A stretch of DNA of 64,000 nt, from assembly GCA_904378045.1 (NCBI GenBank), contig CAJFHC010000009.1, forward strand, positions 1 through 64,000, read 5' to 3'. The translations under genes and the position numbers were made by a program. Source of the stretch: Candidatus Metalachnospira gallinarum. Lineage in GTDB: Bacteria > Bacillota > Clostridia > Lachnospirales > Anaerotignaceae. The notes beneath the pieces are model-generated. The model was not told where the DNA came from. It saw nothing but the letters and a program-made list of their open reading frames with translations, and made no database searches. This document shows, in pieces, positions 1 through 64,000 of this stretch. The first letter of the stretch is position 1, and every line of letters starts with the position of its first letter.

Positions 1-173
1 CCACGCTGAACTTTTTTAACGTGGTGTTTAGTCACTTTACAAAATGAATTGTAGCAACTCCTGGAAATTAAGTCAATAGAAATGCATATTCCGTGTATAA
101 GGTAAAACTGGTGTGCCTGTAAGTGTCTAAAATACTGAGTTTTCTTGTTGTGCAATATGTAGACGGGCGAAAG

Positions 174-217
174 TTGACACAACTTTTGACACAGTTTGAC
201 ACAGAAAAAAGTTGTGT
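174..217. promoter_or_regulatory. Triple TTGACACA repeat within a hairpin upstream of the two-component operon
   Basis: TTGACACA occurs three times, at 174-181, 186-193 and 196-203. In addition, ACACAACTTTT at 177-187 is the perfect inverted complement of 207-217, giving an 11-bp stem around a 19-nt loop. Direct repeats at about one helical turn plus a dyad suggest a protein-binding site or an RNA structure. No coding sequence covers it. The rest of 1-373 shows nothing recognisable except a likely -10 box near 325. Confidence 0.4.
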
Positions 218-301
218 AAAACAGCGATACATGGCCATTTGTGCCGGATGAAATATCGACGATGTTTTTGACTGAAAAATTTTATACGGATTTTTTCGGT
301 A

Positions 302-330
302 TGGATTTATTTCTGTTGTTGTTATATAAT
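302..330 (+). promoter_or_regulatory. Possible promoter of the response regulator operon
   Basis: TATAAT at 325-330 matches the -10 consensus fully, but the hexamer 17 bp upstream (TGGATT) is a poor -35. It is the only good -10 box between the window start and the two-component genes. An activator, perhaps acting through the repeats at 174-217, may compensate for the weak -35; that is inference. Confidence 0.35.
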
Positions 331-373
331 AGGAGAATGAAAAAGGTGAAAAATCAGCCAAAAATGAAGGGAT

Positions 374-604
374 GTGCGAACCATTAGGAAGCAAAGAGAC
401 AATAAATGTGTTATAATTATTTTTGTCGGGCTCGCGCTGTTTGTCGCCTTCCATTGGCATATTTATAACCGGGCCCAAAATGACGCCGAAACCGTTGAAA
501 AGTTTATAAATTCGGAACTTAATGGCAACGGCGGGGATTATGGTGAAAATTCCGGCGTTAAGGATGATGGCTCGGAATGGTTTATGGTGGATTATTTGAA
601 TTGA
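374..604 (+). CDS. Small hypothetical single-pass membrane protein
   Basis: An open frame of 76 codons starts with GTG. It has a basic N-terminus, one hydrophobic stretch at about residues 12-27 and an acidic, glycine- and asparagine-rich tail. It ends 18 bp before the response regulator start, so it could be co-transcribed with the two-component system. The purine stretch before the GTG is too close for a good ribosome binding site, and no family is recognised. It may be a short accessory membrane peptide of the signalling operon or a chance frame. Confidence 0.4.
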   Translation: MRTIRKQRDNKCVIIIFVGLALFVAFHWHIYNRAQNDAETVEKFINSELNGNGGDYGENSGVKDDGSEWFMVDYLN

Positions 605-621
605 GTACGGAGGATTTTTTG

Positions 622-1311
622 ATGGCATATAAAATATTGGTCGTTGATGATGAAAAGTTGATAGTAAAGGGAATAAAGTTCTCCCTTGAGCAGGATGGAA
701 TGGATATAGACGTGGCATATGACGGCGAGGAGGCGCTTGAGCTCATAAAGAAAAACGACTATGACCTTGCTGTTCTTGACGTAATGCTCCCTAAAATGGA
801 CGGACTGCAGGTGTGCAGAGAGGTGAGGGAGTTCTCGCAGATGCCCATTATAATGGTCACGGCAAAGGGAGAGGACATGGATAAGATACTCGGCCTGGAA
901 TACGGAGCCGACGATTATATGACAAAGCCCTTCAATATTCTTGAGCTTAAGGCGAGAATAAAGGCCGTGCTCAGAAGAAGCGCCGCCGCCAAGACGGATA
1001 AGGCTCCCGCGAAAAACGAGCTCAGGGCAAGGGATCTTGTGGTCGATCTTGACAGCAGGAGGGTGTTTGTGGACGGCAGAGAGGCCAATCTTACGGCAAA
1101 GGAATTTGATTTGCTTGAGCTTCTGATGAAAACTCCCGGAAAGGTATACAGCCGTGAAAAACTGCTGGATACGGTCTGGGGCTTCGATTATCCCGGAGAC
1201 GTGCGCACCGTTGACGTGCATGTAAGAAGGCTTAGGGAAAAAATAGAGAAAAAGCCCAGCGCGCCTGAATATATCTTTACAAAATGGGGAGTTGGCTATT
1301 ATTTTGGCTAA
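622..1311 (+). CDS. OmpR/PhoB-family response regulator (WalR-like)
   Basis: This is a cytoplasmic DNA-binding response regulator of 229 residues. The receiver domain (about 1-120) shows the acidic pair D9-D10, phosphoacceptor D53, T80 and K102 in the KPF motif. The winged-helix effector domain (about 130-229) has the TAKEFDLLELL and DVHVRRLREKIE motifs of the OmpR class. The ATG at 622 has a GGAGG seven bases upstream, so the longer in-frame extension is not used. The downstream histidine kinase overlaps the end of this gene, so the pair is translationally coupled. The closest functional analogue is WalR (YycF), which controls cell-wall metabolism in Firmicutes, but PhoP-like roles are equally possible. 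The family is certain; the WalR assignment is inference from sequence style and the envelope-related neighbour. Confidence 0.93.
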   Translation: MAYKILVVDDEKLIVKGIKFSLEQDGMDIDVAYDGEEALELIKKNDYDLAVLDVMLPKMDGLQVCREVREFSQMPIIMVTAKGEDMDKILGLEYGADDYMTKPFNILELKARIKAVLRRSAAAKTDKAPAKNELRARDLVVDLDSRRVFVDGREANLTAKEFDLLELLMKTPGKVYSREKLLDTVWGFDYPGDVRTVDVHVRRLREKIEKKPSAPEYIFTKWGVGYYFG

Positions 1312-2722
1312 AAAGAGTATTAAACTTAAATGGACGCTTTTTATAACCTACGCTTTGATAGGTATTTTTCCGCTGCTCATAGTGGCTCAGCTAACGCTTA
1401 ATTCCGTTCAGGAATATTTTGTCGAGGAAAGAAAAAAGGAGCTTCTGCTTCAGGCAAACGTCGTTTCCGGGCACATAGGGTTATCCGACTATATGTATGA
1501 TGAGAGCAAGACGCTCCTGTTTGACTATGACGTTCACCAGACAAGCAAGCAGAGCGGTTACAGGATAATCGTTATAGACCGCACGGGAGTGGTGGTCAAC
1601 GACTCAAACAAGACCGAGGAGGGCAAAACGTATTTCCTGCCGGAGGTGGTTGAGGCGCTCAACAACAGGGATACGGCCACTGTACAGGGAAACGACACCA
1701 TACATGCCGCCGTATCTATCATGGACGACAGGTCGAACTGCGTGGGCGTTGTGCTCGTCTGCGGCTCCATATCGGACATAGCCGTTACGGTGGACGCCAT
1801 AAGGCATAATATATTCAATATAATAATCATGCTTATGGTGATGATAGTCATTGTCATAACCATTCTCGCCTGGTGGTTCACGAACCCGCTCAACAGAAGC
1901 ATCGAGGTCATAAAGAAAATGGCCGAGGGGCATTTTGACCAGAGGATAGAGGTAAACGGTTATCTCCATACGGAACTGGCCGAACTGGCGGAATCAAGCA
2001 ATAATATGGCCGAGAAGCTGGATCAGGTCGAAACGAGCAGACAGGAGTTTGTTTCCAATGTCTCCCATGAGCTTAAAACGCCGCTGAGCTCCATAAAGGT
2101 GCTGAGTGATTCCATACTCATACAGGACCCAGAAACAGTGCCGAAGGAAATGTATGTTGAGTTTTTAAGGGATATAAATTCCGAGGTGGACAGGATGACG
2201 GCCATAATAAACGACCTGCTTACTCTTGTGCGCATGAACAGGCAGGAGGTCGCCCTTAAGCCGCTGGAGATAAACATAACCGATATGGTTGGGGACATAG
2301 TAAAGAGGCTTGAGCCCATAGCTAGGGCGAAAAACGTATCAATAAACTATAACCGTGTAAGGGAAGTTATCGCTGAGGTTGAGGAAACAAAGCTGTCCCT
2401 TGCGGTTTCAAACCTTATCGAAAACGCCATAAAATATAATGTCGATGACGGAAAGATAGACGTCTCGGTGGACTGCGACCACCAGAACGCCTTTATAACC
2501 GTGGCCGATACGGGCATAGGCATAGCCGAGGATGAGATCGGCAAGATATTTGACAGATTTTACAGGGTGGATAAAAATCGTGACAGGGAGACCGGAGGCA
2601 CGGGACTGGGGCTTTCCATAACCCGTTCCGCCGTGCTTATGCATAACGGAAGCATAAAGGTCTCCAGCAAGGAAAACGAGGGAACGACATTTGTAATAAC
2701 GATTCCCCTTAAACAGAAATGA
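1304..2722 (+). CDS. Membrane sensor histidine kinase (WalK-like)
   Basis: This is the cognate kinase of the upstream regulator, about 472 residues. A first membrane helix near residues 8-28 is followed by an extracytoplasmic sensor region with PAS/Cache-like character. A second helix lies near 167-190, then a HAMP linker. The dimerisation domain carries FVSNVSHELKTPL, with the phosphorylated histidine near residue 255. The ATPase domain has the N box (NLIENAIKYN), G1 (DTGIGI), F box (FDRFYR) and G2 (GGTGLGLS). The start is uncertain: TTG at 1304 lies 12 bases after GGGGAG, whereas TTG at 1292 is too close to it. The gene overlaps the regulator by 8 bp. It probably senses a cell-envelope cue and phosphorylates D53 of the regulator. 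Confidence 0.92.
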   Translation: MAKKSIKLKWTLFITYALIGIFPLLIVAQLTLNSVQEYFVEERKKELLLQANVVSGHIGLSDYMYDESKTLLFDYDVHQTSKQSGYRIIVIDRTGVVVNDSNKTEEGKTYFLPEVVEALNNRDTATVQGNDTIHAAVSIMDDRSNCVGVVLVCGSISDIAVTVDAIRHNIFNIIIMLMVMIVIVITILAWWFTNPLNRSIEVIKKMAEGHFDQRIEVNGYLHTELAELAESSNNMAEKLDQVETSRQEFVSNVSHELKTPLSSIKVLSDSILIQDPETVPKEMYVEFLRDINSEVDRMTAIINDLLTLVRMNRQEVALKPLEINITDMVGDIVKRLEPIARAKNVSINYNRVREVIAEVEETKLSLAVSNLIENAIKYNVDDGKIDVSVDCDHQNAFITVADTGIGIAEDEIGKIFDRFYRVDKNRDRETGGTGLGLSITRSAVLMHNGSIKVSSKENEGTTFVITIPLKQK

Positions 2723-2730
2723 GGGTAGAT

Positions 2731-3675
2731 ATGACAAGGAAAAAAACAATATTTTTCGTGTCCCTTACGCTCCTTATCGCCTTGTTGTTTTCGGGATGCG
2801 AAGCGAAAAAAACGGAGACTCTCCAGGGCGACGGAGTATCCGGCTGTGAGATATATTATATCGACGCCCTGACAGGAAAGATGAGATTCGATATTACTCC
2901 CATCGAGGGCGAAAGCCAGGAGGGGCAGGTGTATAACGCCTTTAAGAAAATGCAGGATATACAGCCCGCCGAGGAGAAGGAGCCGGCCGTTCCGGCGGAG
3001 CTTGAGCTTAATTCCCTGTATATAGACAGCGGTATTCTGAGGGCGGATTTCAATTCGGCGTACGAGGATATGGGGCTGGGCGATGAGCTTATATTCAGGT
3101 CGGCTTTTGTATATACGATTACGTCCTTTGATTTCATCGATTATGTATATATTACCGTGGACGGGCATCCGCTTAAAATGTCCAATGGGCAGTCACTTGG
3201 CAACCTCGGACGCAGTGACATAGTGACCGACGGCAATATTTCCGCCGAACCGACGAACTACGAGATTTTGACGCTCTATTTTATGAGCGCCGACGGAACA
3301 AGGCTCGACTATGAGATAAGAGAGGTAGAGGTAAATCCTAACCAGCCCATAGAGAGGTTTATAATCGAACAGCTTATCAAAGGCCCGGAGAACGGGGAAC
3401 TTAAAAGGGTCATACCGACGGACACGAAAATAAGGGACATCAGCGCGGCCGACGGCGTGTGCTATGTTGACCTTAGCTCGGACTTTGTCACAAAGCAGAC
3501 CGGAAGCTATGACGATGCCGTCGCCGCAGTCTACAGCATAGTTGATTCCCTCTGCGAGCTTGAGCAAGTCAGCAGGGTGCAGTTTCTCATAGAGGGCGAG
3601 AGATATGATAAATATGGGCATATAGTGGATATAACGACACCCGTGGAACCGAATTACGATATAGTTTTTGAGTGA
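2731..3675 (+). CDS. GerMN-domain lipoprotein
   Basis: A secreted lipoprotein of 314 residues. The N-terminus is a short basic and hydrophobic signal ending in a lipobox (LFSGC), so it is predicted to be lipid-anchored on the outer face of the membrane. Two GerMN (sporulation/germination) modules are seen, roughly residues 35-145 and 170-290. The second has the typical LYF opening, the proline-rich IERFIIEQLIKGP helix and the DLSSDFV strand. GerMN domains occur in GerM and in LpqB-like partners of envelope two-component systems. The ATG at 2731 follows GAGGG by five bases and is preferred to ATG 2719, which overlaps the kinase stop. Position in the operon suggests an accessory or effector lipoprotein of the sensor system. 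Confidence 0.85.
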   Translation: MTRKKTIFFVSLTLLIALLFSGCEAKKTETLQGDGVSGCEIYYIDALTGKMRFDITPIEGESQEGQVYNAFKKMQDIQPAEEKEPAVPAELELNSLYIDSGILRADFNSAYEDMGLGDELIFRSAFVYTITSFDFIDYVYITVDGHPLKMSNGQSLGNLGRSDIVTDGNISAEPTNYEILTLYFMSADGTRLDYEIREVEVNPNQPIERFIIEQLIKGPENGELKRVIPTDTKIRDISAADGVCYVDLSSDFVTKQTGSYDDAVAAVYSIVDSLCELEQVSRVQFLIEGERYDKYGHIVDITTPVEPNYDIVFE

Positions 3676-3686
3676 GCTGTTGATTT

Positions 3687-5939
3687 ATGAAAAGGCCGTT
3701 TGTCTGGTTTGTATGCGGACTTATGAGCGGTATATTGTCCGCGGCATATCTTAATAAAGCCTGCTTTGCCGCCGTGACGCTTACAGTCGCGGCGGTTTCC
3801 GTCTTTATGGGCGTAAAAAGACGCACCGGCGAGTGCTTTTATGTCCCGCTGTTCTGTGTTTTGGGATTCCTTATATGTTCGGCGGACATGCTCTCGGCGG
3901 GAAACGTGGGAGCGCTTGTGGACGATACGGACGCCGTTGTCAGGGGTACGGTGCGCTCGTTTTACATAACGGAGAGCGGGAAGCGCGCCATACAGCTTGA
4001 CGCCGACAGTCTGTCCTTCGGAGGAAATGACGTCGACAGGGATTTTACAGTGTTCCTTACCGTTTCGGACAGCGAAGCCAAAGCGGGCGACAGGGTTAGG
4101 GCCGAAGGAAGGCTTTACGGCTTTGAAGGAGCGACTAATCCGTATCAGACCGATTACAAAATGTATATGCTTTCCAATGGCTACGATTGCAGCATGTGGG
4201 CGGAGAGCGTTGAAAAGACCGGCGAAAACGGCTCTCTTATCTATAAAGTAGAACGGGCGAGGGAGAGGGTAAACGATTTCTTCGACAGGATGATGCCGCA
4301 AAAGGAGGCCGCCGTAATGAAGGCGCTTACCACGGGATATAAGCACGGCATCGACGAGAACACAAGGGAGACGTATAAAAATCTGGGCATAAGCCATCTG
4401 CTGGCGGTTTCTGGCATACATGTCTCGGTTATAGCGGGCTTTGTGTTTCTTCTGTTCTCTAAAATATTTGGCGGAAGCAGAAGAAAGGCCATGCCGTTCG
4501 CCGCGGCGTTTCTTGTGCTGTATCTGTTCTTTACTGGGGTATCGCCCTCGGCGCTCAGAGCGGTCATAATGACCGTAGCGGGATATATAGGATATATTTT
4601 GCGCAGGGACGGCGACAGGCTTAACATTACGGCTTTCAGCGCCCTTGTAATGCTTATCGCCAATCCGTTTTACCTTTGGAACCTGTCATTTCAGCTCTCC
4701 TACGCCGGTATAACGGCGGTTGGCGCGGCAAACGGGCTTTTGACGGGAAGGCGGATGAAAAAGCCGGTCAAGGCGTTTATGTTTTCCCTGCTTGTGTGGG
4801 TGTTCACTACGCCGCTCACGATGTATTATTTCGGAGGGGCGTCGCTCATATCGCCGCTTACGAATATAATATTCGTTCCGTACCTGAGCTGGGCGACCGG
4901 ACTCGGACTGCTTTCGGCTCTGATGTCGTTTTTCGGTGAATGGGCGCTGTTTCCAAAGACTGCCGGAGGGATGATTTGGCTTTACGACTTTCTGGCCGAA
5001 AAAGTCGGAACGGATATATTTTATATCGATACGGCCAAACCGACCGTGGCGGCGGTCGTGGGAATGTACGCCTTTATGGCGTTTGTCATATTTTTTATGG
5101 GCAGACGCAAAATGCTTAAACGAGGAGTGGCGGCATTTTCCGCCGCAGCGGCTGTATATGTTTTTTCGACGGTAAACGCTCCGGCGGAGGTCATATTTTT
5201 CGATTCCGGACAGGGTGACGCTTCAGCTGTATATATCCCGGGAAAACTGATGGCCGTCATTGACGGAGGTCCGGAGGGCGGAGCCGAGAGATCCGTTATA
5301 CCATATATCAAGGCGAAAACGGAAAGGGCTGACGTATTGTTTTTGAGCCATACCGACGCCGACCATTCCGGAGGAGCCATGGAACTGATCAGGCAGGGAC
5401 TTGTGGATACAGTTGTTATGTCAGCCTACTCGACGGGAGAAAGGGCGGATGAAATAAAGAGCCTCGCGGAAGAAAACGGAGTAGGGATCAGATATATGGA
5501 AGCCGGGGACATTTTGGAGCTGAACGGATGCGCATTCAAATGTCTCTATCCGGATGGGCCGGGAGCGAAAAGCGAAAACGAGGCTTCACTTGTAATAAAA
5601 GTATCGCTTGGCGAAACGGACATACTTTTTACCGGTGACATAAGCGAGGACAACGAAAAGGAGCTTTTGAAAAGAGATATAGACTGTGATATAATTAAGA
5701 TTGCCCATCACGGTTCGTCAACATCGTCATCGGAGCCGTTTCTCGTTATGACGGGAGCCGACACGGCGGTCATAGAGGCCGGAGAGGGCAATATGTACGG
5801 CTTCCCGCATGAGAAAGTTACGCGAAGGCTGGACAGTCTCGGAATGGAGACGTATATAACCGGCAGGGACGGAGCCGTGGCGTTTTATATGGATGATGAC
5901 GGAACGGTAAAAGACGTAAAAACCTTTAGATGTTCGTGA
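3687..5939 (+). CDS. comEC: ComEC/Rec2 competence DNA channel
   Basis: An integral membrane protein of 750 residues. It starts with an N-terminal hydrophobic and OB-like region (DUF4131), about residues 1-180. The central Competence domain (about 215-480) has the signature SHLLAVSGIHVSVI and many membrane helices. The C-terminal metallo-beta-lactamase-like domain (about 495-745) has SHTDADHSGG and IAHHGSSTS motifs. The family forms the channel that carries single-stranded DNA into the cytoplasm, and the C-terminal domain is the proposed nuclease for the non-transported strand. Full length, with no visible damage. comEA is not in the window. holA follows 27 bp later, a common arrangement in Firmicutes. 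Confidence 0.95.
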   Translation: MKRPFVWFVCGLMSGILSAAYLNKACFAAVTLTVAAVSVFMGVKRRTGECFYVPLFCVLGFLICSADMLSAGNVGALVDDTDAVVRGTVRSFYITESGKRAIQLDADSLSFGGNDVDRDFTVFLTVSDSEAKAGDRVRAEGRLYGFEGATNPYQTDYKMYMLSNGYDCSMWAESVEKTGENGSLIYKVERARERVNDFFDRMMPQKEAAVMKALTTGYKHGIDENTRETYKNLGISHLLAVSGIHVSVIAGFVFLLFSKIFGGSRRKAMPFAAAFLVLYLFFTGVSPSALRAVIMTVAGYIGYILRRDGDRLNITAFSALVMLIANPFYLWNLSFQLSYAGITAVGAANGLLTGRRMKKPVKAFMFSLLVWVFTTPLTMYYFGGASLISPLTNIIFVPYLSWATGLGLLSALMSFFGEWALFPKTAGGMIWLYDFLAEKVGTDIFYIDTAKPTVAAVVGMYAFMAFVIFFMGRRKMLKRGVAAFSAAAAVYVFSTVNAPAEVIFFDSGQGDASAVYIPGKLMAVIDGGPEGGAERSVIPYIKAKTERADVLFLSHTDADHSGGAMELIRQGLVDTVVMSAYSTGERADEIKSLAEENGVGIRYMEAGDILELNGCAFKCLYPDGPGAKSENEASLVIKVSLGETDILFTGDISEDNEKELLKRDIDCDIIKIAHHGSSTSSSEPFLVMTGADTAVIEAGEGNMYGFPHEKVTRRLDSLGMETYITGRDGAVAFYMDDDGTVKDVKTFRCS

Positions 5940-5966
5940 AGGCAATAAAAACAGAGGAACCTATCA

Positions 5967-6998
5967 ATGAAAACGAAAACAGGAAAAGGAACGGAAAATA
6001 AAACTGACATTGAAAGCATTTTAAAGGAACTTACCGGCGATGGCATAAAGGGGTGCTATCTGCTTTACGGAGAAGACGAGTATACAAGGCGCAAGGCGGA
6101 AGAAAGGCTTAAAAGAGCCGTTGTGGACGAGGCATCCGAGATGATGAATCTGTCTGTTTTCAGCGACGTGAAAACAACGGCAGGACAAATAATAGAGGCT
6201 GCCGAGACCATGCCGTTTCTTAGCGACAGAAGATTTATACTGGCAAAGGACTGCGGTTTTTTCTCCGAGGGAAAGAAAGCGGAGACAGAGCTGCTGGCCG
6301 AATACATACCGCAGATACCGGATACGGCCTGCGTGGTCTTTTCCGAGACGGCTCCGGATAAAAGAATGAAGCTGTATAAGGCGGTGGATAAAAACGGACG
6401 TACGGCTGAGTTTAAAAAGCTCGGGGAAGCCGGCCTTGCCGATCTGGCGGAAAAGAAGCTGACGGAAAGCGGATTGAGGATTTCCAAGGGAATGTGCGTT
6501 TATCTGGCGAGAAACTGCTCCGACGGCGAAATGCTGAACAACGAATGCGAAAAGCTCATATCGTTTATGGGCGAAAGAAAGGAAGTAACTTCGGCGGATA
6601 TTGACGCGGTGGGCGCGAAGAATACGGAAACAAAGGTGTTTGACCTGGTGGACGCCATGATAACGGGAAAGACGGAAAAAGCGCTTGAAATATACCGGAA
6701 TATGCTGGCGGTAAATGAGTCGCCCATAATGGTGCTGTCGCTCATATCAAGGCAGTTCAGGATAATGCTGAAATGCAAGAGCCTGTCGCAGAGCGGATAT
6801 TCCGAAAACGACATGGCGGCTAAAATAGGAGTCAATCCCTATGCCGCCAAAATAGCCCTGAGACAGAGCAGGAGCTTTGGATATGATATTATAGAGCAAA
6901 TGCTTAACAGGTGCATTGAAACGGATTACAGCATAAAATCCGGCGCTTTAAACGCGGAGACGGGAGTAGAACTTGTCATAGCCATGGGAATAGAATGA
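5967..6998 (+). CDS. holA: DNA polymerase III delta subunit
   Basis: A protein of 343 residues matching HolA, the clamp-loader delta subunit that opens the sliding clamp during replication. The N-terminal domain begins with the GCYLLYGEDEYTRRKAEERL stretch, which is typical of the delta ATPase-like fold without a working Walker motif. The C-terminal collar region contains helices such as NESPIMVLSLISRQFR. The order comEC-holA is conserved in many Firmicutes. GAGG lies about nine bases before the ATG. Confidence 0.93.
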   Translation: MKTKTGKGTENKTDIESILKELTGDGIKGCYLLYGEDEYTRRKAEERLKRAVVDEASEMMNLSVFSDVKTTAGQIIEAAETMPFLSDRRFILAKDCGFFSEGKKAETELLAEYIPQIPDTACVVFSETAPDKRMKLYKAVDKNGRTAEFKKLGEAGLADLAEKKLTESGLRISKGMCVYLARNCSDGEMLNNECEKLISFMGERKEVTSADIDAVGAKNTETKVFDLVDAMITGKTEKALEIYRNMLAVNESPIMVLSLISRQFRIMLKCKSLSQSGYSENDMAAKIGVNPYAAKIALRQSRSFGYDIIEQMLNRCIETDYSIKSGALNAETGVELVIAMGIE

Positions 6999-7066
6999 TT
7001 TTCGGAAAGTTTACCGGAGAACGTCATATAATTGAATAGACAATGAGTATCGGACGGGAGCCTGTT

Positions 7067-7219
7067 ATGAACGGGAAAAAGAAAAAATTTCTGGGAGCTG
7101 TACTTACGGCCTTTGGCCTTGGGATGATCATAGCGGGCTTCATCCCTCTTTGGGGACTTATAGGAGCCATAGCGCTTACGGCGGCGGGGATATACCTGCT
7201 TACCGATAACGGATGTTAA
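7067..7219 (+). CDS. Small conserved-type membrane protein, 50 residues
   Basis: A short frame with a strong ribosome binding site (GGGAG six bases before ATG 7067). It encodes a basic N-terminus (MNGKKKKFLG) and two hydrophobic stretches, about residues 9-25 and 28-45, separated by a proline-tryptophan turn. It is therefore a likely two-helix membrane miniprotein. It lies between holA and the convergent terminator shared with rpmB. No specific family is assigned. Confidence 0.7.
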   Translation: MNGKKKKFLGAVLTAFGLGMIIAGFIPLWGLIGAIALTAAGIYLLTDNGC

Positions 7220-7251
7220 AAAATAGATTGGAAAATAAAAAAATACACGAA

Positions 7252-7279
7252 AAAAGGCCGTTGAAATCAATGGCCTTTT
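7252..7279. terminator. Bidirectional terminator between the 50-residue gene and rpmB
   Basis: A 12-bp stem (7252-7263 with 7268-7279, one G-T pair) has a 4-nt loop. The minus strand continues into a run of T, so it mainly serves rpmB. The plus-strand side gives a shorter T run. Confidence 0.75.
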
Positions 7280-7298
7280 GCATTCGTATATGATAGGA

Positions 7299-7499
7299 TC
7301 AGAAAGCGCGTGTTACTGCACCGGAACGGAGGCATCTTGTGCAGATGTAGATAGATCTGATTGTTCCGTTATCGTTGATTTTAACCTTTTTTACATTGGG
7401 TTTCCACGTTCTGTTGGCACGTCTGCTGACCTGGCTACGGTTGATGCTGATTCTGTGTCCCGTGCGCATACCCTTTTCACAAATTTCACACTTTGCCAT
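7299..7499 (-). CDS. rpmB: 50S ribosomal protein L28
   Basis: A basic 66-residue protein starting MAKCEICEKG and containing GHRISINRSQVSRR and an ICTRCLRSG motif. It matches the zinc-ribbon form of L28, with two CxxC pairs (C4/C7 and the pair near residue 53). It is a large-subunit ribosomal component. Transcribed leftward and divergent from the Asp23-DAK2-recG operon, the usual Firmicutes arrangement. AGGAGGT lies just upstream of the start on the minus strand. Confidence 0.97.
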   Translation of the reverse strand: MAKCEICEKGMRTGHRISINRSQVSRRANRTWKPNVKKVKINDNGTIRSIYICTRCLRSGAVTRAF

Positions 7500-7541
7500 T
7501 TCTTACACCTCCTAGTTGCTATTGCGTGACATAACAAATGT

Positions 7542-7570
7542 ATATTATCAGAAATGAAGCAAATTTGCAA
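7542..7570 (-). promoter_or_regulatory. Probable rpmB promoter
   Basis: Read on the minus strand: TTGCAA (7570-7565), a 17-bp spacer, then TAATAT (7547-7542). The start site would fall about 35 bp before the rpmB start codon. Confidence 0.5.
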
Positions 7571-7711
7571 GAAGTTTTGAAAGTTTTCCGCAAATTTTTT
7601 TTAGGACAGTGTAAAAAGCCCATAAAACCGGCGTTAAACCGAATTTTGCGCATTAATTTTGTTCAATTATCGGCGGAAAGGCAAAAAATGTTTTTATTTT
7701 TAACATTATAG

Positions 7712-7720
7712 TGGTATAAT
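7712..7720 (+). promoter_or_regulatory. Extended -10 promoter of the Asp23-DAK2 operon
   Basis: TGGTATAAT at 7712-7720 is a full TGnTATAAT extended -10. The region 17 bp upstream is only a T-rich stretch with no clear -35, as is common for extended -10 promoters. The Asp23 start is 34 bp downstream. Confidence 0.5.
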
Positions 7721-7753
7721 ATAAAGGACTATAGGATTTAGGAGGTAGGGAAA

Positions 7754-8110
7754 ATGTCAGCGAAACTTGAAAATCAATACGGAACGATCTCCATTGAGAA
7801 TGAAGTTATAGCCAGAGTTGCGGGTCTTACGGCGCTGGACTGCTATGGCATTGTCGGCATGGCGGCTAAAAACGTAAAAGACGGCCTTGTGCAGCTTCTC
7901 AAGCGTGAAAGCCTCACAAAGGGCATCAGGATCAACATAAACGAAGACAGAGTAATTATAGATATGCACATTATCGTTGAATATGGCACGAATATAACGG
8001 CCATCGCGGAGAATACCATCAATACGGTCAAATATAAGGTAGAGACTGTCTGCGGTATCGACGTAGAACAGGTTAATGTGTTTGTCGAAGGCGTTCGCGT
8101 CGACGGCTGA
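7754..8110 (+). CDS. Asp23/Gls24 family envelope stress protein
   Basis: A protein of 118 residues covering the single Asp23/Gls24 domain (YloU type). It opens with the pattern YGTISIENEVIARVAGLTAL and ends with a VNVFVEGVRV strand. Members are small cytoplasmic or membrane-associated proteins linked to cell-envelope homeostasis. A strong ribosome binding site (AGGAGGT) precedes the ATG. The next gene starts 17 bp downstream and encodes a DAK2 kinase. This yloU-yloV-recG order is conserved in Firmicutes, which supports the call. Confidence 0.93.
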   Translation: MSAKLENQYGTISIENEVIARVAGLTALDCYGIVGMAAKNVKDGLVQLLKRESLTKGIRININEDRVIIDMHIIVEYGTNITAIAENTINTVKYKVETVCGIDVEQVNVFVEGVRVDG

Positions 8111-8127
8111 TTTAAGGAGGACTTTCG

Positions 8128-9795
8128 GTGAGTGTAACAAGTATTAATGGTTTATTGCTAAAAAGAATGATTATTTCCGGAGCCAACAACCTTAATTCCA
8201 GAAAGGAAACGGTTGACTCTCTTAATGTATTTCCGGTTCCAGACGGCGACACGGGTACAAATATGTCTCTTACAGTGCTTGCGGCGGCTAAAGAAGTTGA
8301 AAAAAGCCAGTCTCTTTCTGTCGGCGACATCGCCAAGCTCGCCTCAAACGGCTCTTTGAGGGGCGCCAGAGGAAACTCGGGCGTAATTACTTCCCAGCTT
8401 TTCAGAGGATTCGCGAAGGAACTTGAAGGCGTTAGCGAGGCCGATACGGTAGCGTTGGCGAAGGCGACCGCAAAGGCCGTTGAGACTGCTTATAAGGCCG
8501 TTATGAAGCCCAAGGAAGGAACCATACTTACGGTGGCAAGGATAATGAGCGAGAGCGCTCTGAAATACTGCCATAAGATAACGGATATTACGGAGTTTAT
8601 GGAAGCTATCATAAAAGATGGACATGCCATACTCCTTCAGACAAAGGAAATGCTCCCCGTCCTTAAACAGGCGGACGTTGTGGACGCGGGAGGAATGGGA
8701 CTCCTGTTTTTCCTTGAAGGCGCTATGAAAATCGTAGGCAGCGACATTGACGTCAGGATAGAAGACGCGGCTGCGCCGTCTCCAGCCAAAGAATACGCCG
8801 CTCTCGCTTCCGTGGATAACGAAAGCATTACGTTTGGCTACTGTACGGAGTTTTTCATAAACGTAAAGAACGCCCCCGATACGACGGTCGGAGGACTGAA
8901 AAATTATCTCAGCTCCATAGGCGACAGCCTTGTCGTTGTTGCGGATGACGAGATAATAAAGGTGCATGTCCATACGGATCACCCCGGTATGGCTATTGAA
9001 AAGGCTCTTACCATAGGAAGCCTTTCCGGACTTAAGATCGACAACATGCGCGAGCAGCATACAAATAAAATAGATTTCACGGGAGAAGGAGCGAAGCAGC
9101 CCGTTCAGGAAGAAAAGCCCGCCAAGAAAGAACATAAGGAGACAGGCTTTATTTCCGTGTGCGCAGGCTCCGGACTTGCCGAGATCTTCAGAAGCCTTGG
9201 TGTGGACGTTATAATCGAGGGCGGGCAGACAATGAATCCCAGCACCGAGGATATACTTAACGCCATCGGCGAGATAGACGCGGACAATATTATCGTTATG
9301 CCCAACAACAAAAATATTATTCTTGCTGCCGAGCAGGCTAAACACCTCACGAAGGACAAGAAGGTATACGTCATAGGCACAAAATCCATCCCTGAGGCAA
9401 TATCCGCGATGCTCTGCTACAATGCCGAGGAGGACATAGAGGACGTTATAGCCGAGATGAACGAGGCCATAGAAAATGTTACAACCGCGTCCGTTACCTA
9501 TGCAGTAAGAGACACAAAGATAGGTGACAAGGAAATAACAAAGGGAGATATCCTTGGAATGCTCGAGGACGACATAGCCGTCGTAGGCAAGGATGTGGCC
9601 GAAACAACAAAGGAGCTTCTTAAAAAAGCCGTCAATGAGGACAGCGAAATAATAAGCATATATTACGGAGCCGATACAACGGAGGAAGAAGCTAAAGAGA
9701 TCGGCAGCTTCGCCGAGGAAGAGTTCCCCGACTGCGATGTGGAGATACATTCCGGAAACCAGCAGCTTTACTATTACTACATTTCCGTTGAGTAA
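8128..9795 (+). CDS. DAK2-domain fatty acid kinase-like protein (YloV/FakA type)
   Basis: A protein of 555 residues. The N-terminal DAK2 domain (about 1-200) contains NVFPVPDGDTGTNMSLT and GARGNSGVI, the nucleotide and metal site of dihydroxyacetone-kinase-like enzymes. A middle FakA-type domain (about 225-310) contains IKVHVHTDHPG, and a C-terminal domain (about 340-555) follows. FakA phosphorylates fatty acids held by a FakB/DegV partner and feeds the PlsX/PlsY route. No degV gene is seen in this window. The start is GTG, preceded by AAGGAGG. A separate gene at 51738 resembles only the middle domain of this protein. Confidence 0.88.
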   Translation: MSVTSINGLLLKRMIISGANNLNSRKETVDSLNVFPVPDGDTGTNMSLTVLAAAKEVEKSQSLSVGDIAKLASNGSLRGARGNSGVITSQLFRGFAKELEGVSEADTVALAKATAKAVETAYKAVMKPKEGTILTVARIMSESALKYCHKITDITEFMEAIIKDGHAILLQTKEMLPVLKQADVVDAGGMGLLFFLEGAMKIVGSDIDVRIEDAAAPSPAKEYAALASVDNESITFGYCTEFFINVKNAPDTTVGGLKNYLSSIGDSLVVVADDEIIKVHVHTDHPGMAIEKALTIGSLSGLKIDNMREQHTNKIDFTGEGAKQPVQEEKPAKKEHKETGFISVCAGSGLAEIFRSLGVDVIIEGGQTMNPSTEDILNAIGEIDADNIIVMPNNKNIILAAEQAKHLTKDKKVYVIGTKSIPEAISAMLCYNAEEDIEDVIAEMNEAIENVTTASVTYAVRDTKIGDKEITKGDILGMLEDDIAVVGKDVAETTKELLKKAVNEDSEIISIYYGADTTEEEAKEIGSFAEEEFPDCDVEIHSGNQQLYYYYISVE

Positions 9796-9867
9796 TCGTA
9801 AAAATGCGGGATAAACATCGGTTTTAAGATTTTGATTTGAAAAGGCTGAATGGGCTTTTTGATACGC

Positions 9868-9890
9868 GGGGCGTCACAGGACGCCCCTTT
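9868..9890 (+). terminator. Terminator after the DAK2 kinase gene
   Basis: GGGGCGT at 9868-9874 pairs with ACGCCCC at 9881-9887, followed by a short T run. It lies between the DAK2 gene and recG, so recG probably has its own transcription start or depends on read-through. Confidence 0.7.
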
Positions 9891-9925
9891 GTAATTTAAT
9901 CAAAAAACGGAAGGAGGCGGAAAAG

Positions 9926-11974
9926 GTGCTCAGGCTGGACAGTCCCGTTGAGGAGCTCAAGGGAATAGGAAAGGGCAGGGCGCAAACCCTGAAAAAACTT
10001 AATATAGTCAATGTATCGGATGTCCTTTTCCATTATCCGAGGGATTATGAGGACAGGAGCGCCGTAACGCCCATAGCCGAACTTGAGGAGGATGAGAACG
10101 CGGTAGTCATAGCCGGCGTAAAGGAAGAGCCAAAGACGTCCTATTTCAAGGGAATGAGCATTACAAAGGCAAAAATATACGATGCAAGCGGAAATATAAA
10201 CGCCATCTGGTACAATCAGCCCTATGTGAAAAACAACATAAAGCCCGGAGAGAAATACGCCTTCATAGGCAAGATGACAAGAAAGAAAAACGGCGCCGGA
10301 GAGATTCAGTCGCCGGAGATTGAAAAAATCGGTGAAAACGGCTGGCAGGGAGGGATAATACCCATATACTCGCTTTGCGCCGGACTCAGTCAAAAGGTAT
10401 TCAGAAGAATAGAAGATGAAGCCCTTAAAGCGCTGGAGACTGGAATAAAGGACAATATACCTCTCTATATAAGAAAAAAATATCATCTGTCGGAGAGAGC
10501 CTTTTCCATAAAAAATATACACAGGCCGGAAAGCCCGGAGGCGTATTTGATAGCGAGAAAAAGGCTTGTGTTTGAGGAACTTTTTTTGCTTCAGACGGCG
10601 CTTTTGAAGCTCAAAAACGAAAACGCCGCGGACAGCAGCGGCATTAGGATGGATAAAACGGATATGACGCCGTTTTTTGACGCTCTGCCTTTTTCATTCA
10701 CGGAGGCGCAGAAAAACGTATTAGCGGAGATAAAGGACGATATGTCGTCCGGCAGAGTTATGAACAGACTTGTGCAGGGAGACGTCGGCAGCGGAAAGAC
10801 GGCTATTGCTATGGCCGCGGCGTATATGGCGGTGCAAAACGGGTATCAGGCCGTTATGATGGCTCCGACGGAGGTGCTCGCGGCTCAGCATTTTGAGAGC
10901 TTTAAGGCTATATTCGATCCCCTCGGCATAAAAACAACGATGATAACGGGAGGGCAGAAGGCGGCCGAGAAGAGAAGATCGCTGGCCGAGGCAGCCTCGG
11001 GAGAGGCGGATATAATCATCGGCACCCATGCCCTCATACAGGCAGGAACGGAATACAAAAATATCGGTCTTGTCATAACGGACGAGCAGCACAGGTTCGG
11101 AGTAAAGCAGAGACAAACTCTGGCCGACAAGGGCGGAAAGCCGCACATACTTGTAATGACAGCTACGCCGATACCGAGGACTCTGGCTCTCATATTATAC
11201 GGCGACCTGGACATTTCAATAATCGACAGCCTTCCTCCCGGCAGGCAGAGCATAGATACATTTGCAGTAAACAGCTCCTATAGGGAGAGGATATACAACT
11301 TCGCGAAAAAAGAGATCGAAAAGGGCAGGCAGGTCTACATAATATGCGCGATGGTGGAGGAAAATGAGAAGATAGAGGCTGAATCGGTGCTCAAATATGC
11401 GGATGGACTTAGGGATACGCCGCTTGGGGACAGGCGGATCGCCGTAGTGCACGGAAAAATGCGTTCCGAGGAAAAGGACGGCATATTAAAGGATTTTGCC
11501 GCCGGAAAAACGGACATTCTTGTTGCGACGACCGTCATAGAAGTAGGGATAAACGTGCCCAACGCGACGCTTATGGTGATAGAGAACGCGGAAAGATTCG
11601 GGCTTGCCCAGCTTCACCAGCTCAGAGGAAGGGTTGGAAGAGGAAGCGAGAAATCATATTGCATACTCATTTCCGATAACAAAAGCGAGATAACGAGGCA
11701 AAGACTCAAGACCATGACGAAAACTTCCGACGGATTTAAAATTTCGGAGACAGACCTTAAATTAAGAGGGCCGGGAGAATTTTTCGGAACAAGACAGCAC
11801 GGCCTCCCGGCCCTTAGAATAGCAAACCTTTACAGCGATATGGATATACTAAGGCAGGCGCAAAGGGCAGCGGGGGAAGTGACGGAGAATGATCCCGGTC
11901 TTGAGAGAGAGGAAAACAGAGATCTGAGAACCGAACTTGACAGGCTGTTTTTATCCGATAATATAGGAATTTGA
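9926..11974 (+). CDS. recG: ATP-dependent DNA helicase RecG
   Basis: A protein of 682 residues, the usual length for RecG, which remodels stalled replication forks and Holliday junctions. The N-terminal wedge/OB domain (about 1-230) includes LFHYPRDYEDRS. Helicase motifs follow: Walker A GDVGSGKT (about residue 290), DEQH box variant (ITDEQHRFGVKQR), TATPIPRT, then motifs V and VI (ATTVIEVGINVPNAT, QLHQLRGRVGRG). The GTG start follows GGAGG. All key motifs are intact. Confidence 0.97.
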   Translation: MLRLDSPVEELKGIGKGRAQTLKKLNIVNVSDVLFHYPRDYEDRSAVTPIAELEEDENAVVIAGVKEEPKTSYFKGMSITKAKIYDASGNINAIWYNQPYVKNNIKPGEKYAFIGKMTRKKNGAGEIQSPEIEKIGENGWQGGIIPIYSLCAGLSQKVFRRIEDEALKALETGIKDNIPLYIRKKYHLSERAFSIKNIHRPESPEAYLIARKRLVFEELFLLQTALLKLKNENAADSSGIRMDKTDMTPFFDALPFSFTEAQKNVLAEIKDDMSSGRVMNRLVQGDVGSGKTAIAMAAAYMAVQNGYQAVMMAPTEVLAAQHFESFKAIFDPLGIKTTMITGGQKAAEKRRSLAEAASGEADIIIGTHALIQAGTEYKNIGLVITDEQHRFGVKQRQTLADKGGKPHILVMTATPIPRTLALILYGDLDISIIDSLPPGRQSIDTFAVNSSYRERIYNFAKKEIEKGRQVYIICAMVEENEKIEAESVLKYADGLRDTPLGDRRIAVVHGKMRSEEKDGILKDFAAGKTDILVATTVIEVGINVPNATLMVIENAERFGLAQLHQLRGRVGRGSEKSYCILISDNKSEITRQRLKTMTKTSDGFKISETDLKLRGPGEFFGTRQHGLPALRIANLYSDMDILRQAQRAAGEVTENDPGLEREENRDLRTELDRLFLSDNIGI

Positions 11975-12102
11975 GTATAATGCCCTTAAATACGACATAA
12001 AGATTAAATTTTTATTGTTTTTTACAGATAAGTTTGGTATACTCATTGTAGTTTGTTGCAAGACGTAGTTAACGCTTTTTGCCGTGAAAGGGAGGTTTTG
12101 AT

Positions 12103-12663
12103 ATGCGGGTTATCGCCGGAAGCGCCAGAAGGCTTCTGCTTAAAGCGCCGGACGGTATGGACACAAGGCCTACCGCGGACCGCGTGAAGGAATCTCTTTT
12201 CAATATGCTGAACCCGGATCTGTACGGATGCGCTTTTCTTGATCTTTTCAGCGGATCGGGAGCCATCGGCATAGAGGCGCTCAGCAGAGGGGCGCAAAGA
12301 GCCGTGCTTGTGGACGCGTCTATGGAATGCGCCGGTATAATAAAGCAGAACCTTGAGGTCACAAAACTTGGGGAAAACGCTGAAATAATCAACGAAGATG
12401 TTTACGCGGCAATCGAAAGACTCGGACGAAGAGGCGACAAATTCGACATCATATTTATGGATCCTCCCTATGCGGCCGGATATTATGTGCCGGTAATGGA
12501 AGCCATTAAAAAAGCGGATATTCTCGCGGCGGAAGGATATATAGTCGCAGAGTCGGCCAAGGGAGTCGATTTTACCGCGGCGGAAGGATTTAAAATTTTT
12601 AAGGAAAGGAAATGCGGACCGGCCGTAATGAACTTTCTGAACTTGGAGGAAGAAAAATGTTAA
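12103..12663 (+). CDS. rsmD: 16S rRNA (guanine(966)-N2)-methyltransferase
   Basis: A protein of 186 residues with the RsmD pattern. It opens MRVIAGSARR, has TRPTADRVKESLFN, the SAM-binding motif FLDLFSGSGAIGIEALSRGA, and catalytic motif IV DPPY (FMDPPYAAGYY). It methylates G966 of 16S rRNA during 30S assembly. The ATG follows GGGAGG. The end overlaps the start of coaD by 7 bp, and rsmD-coaD coupling is classic in Firmicutes. Confidence 0.96.
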   Translation: MRVIAGSARRLLLKAPDGMDTRPTADRVKESLFNMLNPDLYGCAFLDLFSGSGAIGIEALSRGAQRAVLVDASMECAGIIKQNLEVTKLGENAEIINEDVYAAIERLGRRGDKFDIIFMDPPYAAGYYVPVMEAIKKADILAAEGYIVAESAKGVDFTAAEGFKIFKERKCGPAVMNFLNLEEEKC

Positions 12664-13142
12664 AAGCAATATACCCGGGGAGCTTTGATCCTGTGACAAA
12701 CGGTCACCTGGACATAATAAAAAGAGCCTCGGCTATGGTGGACACTCTTATCGTAGGTATATGCGAGAATCCCAATAAGAGGTCGTTGTTAAGCGCCGAC
12801 GAGCGTTTTGAACTTATCAGGGAAGCCACAAAGGGCCTTGATAACGTGGAGGTTATGGAAATTGACGGAATGCTTGGCGATTTCGCCGCGAAAATAGGAG
12901 CGAAGGTCATCGTCAGAGGCGTCAGGGACATAAGCGATTTTATAAACGAGTTCCAGAGAGCCATAATAAACAGACAGCTCACCGGAGATGTGGAGACGAT
13001 TTTCCTGGCCGCAAGCCCCGAAAACATAACTCTCAGTTCCAGCGCAGTAAGAGAGATACTTGCTTTTAACGGAAATTTGGATATGTTTGTACCTGAGTCC
13101 GTTAAGACTAAATTGAAAGAAAAATTTGAAAGAGAGGGATAA
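12657..13142 (+). CDS. coaD: Phosphopantetheine adenylyltransferase
   Basis: A protein of 161 residues that starts MLKAIYPGSFDPVTNGHLD, containing the nucleotidyltransferase T/HxGH motif (NGHLD). It also has RGVRDISDFINE and SSSAVREIL. CoaD converts phosphopantetheine plus ATP into dephospho-CoA, the fourth step of coenzyme A synthesis. GGAGG in the last codons of rsmD serves as its ribosome binding site, and the overlap excludes longer starts. Confidence 0.97.
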   Translation: MLKAIYPGSFDPVTNGHLDIIKRASAMVDTLIVGICENPNKRSLLSADERFELIREATKGLDNVEVMEIDGMLGDFAAKIGAKVIVRGVRDISDFINEFQRAIINRQLTGDVETIFLAASPENITLSSSAVREILAFNGNLDMFVPESVKTKLKEKFEREG

Positions 13143-13144
13143 GA

Positions 13145-13657
13145 ATGGATGATACAGTATTAAAGCTTCTTGAAGAACTTGAACAGGTAGTTGATGAAGG
13201 CCGTTCTTCGCCTTTTTCTAACAAAGTCCAGGTTGATAAAGACGAGATATTTGAGATCATCGATGAGATAAAGATGAAGCTCCCCAACGAGATCAAGCAG
13301 TCAAAGTGGGTCATTGAGGAAAGGAACAAGATTCTTGTTGACGCCCAGAAGGAGGCTGACGAGATGCTCAAGGAGGCTGAGGTGCGCCTCAGCAAACTTG
13401 TAGAGGAGCATGCCGTTACGCAGAAAGCCTATGAGCAGGCTGCCGAGATCATGGACGCCGCTAAAAAGAGCGCTAAGGAAATGCGTCTTGGAGCCATTGA
13501 CTATGCCGATGACGTTATGGGAGTAGCGGAGCAGCGTCTCAGAGAGATGCAGGACGCCATAGAGCAGGAGAACCGCAAGCTGATCGATTTCTATAAGGAA
13601 AACATCAATGTTATATTTGATAACAGACAGGAACTCAGAGGAATAAAGAAAGACTGA
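13145..13657 (+). CDS. Coiled-coil protein with ATP-synthase-subunit-like helix
   Basis: A protein of 170 residues, highly charged and nearly all helical. Residues about 55-150 have heptad spacing rich in E, K, A and L (for example DAQKEADEMLKEAEVRLSKLV), resembling the stalk of ATP synthase subunit B/E and of DivIVA-like proteins. No membrane segment or catalytic motif is seen. It begins 2 bp after the coaD stop, so it belongs to the same transcript. Homologues beside coaD in Clostridia are usually annotated as ATPase. A structural or divisome role is possible but unproven. Confidence 0.75.
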   Translation: MDDTVLKLLEELEQVVDEGRSSPFSNKVQVDKDEIFEIIDEIKMKLPNEIKQSKWVIEERNKILVDAQKEADEMLKEAEVRLSKLVEEHAVTQKAYEQAAEIMDAAKKSAKEMRLGAIDYADDVMGVAEQRLREMQDAIEQENRKLIDFYKENINVIFDNRQELRGIKKD

Positions 13658-13664
13658 TGATCCA

Positions 13665-13699
13665 AACCGCCGGAAAAAATCAATTCCGGCGGTTTTTTT
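13665..13699 (+). terminator. Terminator of the rsmD-coaD operon, inside the 3' end of ylbJ
   Basis: An 11-bp perfect stem (13665-13675 with 13684-13694) is followed by a run of seven T. The right arm is also the antisense of the last codons of the convergent ylbJ gene, whose stop codon lies in the loop at 13680-13682. Confidence 0.88.
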
Positions 13700-14729
13700 C
13701 GACCAAAATCAGGCAGACTGCCGATGCGGAAAAAGCCGACAGGGCAAATAAAGAAAGCCCTGAGTTAACCGGCGCGAAAGCGCCAGTCAACGCTTCCGTT
13801 GGCGCCTGGGGGAAAAACGAATCGTATAAGATGACGGACAGTATGTAAGCGCAGGCGGCGCAGATAGCTTTTCCGATAATGTATTTTTTTAAAGGCAGGC
13901 CGCAGCCGCCTATAAGCGCCGCTGTTTGAAGATGGACGGAAAATCCGCCCCAGCATAGCATGGCGCATATTATTGGATAGGAGAACCGTGGTGAAAACGC
14001 GGATATTTTCTTAATGCCCTGCGTAAATTCAAGGACGCCGGAAACAATGGCGTTTGCCGCCGGCGATTTCAAGGGAAAAAGCGTAAGCGCGGCTTCTGAA
14101 ACTGCGCTGAAAAATATTATGCAGCCACCCACAAGCAAAACCGAACCGACGGCCGACGATATGGCCGAATATATGCCGGGCTCCATACCTGCTTCGAGTT
14201 TTATAGGCTTTAAAGGCTCGGCAGGAAAGGCAAAGTTATAAAGAATACCGCCGGTGAGCGATGAAAGTACGCATACGGTCATAAAAAATACCGCCGATGA
14301 TTTGTCACCAAGGATGGATGAGGCTACTGCCGACAGTATGAAAACAGCGCCGGGATTGTTGCAGAAAGAAAAAAGATGCTCGGCCGTATCTTTTGATATG
14401 GCTCCGTTGGAATAAAGACCGGATATTATCTTCGCGCCGACGGGGTATCCGGAAAGCACGCTGACGGGGAAAATGGCCATAAGGGTGGCCGGCACTCCAA
14501 AAAGCCCGAATGTCAGACGGTCGAGAACGGTTTTTCTCTCCGAGATCCTGAACGTGAGCCAGGACGATATGACCATAAACGGAAAAAGGGAAGGCACGAC
14601 CGTATTTAGCCAAAGACGCAGACCTTCTTCGGCGGCGGACGACATTTTGTCGCTGTATAGTATTATGGCAAGGGTAAAAAATACCGTGAATATGCCTTTG
14701 AACAATTTTCCTGCGAAAGATTTTTCCAT
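13680..14729 (-). CDS. ylbJ: Sporulation integral membrane protein YlbJ
   Basis: A polytopic membrane protein of 349 residues with about eight hydrophobic segments and the Gate/nucleoside-recognition fold. Typical motifs are LWLNTVVPSLFPFMVISSWL, SGYPVGAKI and SFCNNPGAVFI. In Bacillus subtilis YlbJ is needed for normal spore cortex formation, so the gene suggests a spore former. It is transcribed leftward after tmcAL. The GGGGG before its ATG is locked in a strong hairpin (14734-14776). The C-terminal codons are shared with the terminator of the opposite operon. Confidence 0.9.
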   Translation of the reverse strand: MEKSFAGKLFKGIFTVFFTLAIILYSDKMSSAAEEGLRLWLNTVVPSLFPFMVISSWLTFRISERKTVLDRLTFGLFGVPATLMAIFPVSVLSGYPVGAKIISGLYSNGAISKDTAEHLFSFCNNPGAVFILSAVASSILGDKSSAVFFMTVCVLSSLTGGILYNFAFPAEPLKPIKLEAGMEPGIYSAISSAVGSVLLVGGCIIFFSAVSEAALTLFPLKSPAANAIVSGVLEFTQGIKKISAFSPRFSYPIICAMLCWGGFSVHLQTAALIGGCGLPLKKYIIGKAICAACAYILSVILYDSFFPQAPTEALTGAFAPVNSGLSLFALSAFSASAVCLILVEKNRRN

Positions 14730-14733
14730 AAAA

Positions 14734-14776
14734 GTCCCCCGACGGTGTTTAATTATTATTATGACCGCCGGGGGAC
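14734..14776 (-). promoter_or_regulatory. Hairpin sequestering the ylbJ ribosome binding site
   Basis: GTCCCCC at 14734-14740 pairs with GGGGGAC at 14770-14776. The stem continues inward with five of six further pairs (14741-14746 with 14764-14769), around a 17-nt loop. On the transcribed minus strand, the GGGGGAC arm lies five bases before the ylbJ ATG and is its only Shine-Dalgarno candidate. No T run follows, so translational control fits better than termination. Confidence 0.5.
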
Positions 14777-14783
14777 AAAGATG

Positions 14784-16001
14784 TTATATATTTTCAATTA
14801 TAATGGGCATCGTATAATCAAGGTAAGGCTTTTTGGCCGCCGGAGTCGGCTGACCGAGATAATAAATGTTTGTTGCTCTCTTTTCCATATCAAGAAGCCT
14901 TTTTTGGAGATCCGACAGATTACGCTCGTCCCGCCCTACATTGATTATGACAGGCACGGTAGCCCTGTGACAAAGGGCGCTGACAAGGGGCTCGGCGGAT
15001 TTCCTGAATCCCAGCACCCTGATGTACGGCTGGAACTCAAGGGGAGAAAACAGCTCTTCATGCTCCTTTGTAATGCCGAGAAGTATATGGCAGAGTATCC
15101 TCATAAGACGGGTATGGGTGTATCTTTTTGTTTTAAGCTCCGCGCATATATCAGTGATTTTGTATGAGTTTCCGACGGTTTTAAGTATCCTGTTTTCAAG
15201 TCCCTCGGATATTCCGCTTATTTTTCTTAGCTCATCGGGAGTAGTCGTTCTGAGCAGATAAGCCATGGCGTCGGAAAAATTGTCCATAAAAATAGGCTGG
15301 GCTTTTTCGTAAAGGTCAAAACATTCCGGAGGTACTGTCTGTGCCAGAAGGTTTGTTTTTCCCTTATATATGACCTTCCTGATGGCCGAGGCGGAGGCGA
15401 TTGAACCGTCTATTTTGTCTGAATTATATTCCGAGCCCGTTCGTTTTGTTATGACGGGCTTTATATTTGAAGAAAAAATTTTGAGAGCCTTAAGATATTC
15501 CACGGCGAGGATATTGTTCGATGTCCCAAGAATATCGGGATTTTTTCCTGTAACAAGGCTGAAAGCTCTCGCCCTTGCCGAAGGAAATGACATACCCTTT
15601 GAAAGCTCGCTTTTAAGTATTTCCGTGAATCTTTCCGTTGGATTGACAAGAAGCTCGGCGGCGGCGGAAAGGGCGGAGAGATCGTCGGTTTCCGCTCCGA
15701 AGGCAAGATTATCGGCTATGCCTGTCTCGTTTATTATTTTAATGGCTCCCCGGGCGAAATTTTCGGCGGAAGCCGTGGAATAAACAACAGGAAGCTCGAT
15801 GACCATATCGGCTCCGCATTTAAGCGTGGCCCTTGTTCTTGTCCATTTGTCGTATATCGCGCACTCGCCGCGCTGAACGAAGGAAGGACTCATTACGGCA
15901 AAAACATAGTCCGAGGACGAGGTTTTTCTTGCGGAAGAAAGATGGAATTTATGACCGTTGTGAAAAGGATTGTATTCGGCGATTATTGCCGTTGTATTCA
16001 T
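14784..16001 (-). CDS. tmcAL: tRNA(Met) cytidine acetate ligase
   Basis: A protein of 405 residues with the nucleotidyltransferase motif AEYNPFHNGHKFHL at the N-terminus and SPSFVQRGECAIYDKW, both hallmarks of TmcAL (formerly YlbM). The family activates acetate with ATP to make N4-acetylcytidine at the wobble position of elongator tRNA-Met. Length and motifs are complete. ylbJ lies 54 bp downstream in the same direction. Confidence 0.93.
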   Translation of the reverse strand: MNTTAIIAEYNPFHNGHKFHLSSARKTSSSDYVFAVMSPSFVQRGECAIYDKWTRTRATLKCGADMVIELPVVYSTASAENFARGAIKIINETGIADNLAFGAETDDLSALSAAAELLVNPTERFTEILKSELSKGMSFPSARARAFSLVTGKNPDILGTSNNILAVEYLKALKIFSSNIKPVITKRTGSEYNSDKIDGSIASASAIRKVIYKGKTNLLAQTVPPECFDLYEKAQPIFMDNFSDAMAYLLRTTTPDELRKISGISEGLENRILKTVGNSYKITDICAELKTKRYTHTRLMRILCHILLGITKEHEELFSPLEFQPYIRVLGFRKSAEPLVSALCHRATVPVIINVGRDERNLSDLQKRLLDMEKRATNIYYLGQPTPAAKKPYLDYTMPIIIENI

Positions 16002-16215
16002 ATTAAGCCCCCCTTGACTGTCTTATATTCGATATTTTTATTTTACTTATACTTTATTATAGCAAATCTTGTATATATTGCGAAGGTTTTGAACGGATTT
16101 TTTCGCGAAAATTATAACGGACTGCGTCAATGGCGGGTTAAAAGCATTTCAAATGACGGACTGACAGCATATTAAACAACGGCCTTTGCTGAATGGAAGC
16201 AAAAATTTGGCGCGT

Positions 16216-16254
16216 TTGACAATATTTTTTCGGGGGGGGGTAAAGTGCTATAAT
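16216..16254 (+). promoter_or_regulatory. Promoter region with a nine-G tract before the TraX-like gene
   Basis: TTGACA at 16216-16221 and TATAAT at 16249-16254 are both perfect hexamers but are 27 bp apart. The gap includes nine consecutive G (16232-16240). The distance is too long for a standard promoter, though a slippage-prone G run between two promoter elements is notable. Confidence 0.4.
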
Positions 16255-16290
16255 CGTTTTGTTTTGATTATGACAAAAGGAGAGCTTATT

Positions 16291-16989
16291 ATGAATGACA
16301 GAAAACTAAAGACAAATCTTGATACGGACTTCATAAAAATCATAGCCGTGGTCTCTATGACTATAGACCATATCGGAGGAGCGTTTTTTCCGCAGTATCC
16401 GGCTTTTCGTTGGATAGGAAGGATAGCATTCCCGCTTTTTTGCTACTGCCTGACCGTAGGGATGATGTATACGGGGGATATAAAGAAATATCTGCTTCGC
16501 CTTGGGGCGTTTGCGGTCATATCCCAGCCGTTTTGGATATTGGCCTTCAATTCCGATGATATAATCGGGAACATATTCAATCTCAACATATTTTTTACGC
16601 TTATAGTAAGTTTGTTTGGCGCATGGGGATTCAAGGAACGAAAATGGTGGCTTTTTATATTGGCTCTGATCTTGCTGAATGTTATTAACTTTGATTACGC
16701 CATGACGGGGCTCATTCTTATACTGATTTTTTATCTTTGCAGAAACAAGCCATGGCTTGGAGCGGCCGTTTATACTCTCACATATCTCCCCGCGCTGAAT
16801 GGGAATATGGCCGATCCGCTTGCGCTTAAAATAGGCGAGCACGCCATTGGGTTTGAAATATTCGCCTTGCTGGCGCTGCCGTTCATATATATACAGACGA
16901 ACTCAGGATTAAAAATACCAAAGTGGTTCTTTTATATTTATTATCCGGTGCATCTTTTCGCCATATATCTTATTGGAATACTGTTTTAA
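16291..16989 (+). CDS. TraX family membrane protein
   Basis: A protein of 232 residues with about seven hydrophobic segments and the TraX pattern. An N-terminal TDFIKIIAVVSMTIDHIGG segment is followed by RWIGRIAFPLFCYCL, and HLFAIYLIGILF closes the protein. TraX was first described as a pilin acetyltransferase on F-like plasmids, but chromosomal homologues in Firmicutes are stand-alone membrane acyltransferase-like proteins of unknown substrate. No conjugation genes are nearby. The ATG at 16291 has AAGGAGA about nine bases upstream. The longer frame has no such site. Confidence 0.85.
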   Translation: MNDRKLKTNLDTDFIKIIAVVSMTIDHIGGAFFPQYPAFRWIGRIAFPLFCYCLTVGMMYTGDIKKYLLRLGAFAVISQPFWILAFNSDDIIGNIFNLNIFFTLIVSLFGAWGFKERKWWLFILALILLNVINFDYAMTGLILILIFYLCRNKPWLGAAVYTLTYLPALNGNMADPLALKIGEHAIGFEIFALLALPFIYIQTNSGLKIPKWFFYIYYPVHLFAIYLIGILF

Positions 16990-17116
16990 AAATTTTTACG
17001 GCGGCCGCGTTTTTCTCGTCCGCCTTTTTACATAATTAAGCTCATCCGAAGAACGGATTTTGCCGTGGATGTCAGTAAAACGACAGGAAACTTCAAAAAA
17101 TTATGTAATTTTTATA

Positions 17117-17145
17117 TAGACTAATTTTAACAGGGGTTATATAAT
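17117..17145 (+). promoter_or_regulatory. Probable pta-ackA promoter
   Basis: TAGACT at 17117-17122, a 17-bp spacer and TATAAT at 17140-17145. The pta start codon is 72 bp downstream, leaving a moderate leader. Confidence 0.55.
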
Positions 17146-17216
17146 TAATATGTATGGCTATGCAGACGGTAAAAGGCCGTCGAAAAATATCAATTAATTA
17201 CTAGGAGGCTTTTGCA

Positions 17217-18212
17217 ATGGATTTTTTAACCAGCATAAAGGAAAGAGCAAAGAAAAATAAAAAAACAATAGTTTTACCCGAGGCATATGAGAGAAGAACT
17301 CTCGACGCTGCGGATATGATCCTTAAAGAGGATATAGCTGACCTTATCCTTGTTGGAAACAGGGAAAAGATCCTTGAGGCAGGAAAGAGCTGCGATCTTT
17401 CAAAGGCAACGATCATCGACCCCGAAACATACGAGAGAATGGATGAAGTTGTAGCAGCGTTCTGCGAGGCAAGAAAGAGCAAGGGACTTACACCCGAGGA
17501 AGCTCTTAAGACAGCAAAGGCCGATTACACATATTTTGGCGTGCTTCTTGTTAAGATCGGCGTTGCCGACGGTATGGTATCAGGAGCTATCCACTCAACG
17601 GCAGATACATTAAGACCCGCTCTTCAGATCCTTAAGACAGCTCCCGGAACAGAGCTTGTATCTTCATTCTTCGTAATGTGCTGCAAGGACAACACATACG
17701 GAAACGACGGAGTTCTTCTTTTCGCTGACTGCGCTCTTAACCAGAACCCCAACCCCGAGGAATTAGCTGCAATCGCTACGGCTTCCGCAGCAAGCTTTGA
17801 GCAGTTCGTAGGCGGAGAGGCAAGGGTAGCAATGCTCAGCCACTCGACAAAGGGATCCGCTAAACATGCCGACGTTACAAAGGTAGTTGAGGCTACAAGG
17901 ATCGCTAAAGAGAAACATCCCGAGATCAAACTTGACGGAGAGCTTCAGCTTGACGCCGCTATCGTTAAGGAAGTAGGAGAGCTTAAGGCTCCCACAAGCA
18001 CAGTCGCAGGAAAAGCGAACGTACTTATTTTCCCTGATATCGACGCAGGAAACATCGGATACAAACTTGTTCAGAGATTCGCAGGAGCAAAGGCTTTCGG
18101 ACCCGTTCTTCAGGGACTTGCCGCTCCCGTAAACGACCTTTCAAGAGGATGCAACGCCGAGGATATAGTAGCCTGCGTTGCTCTTACGGCTTTCCAGGCA
18201 ACGATTCTTTAA
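17217..18212 (+). CDS. pta: Phosphate acetyltransferase
   Basis: A protein of 331 residues, the short form of phosphotransacetylase. It makes acetyl phosphate and CoA from acetyl-CoA and phosphate. Recognisable motifs are KTIVLPEAYERRTLDAAD, VSGAIHSTADTLRPALQI and GPVLQGLAAPVNDLSRGCNAEDI. AGGAGG precedes the ATG. Codon use is unlike most neighbours: isoleucine is mostly ATC and ATA is avoided, as expected of a highly expressed catabolic gene. ackA follows 62 bp later, completing the acetate-producing, ATP-yielding pathway. Confidence 0.98.
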   Translation: MDFLTSIKERAKKNKKTIVLPEAYERRTLDAADMILKEDIADLILVGNREKILEAGKSCDLSKATIIDPETYERMDEVVAAFCEARKSKGLTPEEALKTAKADYTYFGVLLVKIGVADGMVSGAIHSTADTLRPALQILKTAPGTELVSSFFVMCCKDNTYGNDGVLLFADCALNQNPNPEELAAIATASAASFEQFVGGEARVAMLSHSTKGSAKHADVTKVVEATRIAKEKHPEIKLDGELQLDAAIVKEVGELKAPTSTVAGKANVLIFPDIDAGNIGYKLVQRFAGAKAFGPVLQGLAAPVNDLSRGCNAEDIVACVALTAFQATIL

Positions 18213-18274
18213 TCGTAAATAAAAAAGAAAAATTAAAGAAAAAATAAAGATAGAAGATAAGGAGAGAAACCAAA

Positions 18275-19477
18275 ATGAAAATTCTTGTTTTAAACTGCGG
18301 AAGTTCCTCACTTAAATATCAGCTTATCGACGGCGATACGGAAGCCGTTCTCGCTAAGGGCCTTTGCGAGAGAATAGGTATTGACGGTATGCTTAAGCAT
18401 GAACCCGAGGGAAAGGAAAAATTCGTTTCAAACGATCCCCTTCCCGATCACGCTACGGCTGTTCAGGCTGTTATGGACGCTCTTGTTGATCCCGAGCATG
18501 GCGTAATCAAATCCGTTGACGAGATCGGCGCTGTAGGACATCGTGTCGTACACGGCGGAGAGTATTTCGCAAACTCAGTTCTCATTACGGAAGAAGTTAA
18601 GGATGCTTTAAGAAAATGCGTTGACCTCGCTCCTCTTCACAACCCCGCAAACATCATCGGTATCGAGGCTTGCGAGAAACTTATGCCCGGCGTTCCTCAG
18701 GTAGGCGTTTTTGATACGGCTTTCCATCAGACAATGCCCGAGAAAGCATATCTTTACGCGCTTCCCTACAAATACTATGAGAAGTACAAAGTTCGTAAAT
18801 ACGGCTTCCACGGAACAAGCCACAGATTCGTATCACAGGAATGCGCTAAGCTTATGGGAAGACCCATCGAAGAGCTTAAGATCGTTACCTGCCACCTTGG
18901 AAACGGAGCAAGTATCTGCGCTGTAAGAAAAGGAATTTCCGTTGACACATCCATGGGCTTCACACCCCTTGACGGACTCGCAATGGGAACAAGAAGCGGA
19001 AGCGTTGACCCCGCTGCGGTTCTTTACATTATGAAGAAGGAAAACCTCTCCGTTGACGAGATGGATCATATCCTTAACAAAGAATCAGGAGTTCTCGGAA
19101 TTTCAGGAGTATCAAGCGACTTCCGTGACATCGAGGCTGCAGAGGGAGAAGGAAACGAAAGAGCAACATCAGCTCTTGACCTCTTCGCTTATCGTGTAGC
19201 AAAGACGATCGGCGAGTATGTAACAGCTATGAAAGGTGTTGATGCCATCGTATTCACAGCCGGACTTGGCGAAAACAGCGCTACAATGCGTCAGGTCATC
19301 TGCGATTACCTCAGATACCTCGGAATAGAGCTTGATTCATACAGCAACAGCCAGAGAGGAAAGGCTATCGAGATCACGACAAAACAGTCCAGAGTACAGG
19401 TATTCGTTATCCCTACAAACGAGGAGCTTGTTATCGCAAGAGATACAAGAGACATCGTTAACGGACTTAACAAATAA
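18275..19477 (+). CDS. ackA: Acetate kinase
   Basis: A protein of 400 residues, the usual length. It starts [17 protein letters not shown] and contains [45 protein letters not shown] and FTAGLGEN, all diagnostic of the ASKHA-fold acetate kinase. It transfers phosphate from acetyl phosphate to ADP, giving acetate and ATP. Like pta it uses ATC-rich codons typical of strong expression. It is followed by a strong terminator. Confidence 0.98.
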
Positions 19478-19494
19478 TAAAAAATAAATTCAGC

Positions 19495-19530
19495 TTATAA
19501 ACCGCGCTTTGCGCGGTTTATAAAAATTTT
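19495..19530 (+). terminator. Terminator of pta-ackA
   Basis: A perfect 13-bp stem (19495-19507 with 19511-19523) has a 3-nt loop and is followed by A and T runs. It separates ackA from the next promoter, which starts only about 10 bp later. Confidence 0.88.
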
Positions 19531-19532
19531 GA

Positions 19533-19561
19533 TTGACAAATAATTGCGTTCTTAGTATAAT
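19533..19561 (+). promoter_or_regulatory. Near-consensus vegetative promoter of DUF177-rpmF-plsX-acpP-rnc
   Basis: TTGACA at 19533-19538, exactly 17 bp, then TATAAT at 19556-19561. Both hexamers are perfect. The first gene starts 34 bp downstream. Confidence 0.9.
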
Positions 19562-19595
19562 CATTGGAGTATGACTTGCAGGGGTGATTAATAAT

Positions 19596-20102
19596 ATGAA
19601 TATTAACATTTCCGCTGTATCGGGAAGACGGGAGGCCAGTATTCCGTTTAGCTTCAAAGAGAAGCTGGATGGTCTTAGCGGGTATTCTCAGGAGGCGGTT
19701 CTTACGACGCCTGTTAGTCTTGATGGAGAAGTTATAAAGGAAGGGGACGTTTACTATGTCACCGGCAAAGGTTCCGCCGGAGTCAGTATGCCCTGCGACA
19801 GATGCCTTGAACCTGTCGCGTTTTCCATTGACTTCGAACTGGATGAAAAATTCAGCAGCAACGCAAGTTATGACGAAGAGATAGAAACTTTTTCGGGAGA
19901 TTCTATAGACCTTACATCAAGTGTAATAAGAAATATATTGGCAGTCCTGCCAATGAAAGTCGTATGCAGAGATGACTGTAAGGGATTATGTCCCGTCTGC
20001 GGTCAGAACCTTAATATTAAGGATTGCGGATGCGATACGACGTATATAGACCCAAGGTTTGAAAGTTTACGTTCTCTTCTCAAATTCGATGAGGAGGTGT
20101 AA
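19596..20102 (+). CDS. DUF177 (YceD-like) protein
   Basis: A protein of 168 residues of the DUF177 family, which precedes rpmF throughout bacteria and is linked to 23S rRNA accumulation. It has the family CxxC pair (MPCDRCLEPV) and a C-terminal cysteine cluster (CRDDCKGLCPVCGQNL, then DCGC), which suggests zinc binding. The ATG at 19596 lies nine bases after AGGGGTG and is preferred to the GTG inside that site. rpmF begins 6 bp downstream. Confidence 0.92.
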   Translation: MNINISAVSGRREASIPFSFKEKLDGLSGYSQEAVLTTPVSLDGEVIKEGDVYYVTGKGSAGVSMPCDRCLEPVAFSIDFELDEKFSSNASYDEEIETFSGDSIDLTSSVIRNILAVLPMKVVCRDDCKGLCPVCGQNLNIKDCGCDTTYIDPRFESLRSLLKFDEEV

Positions 20103-20108
20103 AGAGAA

Positions 20109-20288
20109 ATGGCAGTACCCAAAGGAAGAGTCTCAAAATCAAAAAAAGGTAATAGAAAAGCAGCTACATGGAAGATTGCGACACCTACACTTGTAAAATG
20201 CAGCAAGTGCGGAGAGCTTATGGTGCCCCACCACGTTTGCAAGGCCTGCGGCTCATATAACAAAAAGGTTGTTACACCTGTAGACTAA
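20109..20288 (+). CDS. rpmF: 50S ribosomal protein L32
   Basis: A frame of 59 residues starting MAVPKGRVSKSKKGNRKA with two CxxC pairs (KCSKCGE and VCKACGSY), the zinc-binding form of L32. A GAGGTGTAAAGAG stretch provides the ribosome binding site, overlapping the end of the DUF177 gene. A terminator follows closely. Confidence 0.97.
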   Translation: MAVPKGRVSKSKKGNRKAATWKIATPTLVKCSKCGELMVPHHVCKACGSYNKKVVTPVD

Positions 20289-20299
20289 TAATAAACCTT

Positions 20300-20335
20300 A
20301 AGGCAGCTGTTTTCGGCTGCCTTATTTTGTTTTTC
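20300..20335 (+). terminator. Terminator or attenuator after rpmF
   Basis: AAGGCAGC at 20300-20307 pairs with GCTGCCTT at 20316-20323, followed by a T-rich run. It probably limits read-through into plsX, letting the ribosomal gene be expressed more than the lipid genes. Confidence 0.75.
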
Positions 20336-20359
20336 GTTGATCAAAAAGAGGTGAATATT

Positions 20360-21355
20360 TTGGAGAGAAATATTATTGTTGCCGTGGACGCCATGGGCGG
20401 CGACAACGCCCCCTTTGAAATCGTCAAGGGAGTTGCGGAAGCGGTAAACATATATCCGGTAAAGGTTCTTCTTGTCGGAAAAGAGGATGTTGTAAAAAAG
20501 GAACTGTCGGCGTATACTTATGAGGACGGAAGCATAGAGATCGTCAATGCCGACGAGGTCATAGGAACGGACGAGGTGCCTACGGAAGCCGTAAGAAAGA
20601 AAAAGAACTCATCGCTTATGGTTGGTCTTGGCCTTCTCAAGGAAAAGAAGGCGGAAGCGTTTATTTCCGCGGGAAGCACGGGAGCGCTTTTTGTCGGCGG
20701 CACGTTTACCGTCGGAAGAATAAAGGGCATAGACAGACCGGCTCTTGCCACCTGCCTGCCTACTCTTAAAGGATTTTCACTTCTTCTTGACAGCGGCGCT
20801 AATGTCGACTGCAAACCCCAGTATCTTGAGCAGTTCGCTAAAATGGGTTCCGTTTACGCGCAAAACGTGCTCGGAGTAAAAAATCCTACCGTCGGCCTTG
20901 CCAATATAGGCGTGGAGAAGGAAAAGGGAAGCATGGTCGTTAAGGAAGCCTATGAGATGCTTGAAAATTCCGACATAAACTTCATTGGAAACGCCGAAAT
21001 AGTTGATATTCCAAACGGAGTAGCCGACGTGATCGTCTGCGACGGCTTTGTGGGAAATACCATACTCAAGCTCACCGAGGGACTCAGCAAGGCTCTGTTC
21101 AAGATAATAAAATCAGAGATAACAAGCGGAGTATACAAGCTGGCGGCGGCCGCGCTCAAGACGCCGTTTTCCAATATCAAAAAGACCTTTGACTCCGATC
21201 AGGTCGGCGGAGCGCCGTATATCGGGCTCAGAGCGCTTGTTATGAAGGTGCATGGAAGTTGTAAGGCTCCCGCCATCACGAATTGCATAAAACAGAGCAT
21301 AAGTTTTATTGAAAATGACACTGTCGCTAAAATAGAACAATTAATACAAAAATAA
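20360..21355 (+). CDS. plsX: Phosphate acyltransferase PlsX
   Basis: A protein of 331 residues. PlsX converts acyl-ACP to acyl phosphate for phospholipid synthesis. It begins with IIVAVDAMGGDNAP and has EVIGTDEVPTEAVRKKKNSSL, SAGSTGALFVGG and a C-terminal GGAPYIGLRALVMKVHG. The start chosen is TTG 20360, six bases after GAGGTG; the longer frame upstream runs through the rpmF terminator. acpP follows 14 bp later, matching the conserved plsX-acpP-rnc order. Confidence 0.95.
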   Translation: MERNIIVAVDAMGGDNAPFEIVKGVAEAVNIYPVKVLLVGKEDVVKKELSAYTYEDGSIEIVNADEVIGTDEVPTEAVRKKKNSSLMVGLGLLKEKKAEAFISAGSTGALFVGGTFTVGRIKGIDRPALATCLPTLKGFSLLLDSGANVDCKPQYLEQFAKMGSVYAQNVLGVKNPTVGLANIGVEKEKGSMVVKEAYEMLENSDINFIGNAEIVDIPNGVADVIVCDGFVGNTILKLTEGLSKALFKIIKSEITSGVYKLAAAALKTPFSNIKKTFDSDQVGGAPYIGLRALVMKVHGSCKAPAITNCIKQSISFIENDTVAKIEQLIQK

Positions 21356-21369
21356 AGGAGAAAAATCTT

Positions 21370-21600
21370 ATGGACACATCTAATATTATTGATATCATCG
21401 CGGATCAGCTTGGAATTTCACCTGATGAGATAACGGAAGATACGGCGTTTGTCGATCTTGGAGCGGATTCATTTGATCTTTTCCAGGTCATTTCAGCCCT
21501 TGAGGAGGAGTATGGCGTAACATTCAATACGGATGACACGGATAAGATCAAGACTGTAAAGGACGCTGTTGATTATATTAGTGATGTGGTTGCGGAGTAA
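21370..21600 (+). CDS. acpP: Acyl carrier protein
   Basis: An acidic protein of 76 residues with the phosphopantetheine attachment motif in the form LGADSFDLF. The serine carrier site is present; the usual DSL is DSF here. It carries growing acyl chains in fatty acid synthesis. AAAGGAG precedes the ATG, and rnc begins 2 bp after its stop. Confidence 0.95.
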   Translation: MDTSNIIDIIADQLGISPDEITEDTAFVDLGADSFDLFQVISALEEEYGVTFNTDDTDKIKTVKDAVDYISDVVAE

Positions 21601-21602
21601 TC

Positions 21603-22307
21603 ATGAACAATACAAATTTGGAGCAGTTTGAAGAAATAATCAATTACAGATTCAAAGACGCCGAGCTTCTTAAAAAAGCCTTTACCCATAGTTCCTACGC
21701 GAATGAGAAGCATATAGACAAGTATGACAACAATGAGAGACTGGAGTTTCTTGGCGACGCCGTGCTTGAGCTTGTTATAAGCGATTATATTTACAACGCC
21801 TATCCCAAAATGCCCGAGGGAGAGCTGACAAAGCTGAGGGCGGGGACTGTATGCGAGTCCAGCCTTGCCGAAAGGGCGGCTCAAATACACATAAGCGACT
21901 ATATTATGCTTGGAAAGGGCGAGGAAACAACGGGCGGAAGGCAGAGGGACTCCATACTTGCCGACGCGTTTGAGGCCGTTATAGGAGCGGTATACCTTGA
22001 CGGGGGAATAGACGCCGCCAGAAAACATATACTTTGTCAGCTTGGCGATACGGTGAACAGGATAAGACAGTCATTAAACATAATAGACTGCAAGACAAGG
22101 CTCCAGGAAGAAATACAAAAGACAAGCAAGGAGCCGATACATTATGAGATAATCGGAGAATCGGGACCGGATCATGACAAGCTGTTTACGGCGGCCGTGA
22201 ACCATAACGGAACGCAGCTTGGAGAAGGAAGCGGAAAAAGCAAAAAGGAAGCCGAACAGGCGGCGGCTCTCGACGCTCTCAGAAAGATGAACATAATTAA
22301 GCAGTAA
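21603..22307 (+). CDS. rnc: Ribonuclease III
   Basis: A protein of 234 residues. The N-terminal endonuclease domain has the signature NERLEFLGDAVLELVISDYIY with its acidic metal ligands, and DAFEAVIGAVYLDGG. The C-terminal double-stranded RNA-binding domain (about 158-228) ends GSGKSKKEAEQAAALDAL. It processes rRNA precursors and other duplex RNA. It is the last gene of the operon and is followed by a terminator. Confidence 0.97.
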   Translation: MNNTNLEQFEEIINYRFKDAELLKKAFTHSSYANEKHIDKYDNNERLEFLGDAVLELVISDYIYNAYPKMPEGELTKLRAGTVCESSLAERAAQIHISDYIMLGKGEETTGGRQRDSILADAFEAVIGAVYLDGGIDAARKHILCQLGDTVNRIRQSLNIIDCKTRLQEEIQKTSKEPIHYEIIGESGPDHDKLFTAAVNHNGTQLGEGSGKSKKEAEQAAALDALRKMNIIKQ

Positions 22308-22342
22308 TAACCAAACTAAAATACAAACATCGTACACATAAA

Positions 22343-22395
22343 AAGGCAGCCCTTTCAGCCAAAGATTTTTGACTTGAAGGGCTGTCTTTGTTTAT
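22343..22395 (+). terminator. Terminator after rnc
   Basis: A 12-nt arm (22343-22354) pairs with 22377-22388, including one G-T pair, and is followed by a T-rich stretch. The long loop contains a second short complementarity. Confidence 0.65.
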
Positions 22396-22459
22396 ACCCA
22401 AAAATTTTCGGACTTTTGCGGGCGGAGTATATTATGTCTGGGCCGCCGGTTTTAAATAT

Positions 22460-23449
22460 TTATGACTTTTTATAAAACCTGCGGTATTCGCTTGGAGTAA
22501 CGCCGGTCTTTTCCTTAAAGGCTCCCGTAAACTTGCTTTGGGTTTCATATCCGACTTTTTCGGCGATTTCAGCTATGCTATCACCGGTAGCGCGAAGGAG
22601 GCGCATGGAAAGGCTCAGCCGGTACTCTTTCATATACGAGGCTATGGGCGTGCCGTATACAGCCTTAAAAACGGACTTAAGAGTCGACGTATTTATAAGA
22701 AATTTTTTGGATATTTCATCTATGGTGAACCTTTTTTCCACGTTATCTGTCAAAAAGTCTCTAATCTCTTTTATAAGCTCGGTCTGCCGGGAAACGTACT
22801 GGGTAAGTCCGGTTTCGGAAGAAGGCTCAAAGCGTATAAGATAAAGCAGTATTTCCTGTGCCTTAAGCCGATAATAGGGCATTTTTAGATCGTCAGGCAG
22901 ATCATACAGAGGTGAAAAAATCGCCTCAGTCTGGCTGCCGGAAGGAATACCGAGGGGCTTTTGGCCGGCGCAGAATTTATTATAAAGTTTTTCGGCGTCA
23001 AATCCGGCTTCTTTAAGTATGTCCGTGGGCTCGGAGGATAGCTTTTTTAGATCGGCGGAAACGGATATTCCTTCATAATATCCAAGCGGCATAACCATCT
23101 TGGAATCGGAACAGCTTGCCATAGAATGTACGCAGAGATCGCCTTCTCCGAGATATACCGAAGCTCCTCCCCGCATATTCCAGCCTATCCTGCCCCTGCG
23201 GCAGTGGTTTATTTCCAGCACCGACGCTTTTTCGTCGTGATGGAAGCTGACTTCCTCAGCGTTGTACCGGTGGACGGAAAGCTCTATTCCCGGAAAAAGG
23301 CTGAATATTTCTATGCGTCCCCTGCCGCTTGTTTTCGCGGTCAGCTTCTCAAATATAAAATCGGGAGGATTGCGCTTTGATATTTCAAACGTACCTGCCG
23401 GAACGCCGCTTAAATAATTTTCCATGCTTGCATCAAATCCATCTTTCAT
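22460..23449 (-). CDS. AraC-family transcriptional regulator of the metal module
   Basis: A protein of 329 residues. The C-terminal AraC/XylS DNA-binding domain (about 225-329) shows two helix-turn-helix units, with FLINTSTLKSVFKAVYGTPI and IAEKVGYETQSKFTGAFKEKTGVTPSEYRR. The N-terminal half resembles the sensor part of PchR-type activators. The start at 23449 has GGGAGG six bases upstream. An alternative ATG at 23467 overlaps the arsR stop but lacks a site of that strength. It is co-transcribed with arsR and divergent from the HMA-ATPase genes. Two 12-bp direct repeats upstream of that promoter are candidate binding sites. Confidence 0.88.
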   Translation of the reverse strand: MKDGFDASMENYLSGVPAGTFEISKRNPPDFIFEKLTAKTSGRGRIEIFSLFPGIELSVHRYNAEEVSFHHDEKASVLEINHCRRGRIGWNMRGGASVYLGEGDLCVHSMASCSDSKMVMPLGYYEGISVSADLKKLSSEPTDILKEAGFDAEKLYNKFCAGQKPLGIPSGSQTEAIFSPLYDLPDDLKMPYYRLKAQEILLYLIRFEPSSETGLTQYVSRQTELIKEIRDFLTDNVEKRFTIDEISKKFLINTSTLKSVFKAVYGTPIASYMKEYRLSLSMRLLRATGDSIAEIAEKVGYETQSKFTGAFKEKTGVTPSEYRRFYKKS

Positions 23450-23466
23450 AAACAGCCTCCCGAACA

Positions 23467-23832
23467 TCAGTCAACGGACGGACAGGATATTTCGACCAGC
23501 TTTTCTATTATTTCATGTAAAAGCTGGGCCTGTTCCGTATCGGCGGCTTTATAATATACTTCCTTTCCGACCCTGCGGCTTACTATCAGCCCGCTGCTTT
23601 TAAGCTGGCGGAGATGATGTGAAACGGCGGGGCTTGTCATATCAACAAGGGAAGCCAGATTGATTACACATTCCTCACAGTGGCAAAGAATCCAGAATAT
23701 CCTTATACGGCTTCCGTCGCAGAGCTGCTTGAATATGTCGGAAACGGTATGAAATTCCTCGACCTTTGGTATGCGCTCCGATAATTTTTCTATATTTTGC
23801 CCATGGTCATGGGGCAGAGAAATGTTCTGCAT
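23467..23832 (-). CDS. ArsR/SmtB-family metal-responsive repressor
   Basis: A protein of 121 residues with the winged-helix pattern of ArsR/SmtB. It has a DGSRIRIFWILCHCEECVINLA segment carrying a C-x-C-x-x-C cluster in the alpha-3 position used for metal sensing in ArsR/CadC. The recognition helix is MTSPAVSHHLRQLKSSGLI. The N-terminal histidines (PHDHG) and a C-terminal cysteine may add ligands. Such proteins leave DNA when Cd, Pb, Zn or similar ions bind. AGGAGG precedes the ATG. Divergent orientation to a P1B ATPase supports a metal-efflux role. Confidence 0.9.
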   Translation of the reverse strand: MQNISLPHDHGQNIEKLSERIPKVEEFHTVSDIFKQLCDGSRIRIFWILCHCEECVINLASLVDMTSPAVSHHLRQLKSSGLIVSRRVGKEVYYKAADTEQAQLLHEIIEKLVEISCPSVD

Positions 23833-23855
23833 AAGAACCGACCTCCTTTTTATGT

Positions 23856-23864
23856 ATTATATCA
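23856..23864 (-). promoter_or_regulatory. Extended -10 of the arsR-araC operon
   Basis: Read on the minus strand, TGATATAAT (23864-23856) is a complete TGnTATAAT motif. No good -35 is seen 17 bp upstream. The arsR start codon is 24 bp downstream. Confidence 0.5.
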
Positions 23865-23926
23865 CGGAGGCGTTAAAAGCGATAGCCCGGGAATAATATA
23901 AAGAATACGGAAAAGGCGGCATTTGC

Positions 23927-23959
23927 CCAAACGGAAATTATTTTATTCCAAACGGAAAT
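23927..23959 (+). promoter_or_regulatory. Two 12-bp direct repeats, candidate AraC activator sites
   Basis: CCAAACGGAAAT occurs at 23927-23938 and again at 23948-23959. The 21-bp period places both copies on the same DNA face. The second copy ends 16 bp before the -35 box of the HMA-ATPase promoter, where AraC-type activators often bind. Binding by the neighbouring AraC protein is inference. Confidence 0.55.
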
Positions 23960-23975
23960 ATGGGATCAAAAACTA

Positions 23976-24004
23976 TTGACCGGCGGGTGATAGAGGGATA
24001 TAGT
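23976..24004 (+). promoter_or_regulatory. Promoter of the HMA protein and P-type ATPase
   Basis: TTGACC at 23976-23981, a 17-bp spacer and TATAGT at 23999-24004, each one base off consensus. The start site should lie near 24011. Confidence 0.7.
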
Positions 24005-24014
24005 ATAGATAAAC

Positions 24015-24034
24015 AATTAAACAATCATTTAATT
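24015..24034. promoter_or_regulatory. ArsR-type operator dyad
   Basis: AATTAAA (24015-24021), six bases, then TTTAATT (24028-24034) form a perfect AT-rich dyad just after the predicted start site. Its size and position fit operators of ArsR/SmtB repressors. Confidence 0.55.
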
Positions 24035-24063
24035 ATTATATCGTTTTAAAAGGAGAGATATTT

Positions 24064-24282
24064 ATGAAAAAGACATATAAGATCGACGTTGACTGCGCTA
24101 ACTGCGCCAATAAGATGGAGGAGGCCGCAAGAAAAACTCCCGGAGTCAAAAATGCCACTGTAAATTTTATGACGCTTAAAATGATAGTTGAATTCGAGGA
24201 GGGCGAAGATCATAAAAGCGTAATGGAGAATGTGCTCAAAAACTGCAAAAAAGTCGAGGACGACTGCGAGATATTCCTGTAA
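24064..24282 (+). CDS. Free-standing heavy-metal-associated (HMA) domain protein
   Basis: A protein of 72 residues consisting of one HMA ferredoxin-like domain with metal ligands in DCANCANKM (GMTCxxC-like CxxC). Such proteins bind soft metals in the cytoplasm and hand them to a P1B ATPase or act as a buffer. The next gene is a P1B ATPase that lacks its own N-terminal HMA domain, so this is likely the detached domain of that pump. Further cysteines (NCKK and DDCEIF) lie at the C-terminus. AAAGGAGAG precedes the ATG. Confidence 0.9.
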   Translation: MKKTYKIDVDCANCANKMEEAARKTPGVKNATVNFMTLKMIVEFEEGEDHKSVMENVLKNCKKVEDDCEIFL

Positions 24283-24320
24283 TTATATCAGCGTAAAATT
24301 CGCGTTTGGATGGTGAGAAT

Positions 24321-26306
24321 ATGCAGGAAATGATTATAAACGGATTGCTTGCCGTTATCATAATAATGTCCGCCTTTCTGCTTCTAACGGGAAAAAACAG
24401 AGGGCTGACAAAAAAACAGAAAAAAACGCTTATCAGGATACTTGTTTCAACAGTTGTTTTACTGCTTTTGCAGCTATTTGCAAAAAACATTCCCGACACC
24501 GCATATATCCTCTGCCTTGTGCTCTATCTTGCCGATTATCTTATAATTGGCTATGACATACTCATAAAGGCTTTTAAGGGCATAAAAAACGGACAGGTGT
24601 TTGACGAAAGCTTTCTTATGGCCATAGCTACCGTTGGAGCCATAGCCCTTGCTCTTTACGAGAGGAGCGCGGATTATACCGAGGCCATAGCGGTAATGCT
24701 TTTCTATCAGGTCGGAGAATGGTTCCAGAGCTACGCCGTGGGGAAAAGCCGCAGGAACATAAGCGATCTTATGGACATCCGCCCGGATTACGCCAATATC
24801 GAAAACAACGGCACGCTTGAGAAGATAGATCCTGATGAGGTGGAAATAGGAAGCGAGATAATCGTCCGCCCCGGAGAAAAGGTACCCATAGACGGAGTCG
24901 TTATTGAGGGGCAGTCAAGCCTTAATACAAGCGCCCTTACCGGCGAGAGCCTCCCCAGGGACGTTAAGGAGGGCGATGAGATAATAAGCGGATGCATAAA
25001 CATGACCGGCCTTCTGAAAATAAAAACAACAAAAGAATTTGGAGAATCTACCGTATCAAAAATACTTGATCTGGTTGAAAACGCCAGCTCAAGAAAATCA
25101 AAGTCCGAGGATTTCATATCAAAATTCGCGAGGGTATATACACCGGCAGTATGCGCCGCCGCCGTTGCCCTTGCCATAATTCCGCCGATGGTCAGAATGT
25201 TTGTATTCGGGGCGGAAGCCGGATGGGAAACATGGATATACAGGGCTCTGACATTCCTCGTTATTTCCTGCCCCTGCGCCCTTGTCATAAGCATACCGCT
25301 GTCGTTTTTCGCCGGCATCGGAGGGGCGAGCAAGGAGGGAATACTTATAAAGGGTTCCAACTACCTCGAGACTCTTTCAAAGACAGGAACGGTCGTATTC
25401 GACAAGACAGGAACTCTTACACAGGGCGTATTTGAGGTTAATGGAATACATCACAGCGAGATGGAAAACGAGAAACTTATTGAGTACGCCGCGCTTGCGG
25501 AAAGCTCTTCGTCCCATCCCATAAGCAGGAGCCTGCAAAGGGCCTATGGAAAGACGATCGACAGGAGCCGTGTCTCCGACGTCAGGGAGATAAGCGGAAA
25601 CGGCGTTATTGCCAAAGTCGACGGAATTGAGGTGGCCGCCGGAAACGACAAGCTGATGAAAAGCCTCGGCGTGGAGCCTATAGACTGCCACAGCATAGGA
25701 ACAATAATCCATATGGCCGTTGACGGAAAATACGCCGGGCATATAGTCATATCGGACATAATAAAGCCTCACTCAAGGCAGGCCGTAGAGGAGCTTAAGG
25801 CCGCGGGAATACAAAAAACCGTAATGCTTACCGGAGACACAAGGAAGGTTGCCGAGCGTGTAGGAAAAGAAATAGGAATAGATATGATATACAGCGAGTT
25901 GCTTCCGGCGGATAAGGTGGAAAAGGTGGAGGAACTGCTGGCCGGAAAAGACGGAAGAACAAAGCTGGCCTTTGTCGGGGACGGAATAAATGACGCTCCG
26001 GTTCTCGGAAGGGCGGACATAGGAATAGCGATGGGAGCCATGGGTTCCGACGCGGCGATAGAAGCCGCTGACGTGGTTCTTATGGACGACGATCCTATAA
26101 AAATATCAAAGGCTGTAAAAATATCAAGAAAATGCATTGGCATAGTCTATCAGAACATTGTTTTCGCCATTGGAATAAAGCTCATATGCCTCGTTCTCGG
26201 CGCCCTTGGCATAGCCAATATGTGGCTGGCCATATTCGCCGACGTGGGCGTTATGATAATAGCCGTGCTTAACGCTATAAGAGCTTTATTCGTGAAAAAT
26301 CTTTAA
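24321..26306 (+). CDS. P1B-type heavy-metal efflux ATPase (Cd/Zn/Pb type)
   Basis: An integral membrane pump of 661 residues. Two N-terminal helices precede the family's usual helix pair. The actuator domain has TGES (ALTGESLPRD). The metal-site helix carries SCPCALV, the CPC form found in Zn/Cd/Pb exporters. The phosphorylation motif DKTGTLT (aspartate near residue 360), HP (SSSHPIS) and GDGINDAP follow. The C-terminal helix contains the GVMIIAVLNAIRAL segment, including the conserved aspartate region of ZntA/CadA. There is no N-terminal HMA domain; a separate HMA protein is encoded just upstream. Substrate Zn/Cd/Pb is inferred from CPC and the ArsR neighbour. Confidence 0.93.
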   Translation: MQEMIINGLLAVIIIMSAFLLLTGKNRGLTKKQKKTLIRILVSTVVLLLLQLFAKNIPDTAYILCLVLYLADYLIIGYDILIKAFKGIKNGQVFDESFLMAIATVGAIALALYERSADYTEAIAVMLFYQVGEWFQSYAVGKSRRNISDLMDIRPDYANIENNGTLEKIDPDEVEIGSEIIVRPGEKVPIDGVVIEGQSSLNTSALTGESLPRDVKEGDEIISGCINMTGLLKIKTTKEFGESTVSKILDLVENASSRKSKSEDFISKFARVYTPAVCAAAVALAIIPPMVRMFVFGAEAGWETWIYRALTFLVISCPCALVISIPLSFFAGIGGASKEGILIKGSNYLETLSKTGTVVFDKTGTLTQGVFEVNGIHHSEMENEKLIEYAALAESSSSHPISRSLQRAYGKTIDRSRVSDVREISGNGVIAKVDGIEVAAGNDKLMKSLGVEPIDCHSIGTIIHMAVDGKYAGHIVISDIIKPHSRQAVEELKAAGIQKTVMLTGDTRKVAERVGKEIGIDMIYSELLPADKVEKVEELLAGKDGRTKLAFVGDGINDAPVLGRADIGIAMGAMGSDAAIEAADVVLMDDDPIKISKAVKISRKCIGIVYQNIVFAIGIKLICLVLGALGIANMWLAIFADVGVMIIAVLNAIRALFVKNL

Positions 26307-26320
26307 ATATCAATATAAAA

Positions 26321-26348
26321 CCCCCAGCCAGTCTGGGGGCGATTTTTT
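26321..26348 (+). terminator. Terminator after the metal ATPase
   Basis: CCCCCAG at 26321-26327 pairs with CTGGGGG at 26333-26339, followed by six T at 26343-26348. Confidence 0.88.
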
Positions 26349-26354
26349 GCAGAC

Positions 26355-26389
26355 AACAGCTTAACGGATAACAGCTTAACGGATAACAG
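26355..26389. repeat. Tandem 15-bp repeat at the island edge
   Basis: AACAGCTTAACGGAT is present in 2.3 uninterrupted, identical copies, at the left edge of the accessory region just after the ATPase terminator. No gene covers it. Confidence 0.7.
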
Positions 26390-26490
26390 AGAAAACGCAG
26401 GCTGATATTTGACAGCCGGTTTGTCTGATCAGTTGTCTGCATGGTTGTTTGATTGGTTGGGACTTTTGTTGGAGTTTATTTATAATGGAT

Positions 26491-26781
26491 TTACGAATTC
26501 ATCATATTCTTTAATAAAGAAATTAGCTTCGCCTGCGCGGATTCGGGCGTTTTCTCCGGTTCGTTTTGACACGTTAAGTAGCATAGAGCGTCATTCCATT
26601 CCCAAAGAGAGCATGCGTTCGCAGGAATTTCTTCAATTTCTTTGATTAATCGTCTGATCTCAAGTTTATTCAGAAAACGCAGATTGGAAATATATGTACA
26701 ATCCATACGATGTGCCAAATAATCTAATAAAGGCAAATGCAATGATGTTTGACATGTTTCAGATGGTATGCGTGTTTCCAT
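26491..26781 (-). CDS. Hypothetical protein, 96 residues
   Basis: A small, mildly acidic cytoplasmic protein with three cysteines and an alternating helical pattern (LNKLEIRRLIKEIEEIP). AAAGGGGTG lies seven bases before the ATG, supporting translation. It lies downstream of the giant surface-protein gene, after its terminator, in the same direction. No family is recognised. Confidence 0.55.
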   Translation of the reverse strand: METRIPSETCQTSLHLPLLDYLAHRMDCTYISNLRFLNKLEIRRLIKEIEEIPANACSLWEWNDALCYLTCQNEPEKTPESAQAKLISLLKNMMNS

Positions 26782-26839
26782 CTAAAGCACCCCTTTCATA
26801 AACATTTTCAAAGAGTTATGCGTACATATTTTTTTAAGC

Positions 26840-26865
26840 AAAAAGGGAGAAAAATCTCCCTTTTT
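26840..26865 (-). terminator. Terminator of the giant surface-protein gene
   Basis: An 11-bp perfect stem (26840-26850 with 26855-26865) and a 4-nt loop, ending in T-rich arms on the minus strand. It lies 10 bp after the surface-protein stop codon. Confidence 0.85.
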
Positions 26866-26875
26866 GTTATGATGG

Positions 26876-29800
26876 TTATTTCATTAGGCTTGTCCAAATT
26901 TCCGCGTCATCCATTTCATAATAATGCCCGTTGCAAGCCTCCATAATATCGTAATATGCCCAGTTGCTTTCGTCTACATCTGTAAAATTCTTGATATCGT
27001 CTTTATTAAAGCTGATATAAGATGTATCTGCTTTTCTTTCAAGCATACGGTTCACTACGCTGACAACTTCCGCGCGTGTGATATATCTGTCTGGTTTAAT
27101 AGTACCGTCCGGATAACCGCTGATCCAGCCGCGGTTATATGCCATTTCTACAAAATTCTTTGCCCAATGGCTGTCGGGAAGGTCACTGAAATAAACGTCT
27201 CCTGTTTCTTTCAGATTATCAAAATTTGCCGCGATTGTCGCAAATTCCGCTCTTGTAATAGGGGCGTTAGGACGGAAAGTGGAGTCAGGATAGCCGTTTA
27301 TGATACCGAGACTTTCAATATATCCAATGCGGTCGGAATACCACTCATTTTCATTCACATCAATGAAAGAAGACGAATCATAGCTGTCAAAATCCTCATC
27401 AAGCAGTCTGGAGAACATTACAGCCACTTCCGCCCTTGTAATGTACTGGTTGGGCTTGAATGTACCGTCCATATAGCCGGAAATATATGCGAAATGATCT
27501 TCTTTATTCAGCGAAGGAACGTCATCATATACGGTCTGATCGGAAGAAGGCTCGTGTTCTTTTGAATCGTCCTTATCGTCATCCCTATCCGATTCCTCCT
27601 CGTCTAAAGAGAAACTTCCGCCGCCGCTGCGTTTTGTTACGGTCAGCTTATAAGACGCTTCCGCTTCCGTGAAATTGTCCGAACCTTCCGCTGTAGCGGT
27701 AATTACCGCGGTGCCTCTGCCTACAATGGTTACTTCTCCGGTAACTGCGTTTACCTTCGCCACATCCTCATTATCGCTTTCGTATGTGATTTTGCCAAAT
27801 ACTTTTATCTTTGTCAGAGGATTTGTGAAGTCAGAGGAGTTTGTCTTTTTGGACACTCGTGTTTCTTTATATTCGATATCCTGATTTGCTTTCAGAATAT
27901 TTACCGTAACTCCGTCCATATCGGCAAATGTATAATACGCGCTATCATTGCCGATTAAAGCGTTGTCCGCGATGCGGACAGGTCTGTTGTTTCCGGCGTC
28001 CGGTGTGGATAAAATTCCTTTTGTAATTTCGCCGAGACTTACATCATCTCCGCTGATTACGCCTGTAAAAGTTCCCGTTCCTTCCAGCGCGACAATGTTT
28101 GTTCCGTCATATTCGCGATCCTTTGCCGTAACGTCGCCTGTAAATGTCAAAGGTTTTTTGTTTATCGTCACTTTCAAAGTGCTATATTCACTGTCGTTTA
28201 AGTGCAGATCTTCACTGCCTCCGTAAACTACTTTAATTTCGCTGGTGCCGGCAGGAAGTATTTTTTCGGTAGTGTCATAATTTATTGCTGCCGTGCCGCG
28301 GCTGCGGTATACAGGATATCCCGGCCTGACTTCTTCATAACTTACAGGGCTTGTACCAAGAAGAGTATCTCCGTAATAAAATGCCGCTGTATTGGGCTGA
28401 ACGCTGGTTCTGCTGAGCGTGGATGTTTCCGCAAGTTCGATATTTGCTGTAAGTGCGATTGTATCACCATAGGTGCATGTAATATCTTCCGCGGCTACCT
28501 GAGTATCCGCTTTTGTGATAGTAACCGTGACATTCTCAAACCCAATATCATATTTATCACTGTCAGTTCCGCTTAAGTCTATCATCGGATACACAAGAAT
28601 ATCCTCGCCAAAAGGCGCATAAACCATACCCCAGTATCCCTCGCCTAAGTAGGCTTCTATGCCTTCTGCGGCAATAATGCTTACGTCATCGCCGGGCAAA
28701 ACGCCGGTTAACTGCAAATTGGAGATAGGCACTGTCATGGATTTATAGGATGCTTTAGAGTATTCAGTTTCATAATCAGGATCGGTTGGTTCTGCCGTTA
28801 TCAGGTCATATATATTGATATATTCTCTGTCCTCGGCGGTAAAGCTTACGATTACATCTCTTCGCGCAATGCGGAAAGATTTACCGCTGGAATATCTGCT
28901 CGCGTTAAATATGTCATTTTCCTGATATTTCGCAAAGAAATAGAGTGAGCCAATTTCCGATGTGTCCGCCGTGTATTCAAATACGGCGGTTACCGTGCCG
29001 TCATCGTTAAATACTGTTTTAGCCGTGCCAAGATATTTGTAATCACCAGCGGATGGAGAGGAGTTTGCGGCATAATAGAAATCTACTTTGCCTTTTGAAT
29101 TTTCCTCCGTCATGGTAAGTCCGCTTCCGGATACCGTGGCGGTAACGAAAATGGTTTTCTCTGTGTCGCCGTACTGCAATTCATCTTTAGAAAGAGAAAC
29201 CGTTACAGTAGGCGGAATTTTTTTGATCGTTACGGTCAATGTTCCTAACTCAGGCAGTTTATACCAGTCTTTATCCTCGCCTGTCAGCGTGCAGGAAAGG
29301 GTTACCTCTATGTCTTCTCCCGGAAGAGCTGTTGCAGCTGTTCCCTTGTTTGCGTTGAGCAAGCTTACATCATCTCTGACGCTGTCGTCTTCCTCTATGC
29401 CGTCTGTGATGCGAAGACTTCTGATGGTTACGTCTGTTGTGCCGTTATAGTTTCTGTCTACAGCGTAAGCGTTTGTAGAAAGTGTAAGCTGTTTTTGGGA
29501 CAGGGTTACAGGAATTTCAACCTCAGATCCATTCAGTGAGGAACTGCCGCCGAATACTGCCGTTACGGTGCTTTCGCCGACAGGGATTCCTTTGGATACG
29601 GTTGGATATTTCAGCGTCGCCGTGCCTCTGCCCGTTGTGCTGACGCCGTATTTAACATCGGCTGTTCCCAAAAGCTCATCTTTTTCGTTATAAAAACTTA
29701 CGGTATCTTCTTTGACTGAAAATGTGCTTATTTCAGGAGAGGATTTCTGAATGCTTACACTCAGCGTAAGCGTATCGCCGTAGGTTCCCTGAACCGCCTG

Positions 29801-31906
29801 CGTAACTATATCTGAATCACTCGTGCTTATGGTAAAAGTTATTTTTGCCGTTGCTTCGCCGATGGTAATTTCAGCCGTGTATGTGCCGCCTTCCACAGGC
29901 GTTACGATTTGATTATCCTTGTCGCGGTGGATAACACGGACATCTCCGCCATGCCAGCCTTTGGATTTTTCTGTCGTGGCTGTTTTCTCGGTTCCGTCAT
30001 ATACTGCGGAAGCGGGAGGAATAAGCGTTATTGTTTCATAGTGCTCTTCATCAGCGGTATCCTTTTCGATAATAACGCCGGGGTTATTATCGTCAATTTC
30101 GTAGTATAATGTGGATTCTACGCCGTTGGTCCATTTCGCGTAATAGGTATTTCCATTGCTGAAAGAAGAAGCCTTCGTATTAAAATCAGCGTCTTCATAC
30201 CAGCCGTCAAATTCCCAGCCTGCTTTTGAAGGCTCTATCGGTTTGGATTCTAATGCATCGGGTTTTTCGATTAAGCCTCCGTTGGTTATAAAAACAGCTG
30301 ACCTCTCTTTGATGTTATTATTCAGAGCGTCCGCGAATGACTGGTCTTTTACATATACAAAATCATGTGGCGAATGTACAGAGATATTCATATCTTGAGC
30401 ATAGTTAACAGGTATAGTGTTCAGCCTTGTCAAATTCAAATGAAGCGAACTGCTTTGCGGCAAAGAAACAGCGTAAATACCTAATTTTTCCACGGTACTC
30501 GGCAATTCATAATATTTCGGATGGTTTTCTGTTGTTTCAGAAGCAATAAAACTCAAAGCAGATTGATCCATGAAAGTGACAGAACTTGGTTCGTCGAATG
30601 TTACTTCACATACATCGCTCGATAAAAAAGCCATATGAGAAAGTTCTTTTAATCCTGTGCCGATACGTACTTTGATAGGATTATATATACCACAAAAACA
30701 TTCATATTCTATCTTTATAACAGTATCTGGTATATATAGTTCTTCTAAGTGAGAATTGGCAAATGTTCTTTGACCGATTTCTTTAAGATTATCATTATCC
30801 AAGTCGATCTTTTTCAATGAAGAATTACTGAAAGCACAAGTTCCGATTCGTTCTACAGTGTCGGGAAGAGTGTATTCTGTAGCTCCTGTTGTGAACTTTA
30901 CCGGAGCTTTTACAAGAATGGAGCCGTCCTTTGTAAATAAAATTTCGTCCTCTACTTTATAATATTGGTTTTCTTCAGGAATCGTAATTGATTCAAGGCA
31001 ATTATAAGATTGGGCACTAGAGTAGAAAGCTAAATCGCTGATTTCCTCAACCGTGGAAGGAAGAACAAGCTCCTTGGCGGCCGTTTCGCTTAACGCGTAA
31101 TTGCCGATATATGTAATGCCTTCTTCCACAACGATCTTTGTAATTTCATTCCTCTTGGAATACCATCCTTTGGAGTTTTGGTGATTAGGATAATCCTGTA
31201 TTTCTCCCTCGCCGGAGAAAGTAAGAATATATCCGCCGTTTCCGTCATCAACCAGAGTATATTTTACAGAGGAAGCCTTGGCGTTGTTTGCCTGCGGGGT
31301 TATGCTTTCCTGCTCAGAAATATTTGCAGGAACATTTGCTGAGTTGTTTTCAAATGTATCATCATCTTCAAGAACGCAGTCGCCTTCATGACCATCCTCT
31401 AATATACAGCCTTCCGTAACGGAGCAGGGAATCGTGGATTCCGTCTCATCCTGTTCCTCGCCGTTGTCATCTTCATCGGTCAGGCCGCCGTTTGTCTCAT
31501 CATCGCCTTCAAGAACACAGTCGCCTTCATGGCCATCCTCTAAGATACAGCCTTCCGTAACGGCGCAAGGAATTGTAAGCTCCGTTTCATTCGGTTCCTC
31601 GCCATTATCATCATCCGTTGGCAAGCCGCCGCATGTTTCGTCATGCACATGATCGCATGAATGAGCTTCTACAGCCGTGGCGTAAGAGCATTGAGCGGTA
31701 TGATCCACAATGTTATCGCCGTCCGTATCCGTGCAGTTCTGGTCACAGGGGATTTCATCCTGTTCTTCCCTATATCCGCAGCTTTCATCATGTATGTGGC
31801 TGCACTTTGATTCCTGCGTTTCTTCCGCGAATGCCATTGCCGGCGCTGCGCCAAGTGTCATGGCAAAGGTCAAAAGCAGGCATAGAATACGCTTTTTCTT
31901 TTTCAA
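26876..31906 (-). CDS. Giant S-layer-homology surface protein with LRR, MBG/Ig-like and Cys-rich repeats
   Basis: A secreted protein of 1676 residues. A signal peptide (about 1-28) is followed by a cysteine-rich acidic region (about 33-185) with a 47-residue tandem duplication around GCILEDGHEGDC. Next come BspA-type leucine-rich repeats (about 215-540) and a Listeria-Bacteroides type repeat (GWEFDGWYEDADF). A long array of MBG/YDG and Ig-like modules (about 600-1400) then leads to a Big_2-like domain (SDNEDVAKVNAVTGEVTIVG). A charged linker precedes three SLH domains (about 1475-1640, each with GYPDGT-like and ITRAE motifs) that bind secondary wall polymers. It is therefore a wall-anchored adhesin or matrix protein. 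The start is TTG 31906, nine bases after AGGAG. The leader contains one inverted repeat of the invertible segment, so expression is probably phase variable. Confidence 0.92.
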   Translation of the reverse strand: MKKKKRILCLLLTFAMTLGAAPAMAFAEETQESKCSHIHDESCGYREEQDEIPCDQNCTDTDGDNIVDHTAQCSYATAVEAHSCDHVHDETCGGLPTDDDNGEEPNETELTIPCAVTEGCILEDGHEGDCVLEGDDETNGGLTDEDDNGEEQDETESTIPCSVTEGCILEDGHEGDCVLEDDDTFENNSANVPANISEQESITPQANNAKASSVKYTLVDDGNGGYILTFSGEGEIQDYPNHQNSKGWYSKRNEITKIVVEEGITYIGNYALSETAAKELVLPSTVEEISDLAFYSSAQSYNCLESITIPEENQYYKVEDEILFTKDGSILVKAPVKFTTGATEYTLPDTVERIGTCAFSNSSLKKIDLDNDNLKEIGQRTFANSHLEELYIPDTVIKIEYECFCGIYNPIKVRIGTGLKELSHMAFLSSDVCEVTFDEPSSVTFMDQSALSFIASETTENHPKYYELPSTVEKLGIYAVSLPQSSSLHLNLTRLNTIPVNYAQDMNISVHSPHDFVYVKDQSFADALNNNIKERSAVFITNGGLIEKPDALESKPIEPSKAGWEFDGWYEDADFNTKASSFSNGNTYYAKWTNGVESTLYYEIDDNNPGVIIEKDTADEEHYETITLIPPASAVYDGTEKTATTEKSKGWHGGDVRVIHRDKDNQIVTPVEGGTYTAEITIGEATAKITFTISTSDSDIVTQAVQGTYGDTLTLSVSIQKSSPEISTFSVKEDTVSFYNEKDELLGTADVKYGVSTTGRGTATLKYPTVSKGIPVGESTVTAVFGGSSSLNGSEVEIPVTLSQKQLTLSTNAYAVDRNYNGTTDVTIRSLRITDGIEEDDSVRDDVSLLNANKGTAATALPGEDIEVTLSCTLTGEDKDWYKLPELGTLTVTIKKIPPTVTVSLSKDELQYGDTEKTIFVTATVSGSGLTMTEENSKGKVDFYYAANSSPSAGDYKYLGTAKTVFNDDGTVTAVFEYTADTSEIGSLYFFAKYQENDIFNASRYSSGKSFRIARRDVIVSFTAEDREYINIYDLITAEPTDPDYETEYSKASYKSMTVPISNLQLTGVLPGDDVSIIAAEGIEAYLGEGYWGMVYAPFGEDILVYPMIDLSGTDSDKYDIGFENVTVTITKADTQVAAEDITCTYGDTIALTANIELAETSTLSRTSVQPNTAAFYYGDTLLGTSPVSYEEVRPGYPVYRSRGTAAINYDTTEKILPAGTSEIKVVYGGSEDLHLNDSEYSTLKVTINKKPLTFTGDVTAKDREYDGTNIVALEGTGTFTGVISGDDVSLGEITKGILSTPDAGNNRPVRIADNALIGNDSAYYTFADMDGVTVNILKANQDIEYKETRVSKKTNSSDFTNPLTKIKVFGKITYESDNEDVAKVNAVTGEVTIVGRGTAVITATAEGSDNFTEAEASYKLTVTKRSGGGSFSLDEEESDRDDDKDDSKEHEPSSDQTVYDDVPSLNKEDHFAYISGYMDGTFKPNQYITRAEVAVMFSRLLDEDFDSYDSSSFIDVNENEWYSDRIGYIESLGIINGYPDSTFRPNAPITRAEFATIAANFDNLKETGDVYFSDLPDSHWAKNFVEMAYNRGWISGYPDGTIKPDRYITRAEVVSVVNRMLERKADTSYISFNKDDIKNFTDVDESNWAYYDIMEACNGHYYEMDDAEIWTSLMK

Positions 31907-32019
31907 GACATATCACTCCTTATAGTATTTATTGAAAAAAGAAATCATATTGTTTTATGCCTTTGCGCTGATAAATGCTTTGCCCTGTATGCTCGCGATG
32001 GGTAATTTTTTATTAAATC

Positions 32020-32044
32020 TTATATATTAAGTTTATATATTAAG
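32020..32044. repeat. 12-bp direct repeats in the surface-protein leader
   Basis: TTATATATTAAG occurs at 32020-32031 and 32033-32044, a 13-bp period, between the left inverted repeat and the surface-protein start. It could be a regulator site or promoter-like AT-rich DNA; no function is shown. Confidence 0.4.
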
Positions 32045-32084
32045 CGGTTTAGATATTTTTTCAGCTCCTTTCTAAAGAGAACTA

Positions 32085-32387
32085 AACAGAATTCTGATTC
32101 TGTTGTAATTATATAATGACAAATATGTGCGCTTTTTGAGAGTACGCCCTTTGAACTCCAAAAATAAGTCTCATTCTTAACGTAAATCGCTTGAATAGCT
32201 TTATATTTCAGACCGAAAAAACAAAAAACTGATTCGGTCTATTTAATATGCCATAATAATTCTTTTATTGACCTTGTTTTTTTGAGCTTATGCTTATATA
32301 ATATTAATATGTATTGTTCTGTGCTGTGAATAAGCTGATAATGTAATGTTGTACCGTATTTATTTACAACAGAATCAGAATTCTGTT
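32085..32387. repeat. Invertible DNA segment with 24-bp perfect inverted repeats
   Basis: The 24 bases at 32085-32108 are the exact reverse complement of 32364-32387, enclosing 255 bp with no gene. Each repeat contains a 20-bp dyad: AACAGAAT, four asymmetric bases, ATTCTGTT. This is the layout of a tyrosine-recombinase core site. The right repeat reaches into the stop codon of the adjacent recombinase. Because the repeats are identical, inversion would leave that gene intact. The left repeat is 178 bp before the surface-protein start. The segment holds promoter-like sequences and a hairpin (32210-32217 with 32233-32240). Phase switching of the surface gene is inferred from this arrangement. 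Confidence 0.85.
32268..32302 (+). promoter_or_regulatory. Candidate mobile promoter inside the invertible segment
   Basis: A perfect TATAAT lies at 32297-32302 with TTGTTT 17 bp upstream (32274-32279); TTGACC at 32268 lies 23 bp upstream. It points right, towards the recombinase 3' end and away from the surface gene. After inversion it would sit about 60 bp from the left repeat and face the surface gene. A weaker leftward candidate (TTCACA 32330-32325, 18 bp, TAATAT 32306-32301) is also present, so the state shown cannot be fixed from sequence alone. Confidence 0.4.
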
Positions 32388-33234
32388 ATAATATCAGCCG
32401 CATTTTTTCCAGTTTTTTTCTGTGGCTTTCGCCCGTTTCCATAATATAAATACGAGTTGTTTCTATGCTGGCATGACCTAATAAATCCGCCAGCTTTGCT
32501 ATATCCTTTTCTACGCTGTAAAATACGCGCGCAAAAAGATGACGCAGATTGTGCGGAAATACTTTTCCCGCTTCCACTCCGGCGTCATGGCATAGCTCTT
32601 TCATTTCACGCCAAACATTGCATCTGTTAAGGACATTCCCTTTTCGGGAAAGAAAGACGGGGCCGCTTAAGATGCCCTGCTTTTTAATGTAATTTTTCAA
32701 AAGCTGCTGGAGCTTCTTAGGAAGAAAAATAACTCGCTGTTTTCCTTTGCAATCCACGTTGGCATACCCCGATTTAACTGCTTCCACTGTGATAAACTGC
32801 AGTTCTGATATGCGTATTCCGGTAGCGCAAATAGTTTGAAGGACTAAAGAAAGCCGTAATTTTCCTTTTTTCTGTGCGGTTTGAACCAGTCTGAGATATT
32901 CTTCTTTTGACAAATCCTTTTCTTTTTCCATAAAAATGCGTTTTTGACGTTTTAATGTCTTTACACAGCAATCGAATCTCCCCATAAAACGGAATAAACC
33001 GTTTGCCGCTATGATTTTGCCGTTGATGGTAGATACCGAGTAGTCTTTTTTAATCAAGTTCTGTTTCCATAGGCATACGCCGTTTTTTTCAATTTTTGCA
33101 CCAATACCAAGAAATTGATAAAGATCCCAAATATCTTTTTTATATTTCGCGATTGTACTTTGTCTGCATTCCTGTTCGTGAAGATAAGAAATATAATCGC
33201 CCAACATTTCCAATGAGATAAACTGGTTATCCAT
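32386..33234 (-). CDS. Tyrosine recombinase, likely invertase of the adjacent switch
   Basis: A protein of 282 residues of the XerC/D-like phage-integrase family. The N-terminal SAM-like core-binding domain (about 5-90) is followed by the catalytic domain (about 105-282). Catalytic residues visible are the first Arg in CATGIRISEL, HNLRHLFA (HxxR), LLGHASIETTRIY (His/Trp position and nucleophilic Tyr in TRIYI). GAGGAGGA lies seven bases before the ATG. The protein is small, has no excisionase or phage partners, and ends exactly at the right inverted repeat of the 255-bp segment. Dedicated tyrosine recombinases next to invertible promoters are known from Clostridium and Bacteroides, so this is the probable switch enzyme. 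A remnant of an integrated element is the alternative. Confidence 0.9.
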   Translation of the reverse strand: MDNQFISLEMLGDYISYLHEQECRQSTIAKYKKDIWDLYQFLGIGAKIEKNGVCLWKQNLIKKDYSVSTINGKIIAANGLFRFMGRFDCCVKTLKRQKRIFMEKEKDLSKEEYLRLVQTAQKKGKLRLSLVLQTICATGIRISELQFITVEAVKSGYANVDCKGKQRVIFLPKKLQQLLKNYIKKQGILSGPVFLSRKGNVLNRCNVWREMKELCHDAGVEAGKVFPHNLRHLFARVFYSVEKDIAKLADLLGHASIETTRIYIMETGESHRKKLEKMRLIL

Positions 33235-33559
33235 GTAAAAATCCTCCTCAATATTAATAAATCAATTTTAACTTTTTTTGCGGAGATTTATTCCGGAATT
33301 TTAAATCACTTTGAGGATACTTTGGGTGAAAGCATAAAGAATAGTTAGAGTAATTGACAACACTTACGCCGGTTAAAATATTCATAGAGCGCTATAGCTA
33401 TAAAATGGAACGGATGTTTGCATAAGTTTTCTGTTCCCCTATACTTTATTTTTTTTATATGTTATACTTTTTATTGATTCAAGCGCATCAGAAAACATTT
33501 GTCCGGTCAGGCGGAAATTCCGCAGGATGGATCCGGGCTTTGATAAACGGAGGTGTATC
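33235..33559. other. Intergenic region between the recombinase and uvrB
   Basis: These 325 bp are AT-rich and hold no credible gene. TTGACA at 33354-33359 with TAAAAT at 33374 has too short a spacer (14 bp), and TATACT-like boxes occur near 33440-33470. The uvrB promoter probably lies here but cannot be fixed. Confidence 0.4.
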
Positions 33560-35548
33560 ATGGACAAACCGTTTAAAATACATTCAAAATTCAAGCCTAC
33601 CGGCGACCAGCCGCAGGCCATAGAAAAACTTGTGGAAGGCTTTAAGGAAGGGAAAAAATTTCAGACCCTTATGGGAGTTACAGGCTCGGGAAAGACGTTT
33701 ACGATGGCCAATATTATCGTCGGCCTGCAAAAGCCGACCCTTGTAATCGCCCACAACAAGACGCTTGCCGCGCAGCTCTATTCAGAGTTTAAGGAGATAT
33801 TCCCGGAGAATGCCGTTGAGTACTTCGTCAGCTACTATGATTACTATCAGCCGGAGGCCTATGTCCCCAGTACGGACACATATATAGAGAAAGATTCGGC
33901 CATAAATAACGAGATTGACAAGCTCAGACATTCGGCCACATCAGCCCTGTTTGAACGAAAGGATGTTCTTGTTGTTGCCAGCGTTTCCTGCATATACGGC
34001 TTAGGCGACCCGGAGGAATACAAAAATATGTCGCTCTCCCTCAGAACCGGCATGGAAAAGGAAAGGGACGAAGTGCTAAAGCGCCTTGTGGAGCTCCAGT
34101 ATAATAGAAACGAACTGGAATTTGAGCGAGGAACATTCAGGGTCAGGGGAGACGTTGTGGAAATTTTTCCCGTAGCCAACAGCGAAAGCGCCATAAGGGT
34201 GGAATTTTTCGGCGATGAGATAGACAGAATATCGGAGATAGACGTTGTAACCGGAAATGTTATAGGAACAAGGGAGCATGTGGTGATTTTCCCTGCCTCC
34301 CACTATGTCACGTCCAGCGACAAAATGCAGATAGCCCTCGCCAATATCGAAAAGGAGCTGGAAGAAAGGCTTGCCGAGCTGAAAAGGGACGACAAGCTGC
34401 TTGAGGCTCAGAGGCTTGAGCAAAGGACAAGATACGACATTGAGATGCTTTCGGAAATGGGATTCTGCACGGGAATAGAAAACTATTCAAGGCATTTGGA
34501 GCTGAGAGAGCCGGGAAGCCCTCCGGGAACGCTTTTGGACTTCTTTCCGAAGGACTTTCTTATTATAGCCGACGAGTCCCATGTTTCCGTTCCTCAGATA
34601 AGGGGTATGTATGAGGGCGACCGTTCAAGAAAGACAACCCTTGTGGAATACGGATTCAGGCTTCCATCAGCCCTTGACAACAGGCCGCTGAAATTTGACG
34701 AGTTTGAAAGCAAGATAAACCAGATGCTTTTTGTTTCGGCCACTCCGTCAAAATATGAGGCAGAACATTCGGAGCAGACCGTGGAGCAGGTCATAAGGCC
34801 CACCGGACTTCTTGATCCTGAGATAACGGTAAAGCCAATACAGGGGCAGATAGACGACCTTATAAGCGAGATAAACAAAACCGTTGAAAAGGGAAATAAG
34901 GTGCTTGTTACGACCCTTACCAAAAAGATGGCCGAAAGACTGACGGATTATATGAACGAAAACGGAGTCAGGGTAAGATACCTCCACTCGGACATAGATA
35001 CCCTTGAGAGGCTGGAAATAATAAGGGATCTTAGACTGGATAAATTCGACGTGCTTGTCGGAATCAACCTTCTCAGGGAAGGCCTTGACATACCGGAGGT
35101 GGCTCTTGTGGCCATACTGGACGCGGACAAGGAAGGCTTCCTGCGTTCTGAAACAAGCCTTATACAGACCATAGGCAGAGCGGCAAGAAACGCCGAGGGC
35201 AGGGTCATAATGTACGCCGACGTCATAACGGAATCCATGGACAGAGCCATTTCCGAGACGAACCGCCGCCGTGAGATACAGATGAAATACAACAGGGATC
35301 ATGGAATAGTGCCCCAGACAATAAAAAAGAAGGTCTATGATATTATACAGGCGACAAAAACCGTGGACGAAAAGCCTAAAAAAGGCTTGGCCAAGGATCT
35401 GGAGTCCATGAATATCAAAGAACTTTCAAAGGAAGCCGTAAAGACGGAAAAGGAAATGAGACATGCCGCCGCGAACCTTGAGTTTGAGAGAGCGGCGGAA
35501 CTGAGAGACAGGCTCATGGAGATCAAAAAACTTATGAATGGTGAATAA
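33560..35548 (+). CDS. uvrB: Excinuclease ABC subunit B
   Basis: A protein of 662 residues. UvrB is the DNA damage verification helicase of nucleotide excision repair. Walker A is GVTGSGKT. The beta-hairpin region [12 protein letters not shown], the DESH box ([15 protein letters not shown]), motif V/VI ([23 protein letters not shown]) and the C-terminal UVR coiled coil (about 625-660) are all present. ATG 33560 has ACGGAGG upstream. uvrA follows after one base. Confidence 0.98.
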
Positions 35549-35549
35549 A

Positions 35550-38381
35550 ATGGGAAAGAACATTATAGAAATAAGGGGAGCCCGCTCCCATAATCTTAAA
35601 AATATAGATTTGAATATCCCCAGGGAAAAATTTGTTGTATTTACGGGCGTGTCAGGCTCGGGAAAAAGCTCCCTCGCCTTTGACACGATTTACGCCGAGG
35701 GACAGAGACGGTATGTTGAGTCGCTGTCGTCCTACGCGAGACAGTTCCTCGGACAGATGGACAAACCCGACGTGGACTACATCGGAGGACTTTCTCCGGC
35801 CATAAGCATAGACCAGAAAACGACCAATAACAACCCGAGGTCTACCGTGGGAACGGTTACGGAAATATATGACTATCTTCGACTGCTCTATGCCAGAGCG
35901 GGAGTGCCGCACTGCCCAAAATGCGGAAGGGAAATAAAAAAGCAGACCGTTGACCAGATCGTAGATCAGATAATGAGATTTCCGGCGGACAGCAGGATAC
36001 AGATACTGGCTCCCGTCGTAAAGGGACGCAAGGGCGAGCATGTAAAGCTGCTGGAAGACGCGAGAAAAAACGGCTATGTAAGGGCGAGGATAGACGGGGA
36101 GATAATGGATCTTTCCGAGGATATTAAACTTGAAAAAAACAAAAAGCACGTCATTGAGATCGTCGTTGACAGGCTTAAGGTGAGAAACGGAATACAGCAG
36201 AGACTCACGGATTCCGTTGAGACGGCGTCTGCTCTTTCTGGCGGCGTTATCGTGGCGGATATAGTGGGCGGCGAAAGCGTGACGTTCAGCGAGAGCTTTG
36301 CCTGCCCGGACTGCGAGATAAGCATTCCGGAGATAGAGCCGAGATCGTTTTCGTTCAATAACCCGAGCGGAGCCTGCCCCGAGTGTTCCGGACTGGGAAT
36401 GATGCGCAAATTTTCGCCGGAGCTTATAGTTCCTAACCAGTCCCTCAGCATATCTAAGGGAGCCATATCCGCTCCCGGATTCAATTCCATAGGAACGGGC
36501 GGAAGCATGAGCTCCGAACTTTTCAAGGCTCTTGCAAAGAAGTATAAATTCAGCCTTGACGTGCCGTTTTCAGAGCTGTCCGACGAAGTGAAGGACATTA
36601 TTTTTTACGGAACAAAGGGCGAAAAGGTAAGAATAGAATATATGAACGCCAGGGGGATAAGCTATTACGATTACAGTTTTGACGGAGTGATCGGAAACCT
36701 GCGCAGAAGATATAACGAGACCTCGGACGCTATGAAGGGCGAATACGAGCAGTATATGACGGAAATAAAATGTCCGGCCTGCGGAGGAAAAAGGCTCAAG
36801 CCGGAAATACTTGCCGTGACAGTCGGCGGAAAAAGCATTTCCGATGTAACGGATCTCAGCGTGGCTCAGGCAAAAAAGTTTTTTGAGGAGCTTAAGCTGA
36901 CCGGAAAGGAAGCCATGATCGCCGACAGGATATTGAAGGAGATAAACGCAAGGCTTGGCTTCCTTGTTGACGTAGGATTGGATTATCTTACGCTAAGCCG
37001 TTCCGCCGGCACGCTCTCCGGCGGAGAATCCCAGAGGATAAGGCTGGCGACACAGATAGGCTCCGGCCTTGTCGGAGTCGTTTATATACTTGACGAGCCG
37101 AGCATCGGTCTTCACCAGAGGGATAACGACAAGCTTATAGCGACTTTGAAAAATCTAAGGGATATGGGAAATACACTCATAGTTGTAGAGCACGACGAGG
37201 ACACCATGTACGCCGCAGATTATATTGTCGATATCGGCCCGGGAGCCGGAAGAAACGGCGGGGAAGTAGTGTGCGCGGGCACTGTGGACGACATAAAAAA
37301 ATGCGAAAACAGTGAAACGGGCGCGTATCTCAGCGGAAGAAAGAAAATAGAGGTTCCGGCGGTCAGACGAAAGGTGCAGGAGGGGAAATTCATAACCGTT
37401 AAGGGAGCGGCGGAGAACAACCTGAAAAATATAGACGTAAACATACCGCTTGGCGTATTCACCTGCGTGACGGGCGTATCAGGCTCGGGAAAGAGCTCCC
37501 TTGTTAACGAGATACTGTATAAGCGTCTGGCAAGGGATCTTAACTATGCCAAGATTTATCCGGGAAAGCACGAAGACATACTCGGAATAGATCAGCTTGA
37601 CAAGGTCATTAACATCGACCAGTCGCCCATCGGAAGGACGCCGAGGTCGAACCCCGCCACATATACCGGGCTGTTCGATCTTATCCGCGATCTTTACGCG
37701 CAGACAAACGAGGCCAAGATGAGGGGATATTCCAAAGGAAGATTCAGTTTCAATGTCAAGGGCGGAAGATGCGAAGCCTGCGGCGGAGACGGAATAATAA
37801 AAATAGAGATGAATTTCCTGCCGGATATATATGTTCCATGCGACGTATGCGGCGGAAGAAGATATAACAGGGAGACGCTGGAGGTTAAATACAAGGGAAA
37901 GAATATATCGGATGTACTTGATATGACCGTTGAGGAAGCGCTTGAGTTTTTCGACAATATACCAAGGATAAAAAGCAAGCTGCAGACGCTTTATGACGTT
38001 GGTCTTTCCTATGTTCAGCTCGGGCAGTCGTCAACGACGCTTTCCGGCGGAGAGGCCCAGAGGGTCAAGCTGGCCACGGAGCTGAGCAGAAAGAGCACCG
38101 GAAAGACAATGTATATTCTTGACGAGCCGACGACGGGACTGCACACATCAGATGTTCACAGGCTCATAAACATACTTCAGAGGCTGGCTGACGGAGGCAA
38201 TACCGTTGTCGTCATAGAACATAACCTTGATGTCATAAAGACGGCGGATTATATAATCGATCTTGGTCCCGAGGGAGGGGACGGCGGCGGAGAAATAGTC
38301 GCCTGCGGAACTCCGGAGGAGATAGCCGGAATAAAGGAGTCATATACAGGCAAATATCTAAAAAAATATCTAAAAAAATAG
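35550..38381 (+). CDS. uvrA: Excinuclease ABC subunit A
   Basis: A protein of 943 residues with two ABC ATPase halves. The first Walker A is [14 protein letters not shown]. Signature [12 protein letters not shown] and the Walker B region [12 protein letters not shown] follow; the second half has [25 protein letters not shown] and [12 protein letters not shown]. Zinc fingers are visible as CPKCG and CPDC/CPEC in the first half and CEACGGDG...CDVCGG in the second. It locates DNA lesions and loads UvrB. ATG 35550 follows GGTGA, one base after the uvrB stop, indicating coupling. The last residues contain a short repeat ([10 protein letters not shown]). Confidence 0.98.
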
Positions 38382-38458
38382 GCTTAAAACATTGAAAATA
38401 GTGATTTTTTCTCTCTTTTGTTGTATAATTAGCTATACTTTATCAGGGAGTGAAAGCT

Positions 38459-39169
38459 ATGGGAGTGGGAGACAGGCTGAGAGAAGCCAGAAAAGCGAGA
38501 AATTGGAGCCAGTCAGATCTTGCGGACAAACTTGGCATAAGTTTAAACAGCATCGCAAATTATGAAAGAGGAGTCAGCTTCCCAAAGGAGGACTATCTTT
38601 ATAAGATAATGAATCTGCTTCAGCTTGAGCCGAATTATCTTTTTCAGGACAGCATAGACAGGGAGTTTTGGGAAGAAGAAAGGCAGATCCTTAACATATA
38701 TCGCCTCCTTGACAGAAAACGAAGGCGTTTTGTTGAGTATGTCATTACGCATGAGTCGGAAAGCGAAATAGAGGAAGAGCTTATCACAAAAAGCGCGGTC
38801 TACAGATACCTTTGTCTCGAACTTAATGATGGGACAAACGGAAGGCTAAGACTGCCAAACGACTCTGAAAAGAAGAAAAAGGTGAAAAGGCTACCCAACG
38901 CCGACCTGCTCGTATTGATCAGGGGAAGCGCTGAGCCTTCGCTCTATGACGGAGATTATATTTCCGTGAAATACACTTCTGATATAAATTATCTTGGCTG
39001 GGGACTGTTCAATCTGGACGGACATGCCTGTATAGCCATAAAAAAGAAAGACGGGCTGTATACTATTTTCGGAAAGCTTGTCGATCAGGACAGGCTGTTT
39101 AAAAAGCCGGTGCTGTACGGAAAGATAATAGGCATACACAGAGTTTCCCGTCTGCATCATAAAGTATGA
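38459..39169 (+). CDS. XRE-family regulator with S24/LexA-like domain
   Basis: A protein of 236 residues. The N-terminal HTH_3 domain (about 4-60) has the pattern RNWSQSDLADKLGISLNSIANYERG. The C-terminal part (about 135-232) resembles the S24 peptidase fold of LexA and phage CI repressors, with RGSAEPSLYDGDY aligning to the catalytic-serine region and IAIKKKDG to the lysine strand. Such proteins are typically SOS-cleavable or ligand-responsive repressors. No prophage lies beside it; it sits directly after uvrBA. GGGAG lies eight bases before ATG 38459. Autocleavage is not proven because the usual Ala-Gly cleavage site is not obvious. Confidence 0.8.
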   Translation: MGVGDRLREARKARNWSQSDLADKLGISLNSIANYERGVSFPKEDYLYKIMNLLQLEPNYLFQDSIDREFWEEERQILNIYRLLDRKRRRFVEYVITHESESEIEEELITKSAVYRYLCLELNDGTNGRLRLPNDSEKKKKVKRLPNADLLVLIRGSAEPSLYDGDYISVKYTSDINYLGWGLFNLDGHACIAIKKKDGLYTIFGKLVDQDRLFKKPVLYGKIIGIHRVSRLHHKV

Positions 39170-39174
39170 AATAT

Positions 39175-39211
39175 GGTTCCGTTTGGCGGACATAAACCGC
39201 CGAACGGAACC
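39175..39211. terminator. Shared hairpin between convergent regulator and amidase genes
   Basis: A 15-bp stem (39175-39189 with 39197-39211, one G-T pair) has a 7-nt loop. T runs are weak on both sides, but its position between convergent stop codons supports a bidirectional terminator. Confidence 0.6.
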
Positions 39212-39217
39212 TTCTGC

Positions 39218-39961
39218 TTATAAGGATAGGCTTATATATTCCGAAAAAGCGAATCCGGCCGTTCCGTTATGATACACGCTGTACCATGGGCCGCTTTGCC
39301 CAAGGACGGCAACCTCGGAGCCGTTTGGAACGACTGAATTTATATCCGAATCCGATGAGGGATATTCCCGGATATTCAGATTACCGCCGTTTGTTTTGAC
39401 GACGGCGGGTCTCGCCGAGGTGAACGGAATAAATGGCAGGCCGAAATATTGTGTAAGAGAGAGGACGAGATTTGAGGCTATTTCACCTAAATTGTTTTTT
39501 ATCCATTCCTCATCTGAAATGTTGTCGTGATAGGCGACCTCCACAAGAACGGCCGGAGCCTTTGTCCTTTTGACCTCGCCTATGCCGGTGGTGGGAACGG
39601 CGTTTACAAGCTCGGGATCAGGATAGATCTGTCTGAGATTGGAAGCTATTATTTCCGCCGCTTCATAGCCTTTTACGCTTCTTGGATAGTAATATACGTC
39701 CGAGCCGCGGAGCTGTCCCGACAGATATTCCGGCGCGGCGTTGGAATGGAGAGCGAGATGGAGATCATAGTTTCCCTCATTGGACTGTCTTATGGACGAG
39801 GCTGCCGTCATTTCCGGCGTGTTCCTGACAAAATTTATGCCGCTGGAAAGAAGATAGGGCTCCATAAAATCTGCAAGAAGGTTCATATACTCCTCCTCGG
39901 TTCCGCCTCCGGCATAAATGTTGAATTCCTGTGTGGACGGGCTTAAATATATTTTTGGCAT
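39218..39961 (-). CDS. N-acetylmuramoyl-L-alanine amidase with SH3-like domain
   Basis: A protein of 247 residues. The Amidase_3 zinc-hydrolase domain (about 1-180) shows the opening IYLSPSTQE, the catalytic-site region LALHSNAA and the late motif PAVLVEVAYHDN with its glutamate. The C-terminal bacterial SH3-like domain (about 188-245) has NLNIREYPSSDSD. It would cleave the amide between muramic acid and the peptide stem. No signal peptide or membrane helix is present, unlike most secreted amidases. Release on lysis or a sporulation role are possibilities. AGGAACC precedes the ATG on the minus strand. Confidence 0.85.
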   Translation of the reverse strand: MPKIYLSPSTQEFNIYAGGGTEEEYMNLLADFMEPYLLSSGINFVRNTPEMTAASSIRQSNEGNYDLHLALHSNAAPEYLSGQLRGSDVYYYPRSVKGYEAAEIIASNLRQIYPDPELVNAVPTTGIGEVKRTKAPAVLVEVAYHDNISDEEWIKNNLGEIASNLVLSLTQYFGLPFIPFTSARPAVVKTNGGNLNIREYPSSDSDINSVVPNGSEVAVLGQSGPWYSVYHNGTAGFAFSEYISLSL

Positions 39962-40015
39962 GGTTCCTCCGAATTTTTTGGTTACTATATGTATATTATG
40001 ATGTTTAAATATATA

Positions 40016-40044
40016 TAGACTTTGGAGACGTAAAATTATATAAT
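40016..40044 (+). promoter_or_regulatory. Promoter of the membrane protein-fbp-mutS2-mreB run
   Basis: TAGACT at 40016-40021, a 17-bp spacer and TATAAT at 40039-40044. The arrangement and hexamers are the same as at the pta promoter. Confidence 0.55.
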
Positions 40045-40078
40045 TAAAGATATAGCTTAAGAAAGGATATACGTTGAA

Positions 40079-40888
40079 ATGCTTATAGATGAAATAAGAA
40101 AAAAAGAAAAGGTGTCCGTGGCGGAGAGTCTTGTCATAGGTTACGCGGCCATAAGAAGCAATATTACGGCCGTGCTTTTTGTGCTGCTTATCATATATTT
40201 TCCGATCAATCTGCTCAGCGGATACATATCGCTGTCAATGAGTAACATCGGAGCGAGCATAGACCTTACGTCCATACTTTCAAGCCCGGAAATGATAGAG
40301 GAATTTGTGAGGACTCCCGAATATATGAGTCTTTTAAGACAGAATCTGGCGGGAACTCTGACCGATATGATACTGTTTCCCTTTGGAAGCATGGCAGTCA
40401 TATATTTGACAAAGGAGATGCTTGAGGGAAAGGCCGCGCCATATACGCAGGCGCTGTCAGCCGCGTTTTCAAACGCAGCAAGGTTCCTCGCGTCGCTTAT
40501 TGTTTTCACTATATGCGTATCGCTGCTTACGCTGCTTGGAATAATACCAGGACTGTTTATCGCCGTTGTATGGAGCTTTTACATACAGGCGATAGTGCTT
40601 GACGACTGCGGCGGCATAAAATCGCTTGGACGAAGCAGAGAGCTTGTAAAGGGCAGATGGTGGAGGACGCTGTTTTATATAATCGTTTTTTATATACTCA
40701 ACTATGCCATATCATATATAGTCGGAGTCATATTCGCCTTTATGCCGTTTTCATATTTTACGATAGTGCTTTCTGGCTTGATACTTTCGTTTATCAATAT
40801 GATATTTATTGCCGCAAAAACGGTAATATATATAAATTATCAGGGGAATACAGGAGTTAAAACCGATAACAAACAAATAAGACAGTAA
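40079..40888 (+). CDS. Polytopic membrane protein of unknown function
   Basis: A protein of 269 residues with about six hydrophobic segments (near 30-52, 100-118, 140-175, 200-222 and 225-258). [30 protein letters not shown]-type stretch near residues 180-208 resembles the membrane domain found beside glycerophosphodiester phosphodiesterases (YciC/GlpM-like 'stage' membrane proteins). No catalytic motif is seen. It precedes fbp by 14 bp and may share its transcript. Confidence 0.65.
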
Positions 40889-40902
40889 CAGGAGGAGACA
40901 AT

Positions 40903-42885
40903 ATGCCGGAGTTGGAAAGAGAATTTACGGACGAGGAGTTTAAATATCTTAACCTTCTTGCCAAACAGTACCCGAACATCACGAGCGCCAGTACGGAGAT
41001 AATAAATCTTCAGGCCATACTCAATCTTCCAAAGGGAACGGAGCACTTTATTTCAGACATACATGGCGAATACGAGGCTTTCAGCCATGTACTCAGAAAC
41101 GCTTCGGGAGTTATAAAAAACCATATTACATATATTCTCGGCGCAAGTCTCAGAGAGTCGGAAAAAAAGACCCTCGCAACTCTCATATACTATCCGGAGC
41201 AGAAACTGGAGGAAATAAAAAAGACCGAGAAGGATATGGACGACTGGTACAGAATAACCCTGCACCGGCTTGTCACGATTTGCAAGGTCATTTCCGCGAA
41301 ATATACGCGCTCAAAGGTCAGAAAGGCCCTGCCGCCGGATTTCGCCTACATAATCGAGGAGCTTCTCCACGAGGACAGCGCCGGCGAGGATAAGGAGATG
41401 TACTATAACCAGATAATCGAGTCCATAATAAGGCTTGACCAGGCCGACAGGTTCATTACTGCCATTTCCAAGCTCATACAGAGACTTGCCATAGACAGGC
41501 TCCATGTTATCGGCGACATATATGACAGGGGTCCCAGAGCCGCCAAGATCATGGACATTCTGGAAGACTATCATTCGGTTGACATACAGTGGGGAAACCA
41601 CGACATAAGCTGGATGGGAGCGGCGGCCGGATGCCAGGCGCTTATATGCAACGTCATAAGGATACAGGCGAGGTATTGCAACCTTGACACCATTGAGGAA
41701 GATTACGGAATAAATCTTATCCCCCTTGCCACATTCGCCATGGAAAAGTACGCCGACGACCCTTGCACATATTTTATGCCTAAAAATTCCGACGCCGATG
41801 CGCTCAGCGACAAGGAAGTAGTACTTACGGCAAAAATGCATAAGGCGATTTCCGTAATGCAGTTCAAGATGGAAGCCCAGATAATAAAAAGACATCCTGA
41901 ATTTATGATGGACAACAGGCTGCTTTTAGACAAAATAGATTACGAAAAGGGAACAATAACAATTAAGGGAGAGGAATATCCTCTCAGAGACACTAATTTC
42001 CCCACCATAGATCCGAAGAATCCGTTTGAGCTTTCAGAGGAAGAGCAGAGCGTCATGGATAAGATAAAATCCTCGTTCGTGAACAGCGGAAAGCTCCAGA
42101 GGCATGTCAGATTTATGTTCAGCAACGGAAGCATATACAGCGTGTTCAACTCAAACCTTCTTTTCCACGGATGTATACCTATGAACGAGGACGGAAGCCT
42201 TAAAGAAGTGCTGTTCAGAGGAAAGAGACTTAAAGGCAAGGATTATATGGACGCTGTTGAGAGAGCTATGAGGGAAGGATATTACACAAGACCGCACAGC
42301 GAGACAAAGAGAGAATGCCTTGACCTTATATGGTACCTTTGGTGCGGAGAGAATTCGCCGTTGTTCGGCAAGGACGCCATGACGACATTCGAGAGATATT
42401 TCGTAGAGGACTCAAAAACACATAAGGAAAATAAAAACCCGTATTACGAGAAACGAAACACCGAAAAAGTATGCAGGGACATACTTGAGAACTTCGGACT
42501 TGATCCCGACAGATCCCACATAATAAACGGACACGTTCCGGTTCAGGTCAAAAAGGGAGAGAGCCCCATCAAGGCGAACGGAAAGCTTTTTGTGATAGAC
42601 GGCGGTTTTGCTAAGGCTTACCAGAAAGAAACCGGAATAGCCGGATATACGCTTATTTATAACTCACATGGACTTGTTCTTGTATCGCACGAGCCCTTCG
42701 AGTCCAGAGACAAAGCCATAGCCGAGGAAAAGGACATTCATTCCTCAACCGTGGCCCTTCAGTATTCCCAGGCGAGGATAAGGGTCGCCAATACGGACGT
42801 AGGAAGGGAAATCAAGAAAAACATCAGCGAGCTTGAAAAGCTGATGTATGCCTACAGGAGCGGTCTCATAAAAGAAATAAAATAA
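40903..42885 (+). CDS. fbp: Fructose-1,6-bisphosphatase, class III
   Basis: A protein of 660 residues of the Firmicutes-specific FBPase class 3, a calcineurin-like metallophosphatase unrelated to the common class I enzyme. Metal-binding motifs are [19 protein letters not shown] and [10 protein letters not shown]; later motifs include [12 protein letters not shown] and DGGFAKAYQ. It hydrolyses fructose 1,6-bisphosphate in gluconeogenesis, opposing glycolysis; the aldolase fba lies 3.5 kb downstream. AGGAGG precedes the ATG. Confidence 0.96.
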
Positions 42886-42903
42886 TCGGAGACAGATCTT
42901 AAA

Positions 42904-45291
42904 ATGAATGAAAAAGCATTAAAAACACTTGAATATACAAAAATAAGGGACAGACTTGCGTCTTTCGCTATCTCCGCTATGGGGAAGGAAAAATGCGCGA
43001 ATCTTATGCCCATGTCCGATATGCCGTCCATATCAAGGGAGCAGAATGAGACGACGGAGGCCGTGAATATGGCTCTTAAAAAAGGCCGTCTGCCGCTGGG
43101 AGGCATTAAGGATATAAGGCCGCAGCTTGGAAGGGCGGTTGCCGGAGGAACGCTCGGAATCGACGAGCTTATGGCCGTCGGTGAATTCCTTTATGTATGC
43201 AGAAAGGTAAAAAACTATGCCAAACAGGAAAATAAAGCCGACGTGTTCCCGGTGCTTGAAGACTACTTCAATGTGGTGAAACCGATAACCTCGGTTGAAA
43301 ACGAGATTACAAGATGCATACTCAATGAGCAGGAAATAGCCGACGACGCCAGCAGCGGACTCAGAAGCGTAAGAAGGGAGATCCGCAGCGCCAACGGCAG
43401 TATAAGAGACAAGCTCAATACAATAATATACTCGGCGGCGTATAAGACCATGCTTCAGGACTCGGTAATAACAATAAGGAACGACAGATATTGCGTGCCG
43501 GTCAGGGCCGAATATCAAAGCAGTTTCCCCGGAATGGTACACGACCGCTCTAATACGGGCTCTACCGTATTTATGGAACCAACGGCCGTCATACAGCTTA
43601 ACAACAAGATAAAGGAGCTCCAGGCCAGGGAGAAAGAGGAAATAGAAAAAATACTCGCCTCCCTTTCGGCGCTTGTGGCTGAAAACGCCGACGTTATGGA
43701 GGCTGATATGTCGGTCATAGCGCATCTTGATTTCGTTTTCGCCAAAGCCGAGCTTTCGCTTAAAATGAACGGCAGTGAGCCGAAGCTGAATACCAACGGA
43801 ATAATCGACATAAGAAAGGGCAGACATCCGCTTCTTGATGAAAAGGAGGTCGTGCCCATAGATATAAACATCGGCAGGAACTTTAACACGCTGCTGATTA
43901 CCGGCCCGAATACAGGAGGAAAGACCGTTGCGCTTAAGACATTGGGACTGTTCACGCTTATGGGTCAGGCGGGACTGCACATACCGGCCTTTGACAGCTC
44001 GGAGCTGGCGGTGTTTGACGATGTGTTCGCCGATATTGGCGATGAGCAGTCCATAGAGCAGAGTCTGAGCACGTTTTCGGCTCATATGACGAACATAGTA
44101 AGGATACTGGACGACGTCACGCCTAACTGCCTTGTGCTTTTCGACGAGCTGGGAGCGGGCACCGACCCTACAGAGGGAGCGGCGCTTGCTATGGCGATCA
44201 TACAGCACCTCCACAATATGAATGTCAGGACGGCGGTAACGACCCATTATAGCGAGCTTAAGGTATACGCTCTGTCAACCGATGGTGTGGAAAACGCCTG
44301 CTGCGAGTTCAATGTGGACACGCTCAGGCCGACATATAAGCTGCTTATCGGAATACCGGGAAAGAGCAACGCCTTCGCTATTTCAAAAAAACTCGGGCTT
44401 CCTGACTTTGTCATCGACAGCGCGAAAAATTTTATCAGCAGTGAAAACGTCAAATTTGAGGATGTCATTACCGACCTTGAGATAAGCAAGAAATCCGTCA
44501 TCTACGAACAGGAGAGGGCGGAGCAGTACCGCAAAGAGGCCGAAAGACTTAAAAACGATGTTGAGGAACAGAAGAGAAAGATAAACGAGCAGAAGGAAAA
44601 AATACTTGCCGACGCCAGACTTGAAGCAAGAAACATATATCAGCAGGCTAAGGAAGAATCCGACAGGATAATAAAGGAGCTCAACAGGGCCGGAAGGGAA
44701 AAGGCCGGACAGAACAAGCTCAACGAAAAGAGGGCGGAGCTTAAGAGCAGGGTATCTGAGGCGGACGAACTCATAGAAAAATCCAGGAAAAAGAAAGTTT
44801 CATCCGTTAAGCCGATAAAACAGCTTAAGCGCGGAGACAGCGTATATATCATATCCTTCGACAGAACGGGAGAGGCGCTGTCCGAGCCGGACTCCAACGG
44901 AGATGTTATGGTTCAGACCGGAAATATGAAAATAAAGGTGCCGCTTTCCGAGCTGAGCTATTATGACGCCCCGAAAGAAAAAGAGCCTAAAAACGCCAAG
45001 AAAAGCGTTTCACTCGGCGTCAAGGCGGGAAAGAGCCAGTTTATACTTCCCGAGATCGACTGCCGCGGACAGACCGTGGAGGAAGGTATCGGCAACATTG
45101 ATAAGTATCTTGACGACGCTTATCTTGCCGGGCTTAAAACGGTTACAATTATACACGGCAAAGGCACGGGAGTGCTTCGTGATGCAGTGCAAAGATATTT
45201 GAAAAGGAATCCGCATGTCAAGAGCTTCCGTCCCGGCGTATATGGCGAGGGAGAAATGGGAGTTACGGTGGTGGAACTTAAGAACTCGTAA
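42904..45291 (+). CDS. mutS2: Endonuclease MutS2
   Basis: A protein of 795 residues. The MutS core and clamp (about 1-310) are followed by the ABC-type ATPase (about 310-520) with Walker A GPNTGGKT and FDELGAGTDPTEG. A long coiled coil (about 520-640) is followed by a KOW-like linker and a C-terminal Smr nuclease domain (about 720-795) with DCRGQTVEEG and IIHGKGTGVLRDAV. MutS2 acts against homologous recombination and in ribosome rescue rather than mismatch repair. The Smr motif is intact. Confidence 0.97.
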   Translation: MNEKALKTLEYTKIRDRLASFAISAMGKEKCANLMPMSDMPSISREQNETTEAVNMALKKGRLPLGGIKDIRPQLGRAVAGGTLGIDELMAVGEFLYVCRKVKNYAKQENKADVFPVLEDYFNVVKPITSVENEITRCILNEQEIADDASSGLRSVRREIRSANGSIRDKLNTIIYSAAYKTMLQDSVITIRNDRYCVPVRAEYQSSFPGMVHDRSNTGSTVFMEPTAVIQLNNKIKELQAREKEEIEKILASLSALVAENADVMEADMSVIAHLDFVFAKAELSLKMNGSEPKLNTNGIIDIRKGRHPLLDEKEVVPIDINIGRNFNTLLITGPNTGGKTVALKTLGLFTLMGQAGLHIPAFDSSELAVFDDVFADIGDEQSIEQSLSTFSAHMTNIVRILDDVTPNCLVLFDELGAGTDPTEGAALAMAIIQHLHNMNVRTAVTTHYSELKVYALSTDGVENACCEFNVDTLRPTYKLLIGIPGKSNAFAISKKLGLPDFVIDSAKNFISSENVKFEDVITDLEISKKSVIYEQERAEQYRKEAERLKNDVEEQKRKINEQKEKILADARLEARNIYQQAKEESDRIIKELNRAGREKAGQNKLNEKRAELKSRVSEADELIEKSRKKKVSSVKPIKQLKRGDSVYIISFDRTGEALSEPDSNGDVMVQTGNMKIKVPLSELSYYDAPKEKEPKNAKKSVSLGVKAGKSQFILPEIDCRGQTVEEGIGNIDKYLDDAYLAGLKTVTIIHGKGTGVLRDAVQRYLKRNPHVKSFRPGVYGEGEMGVTVVELKNS

Positions 45292-45312
45292 TTTGAAAGG
45301 AGGGACCTGCTT

Positions 45313-46365
45313 ATGTTTGGTGAATTCGGTATCGGCGAGACCATAGGAATAGACTTGGGAACGGCCAATGTCCTTGTTTATATCAAGGGGCAGGGCATCG
45401 TTCTTAACGAGCCTTCGGTCGTTGCCGTTGACAGAGACACGAATACCATACTCGCCGTTGGTGAGGAAGCCAGAAGAATGCTTGGCAGGACGCCCGGAAA
45501 TATAGCGGCAATAAGACCTCTCCGCCAGGGAGTCATTTCGGACTATGAGCTGACGGAAAAAATGATTAAATATTTTATAGACAAGGCGTTTGTCAAAAGA
45601 TCCCTTGTAAAGCCGACGGTTTCCGTATGTATTCCAAGCGGAGTAACGGAGGTTGAAAAGAGGGCGGTGGAGGACGCCGTGCGCCACGCAGGAGCAAGGA
45701 ACGTAGTGCTTATAGAGGAACCGGTGGCCGCCGCCATAGGAGCCGGAATAGATATTTCCAGACCTTGCGGAAGCATGATCGTCGACATAGGCGGAGGAAC
45801 GACGGATATAGCCGTGCTTTCCCTCGGAGGAACCGTCGTAAGCAAATCCATAAAGATTGCCGGCGACGACTTTGACGACGCCATAATCAGATTCATAAGA
45901 AAGAAGCATAATGTCCTCATAGGAGAGAGGACTGCCGAACAGCTTAAAATAAACATCGGTACGGCTTATGAGAGAACCATGCCCGTTTCCATGGACGTAA
46001 GGGGGAGAAATCTTATTACCGGACTGCCCAAGAACATAACGGTCACGTCCAACGAGATGCTCCTCGCGCTTTCGGAGTCTGCCCAGGGAATAGCGGAGGC
46101 GGTACATAATGTGCTGGAACATACCCCGCCGGAGCTTGCCGCCGATATAATCGACAGAGGAATAGTTATGACCGGAGGAGGAAGCCTGCTTTACGGCCTT
46201 GACAAGCTCATACAGGAGAGAACGGGCACAAATGTTATGATAGCAGACGGCGCCATAAGCTGCGTTGCCGTTGGAACGGGAAAGTACATAGAATACTGGA
46301 GCGGCATACAAAACGAGATGTCGCCTAAAAAATCAGTGTTCCATAATTTGTTCAGAAGAAGATAA
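45313..46365 (+). CDS. mreB: Rod-shape-determining actin homologue MreB/Mbl
   Basis: A protein of 350 residues with the actin-family phosphate motifs GIDLGTANVLVY and IVDIGGGTTDIAVLSLGG and the adenosine motif ITMTGGGSLL-like VMTGGGSLLYGLDKL. It forms membrane-associated filaments that organise lateral wall synthesis. mreC and mreD do not follow, so this is a solitary MreB/Mbl copy. AAAGGAGGG precedes the ATG, 21 bp after mutS2. Confidence 0.95.
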   Translation: MFGEFGIGETIGIDLGTANVLVYIKGQGIVLNEPSVVAVDRDTNTILAVGEEARRMLGRTPGNIAAIRPLRQGVISDYELTEKMIKYFIDKAFVKRSLVKPTVSVCIPSGVTEVEKRAVEDAVRHAGARNVVLIEEPVAAAIGAGIDISRPCGSMIVDIGGGTTDIAVLSLGGTVVSKSIKIAGDDFDDAIIRFIRKKHNVLIGERTAEQLKINIGTAYERTMPVSMDVRGRNLITGLPKNITVTSNEMLLALSESAQGIAEAVHNVLEHTPPELAADIIDRGIVMTGGGSLLYGLDKLIQERTGTNVMIADGAISCVAVGTGKYIEYWSGIQNEMSPKKSVFHNLFRRR

Positions 46366-46373
46366 AAAATAAG

Positions 46374-46408
46374 CCGCTGCCGCCTGAATAAGGCTGACAG
46401 CGGTTTTT
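46374..46408 (+). terminator. Terminator after mreB
   Basis: CCGCTG near 46374 pairs with CAGCGG near 46398, with further partial pairing inside (GCC with GGC), followed by five T. Confidence 0.7.
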
Positions 46409-46419
46409 GCGCTTAAAAA

Positions 46420-46443
46420 ATGGCTCCGTTTTTACGGAGCCAT
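46420..46443 (-). terminator. Terminator of fba
   Basis: A perfect 10-bp stem (46420-46429 with 46434-46443) with a 4-nt loop; on the minus strand it runs directly into six T. Confidence 0.85.
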
Positions 46444-46453
46444 AGCTTTTATG

Positions 46454-47401
46454 TCAGTTCATTGAGTTTTCGGAACCAAGAACTTCTGTAATCTTTCTTT
46501 CTACAAGAGCTTCTATGTCAGTTCTTGCGGCTCCGAGATATCCTCTTGGATCGAAGGCTGAAGGATCCTCGGCAAAGCTCTTTCTTATAGCCGCTGTCAT
46601 GGCAAGACGGATGTCGGTATCCATATTTATCTTGCATACAGCCATTGAAGATGCCTTTCTGAGCATCTCAACGGGAATACCCTTCGCTCCGTTTATCTTT
46701 CCGCCGTATTTATTGCATGTCTCAACAGAATCCTGCTCAACGGATGAAGCTCCGTGAAGAACTATGGGATAGTTATGGAATCCTGCGGCCTCAAGTTTTT
46801 CCGTGATTTTTTCAAGACGCTCAAAGTCGAGCTTTGCATCGCCCTTGAACTTATATGCTCCGTGGCTTGTTCCGATGGCGACGGCGAGGGAATCAACGCC
46901 CGTTCGTTTTACAAAGTCAACGGCCTGATCGGGATCGGTATATGTGGCATGTCCCTCGGCTACCTTGACCTCATCCTCAACTCCGGCAAGTTTTCCGAGC
47001 TCAGCCTCAACAACTACGCCCCTTGCGTGAGCGTAATCAACGATCTCCTTTGTTTTGGCAACATTTTCCTCATAATCAAGATGTGATCCGTCAAACATAA
47101 CAGAGGAGAATCCTGCCTCGATGCAGAGCTTGCAAGTATCAAAATCCGGGCCATGATCCAGATGAAGGGCGATATCGATACCTGTTTCCTCTATGGCGGC
47201 GTCTACCATCTTTTTAAGATAAAGGGGATGCGCGTATTTAAGAGCGCTTTTTGAAACCTGGAGTATGACTGCGGAGTTGTGCTTTTTGCAGGCGCTTACG
47301 ATACCCTGGATGATCTCCATATTGTTGATATTGAAGGCGCCGATAGCATAATGTCCCTCATACGCTTTTTCAAACATTTCTTTCGTAGTTACTAATGCCA
47401 A
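46454..47401 (-). CDS. fba: Fructose-bisphosphate aldolase, class II
   Basis: A protein of 315 residues. This zinc-dependent aldolase splits fructose 1,6-bisphosphate into glyceraldehyde 3-phosphate and dihydroxyacetone phosphate. Motifs seen are YAIGAFNINNMEIIQG, HLDHGPDFDTCKLCIEAGFSSVMFDGS with the zinc histidine and catalytic aspartate, VEAELGKLAGVEDEV, AIGTSHGAYKF and LHGASSV. Codon use favours ATC/ATT like other highly expressed genes here. AAAGGAGT precedes the ATG on the minus strand. Confidence 0.97.
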   Translation of the reverse strand: MALVTTKEMFEKAYEGHYAIGAFNINNMEIIQGIVSACKKHNSAVILQVSKSALKYAHPLYLKKMVDAAIEETGIDIALHLDHGPDFDTCKLCIEAGFSSVMFDGSHLDYEENVAKTKEIVDYAHARGVVVEAELGKLAGVEDEVKVAEGHATYTDPDQAVDFVKRTGVDSLAVAIGTSHGAYKFKGDAKLDFERLEKITEKLEAAGFHNYPIVLHGASSVEQDSVETCNKYGGKINGAKGIPVEMLRKASSMAVCKINMDTDIRLAMTAAIRKSFAEDPSAFDPRGYLGAARTDIEALVERKITEVLGSENSMN

Positions 47402-47500
47402 TTTTAAAACTCCTTTCTCAAGAACCCTTTTTACCCTTTGTTATCCAATGAAAAATACTTTGTAAACCGAAGGCCTTTAAAATCAATAACCTACAATAAA

Positions 47501-47529
47501 ATTATAATACATTAGCCCGGCGATAGCAA
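47501..47529 (-). promoter_or_regulatory. Probable fba promoter
   Basis: On the minus strand: TTGCTA (47529-47524), a 17-bp spacer and TATAAT (47506-47501). The leader to the ATG is about 95 bp. Confidence 0.6.
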
Positions 47530-47584
47530 GGATGTTAAGACGACAAATTAATCAAAAACGCCGTTTTTAAGGCCGTTTAGGGTA

Positions 47585-47613
47585 TTGTAAACAAAATGCC
47601 CCTTTGCTATACT
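47585..47613 (+). promoter_or_regulatory. Promoter of the LspA-like gene
   Basis: TTGTAA at 47585-47590, a 17-bp spacer and TATACT at 47608-47613, the latter preceded by TGC (extended -10). The leader to the ATG is short. Confidence 0.7.
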
Positions 47614-47638
47614 TATAAAAAAAGGAGGCTGATGACCG

Positions 47639-48076
47639 ATGAAATATTTTATGCTGTCCCTGCTGGCGGCCTGCGCCGACCTTGTTTCAAAAAAAGCGGT
47701 CAGGGACAATATACCGAGAGGACGAAAGGTACATATAAAAGGAAGGCTTTATCTTTGGCACATAAAAAACAAAGGTCTGGCATATAATAAACTTGAGGAC
47801 AAAAGAAAGACGGTCGTCACGGCTTCCGCTTCCGCCGTCGGGCTGGTGGCGGCGTATCTTGTATATCTTATAAAGACCGGAGCGAAGCCCGTTGACAAAA
47901 TCGGGGCGGCGCTTATACTTGGCGGAGGAATTGGGAACCTCGCTGAAAGGATAAAGGACGGAGAGGTTACGGACTTTATTTATGTTGAAGCCAAGAAGAT
48001 GCCCATATTCAATATCGCGGATATAATTGCCGCTGCCGGAGGAATAATAACGGTTGTTAGAGCTTTTTTCAGATAA
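47639..48076 (+). CDS. Signal peptidase II-like membrane protein
   Basis: A protein of 145 residues resembling LspA, the aspartic protease that cleaves lipoprotein signal peptides. Family blocks are recognisable: NKGLAYN (usual NxGaAf), GGIGNLAERI (usual GNliDRi), VTDFI and MPIFNIADI. Both catalytic aspartates, in the TDFI and NIAD blocks, are present; the aspartate before RI is glutamate. It has fewer clear membrane helices than a standard LspA and a basic N-terminal loop. It is either a divergent LspA or a paralogue. AAAGGAGG lies eight bases before the ATG. Confidence 0.75.
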   Translation: MKYFMLSLLAACADLVSKKAVRDNIPRGRKVHIKGRLYLWHIKNKGLAYNKLEDKRKTVVTASASAVGLVAAYLVYLIKTGAKPVDKIGAALILGGGIGNLAERIKDGEVTDFIYVEAKKMPIFNIADIIAAAGGIITVVRAFFR

Positions 48077-48219
48077 CAGATGAAAATTTTGAAAAATACA
48101 GCTCGATAAAATATGAAAATAATTCATATTATTATGAATTATTCGCGGGACGGGCGGATCGATTCAGCGGATTTTGGATGATTGTTATATCTGATTTAAT
48201 TCATTATAAAATTAAGATA

Positions 48220-48248
48220 TTGAATTTTATAAATAATCGTAGTATAAT
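48220..48248 (+). promoter_or_regulatory. Promoter of the probable 6S RNA
   Basis: TTGAAT at 48220-48225, a 17-bp spacer and a perfect TATAAT at 48243-48248. No start codon with a ribosome binding site follows, consistent with an RNA gene. Confidence 0.75.
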
Positions 48249-48254
48249 AAGCCC

Positions 48255-48497
48255 ATAGAAAACAGATAGTAAGATTTCCGGGGGTGCTCGACATCCTGTT
48301 TATTTTGAACCTACATTCTGATTACGGGAGTCCAAGACGAGAAAAAAATATGCAGGGCCGCAAGATAATTCCCTTTGGGCAGCGGATTGCAGAATTTTAT
48401 CTGCGGACACCCACCTAGCTTAGGCTAGGTGTCAAAAGGCAGGCAACGACATCCCGGGACTAAATTTTAAGCGGTCTGATCATTTCAGACCGCTTTT
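48255..48497 (+). ncRNA. ssrS: Probable 6S RNA
   Basis: A gene-free stretch starts just after a strong promoter and ends at a rho-independent terminator (48469-48497). It contains a segment reading GAACCTACATTCTGATTACG near 48309, which resembles clostridial 6S RNAs. CCGGG/CCCGG (near 48278 and 48454) and CCTG/CAGG pairs could form the closing stem. A perfect internal hairpin is present near 48413-48432 (ACCTAGC..GCTAGGT). 6S RNA binds sigma-A RNA polymerase and slows it in stationary phase. The family call rests on memory of motifs, not on a covariance search. Confidence 0.6.
48469..48497 (+). terminator. Left copy of a duplicated terminator
   Basis: A 10-bp perfect stem (48470-48479 with 48485-48494) followed by T. 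It ends the ncRNA. A 29-nt copy with one mismatch lies at 48646-48674, and the two flank a short dispersed element. Confidence 0.85.
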
Positions 48498-48645
48498 GCG
48501 TGTCGAAAAAGTCCTTTAGGACTTTTTCGAGTTTAAATTAAGGCAATAAATCCCTATTTCTGCGGAAAGCCCTGAACTTTGTCAGGGCGCAGAAATACAC
48601 TCCCGAACCCTTCCGCTCACAATGGAATAGTTTTTTGACAGCCTG
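48498..48645 (+). mobile_element. Short MITE-like element, copy A
   Basis: 148 bp with no gene. The ends read CGTGTCGAAAAAG and, on the other strand, CAGGCTGTCAAAAAA, which share the inverted core TGTC(G/A)AAAAA. The element begins with a 13-bp hairpin (48503-48515 with 48518-48530). It has a nested hairpin in the middle (ATTTCTGCG near 48556 with CGCAGAAAT near 48588, enclosing GCCCTG/CAGGGC). It is flanked by 29-nt direct repeats. Copies B (55854-55999, inverted) and C (63908 onward) share the ends or the whole sequence. Confidence 0.75.
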
Positions 48646-48674
48646 AAGCGGTCTGATTATTTCAGACCGCTTTT
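48646..48674. terminator. Right copy of the duplicated terminator, overlapping the GNAT stop
   Basis: It matches 48469-48497 in 28 of 29 positions. The left part of the hairpin overlaps the last codons and stop of the GNAT gene on the minus strand, and the plus-strand side runs into six T. Confidence 0.8.
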
Positions 48675-49195
48675 TTATATTCGTCAATGGTTATTGAATA
48701 AAACTCACATCCGTGCAGGACCCCGTCGCAGGACAGCGCGCACGACCGGAGAGTGCCCTCGTATATAAAGCCGCATTTTTTTAACACCGAGCGGGAACGG
48801 CTGTTTTCGGCGTAGCAGTTGGCGGTTATGATTGAAAGTCCCATATTTTCAAATCCGTATTTTAAGACCGAATTTACGGCTTCGGTCATATATCCCTTTC
48901 CCCAATATTCCTCGGAAAGAGAATAGCCGAGCATCCTTGAGGAAGGATTGTTTCTTGCCGGATCGTCTGTAAGACCTATCGTGCCTATGACTTTTGGCCT
49001 TTCCTTGAGAATTATCGAAAAAATTCCGTCTTTACCGATAAAAATATCGTCAAGTATGCTTTCTGTCTCATCAATGGAACTATGGGGAGCCCAGCCGGCG
49101 TTTCTGCCTATGTTTTCGTTTTTTGAGTAATCAAATATATCAAACCGGTCGCACATCATCACGGGACGCAGAATGAGCCTTTCCGTGCTTATCAT
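48662..49195 (-). CDS. GNAT family N-acetyltransferase (RimJ/RimL type)
   Basis: A protein of 177 residues with the GNAT pattern. It opens with STERLILRPV, has the acetyl-CoA loop region LSEEYWGKGYMTEAVNSVLKYGFE and NCYAENSRSRSVLKKCGFIYEG. Members acetylate ribosomal protein N-termini or other amines; the substrate here is unknown. The ATG at 49195 overlaps the stop of the upstream EFR1 gene and has GGCGGTGA upstream. The C-terminal codons form part of a terminator. Confidence 0.9.
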   Translation of the reverse strand: MISTERLILRPVMMCDRFDIFDYSKNENIGRNAGWAPHSSIDETESILDDIFIGKDGIFSIILKERPKVIGTIGLTDDPARNNPSSRMLGYSLSEEYWGKGYMTEAVNSVLKYGFENMGLSIITANCYAENSRSRSVLKKCGFIYEGTLRSCALSCDGVLHGCEFYSITIDEYKKAV

Positions 49196-49944
49196 TTTTT
49201 CACCGCCCCATAGCTGTATCTGTATTTTCCGACGGACTTGTTTTTGTATTCTATTGCCTGCGCCGGACAGAGACATATACAGGCCATACAGTGGGTGCAG
49301 GACTTTCCCCAGACGGGCTTGCCGTTTTTAAGGCTTATGTTGTTCAGAGGACATACTTCGGCGCATTTTCCGCAGGATACGCATTTGACAGTTGATCTGA
49401 AGCCGTCGGCTCTGACGAACAGTTTATAAAAAACAGGATTTACGGCTCCGCTTAGTATTTTTCCCAAAAGGCTAACTCTGTCCCTGATGGGAGACGAGGC
49501 CTTTATTTTTTCCGCGACGGCAAGTATCTCATTATCAGCTTTTTTAAGTATGTCCACGGCCTCGTCGGGAGAAGGCGAATTGAACATGGCGATGTAATTC
49601 TCGGGCATTACGATCGACTTAAGTCCCTTGAAAATCAGTTTTTTTCTGTGGCTGAGTTCTTTGGCGTAGTGCCATGCGTTTCCGGCTCCGTCACCGCAGG
49701 TAAGGACAAAATATATCCTTTTGTTTCCTCTGAATTCAGTCTTGTCTATAAACTTCTCAACTATCCTTGGCACGCGCCATGCGTATGTCGGACAGACGAT
49801 CACGTATGGCAGTTCCGAGTCGAAAACACAGGGTTTTGAATTTTTGACGATATCGTTTATTGACACGATCTCTCCGCCGACAACGGAATGTATAAGCTCC
49901 GCGGCATGTCTGCTGTTGCCTGTTCCGCTGAAATATAGTATCAT
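49192..49944 (-). CDS. EFR1-family flavodoxin-ferredoxin fusion
   Basis: A protein of 250 residues. The N-terminal flavodoxin-like fold (about 1-150) begins with the FMN-loop motif YFSGTGNSRHAAE. The C-terminal part (about 185-240) carries two 4Fe-4S motifs, CVSCGKCAEVCP and CTHCMACICLCP. EFR1 proteins are soluble electron carriers common in anaerobic Clostridia; the partner enzyme is unknown. ATG 49944 has AGGAGG upstream, and the longer frame lacks such a site. The GNAT gene overlaps its end by 4 bp. Confidence 0.92.
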   Translation of the reverse strand: MILYFSGTGNSRHAAELIHSVVGGEIVSINDIVKNSKPCVFDSELPYVIVCPTYAWRVPRIVEKFIDKTEFRGNKRIYFVLTCGDGAGNAWHYAKELSHRKKLIFKGLKSIVMPENYIAMFNSPSPDEAVDILKKADNEILAVAEKIKASSPIRDRVSLLGKILSGAVNPVFYKLFVRADGFRSTVKCVSCGKCAEVCPLNNISLKNGKPVWGKSCTHCMACICLCPAQAIEYKNKSVGKYRYSYGAVKK

Positions 49945-50127
49945 TTTAGAACCTCCTTTTTTAAAAATATATATAACAGTATACCACAAAAGCATAAACT
50001 ATTAAATTTATTTGGAGAATTAGTAACAAATATCCGCGGCTTTATGGTCAGATTTTTATTTTTTTAGGTGCAAATGAAATGAAAACTATCCAAAATATAA
50101 AAACTTATCATAATTTGAAGAATTTTA

Positions 50128-50156
50128 TTGCTATATCCCTTTAAAGTGTATATAAT
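50128..50156 (+). promoter_or_regulatory. Probable gdhA promoter
   Basis: TTGCTA at 50128-50133, a 17-bp spacer and TATAAT at 50151-50156. It uses the same -35 variant as the fba promoter, another highly expressed metabolic gene. Confidence 0.6.
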
Positions 50157-50209
50157 AATATTCAATAGGTTTATCCTTTTTATGGATGAACAAAAAATAA
50201 ATTTATTAG

Positions 50210-51553
<1,344 letters not shown>

Positions 51554-51585
51554 AATAAACTATAGATTAAAATAATGACTTTTTA

Positions 51586-51622
51586 ACAGCCTTTCGACAG
51601 CCTTGCCGAAGGGCTGTTTTTT
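51586..51622 (+). terminator. Terminator after gdhA
   Basis: ACAGCCTTTCG at 51586-51596 pairs with CGAAGGGCTGT at 51607-51617 with one mismatch, followed by six T. Confidence 0.8.
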
Positions 51623-51737
51623 AATTTTCCGGTTACATTTTAAGGCCGCTTGCCCTTTATTTTGATTGATGATAAAATTAAAATAATCTTTAGGAAGTTT
51701 ATTTAATATTCAAATCATAACAAAGGGAGAATAGGCT

Positions 51738-51989
51738 ATGCTTGATTATAAATACGACACACAGCTTTTGATAGAGGGAAAGAATCTTTCTGAGGACGAA
51801 ATACACGACTATATAATGAAAAACATAGAAGGCGACTGCCTCATAGCCGTGGGAGACGAGGAACTCATAAAAATACATTTTCATACCAATACGCCGTGGA
51901 AGGTGCTGGAATACTGCGCATCCCTCGGGGATATATATGACGTTGTGATAGAAAACATGGCAAGGCAATCCGATGGGCTTCAGGGCTGA
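51738..51989 (+). CDS. Free-standing FakA middle-domain-like protein
   Basis: A protein of 83 residues that aligns by eye with the middle domain of YloV/FakA proteins. It has YDTQLLIEGKNLSEDEIHDYI, GDCLIAVGDEELIKIHFHTNTPW and VIENMARQ, compared with IKVHVHTDHPG and IDNMREQH in the full kinase at 8128. It has no DAK2 catalytic domain. Small proteins like this are often annotated 'kinase to dihydroxyacetone kinase' in Clostridia. Because the conserved residues are kept it appears functional, perhaps as a ligand or partner-binding subunit. AAAGGGAGAA precedes the ATG. Confidence 0.75.
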   Translation: MLDYKYDTQLLIEGKNLSEDEIHDYIMKNIEGDCLIAVGDEELIKIHFHTNTPWKVLEYCASLGDIYDVVIENMARQSDGLQG

Positions 51990-52026
51990 GAGGGCTAACC
52001 TTAAATAATTTGTAAGGCTTATTTTA

Positions 52027-52055
52027 TTGCAAAGGCGGTTTTTTTGGTTTATAAT
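52027..52055 (+). promoter_or_regulatory. Promoter of the DUF6762-like, lipoprotein and glycosylase genes
   Basis: TTGCAA at 52027-52032, exactly 17 bp, then TATAAT at 52050-52055. The next gene starts 81 bp downstream. Confidence 0.7.
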
Positions 52056-52135
52056 GTAGTAATTAATTATGATAGGCGGATTATGCCCTTTTACACGATT
52101 TTTTGAGGGCATATTATACAGAACGGAGTAGATAT

Positions 52136-52561
52136 ATGGACAATATGGAAGAAACTTTTATTGTTATAATGCTCAAAAACAAAGAGACAGGCTTTTTCGA
52201 GAAGGAGCTTGGCTCGTATGCCGTTGAAGACGAGGACGGCCTGATCTGCAACGCCTACGCGCTGGACGAGGGCGGAAGGACAGAAGTTTATATTAAGCTG
52301 ACAACGGGAAAAGACGTTGAGGATTGGGAATACGACGCTGTTTTTGATTACTATGATCCGGAAACGGTAATGGCCGAAGCGGATTCGGTTGAGGAAGAGG
52401 ACGGCGGATATAACCCTGTGTGGGTAGCGAAATTTGAATTCATCGACGATGTGAAAGCGATGGAAAACAAAATCAAAAAACTGCTTGAATTGCATAAAAA
52501 GGAGCTGGTCTCGGTTTATGAAACGATCGCAGATAAAAGGGACGAATACAGTGACGACTGA
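52136..52561 (+). CDS. Conserved acidic protein (DUF6762-like)
   Basis: A protein of 141 residues, strongly acidic, with a mixed alpha-beta pattern. It opens with an ETFIVIMLKNKETGFFEKEL segment and ends in a charged helix. I believe it corresponds to a Lachnospiraceae family named DUF6762, but this is from memory. There is no signal peptide or catalytic motif. ATG 52136 has CGGAG upstream. The next gene overlaps it by 11 bp. Confidence 0.65.
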   Translation: MDNMEETFIVIMLKNKETGFFEKELGSYAVEDEDGLICNAYALDEGGRTEVYIKLTTGKDVEDWEYDAVFDYYDPETVMAEADSVEEEDGGYNPVWVAKFEFIDDVKAMENKIKKLLELHKKELVSVYETIADKRDEYSDD

Positions 52562-53831
52562 TAAAATAAAAAATATTTTAAAAAAGATGTCTCTGGTGGT
52601 ATTTGCCGCAGGCATAGCTTTGACAGGCTGCGGGCCGGACGAAGAAGAGAACAAGCCTGACATAGAGACCGAAGTTCAGGACGAGGACAGGGAAGATATT
52701 TTCAAAGATGATGAGACCGAACCTGTTAAGCCCGAGCCCGATACCGAGGAACAGGACGAAGATGACGGCACCGCCGAAGAAGTGCAGGGGCAGACCGGAA
52801 ACAACGATAAGACCCAGGGAAGCACGACGCAGACCACGTCAAGACCATCTAAAGACCCGTCGCTCGCGTCATACTGGACAAAACTTGAGAATACGGCCAA
52901 AGCCGGACAAAATTACTACAGCGAATATTACACTAAGACAAGGGTAACAACCCAGAACGGATATTTATACAACTATGCCGCCGGAGCTCAGATAACGGCG
53001 AATTATCTCATAGGAGAGGGCAGGCTTTCCTCATCGGCCACGTCATCGGGAATATCCATAATGCTCATGTACGGAAGAGACATAGCCTCCTGCGGAGGAA
53101 GCTCCGTGCATATCACGGGCACAGACAGGGAATTTACCGTTTTCGCTTTTATGAGACATCCTTCCGAGGCAAGATATATTTTCGCCTCATCCAACGGTTC
53201 CTACGGAAATATGAGCGAAAGCGCCTATAACTCGCTTATGTCCGTGTATTCCATGAATCATGGCACCGTTAGAAGGCTTACGCCATCGAACAGCGAATAT
53301 GACAGGATACTGAGCTGTATAAAGATGTACGAGAGCAAATACGAGGACTACTTTGTAAGAAGCATAACGATAGACGACAAATACGCCTTTGTGGTGCTCA
53401 GCGGAAGATCAAACGCCGCCACGATAAGGGAATACATACTCAGATATGACAACGGAATATGGGAGGTCGTTATGGATGACCTTGAAGCGGAAGGAAGGCT
53501 TCCGGTCATCGTCAATAAGACGCTTCCGGACTTCAATATGTCGATGCTCCCGTCGTATTCGATAAAGGATTTTACAATGCTCACGGACTATACGGCGGTA
53601 ATGGACGCCCTTACGAGAGCCGGATACTATGAAAAGGACGATACGTTCTATTATTTCTGCGGTACCGAGGACTTCTGTTATATGATTACCGACAGCGGAA
53701 AACGCTTCCTCTGCCATAATAATAACGGAACATGGGACTGCTACTGGGTGCTTGATTATTATGAGGCCTTAAGCAGGCTTCAGAGACTTTCAAGCAACCC
53801 GCCTACATTTATTTTGCTTGATTTGGAGTGA
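52551..53831 (+). CDS. Hypothetical lipoprotein with acidic linker
   Basis: A protein of 426 residues. A basic N-terminus and hydrophobic stretch end in a lipobox (ALTGC, cysteine near residue 27), followed by an acidic, proline- and threonine-rich linker (about 30-105). A folded extracellular region (about 110-426), rich in tyrosine, serine and aromatic residues, has no recognised domain. The GTG start at 52551 lies eight bases after GGGA and overlaps the preceding gene, indicating translational coupling. It is predicted to sit on the outer face of the membrane. Confidence 0.75.
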   Translation: MTTDKIKNILKKMSLVVFAAGIALTGCGPDEEENKPDIETEVQDEDREDIFKDDETEPVKPEPDTEEQDEDDGTAEEVQGQTGNNDKTQGSTTQTTSRPSKDPSLASYWTKLENTAKAGQNYYSEYYTKTRVTTQNGYLYNYAAGAQITANYLIGEGRLSSSATSSGISIMLMYGRDIASCGGSSVHITGTDREFTVFAFMRHPSEARYIFASSNGSYGNMSESAYNSLMSVYSMNHGTVRRLTPSNSEYDRILSCIKMYESKYEDYFVRSITIDDKYAFVVLSGRSNAATIREYILRYDNGIWEVVMDDLEAEGRLPVIVNKTLPDFNMSMLPSYSIKDFTMLTDYTAVMDALTRAGYYEKDDTFYYFCGTEDFCYMITDSGKRFLCHNNNGTWDCYWVLDYYEALSRLQRLSSNPPTFILLDLE

Positions 53832-53836
53832 TCGAT

Positions 53837-54712
53837 ATGCGCTATGCCGTAAGAGGAAAGGATATAGTCCTTACGGACTATGACAGCTTTGTCATTTCCC
53901 AGACGCTTGAGTGCGGGCAGTGCTTTCGTTTTGAAATGATAGACGATGAAAATTATGTCGTCATCGCCTTTGACAGGGTGCTTAATATATATCAGAACGG
54001 AGAAGAAATAGTCTTTGCCGATACAACGGAGGATGACTTCAATAATATATGGAGAAATTACTTTGATCTGGACAGAGATTATATGGGCATAAAGCTTAAA
54101 ATATCCGAAAATGACGAGGTGCTGAAAAAAGCCGTGGAATACGCTCCCGGCATAAGGATACTTAACCAGGACAGGTTTGAATGCCTTATCTCCTTTATCA
54201 TTTCCCAAAATAACAGGATACCTATGATCAAAAAGGTAATAGAGAACATAAGCGCGAAATACGGGAAATATATAGGGGATTTCAATGGAAAGAGCTATTA
54301 CTCATTTCCAAAGCCGGAAGAGCTTGCACTTGCCGATGAAGCTGGACTTATGGAGTGTAAAACCGGATTCAGGGCAAAATACATAATTGACGCCGTAGGA
54401 AGGGTGCTTACCGGACTGACCAAGCTTGAGGACGACGGTATAGATACGGAAACTCTCAGGAAAAGGCTGATGGAAATAAAGGGCGTTGGCCCTAAGGTTG
54501 CAGACTGTGTTATGATGTTTTCCTTCGGCCGCTGTGAGACGTTCCCGACGGACGTATGGGTAAAGAGGATAATGAGCGAGCTTTATTTTAACGGAGCCGA
54601 CGCGAGTGTTAAGGAGATACATCGTAAGGCTGAGGAATGCTTCGGAGAATACGCGGGTTATGCACAGCAGTATCTTTTCAATTACGCCAGACAGTTTAAA
54701 ATAGGCGCGTAA
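53837..54712 (+). CDS. 8-oxoguanine DNA glycosylase (OGG1-type)
   Basis: A protein of 291 residues. The OGG N-terminal domain (about 1-110) includes QTLECGQCFRFE. The HhH-GPD domain (about 115-285) contains the hairpin MEIKGVGPKVADCVMMF with the catalytic lysine position and PTDVWVKRIM with the conserved aspartate. It removes oxidised guanine and cleaves the strand as an AP lyase. ATG 53837 follows GGAG by eight bases; the upstream GTG overlaps the lipoprotein stop and is less likely. Confidence 0.92.
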   Translation: MRYAVRGKDIVLTDYDSFVISQTLECGQCFRFEMIDDENYVVIAFDRVLNIYQNGEEIVFADTTEDDFNNIWRNYFDLDRDYMGIKLKISENDEVLKKAVEYAPGIRILNQDRFECLISFIISQNNRIPMIKKVIENISAKYGKYIGDFNGKSYYSFPKPEELALADEAGLMECKTGFRAKYIIDAVGRVLTGLTKLEDDGIDTETLRKRLMEIKGVGPKVADCVMMFSFGRCETFPTDVWVKRIMSELYFNGADASVKEIHRKAEECFGEYAGYAQQYLFNYARQFKIGA

Positions 54713-54758
54713 AAAATCTTGTAAAAGCCATAAATAATCTGAGAAAAAATATAAATAA

Positions 54759-54812
54759 GCCGGAGTATCATATCGGCGCGCGAAGCCGGAAAGATGATCT
54801 CCGGCTTTTGTT
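54759..54812 (+). terminator. Terminator after the glycosylase gene
   Basis: AGCCGGAG near 54760 pairs with CTCCGGCT near 54799, extended inward by ATCAT/ATGAT with one unpaired base, followed by TTTTG. Confidence 0.65.
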
Positions 54813-54968
54813 TCGCAGGGACATAATACAACGCGAAATAAGTGTCGGAAAAGATGAAAGATTAAAATTGTTTATGATATATACTCGATAAATCCCGGTA
54901 AATCAGGCATAAATATTGTAAATAATTTATAAATTATCTTATTCAAGAAAATTTTTTGAGTAAAGGGG

Positions 54969-54999
54969 TTGAAATTTTTCGGCTCTGTGATAATATAAT
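54969..54999 (+). promoter_or_regulatory. Promoter of the candidate ncRNA
   Basis: TTGAAA at 54969-54974 and TATAAT at 54994-54999 with a 19-bp spacer. The nearest open frame with a ribosome binding site starts more than 400 bp later. Confidence 0.5.
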
Positions 55000-55005
55000 A
55001 ACTGT

Positions 55006-55215
55006 GATGTATGATGTTATGTTTTGTTGAAGCGATATTATGTCTCCTTTGATAAAGCATAAGAAAATTCCAAATTATATAACCTCTTGGTATAGGCCTC
55101 ACACCTATACCGTGTGATGTATCGTTAAAAGTTGTATCGGTAATCCCCAATCCCCGAATCAGAACTTTATGTCGCACAATGAAAATCCGCGCCCACCCAG
55201 CGCGGATTTTTTCTT
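55006..55215 (+). ncRNA. Candidate structured ncRNA of unknown family
   Basis: About 210 bp without coding potential lie between a promoter and a strong rho-independent terminator (stem 55182-55191 with 55201-55210, then T run). The inside has a perfect 8-bp hairpin, GGTATAGG...CCTATACC (55089-55111), and two TGTATCG copies 18 bp apart. It does not look like tRNA, tmRNA, RNase P, SRP or a riboswitch I recognise, and no gene follows the terminator closely. It could be a second 6S-like RNA or a trans-acting regulator. The rest of 54813-55426 shows no gene. Confidence 0.5.
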
Positions 55216-55216
55216 T
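55182..55216 (+). terminator. Terminator of the candidate ncRNA
   Basis: A perfect 10-bp stem (55182-55191 with 55201-55210) has a 9-nt loop and a T-rich tail (TTTTTTC). Confidence 0.85.
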
Positions 55217-55356
55217 CGCCTTTATTTACGCGGCCTTTTTTAAGCGCAATTCGCTCGGGAAAAAGCAGGGAAGCATCATTGAGCGATGAACGGCATATTA
55301 TATGGTTATATCTGAAAAAAGTTATAAAAAACTTTTGCGATGCCCTGTTGTTTTCG

Positions 55357-55385
55357 TTGATTATAGTTAAAAATAGGAGTATAAT
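55357..55385 (+). promoter_or_regulatory. Promoter of the cupin gene
   Basis: TTGATT at 55357-55362, exactly 17 bp, then TATAAT at 55380-55385. The ATG is 42 bp downstream with GAAAGGAGA before it. Confidence 0.75.
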
Positions 55386-55426
55386 AAAGAAAAAAGCGGT
55401 ACCTGTTATGAAAGGAGATTGAGATT

Positions 55427-55768
55427 ATGATAGTTAAAAACGGAGAAGGAATGCATGAATACCGTGTCATAAGAAACGGCGTTGGTGAAATTCTTATGGT
55501 AAACAAGTTTGGTCCCGATGAGACTGACAACAGATGCAAAATGGTTGCAGAGCTTAATCTTGAGCCCGGTCAGTGTACGGGTCTGCATGCTCATACGGAC
55601 GACGTTGAGCTGTTCTATATGCTTGAAGGAGAAGTAGTATTTATTGAGGACGGAGAAGAGGACGTCCTTCATCCCGGAGACTGCACGGCTACTTCAAGGG
55701 GATCAAAACATCAGATCATCAACAGGAGCGATAAACTCGCGAAAGTCCTCGCTATGGTGATCAGATGA
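55427..55768 (+). CDS. Single-domain cupin protein
   Basis: A protein of 113 residues forming one cupin barrel. Motif 1 is HAHTDDVELFYMLEGE with two histidines and a glutamate; motif 2 is HPGDCTATSRGSKHQI with the last histidine. All usual metal ligands are present. Small cupins can be isomerases, dioxygenases or sensors; nothing in the context decides between them. It is monocistronic, between its own promoter and a hairpin. Confidence 0.9.
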   Translation: MIVKNGEGMHEYRVIRNGVGEILMVNKFGPDETDNRCKMVAELNLEPGQCTGLHAHTDDVELFYMLEGEVVFIEDGEEDVLHPGDCTATSRGSKHQIINRSDKLAKVLAMVIR

Positions 55769-55824
55769 TATCGCCGGATAGCGGTAAGATATTTGGTACA
55801 TAAAAGTTTCAGAATAAAACCAGC

Positions 55825-55853
55825 GGCGTGCCGAAATTTATTTTCGGCGCGCT
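55825..55853. repeat. Left 29-bp direct repeat flanking element B
   Basis: Identical in all 29 positions to 56000-56028. It contains the hairpin GCCGAAA...TTTTCGGC and plausibly was the cupin terminator before the insertion. Confidence 0.85.
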
Positions 55854-55999
55854 CAGACTGTCAAAAAAACTAATCCATTGTGAGCGGAAGGGTTCGGGAA
55901 ACGAAGCGTTTCCTGAGTTTATTCCGCAGGCGGAATTCATTTCCGCCGAGGAAAATCCCGTAACTCGAAAAAGTCCTATGGGACTTTTTCGACACGTTA
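55854..55999 (-). mobile_element. Short MITE-like element, copy B (inverted)
   Basis: 146 bp in the opposite orientation to copy A. About 40 bp at each end match copy A, including the hairpin stem TCGAAAAAGTCC/GGACTTTTTCGA (55965-55976 with 55981-55992) and the CCCGAACCCTTCCGCTCACA segment. The middle differs and carries its own hairpins (GGAAACG/CGTTTCC and GGCGGAA/TTCCGCC). It is flanked by perfect 29-bp direct repeats. Together with those flanks it fills the 319-bp gap between the cupin gene and udk. Confidence 0.75.
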
Positions 56000-56028
56000 G
56001 GCGTGCCGAAATTTATTTTCGGCGCGCT
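56000..56028. repeat. Right 29-bp direct repeat flanking element B
   Basis: A perfect copy of 55825-55853. It is followed by a T run (TTTTTG), so this copy works as a rho-independent terminator reading rightward. Confidence 0.85.
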
Positions 56029-56087
56029 TTTTGTTTACAGGATGTTTCCCCGGTGGTAATATTAAATTGTGTTAAGGGGGGATTTTG

Positions 56088-56711
56088 ATGGATAAAATCT
56101 GCGTTATCGGTATTGCCGGAGGAACGGCGTCGGGAAAGACAACAATAGTTAACAAACTTAAAGATTTTTTCGGAGACGATGTTGAGCTCATAAGCCATGA
56201 CAGCTACTACAAGGCGCATGACGATATGCCCTATGAGGAAAGGGCGAAGCTCAATTATGACCATCCGTCGTCGTTTGATACGGACAGAATGATAGAGGAT
56301 ATAAAAGCCCTTAAAAGGGGAGAGACGGTATATATACCGGTATATGATTTCAGCATACATAACAGAACCGAAAAAACGGTAAAGGTCGAGCCGAAAAGAG
56401 TAATAATGATAGAGGGAATACTCATTTTCGAGAATAAGGAACTCAGAGACCTTATGGACATTAAAATATTCGTCGACACAGACGCCGACGAAAGACTTAT
56501 GAGACGAATAATAAGGGATATGAAATACAGGGGAAGGACGATAGAGTCCATAATAACCCAGTATCAGACAACGGTAAAGCCCATGCATGAGGAATTTGTG
56601 GAGCCGTCGAAGAAATATGCCGATATTATCATCCCGAGGGGCGGGGAAAACAAAGCGGCTATGGAAATTTTGAAGGGACACCTCAATATCATGCTTAACG
56701 AAAACAGATAG
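56088..56711 (+). CDS. udk: Uridine kinase
   Basis: A protein of 207 residues with Walker A GGTASGKTT, the nucleoside-site segment SHDSYYK, and PSSFDTD and VYDFSIHNRT motifs typical of uridine/cytidine kinase. It phosphorylates uridine and cytidine in pyrimidine salvage. GGGGGGA lies before ATG 56088. Full length. Confidence 0.95.
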   Translation: MDKICVIGIAGGTASGKTTIVNKLKDFFGDDVELISHDSYYKAHDDMPYEERAKLNYDHPSSFDTDRMIEDIKALKRGETVYIPVYDFSIHNRTEKTVKVEPKRVIMIEGILIFENKELRDLMDIKIFVDTDADERLMRRIIRDMKYRGRTIESIITQYQTTVKPMHEEFVEPSKKYADIIIPRGGENKAAMEILKGHLNIMLNENR

Positions 56712-56773
56712 AAATTATAAACCGGCCGGACAGATTGCTCCGGCCGCTTATGGTTTATTCAAAAGGTGAGTTT

Positions 56774-58906
56774 ATGGGAAAAATTTTAGTTATTGCCGAA
56801 AAACCGTCGGTCGCGAGGGACATAGCCGGAGTGCTCGGCTGTAAAACAAAAGGAGAGGGAGCCATATACGGAGACGAGTATATCGTAAGCTGGGCGGTCG
56901 GACACCTTGTGACGCTCTGCGAGCCGGAGGACTACGACAAAAGCCTGAAAAAATGGAGCGCAGCGAGTCTTCCGATCATACCGGAAAGTATGAAACTTAA
57001 GGCCATCAGAGGAAGCAAAAAACAGCTTGACATACTTAAAAAGCTGATGAACGGCAGAGAGACCGACGGCATAATATGCGCGACCGACAGCGGACGAGAG
57101 GGCGAACTTATTTTCAGATATATTTACAGCTACAATAAATGCAAAAAGCCGTTCAAAAGGCTGTGGATATCAAGCATGACCGACGCCGCCATAAGAGAGG
57201 GATTTGAAAATCTCAGGGACGGAAGCGAATACGATCTTCTGTATGCCTCGGCAAAATGCCGCTCCGAAGCGGATTGGCTTGTGGGAATAAACGCGACAAG
57301 GGCATTTACGGTCAAATATGACGCCCTGCTGAGCATCGGACGCGTTCAGACACCAACATTGGCGATGATAGTTAAAAGACAGGCGGAAATAGACAACTTT
57401 GTTCCGGAGAAATATTACGAGGTCTATGCCGACTACGGCGATTTTAAAGGAGTATGGACGGACGATAAAAATTCCACGGCCATAAAGGATAAAGACGAGG
57501 CCGAAAGAATTGCGCAAAAGGTCGGCGGAAGGCATGCCGAGGTCACTGAAGTCAAAAAAACGGCGAAACAGACTCTTCCTCCGCAGCTTTACGATTTAAC
57601 GGAGCTTCAGAGGGACTGTAACAAAATGTACGGATTTTCCGCCCAGAAGACGCTGGATATAGCCCAGAGCCTGTATGAAAAGAGAAAGATGATAACATAC
57701 CCAAGAACGGACAGCAGATATTTGAGCGAAGATATGATACCTAAAATAAAGGTCATAATGCGCAGGCTTGTTAATGCCGGCATATTCGCCGCTTATGCCC
57801 AAAACGTCGTTGAGATGGAAAAACTGCCGATAAACAAAAGGATAGTGGATAACAAAAAAGTAACAGACCACCACGCCATAATACCTGCCGACAACAGTTA
57901 TAAAAAAGACAGCCTCACTCCCGAGGAGAAAAAGGTTTTTGGCCTTGTGGCGCTGAGATTTATCGCTGTTTTCGGCGATCCGTACAAATATACATCGACA
58001 AAAATAACGGCGGTTTGCGAAAATGAAAAATTCGTATCAAAGGGTACGACGGTCACCGATGAAGGCTGGAAAAGGCTATACAGAGAGGTGTATAAAAACG
58101 GCAGGGACAAAGAAAGCATACTGCCGGAAATCTCTGAGGGAGATATGCTTGAAATAAAGAAGGCAGAGGCGGAGCAGAAGGAGACAAAGCCGCCGGCGCC
58201 ATATAATGAGGCGACATTGCTCACTGCTATGGAAAACGCGGGCAAAAACACCGACGATGAAGATCTTAAGGAAAAATTGAAGGAATACGGCCTCGGTACT
58301 CCCGCGACAAGGGCGGCCATAATCGAGAGACTCATAGACGTGGGATATATTCACAGGAAAGGGAAGAATCTTGTGCCGGACGAGAAGGGACGCCAGCTTA
58401 TTTCCATTGTGCCGGACGAGATGAAATCGCCGGTGACGACCGGAAAATGGGAGAAGGGACTCGGCTCCATAGCGAAAGGCGATATGCGGCCGGAAAGATT
58501 TATGGCGAGTATAGACAGATATGTGAAATACCTTGTCGGATACGCGGCTGATTCTTCTTCGGAAATAAAAATAGAGGACAGCGGAAAAAAGAGAACAAAA
58601 ACAGCGGGACGCTCAAAAGCGTTCGGAAAATGCCCGTTATGCGGCTCTGACGTGCTGGAAAACACAAAGGCGTTTTACTGCGCCGGATGGAAAAACGGAT
58701 GCAAATTCAAGCTGTGGAAGGACAGCCTTGAAAGATACGGTGTAACGCTGGACGGAAAGCTGGTAAAAGAACTGCTTAAAAACGGAAAAGTAGAGAGCCT
58801 GCCCGTTGTGAAGGCTCAGACAGGCGAAAAATGCACGGCGGAGCTTATATATAACGCCGAAAAGGGCATATTGGAGTTGGCCGGTATGACGGTCGTTGAC
58901 GGATAA
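56774..58906 (+). CDS. topB: DNA topoisomerase III
   Basis: A protein of 710 residues of the type IA family. The Toprim domain opens KILVIAEKPSVARDIAG and has DSGREGELIFRY. The active-site region is SIGRVQTPTLAMIV, and the catalytic tyrosine lies in KRKMITYPRTDSRYL. A C-terminal zinc-ribbon-like segment (CPLCGSDVLENTKAFYCAGW) is followed by a short domain. It decatenates single-strand-linked DNA. AAAAGGTGA precedes ATG 56774. TopB may be chromosomal or on mobile elements; here no conjugative genes adjoin it. Confidence 0.95.
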   Translation: MGKILVIAEKPSVARDIAGVLGCKTKGEGAIYGDEYIVSWAVGHLVTLCEPEDYDKSLKKWSAASLPIIPESMKLKAIRGSKKQLDILKKLMNGRETDGIICATDSGREGELIFRYIYSYNKCKKPFKRLWISSMTDAAIREGFENLRDGSEYDLLYASAKCRSEADWLVGINATRAFTVKYDALLSIGRVQTPTLAMIVKRQAEIDNFVPEKYYEVYADYGDFKGVWTDDKNSTAIKDKDEAERIAQKVGGRHAEVTEVKKTAKQTLPPQLYDLTELQRDCNKMYGFSAQKTLDIAQSLYEKRKMITYPRTDSRYLSEDMIPKIKVIMRRLVNAGIFAAYAQNVVEMEKLPINKRIVDNKKVTDHHAIIPADNSYKKDSLTPEEKKVFGLVALRFIAVFGDPYKYTSTKITAVCENEKFVSKGTTVTDEGWKRLYREVYKNGRDKESILPEISEGDMLEIKKAEAEQKETKPPAPYNEATLLTAMENAGKNTDDEDLKEKLKEYGLGTPATRAAIIERLIDVGYIHRKGKNLVPDEKGRQLISIVPDEMKSPVTTGKWEKGLGSIAKGDMRPERFMASIDRYVKYLVGYAADSSSEIKIEDSGKKRTKTAGRSKAFGKCPLCGSDVLENTKAFYCAGWKNGCKFKLWKDSLERYGVTLDGKLVKELLKNGKVESLPVVKAQTGEKCTAELIYNAEKGILELAGMTVVDG

Positions 58907-58934
58907 GATGTATAATAAAATTTAAAATAAAGTT

Positions 58935-59369
58935 TTAAATAAGACTTTGGATAAGGCTTACCAGACATTCCTCAAACCGTCTGTCGTCTTCGGCGGTGCG
59001 GGCGTTTATATGCCCGGAACGCTTGCCGCCGCGGCGCTGTTTGGCCGAGATATGGCGGCGCATAAGAAGCTGATCGATATTTTTATCCGTATAGAGAAAA
59101 CCGTTTTGGTTGACGGTGTGAGAGCCCTTTGCCATAAGCATGCAGGCAAGGCCATAGTCCTGAGTAACGGCTATGTCACCCTTTTTGGCAAGATTTGCTA
59201 TGGCTATATCCGCTGAGTCGCGGCCTTTGTCCACGGTTATGACTTCACAGGGGAGATCCATTATATGGCTTGTGTCCGTCACCATGACAACGGGAATATT
59301 ATATTTTTCCGCCGTTTTAAGTATTATTTCTTTAACGGGGCAGGCGTCGGCGTCGACGATTATTTTCAT
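58935..59369 (-). CDS. YaiI/YqxD (DUF188) family protein
   Basis: A protein of 144 residues with the DUF188 pattern. It opens MKIIVDADACPVKEII, has VTDTSH and VDKGRDSADIAIANLAKKGDIAVTQDYGLA, and ends with RRHISAKQRRGGKRSGH. The fold is PIN-like, suggesting a nuclease, but the activity is not established. ATG 59369 is chosen by homology. It is convergent with topB. Confidence 0.92.
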   Translation of the reverse strand: MKIIVDADACPVKEIILKTAEKYNIPVVMVTDTSHIMDLPCEVITVDKGRDSADIAIANLAKKGDIAVTQDYGLACMLMAKGSHTVNQNGFLYTDKNIDQLLMRRHISAKQRRGGKRSGHINARTAEDDRRFEECLVSLIQSLI

Positions 59370-59411
59370 AATGATCAGACCTTTCAAAATGGCCGGGACA
59401 GTCATTAATGC

Positions 59412-59440
59412 TTGACTGTAAGCCGTCTTTTTAATATAAT
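59412..59440 (+). promoter_or_regulatory. Promoter of the yicC-remA-gmk-rpoZ operon
   Basis: TTGACT at 59412-59417, exactly 17 bp, then TATAAT at 59435-59440. The yicC ATG is 50 bp downstream. Confidence 0.8.
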
Positions 59441-59489
59441 AATAGACTAGATAAAATGTGTCAATTATGTTTTTTAAGGGTGGTTAGCT

Positions 59490-60368
59490 ATGATAAAAAG
59501 CATGACCGGTTACGGCAGATGTGAAAACGAGTCGGAAGGACGGAAATTCAGCGTAGAAATAAAATCCGTTAATCACAGATATAACGATATTTCCATAAGG
59601 CTTCCGAAATCAATGAATTATCTTGAAGATAAGGTAAGAAAAACTCTTATGAAGAAAATAATGAGGGGAAAAACGGACGTTTATATCACATTCGAGTCCT
59701 TCGCCGAGGACGATGTGAATATAAAGGTAAATGAAGCCCTCGCTAAGGCGTACTGCCAGAAGCTCGATTTCCTTCAAAAAAATTTCGGGCTTACGGGAGA
59801 CAACACCCTTGACCTTGTGGCTAAATTCCCGGATATAATCACCGTGGAAAAGGTGCAGGAGGATGAGGACACGATATGGAACACGCTTCTTCCCGCCCTT
59901 GACGGAGCTCTTGACAATTTTATAGCCATGAGAGAAACGGAAGGAGAGGCTCTCAAGGAGGATATACTTGCCAAGGCCGGCGTTATAGAGGGATATGTGG
60001 AACGCATAAGAGAGAGGGCTCCGCTTGTGGCCGAGGATTACAGAGAAAGACTTCTTGAAAAGCTCAGAGAGCTGCTTGAGGATACGTCCATCGATGAACA
60101 AAGGCTGCTTATGGAGGTCACGCTGTTTGCCGACAGGGCTTGCATAGACGAGGAGATAACAAGGCTTACGAGCCACATCAGCCAGCTCAGGGACATATTT
60201 GAAAAGGATGAGCCCATAGGAAGAAAGCTCGACTTCCTTGTTCAGGAGATGAACCGCGAGGCAAATACCATAGCGTCAAAATCCAATGACATAACGATCA
60301 CGCAGATCACGATAGAACTGAAAAGCGAGATTGAAAAGATCCGCGAGCAGATACAGAATATTGAGTAA
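59490..60368 (+). CDS. yicC: YicC/YloC family endoribonuclease
   Basis: A protein of 292 residues. It opens MIKSMTGYGRCE and has EIKSVNHRYNDISIRLP, and the C-terminal DUF1732 part has GRKLDFLVQEMNREANTIASKSND. The family has endoribonuclease activity in Escherichia coli and Bacillus. It is the first gene of the yicC-remA-gmk-rpoZ run, a conserved Firmicutes order. Full length. Confidence 0.96.
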   Translation: MIKSMTGYGRCENESEGRKFSVEIKSVNHRYNDISIRLPKSMNYLEDKVRKTLMKKIMRGKTDVYITFESFAEDDVNIKVNEALAKAYCQKLDFLQKNFGLTGDNTLDLVAKFPDIITVEKVQEDEDTIWNTLLPALDGALDNFIAMRETEGEALKEDILAKAGVIEGYVERIRERAPLVAEDYRERLLEKLRELLEDTSIDEQRLLMEVTLFADRACIDEEITRLTSHISQLRDIFEKDEPIGRKLDFLVQEMNREANTIASKSNDITITQITIELKSEIEKIREQIQNIE

Positions 60369-60380
60369 AGGAGCGCCTTC

Positions 60381-60641
60381 ATGGGCATAAGATTTATTAA
60401 TATCGGATACGGAAACATTGTTTCCTCCGAAAGGATAGTTGCCATAGTATCTCCCGACGCGGCTCCGGTAAAAAGACTTGTGCAGGAGGCAAAGGCAGGA
60501 GGAATGGCCGTCGATGCCACCTGCGGAAGAAAAACAAGAGCCGTCATCGTGTGCGACAGCGGACATGTGGTGCTGTCGGCGCTTATGCCGGATACTATAC
60601 TTTCGAGGCTCAACAGCTTTAGAGATACGGAAGACGAATAG
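60381..60641 (+). CDS. remA: RemA-like DNA-binding regulator (DUF370)
   Basis: A protein of 86 residues with the DUF370 pattern ([27 protein letters not shown] cut at the core, then [13 protein letters not shown]). RemA activates matrix and osmoprotection genes in Bacillus subtilis. Its place between yicC and gmk is conserved. The C-terminus is slightly longer and acidic. Confidence 0.93.
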
Positions 60642-60652
60642 GGGTAGTATTT

Positions 60653-61264
60653 ATGGAAAAAGGGGTTTTACTTATAATTTCCGGGCCGTCCGGTTCGGGA
60701 AAGGGAACAATAGTCGAAAGGCTTGTGGATGACTTGGGCTATCGGGTTTCTATTTCAGCCACGACAAGGAACCCAAGACCGAACGAGGAAAACGGAGTTC
60801 ATTATTTTTTCAAGACAAAGGAAGAATTTGAAAAGATGATAGAAGCCGGAGAGCTGCTGGAGCACGCCTGTTTTTGCGACAACTATTACGGCACGCCGAA
60901 GGAGTACGTTGAGAGGCAGCTTGGGGAAGGAAACAATATCATACTTGAGATAGAGGTGCAGGGAGCGCTTCAGGTAAAGAAGAAATATAACGACGCTGTG
61001 CTTATATTCACCATGCCGCCGACCATTGCGGAGCTTCGCCGCAGGCTTGTAAACCGCGGCACCGAGGATATGGAGACCATAGACAAAAGGATAAAAAGAG
61101 CGGAGGAGGAGCTTGAGTATCTTCCTCAATACGATTACATCGTTATAAACGATACGGTGGAACAGGCTGTCAGGGATGTGGACTGCATCGTCAGGGCTGA
61201 AAAAATGAGATGCGGCCGTAATCCGGAATTAAAGAATAAATTTAAAGGAGATGCTTTGAAATGA
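60653..61264 (+). CDS. gmk: Guanylate kinase
   Basis: A protein of 203 residues with Walker A SGPSGSGKGT, SATTRNPRPNEENGVHYFF and EIEVQGALQVK. It converts GMP to GDP. The end overlaps the rpoZ start by 4 bp (ATGA), indicating coupling. Confidence 0.98.
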   Translation: MEKGVLLIISGPSGSGKGTIVERLVDDLGYRVSISATTRNPRPNEENGVHYFFKTKEEFEKMIEAGELLEHACFCDNYYGTPKEYVERQLGEGNNIILEIEVQGALQVKKKYNDAVLIFTMPPTIAELRRRLVNRGTEDMETIDKRIKRAEEELEYLPQYDYIVINDTVEQAVRDVDCIVRAEKMRCGRNPELKNKFKGDALK

Positions 61265-61572
61265 TACATCCTTCATACACGGAACTTATTGATGTTTTAA
61301 GCAAGCAGGAAGGCCTTGACGACTCCATGCTCAGCAGATATACGATCATAATAGCCGCGGCCAAAAGAGCGAGAGAGATAGTTGACGGCAGCGAACCCCT
61401 TATTGACGACGTAAAGGTCGATAAGCCCGTTTCCATAGCCGTAAACGAGCTTTATAACTCAAAAATAAAGATCATCAGCCATAACCCTGACGAGGAAGAA
61501 GCTGTGGTCGAGGAAGAGAACGAAAATTCCGAGCTTTCGGAGATAAGTTTGGACAATAACGGCGAGGATTGA
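61261..61572 (+). CDS. rpoZ: RNA polymerase omega subunit
   Basis: A protein of 103 residues. The N-terminal two thirds match omega (RYTIIIAAAKRAREI and VSIAVNELYNSKI), followed by an acidic tail of about 25 residues. It stabilises the beta-prime subunit. GGAGATG in gmk supplies the ribosome binding site. Confidence 0.93.
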   Translation: MIHPSYTELIDVLSKQEGLDDSMLSRYTIIIAAAKRAREIVDGSEPLIDDVKVDKPVSIAVNELYNSKIKIISHNPDEEEAVVEEENENSELSEISLDNNGED

Positions 61573-61592
61573 TCTCCAAAACAGAAAATGTC

Positions 61593-61627
61593 GGCGTGCC
61601 GGAGCAAATCACGGCATGCCTTTTTTA
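61593..61627 (+). terminator. Terminator between rpoZ and priA
   Basis: GGCGTGCCG near 61594 pairs with CGGCATGCC near 61612 (one G-T pair), followed by six T. The priA start is only about 20 bp on, so this may attenuate rather than end transcription. Confidence 0.75.
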
Positions 61628-61642
61628 TATCGAGGTGTTTTT

Positions 61643-63853
61643 ATGTTTGCCCAGGTGATCCTCAGCATATCCCATACGAATATAGACAGGGTCTTTGACT
61701 ACGGCGTTCCTGCCGGACTTGAAAACAGAATAAGGATAGGAATGAGGGTAAGGGTGCCCTTCGGACGCGGGGAGAAGGAAAACGAGGGCTATGTCGTTGG
61801 CCTTAGCCGCGAAAGCGAGGTTAAGGCGGACAAGCTCAAATATATTACCTCCATACCGGATGATTTCGCCATCTTTTCACCGGAAATGATAGAACTTGCA
61901 AAATGGATGAAAGAAAGGTATTTCTGTACCCTTTCATCCTGTCTTAAGACAATTATGCCCGGCGGCATAAAGGACAGAAACGATTATTATGTAAGCGTGA
62001 GATATATTCGCCCGGCGGAAAATTTTATCAATTATATAGGCGTTTACGACGGAAATAAAAGAAAGCATAAGCGAGCGGAGGTCATCAATTTTCTCGAGAA
62101 AAACGGCGAGGTAAGACTGGCGGAGCTTAAAAACGCGGTAAAGGGAGCGGACTACGCCATAAATGAGCTGAAAAAGGAAGGCTGCGTGGAAGTCTACGAC
62201 AGGCAGGAGCTTTCCAGAGCCTATACTGGATGCATAGAGGACAAAAGCGAGCCCGTGACGCTGAACGATGAGCAGAAAACAGTCGTTTCCGTCTGGGAAG
62301 ATGAAAGAAAAAACAAAAACAGGCCGCTTTTGATACATGGCGTTACGGGAAGCGGAAAAACGGAGATATACATAAAGATTATAGAAAAGGTCATAGCCGA
62401 AGGCAGGCAGGCGATAGTTCTTGTTCCTGAAATATCGCTTACACCGCTGATGACAGGAAGATTTATTAAAAGGTTCGGCGATCTGGCGGCTGTGACCCAC
62501 AGCAAAATGAACCGAAGGGAGAGGTTCAACTGCTGGAAAAGAGCCGCGGACGGAGAGATCTCCGTAGTGATCGGACCAAGATCGGCGCTTTTTACGCCGT
62601 TTGACAGACTGGGAGTTATAATCGTAGATGAAGAACACGAAAAAAGCTATATTTCCGAAACAACTCCGGCATATAACGCCGTTGAGACAGCCGAAAAGCT
62701 GTGCGAGATAAGTGGAGCGTCCCTGGTTATGGGAACCGCGACGCCGTCTGTGAAAAGCATATACAGGGCATATAACGGAGATATAAGATACGCTTCTCTT
62801 AAAAACAGAGCCCGTGAGGGAAGCCATGAGCCGGAAATAAAGACCGTGGATATGAGAAGGGAACTTGAAAGCGGCAACAGGAGCGTGCTTAGCAGGGAAC
62901 TGTTCGCCGGCATAAGGGAAAATCTTAAAAACGGCGGACAGACAATGCTTTTTATAAACAGGAGGGGACATTCTACATTCGTATCGTGCCGAAACTGCGG
63001 ATATGTGCTTAAGTGCCCGCACTGCGACGTGTCGTACAAATATCATGCCTCCGGCGACAGACTGGTATGCCACTACTGCGGAAACGTCATAGACAAACCG
63101 AATGAGTGTCCGGCTTGCGGTTCGACAAAAATAAGATATTTTGGCGCGGGTACACAGAAAATAGAGGAAAGCGTAAAAAAATACTTTCCGGAGGCGAAGG
63201 TAATAAGGATGGACTCCGACACCGTCAGCGGAAAAAACGGATATATAGACATATTGAAGAAATTTTCCAACGGAGAGGCAGACATCCTCATAGGAACCCA
63301 GATGATTGCAAAAGGACATGATTTTGAAAATGTTTCCCTTGTTGGCGTGCTGGCGGCGGATCTGTCGCTCAATACGGGGGAATATGACGCGGCGGAAAGG
63401 ACGTTCCAGCTTATAACCCAGGTCGCCGGAAGAGCTGGAAGGGGAAAGAAGGGCGGAAAGGTCATAGTCCAGACCTACAGCCCGGATAATCCCGCCGTGC
63501 AGGCCGCGGCAAACGGAAGCTGGCGGGAATTTTACGAAAAAGAGATCGAGTACAGAAAGGCCATGGGCTATCCGCCCTGCGTCGAGTGCGCAAAGATCGA
63601 GTTTACAGGAAAGGACGAGAAATGCGTCATAAAAGGAGCGCAGGACACCGCCGATGAACTGAAAAAATACGGCGTTAAAATACTCGGTCCGGTACCGGAG
63701 ATAATTTCAAAGGTCAAGGACGAATACAGATGGTCAATGACTGTAAAGCATACCGATGCCGAGGCCGTGAGAAAAGCCGTTTCCGGAACAAAGGCAAAAA
63801 TGGAAAGGGAGCTTGAAGCGTCCGGGGTATATATCAATCCGAGGATATTGTAA
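61643..63853 (+). CDS. priA: Primosomal protein N' (replication restart helicase)
   Basis: A protein of 736 residues. The N-terminal DNA-binding domain (about 1-200) is followed by the helicase core with Walker [10 protein letters not shown], the DEEH box (IIVDEEHEKSYI), and GTATPSV. The zinc-binding region has paired cysteines (CRNCGYVLKCPHCD, CHYCGN, CPACGS), then GTQMIAKGHDFENV and QVAGRAGRG. It restarts stalled replication forks. ATG 61643 follows GAGGTG. coaBC, often between rpoZ and priA in Firmicutes, is absent. Confidence 0.97.
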   Translation: MFAQVILSISHTNIDRVFDYGVPAGLENRIRIGMRVRVPFGRGEKENEGYVVGLSRESEVKADKLKYITSIPDDFAIFSPEMIELAKWMKERYFCTLSSCLKTIMPGGIKDRNDYYVSVRYIRPAENFINYIGVYDGNKRKHKRAEVINFLEKNGEVRLAELKNAVKGADYAINELKKEGCVEVYDRQELSRAYTGCIEDKSEPVTLNDEQKTVVSVWEDERKNKNRPLLIHGVTGSGKTEIYIKIIEKVIAEGRQAIVLVPEISLTPLMTGRFIKRFGDLAAVTHSKMNRRERFNCWKRAADGEISVVIGPRSALFTPFDRLGVIIVDEEHEKSYISETTPAYNAVETAEKLCEISGASLVMGTATPSVKSIYRAYNGDIRYASLKNRAREGSHEPEIKTVDMRRELESGNRSVLSRELFAGIRENLKNGGQTMLFINRRGHSTFVSCRNCGYVLKCPHCDVSYKYHASGDRLVCHYCGNVIDKPNECPACGSTKIRYFGAGTQKIEESVKKYFPEAKVIRMDSDTVSGKNGYIDILKKFSNGEADILIGTQMIAKGHDFENVSLVGVLAADLSLNTGEYDAAERTFQLITQVAGRAGRGKKGGKVIVQTYSPDNPAVQAAANGSWREFYEKEIEYRKAMGYPPCVECAKIEFTGKDEKCVIKGAQDTADELKKYGVKILGPVPEIISKVKDEYRWSMTVKHTDAEAVRKAVSGTKAKMERELEASGVYINPRIL

Positions 63854-63907
63854 ATCATTCTCTTAAAACCTTCTCTTAAAACTTTCTCCTATCCGGAGGA
63901 GGTTCAG

Positions 63908-64000
63908 CGTGTCGAAAAAGTCCTTCGGGACTTTTTCGAGTTTAAACTAAGGCAATAAATCCCTATTTCTGCGGAAAGCCCTGAACTTTGTCAGGGCGCA
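63908..64000 (+). mobile_element. Short MITE-like element, copy C (cut by the window end)
   Basis: The 93 bp visible match copy A at nearly every position, including the hairpin (stem TCGAAAAAGTCC with a TTCG loop) and the middle region, so A and C are the same subtype. The 29 bp just before it (63879-63907) contain a 5-bp hairpin CTCCT...AGGAG. By analogy with copies A and B, a second copy of those bases should follow beyond the window. Confidence 0.7.

Follow-up and report, generated by a model that had tools for sequence, protein, structure and literature searches.

In the genome of Candidatus Metalachnospira gallinarum, a gene for a giant surface protein is separated from a tyrosine recombinase gene by a short stretch of DNA bounded by inverted repeats, which raises the question of whether this segment inverts and thereby switches the surface gene on and off. 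We analyzed a 64,000-nucleotide stretch of contig CAJFHC010000009.1 (the window) from the 2.05-Mb assembly, which comprises 73 contigs. An earlier note had read the locus as an invertible promoter. Toward lower coordinates, the recombinase gene is followed by a repeat, 255 bp, the second repeat, 178 bp, and the gene for the SLH protein (Table 1). The anatomy described in the note was borne out: the positions and perfect identity of the two 24-bp repeats, the lack of a gene in the 255 bp between them, the 8-bp dyad arms around an asymmetric 4-bp spacer (core AACAGAAT-TCTG-ATTCTGTT), the contact of one repeat with the recombinase stop codon, and the 178-bp distance from the other repeat to the 1676-residue SLH protein. 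The ORF of this protein begins with TTG behind an AAGGAG ribosome-binding site. Since the recombinase ORF ends within its repeat, overlapping it by two bases of TAA, inversion would spare the recombinase gene.

Table 1. Features of the candidate switch locus and its surroundings (window coordinates)
Feature	Position	Strand	Remarks
96-aa ORF after the SLH gene	26491..26781	-	No Pfam match; in the block common with Anaerotignum lactatifermentans
Block common with A. lactatifermentans DSM 14214	26501..33357		86-92% DNA identity; IS-interrupted there
1676-aa secreted surface protein, proposed target gene	26876..31906	-	BspA-type LRR, Ig-like, YDG and three C-terminal SLH domains
Inverted repeat, SLH-gene side	32085..32108	+	Core 32085-32104; spacer TCTG 32093-32096
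Candidate invertible segment, 303 bp including repeats	32085..32387		Anatomy; homologous segments known in both orientations
Hairpin AGACCGAA...TTCGGTCT, proposed insulator	32210..32240		Behind the promoter
Predicted sigma-70 promoter TTGTTT-17-TATAAT	32274..32302	+	Toward recombinase 3' end, away from SLH gene (OFF)
Inverted repeat, recombinase side	32364..32387	-	Core 32368-32387; two bases shared with recombinase stop codon
Xer-like tyrosine recombinase, 282 aa, proposed invertase of the switch	32386..33234	-	Pfam, catalytic residues

The repeat pair stretches to 31 nt at 94% identity. Searching the whole assembly for the core with up to 2 mismatches returned the two repeat sites and two weak, chance-level matches, with no exact copy elsewhere, and the sole exact match among viral contigs was an A. 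lactatifermentans contig already known. A 12-bp direct repeat, TTATATATTAAG, occurs twice at 32020-32044, between the switch and the ribosome-binding site of the SLH gene.

The recombinase contains a Phage_integrase domain (Pfam PF00589, E 8e-27) and the catalytic R, H-x-x-R, H and Y of tyrosine recombinases; R141, H228, R231, H254 and Y263 are invariant in a 22-sequence alignment, and K163/K165 are also present. Its scores fell below the NCBIfam equivalog cut-offs for XerC, XerD and XerA (best XerA 136.5 of 220, XerD 122.9 of 329.6) and below the FimB/FimE subfamily cut-offs (PRK09870 29.3 of 221, PRK09871 25.6 of 222). It has no close relative within the same genome, the next best match being 27-32% identical. 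Pfam models matched three SLH domains, LRR_5 and YDG in the surface protein, and the SLH and LRR domains suggest that it may be an adhesin. Early in the SLH gene (31358-31639) lie two tandem 141-nt repeats that are 81% alike; they encode 47-aa repeats in frame and could allow the protein to vary in length. Beyond the gene, the 96-aa ORF is 84% identical in amino acids to its A. lactatifermentans counterpart and also occurs near two other switch loci, L051 and L189.

Whether the arrangement recurs was examined in about 100 homologous recombinases, mostly 39-93% identical, taken with their downstream DNA from the family, order and class and treated by one fixed procedure; a close homologue of the window recombinase was present in 63 of 391 sampled genomes. 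At or near the recombinase's own stop codon, 85 of 95 testable cases have a repeat pair of 17/18 identity or better, usually enclosing 200-300 bp, versus 5 of 303 control ORFs from the same loci (mostly the same repeats seen from another ORF), which excludes chance. Recombinases lacking a qualifying repeat include one beside an N gap (L042), some at contig ends (L117) and more distant family members. The 8-4-8 dyad fits all but one of the 85 loci, CACATAAT-NNNN-ATTATGTG being the commonest type. The exception, L158, consisted of Ns and was left out, leaving 84.

The spacers follow a rule of their own. They are identical between both copies in 84/84 loci, with 50 different spacers among loci, and mismatches between copies are confined to core positions 1-7 and 19-20, though loci had been picked by repeat identity, which lowers the expected mismatches anywhere in the core. 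Palindromic spacers number 0/84, against about 4 expected. Matched, non-palindromic spacers are what strand exchange with a fixed direction between matched crossover regions requires. Recombinase distance tracked arm distance (Mantel r 0.42) much more closely than spacer distance (r 0.14); the correlation with the arms can also reflect joint descent. The idea that differing spacers insulate the cassettes of one genome from each other was not supported, as some genomes (G492, G693) repeat a spacer.

In L052 (G011, contig C7) the inverted repeat is 86 bp long, carries a sequence resembling a tRNA 3' end (GGGTTCAAGTCCC) and has two core sites per arm. Recombinases of the same family whose 3' end is marked by a repeat pair also occur in Monoglobus pectinilyticus (L194) and on a megaplasmid of Pusillibacter faecalis typed as conjugative (L195), where a 1500-aa SLH protein follows.

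The first ORF after the switch points away from it in 75/80 loci, so that a promoter in the segment could drive that ORF after inversion. Downstream genes in the window's own family mostly encode giant secreted proteins, and those tested bear SLH domains; regulators, membrane proteins and other functions occur in other loci. At L043, L045, L046, L047, L050, L052 and L058, a second tyrosine recombinase, about 30% identical, comes first after the switch and before the giant surface gene. Expression of a recombinase in this position would be confined to the ON state, a possible source of feedback. In L044 the second recombinase follows the surface gene, and none was seen at the window's locus.

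In 56/84 loci, the best sigma-70-like promoter within the segment scores above the 95% level set by dinucleotide shuffles, and the distance from its -10 element to the exit end is 45-90 bp in 75/84 loci versus 41/252 shuffles. With promoter position fixed, promoter direction predicts 53 loci to be OFF (toward the recombinase) and 17 ON (toward the downstream gene), with 14 undecided; within the window's own family, the 14 decided loci, the window among them, are OFF without exception. The -10 element of the window promoter ends 85 bp from the segment end, as in a 67%-identity homologue (L044). Its score of 12.5 is within the range of shuffled sequences (median 11.9, 90% 12.9), and the OFF call for the window therefore rests largely on conserved position and on homologues. 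By these signs, the window copy looks switched off as read. A strong-looking promoter, TTTACA-18-TATAAT, spans the recombinase-side repeat but is probably due to chance, because its -10 element lies in the last codons of the recombinase, and these codons differ in most homologues.

Direct comparison of segments points to inversion. Two paralogous cassettes on one contig (L121 and L122; contig C34, genome G326) align at 80% identity over 173 bp on the minus strand only, while the order of recombinase and downstream genes is unchanged from one cassette to the other. Further homologous segments are mutually inverted between L171 and both L173 and L166, between L168 and L174, and between L201 and L217. 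As in described invertons, then, repeats enclose a promoter, of modest score in the window, next to a gene that it could drive, and both orientations occur among homologous loci. The comparison of related genomes that the earlier note had called for thus found both orientations among homologous loci, but the only close orthologue of the window locus, in A. lactatifermentans, has the window's orientation. The note's central proposal, promoter inversion, is supported by the internal promoter found at a fixed position in both directions, the inverted homologous segments, the spacer identity and the repeats at recombinase 3' ends. We conclude that the locus is very probably an invertible promoter acting as a phase-variation switch, and we infer that the window copy itself flips and controls the SLH gene.

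It is also conceivable, if unlikely, that the family inverts while the window copy is a fossil that no longer does, leaving the SLH gene silent or dependent on a weak promoter between repeat and gene. Such a locked site would fit the uniform OFF state of decided loci in the window's family and the insertion sequence (IS) inside the segment of the closest orthologue. Against it stand an uninterrupted recombinase ORF that retains its catalytic residues, a 24-bp repeat pair without a mismatch, and 93% identity between this recombinase and its orthologue in a different genus.

That orthologue belongs to A. lactatifermentans DSM 14214, the nearest named relative in the genome collections searched. 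DNA identity across the common block drops to 74% in the neighbouring uvrB, and the SLH protein is 85% identical to its counterpart. UvrB proteins are 82% identical between the window genome and A. lactatifermentans, compared with 88-90% within the genus, and three same-genus genomes searched had neither an SLH counterpart nor a recombinase homologue of comparable identity. The simplest reading of these identities suggests that the whole unit (26501-33357) was transferred horizontally. In A. lactatifermentans the IS lies mid-segment, where the assembly breaks (L041 / L292), and both halves have the window's OFF orientation; by visual reading of the sequence, the IS has what appears to be an 8-bp target duplication (GTTTCAGG). 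On a further contig of that organism (C137, L042), the surface gene and a second recombinase are reversed relative to the first recombinase. This was discarded as evidence because the join crosses a run of N and is a scaffolding join.

A second alternative, which we consider very unlikely, places the driving promoter outside the segment, for instance as read-through from the recombinase gene, with the segment forming a terminator in one orientation only. The cwpV gene of Clostridium difficile operates in this way (PMC2784873), and most segments do contain a hairpin, located upstream of the promoter in 70/77 homologous segments. In the window, the hairpin has a folding energy of -12 kcal/mol (z -3.4) on the recombinase-sense strand. 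A scan in both directions around the locus found no intrinsic terminator. Moreover, with its near symmetry and its place between recombinase and target in either orientation, the hairpin would be a poor discriminator of the two states, and the fixed-position internal promoter is far above chance. Attachment or regulatory inverted repeats are also found near recombinase genes, but it is scarcely credible that the repeats here have nothing to do with inversion and instead serve as an ordinary operator, mark the end of transcription or delimit an integrating element, given that relatives carry the segment in opposite orientations, that spacers agree within loci and not between them, and that only promoter-sized, gene-free DNA separates the repeats.

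In the promoter-inversion mechanism that we propose, the adjacent recombinase would bind the 8-bp arms of both repeats, and strand exchange within the central spacer region would flip the 303-bp segment. In the OFF state, transcription from the promoter would head into the 3' end of the recombinase gene and leave the SLH gene behind; the hairpin, which in the window lacks a clear U-tract, may help to stop recombinase transcripts from entering the SLH gene. In the ON state, the inverted promoter would face the SLH gene and yield transcripts with a leader of about 250 nt, and the hairpin would still sit between recombinase and promoter. Convergent transcription in the OFF state may lower recombinase expression and so favour OFF, which would explain the excess of OFF loci.

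The nearest known model is fimE-fimS-fimA of Escherichia coli, which also combines a tyrosine recombinase gene, a promoter-bearing invertible segment of about 300 bp (314 bp in fim, PMC8777976) and a gene for a surface structure; the window locus shares the adjacent recombinase and internal promoter that mark fimS-type switches. It differs from fim in having one recombinase rather than two, 24-bp repeats with an 8-4-8 core rather than 9-bp repeats (TTGGGGCCA), and an unrelated Gram-positive surface protein, and its recombinase is of an unrelated subgroup with weak similarity to FimB/FimE-type models. The earlier note had taken C. difficile as a model of promoter flipping. This did not hold for its best-known surface switch: cwpV resembles the window locus in being a clostridial gene for a giant cell-wall protein preceded by inverted repeats and in its XerC/D-type tyrosine recombinase, but its 195-bp segment has no promoter and works by a terminator mechanism, the promoter lies outside the inverted DNA and the recombinase, RecV, is unlinked (PMC2784873), which makes fim the nearer model.

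Sequencing reads from a defined gut community (hCom2) have already revealed inverton group 139, whose 33 invertons, 32 of them clostridial, are associated with a single tyrosine recombinase group (invertase group 35); flipping was visible in reads of both Clostridium sp. D5 and Intestinimonas butyriciproducens (PMC11892184). Like the window locus, group 139 belongs to the class Clostridia and has a tyrosine recombinase within 5 kb, with segments of about 250 bp in the two published examples; going by this description, it is probably of the same kind as the window's family. Our literature search on the repeat core, or on SLH proteins with tyrosine recombinases and phase variation, found nothing relevant. 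The kind of switch is thus already known; added here are the site rules, the promoter position, the orientation counts and the apparent transfer as a unit.

Judged by its sequence, the window locus is a member of a widespread clostridial switch family in which, throughout the class Clostridia, a single site grammar goes with a single recombinase clade, so that switches and their targets become predictable from assembled genomes without reads. More tentatively, and with rather less than even confidence, we suggest that recombinase, switch and target may form a transferable, self-contained ON/OFF module of many Clostridia, with an 8-4-8 core, a freely drifting matched spacer, a promoter at a set distance, an insulating hairpin, an OFF bias from transcription into the recombinase and, in some relatives, second-recombinase feedback on the ON state. 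The prediction for such gut-type bacteria is that, in sequenced cultures, giant surface proteins would for the most part be silent and, like CwpV, be made by a minority of the cells.
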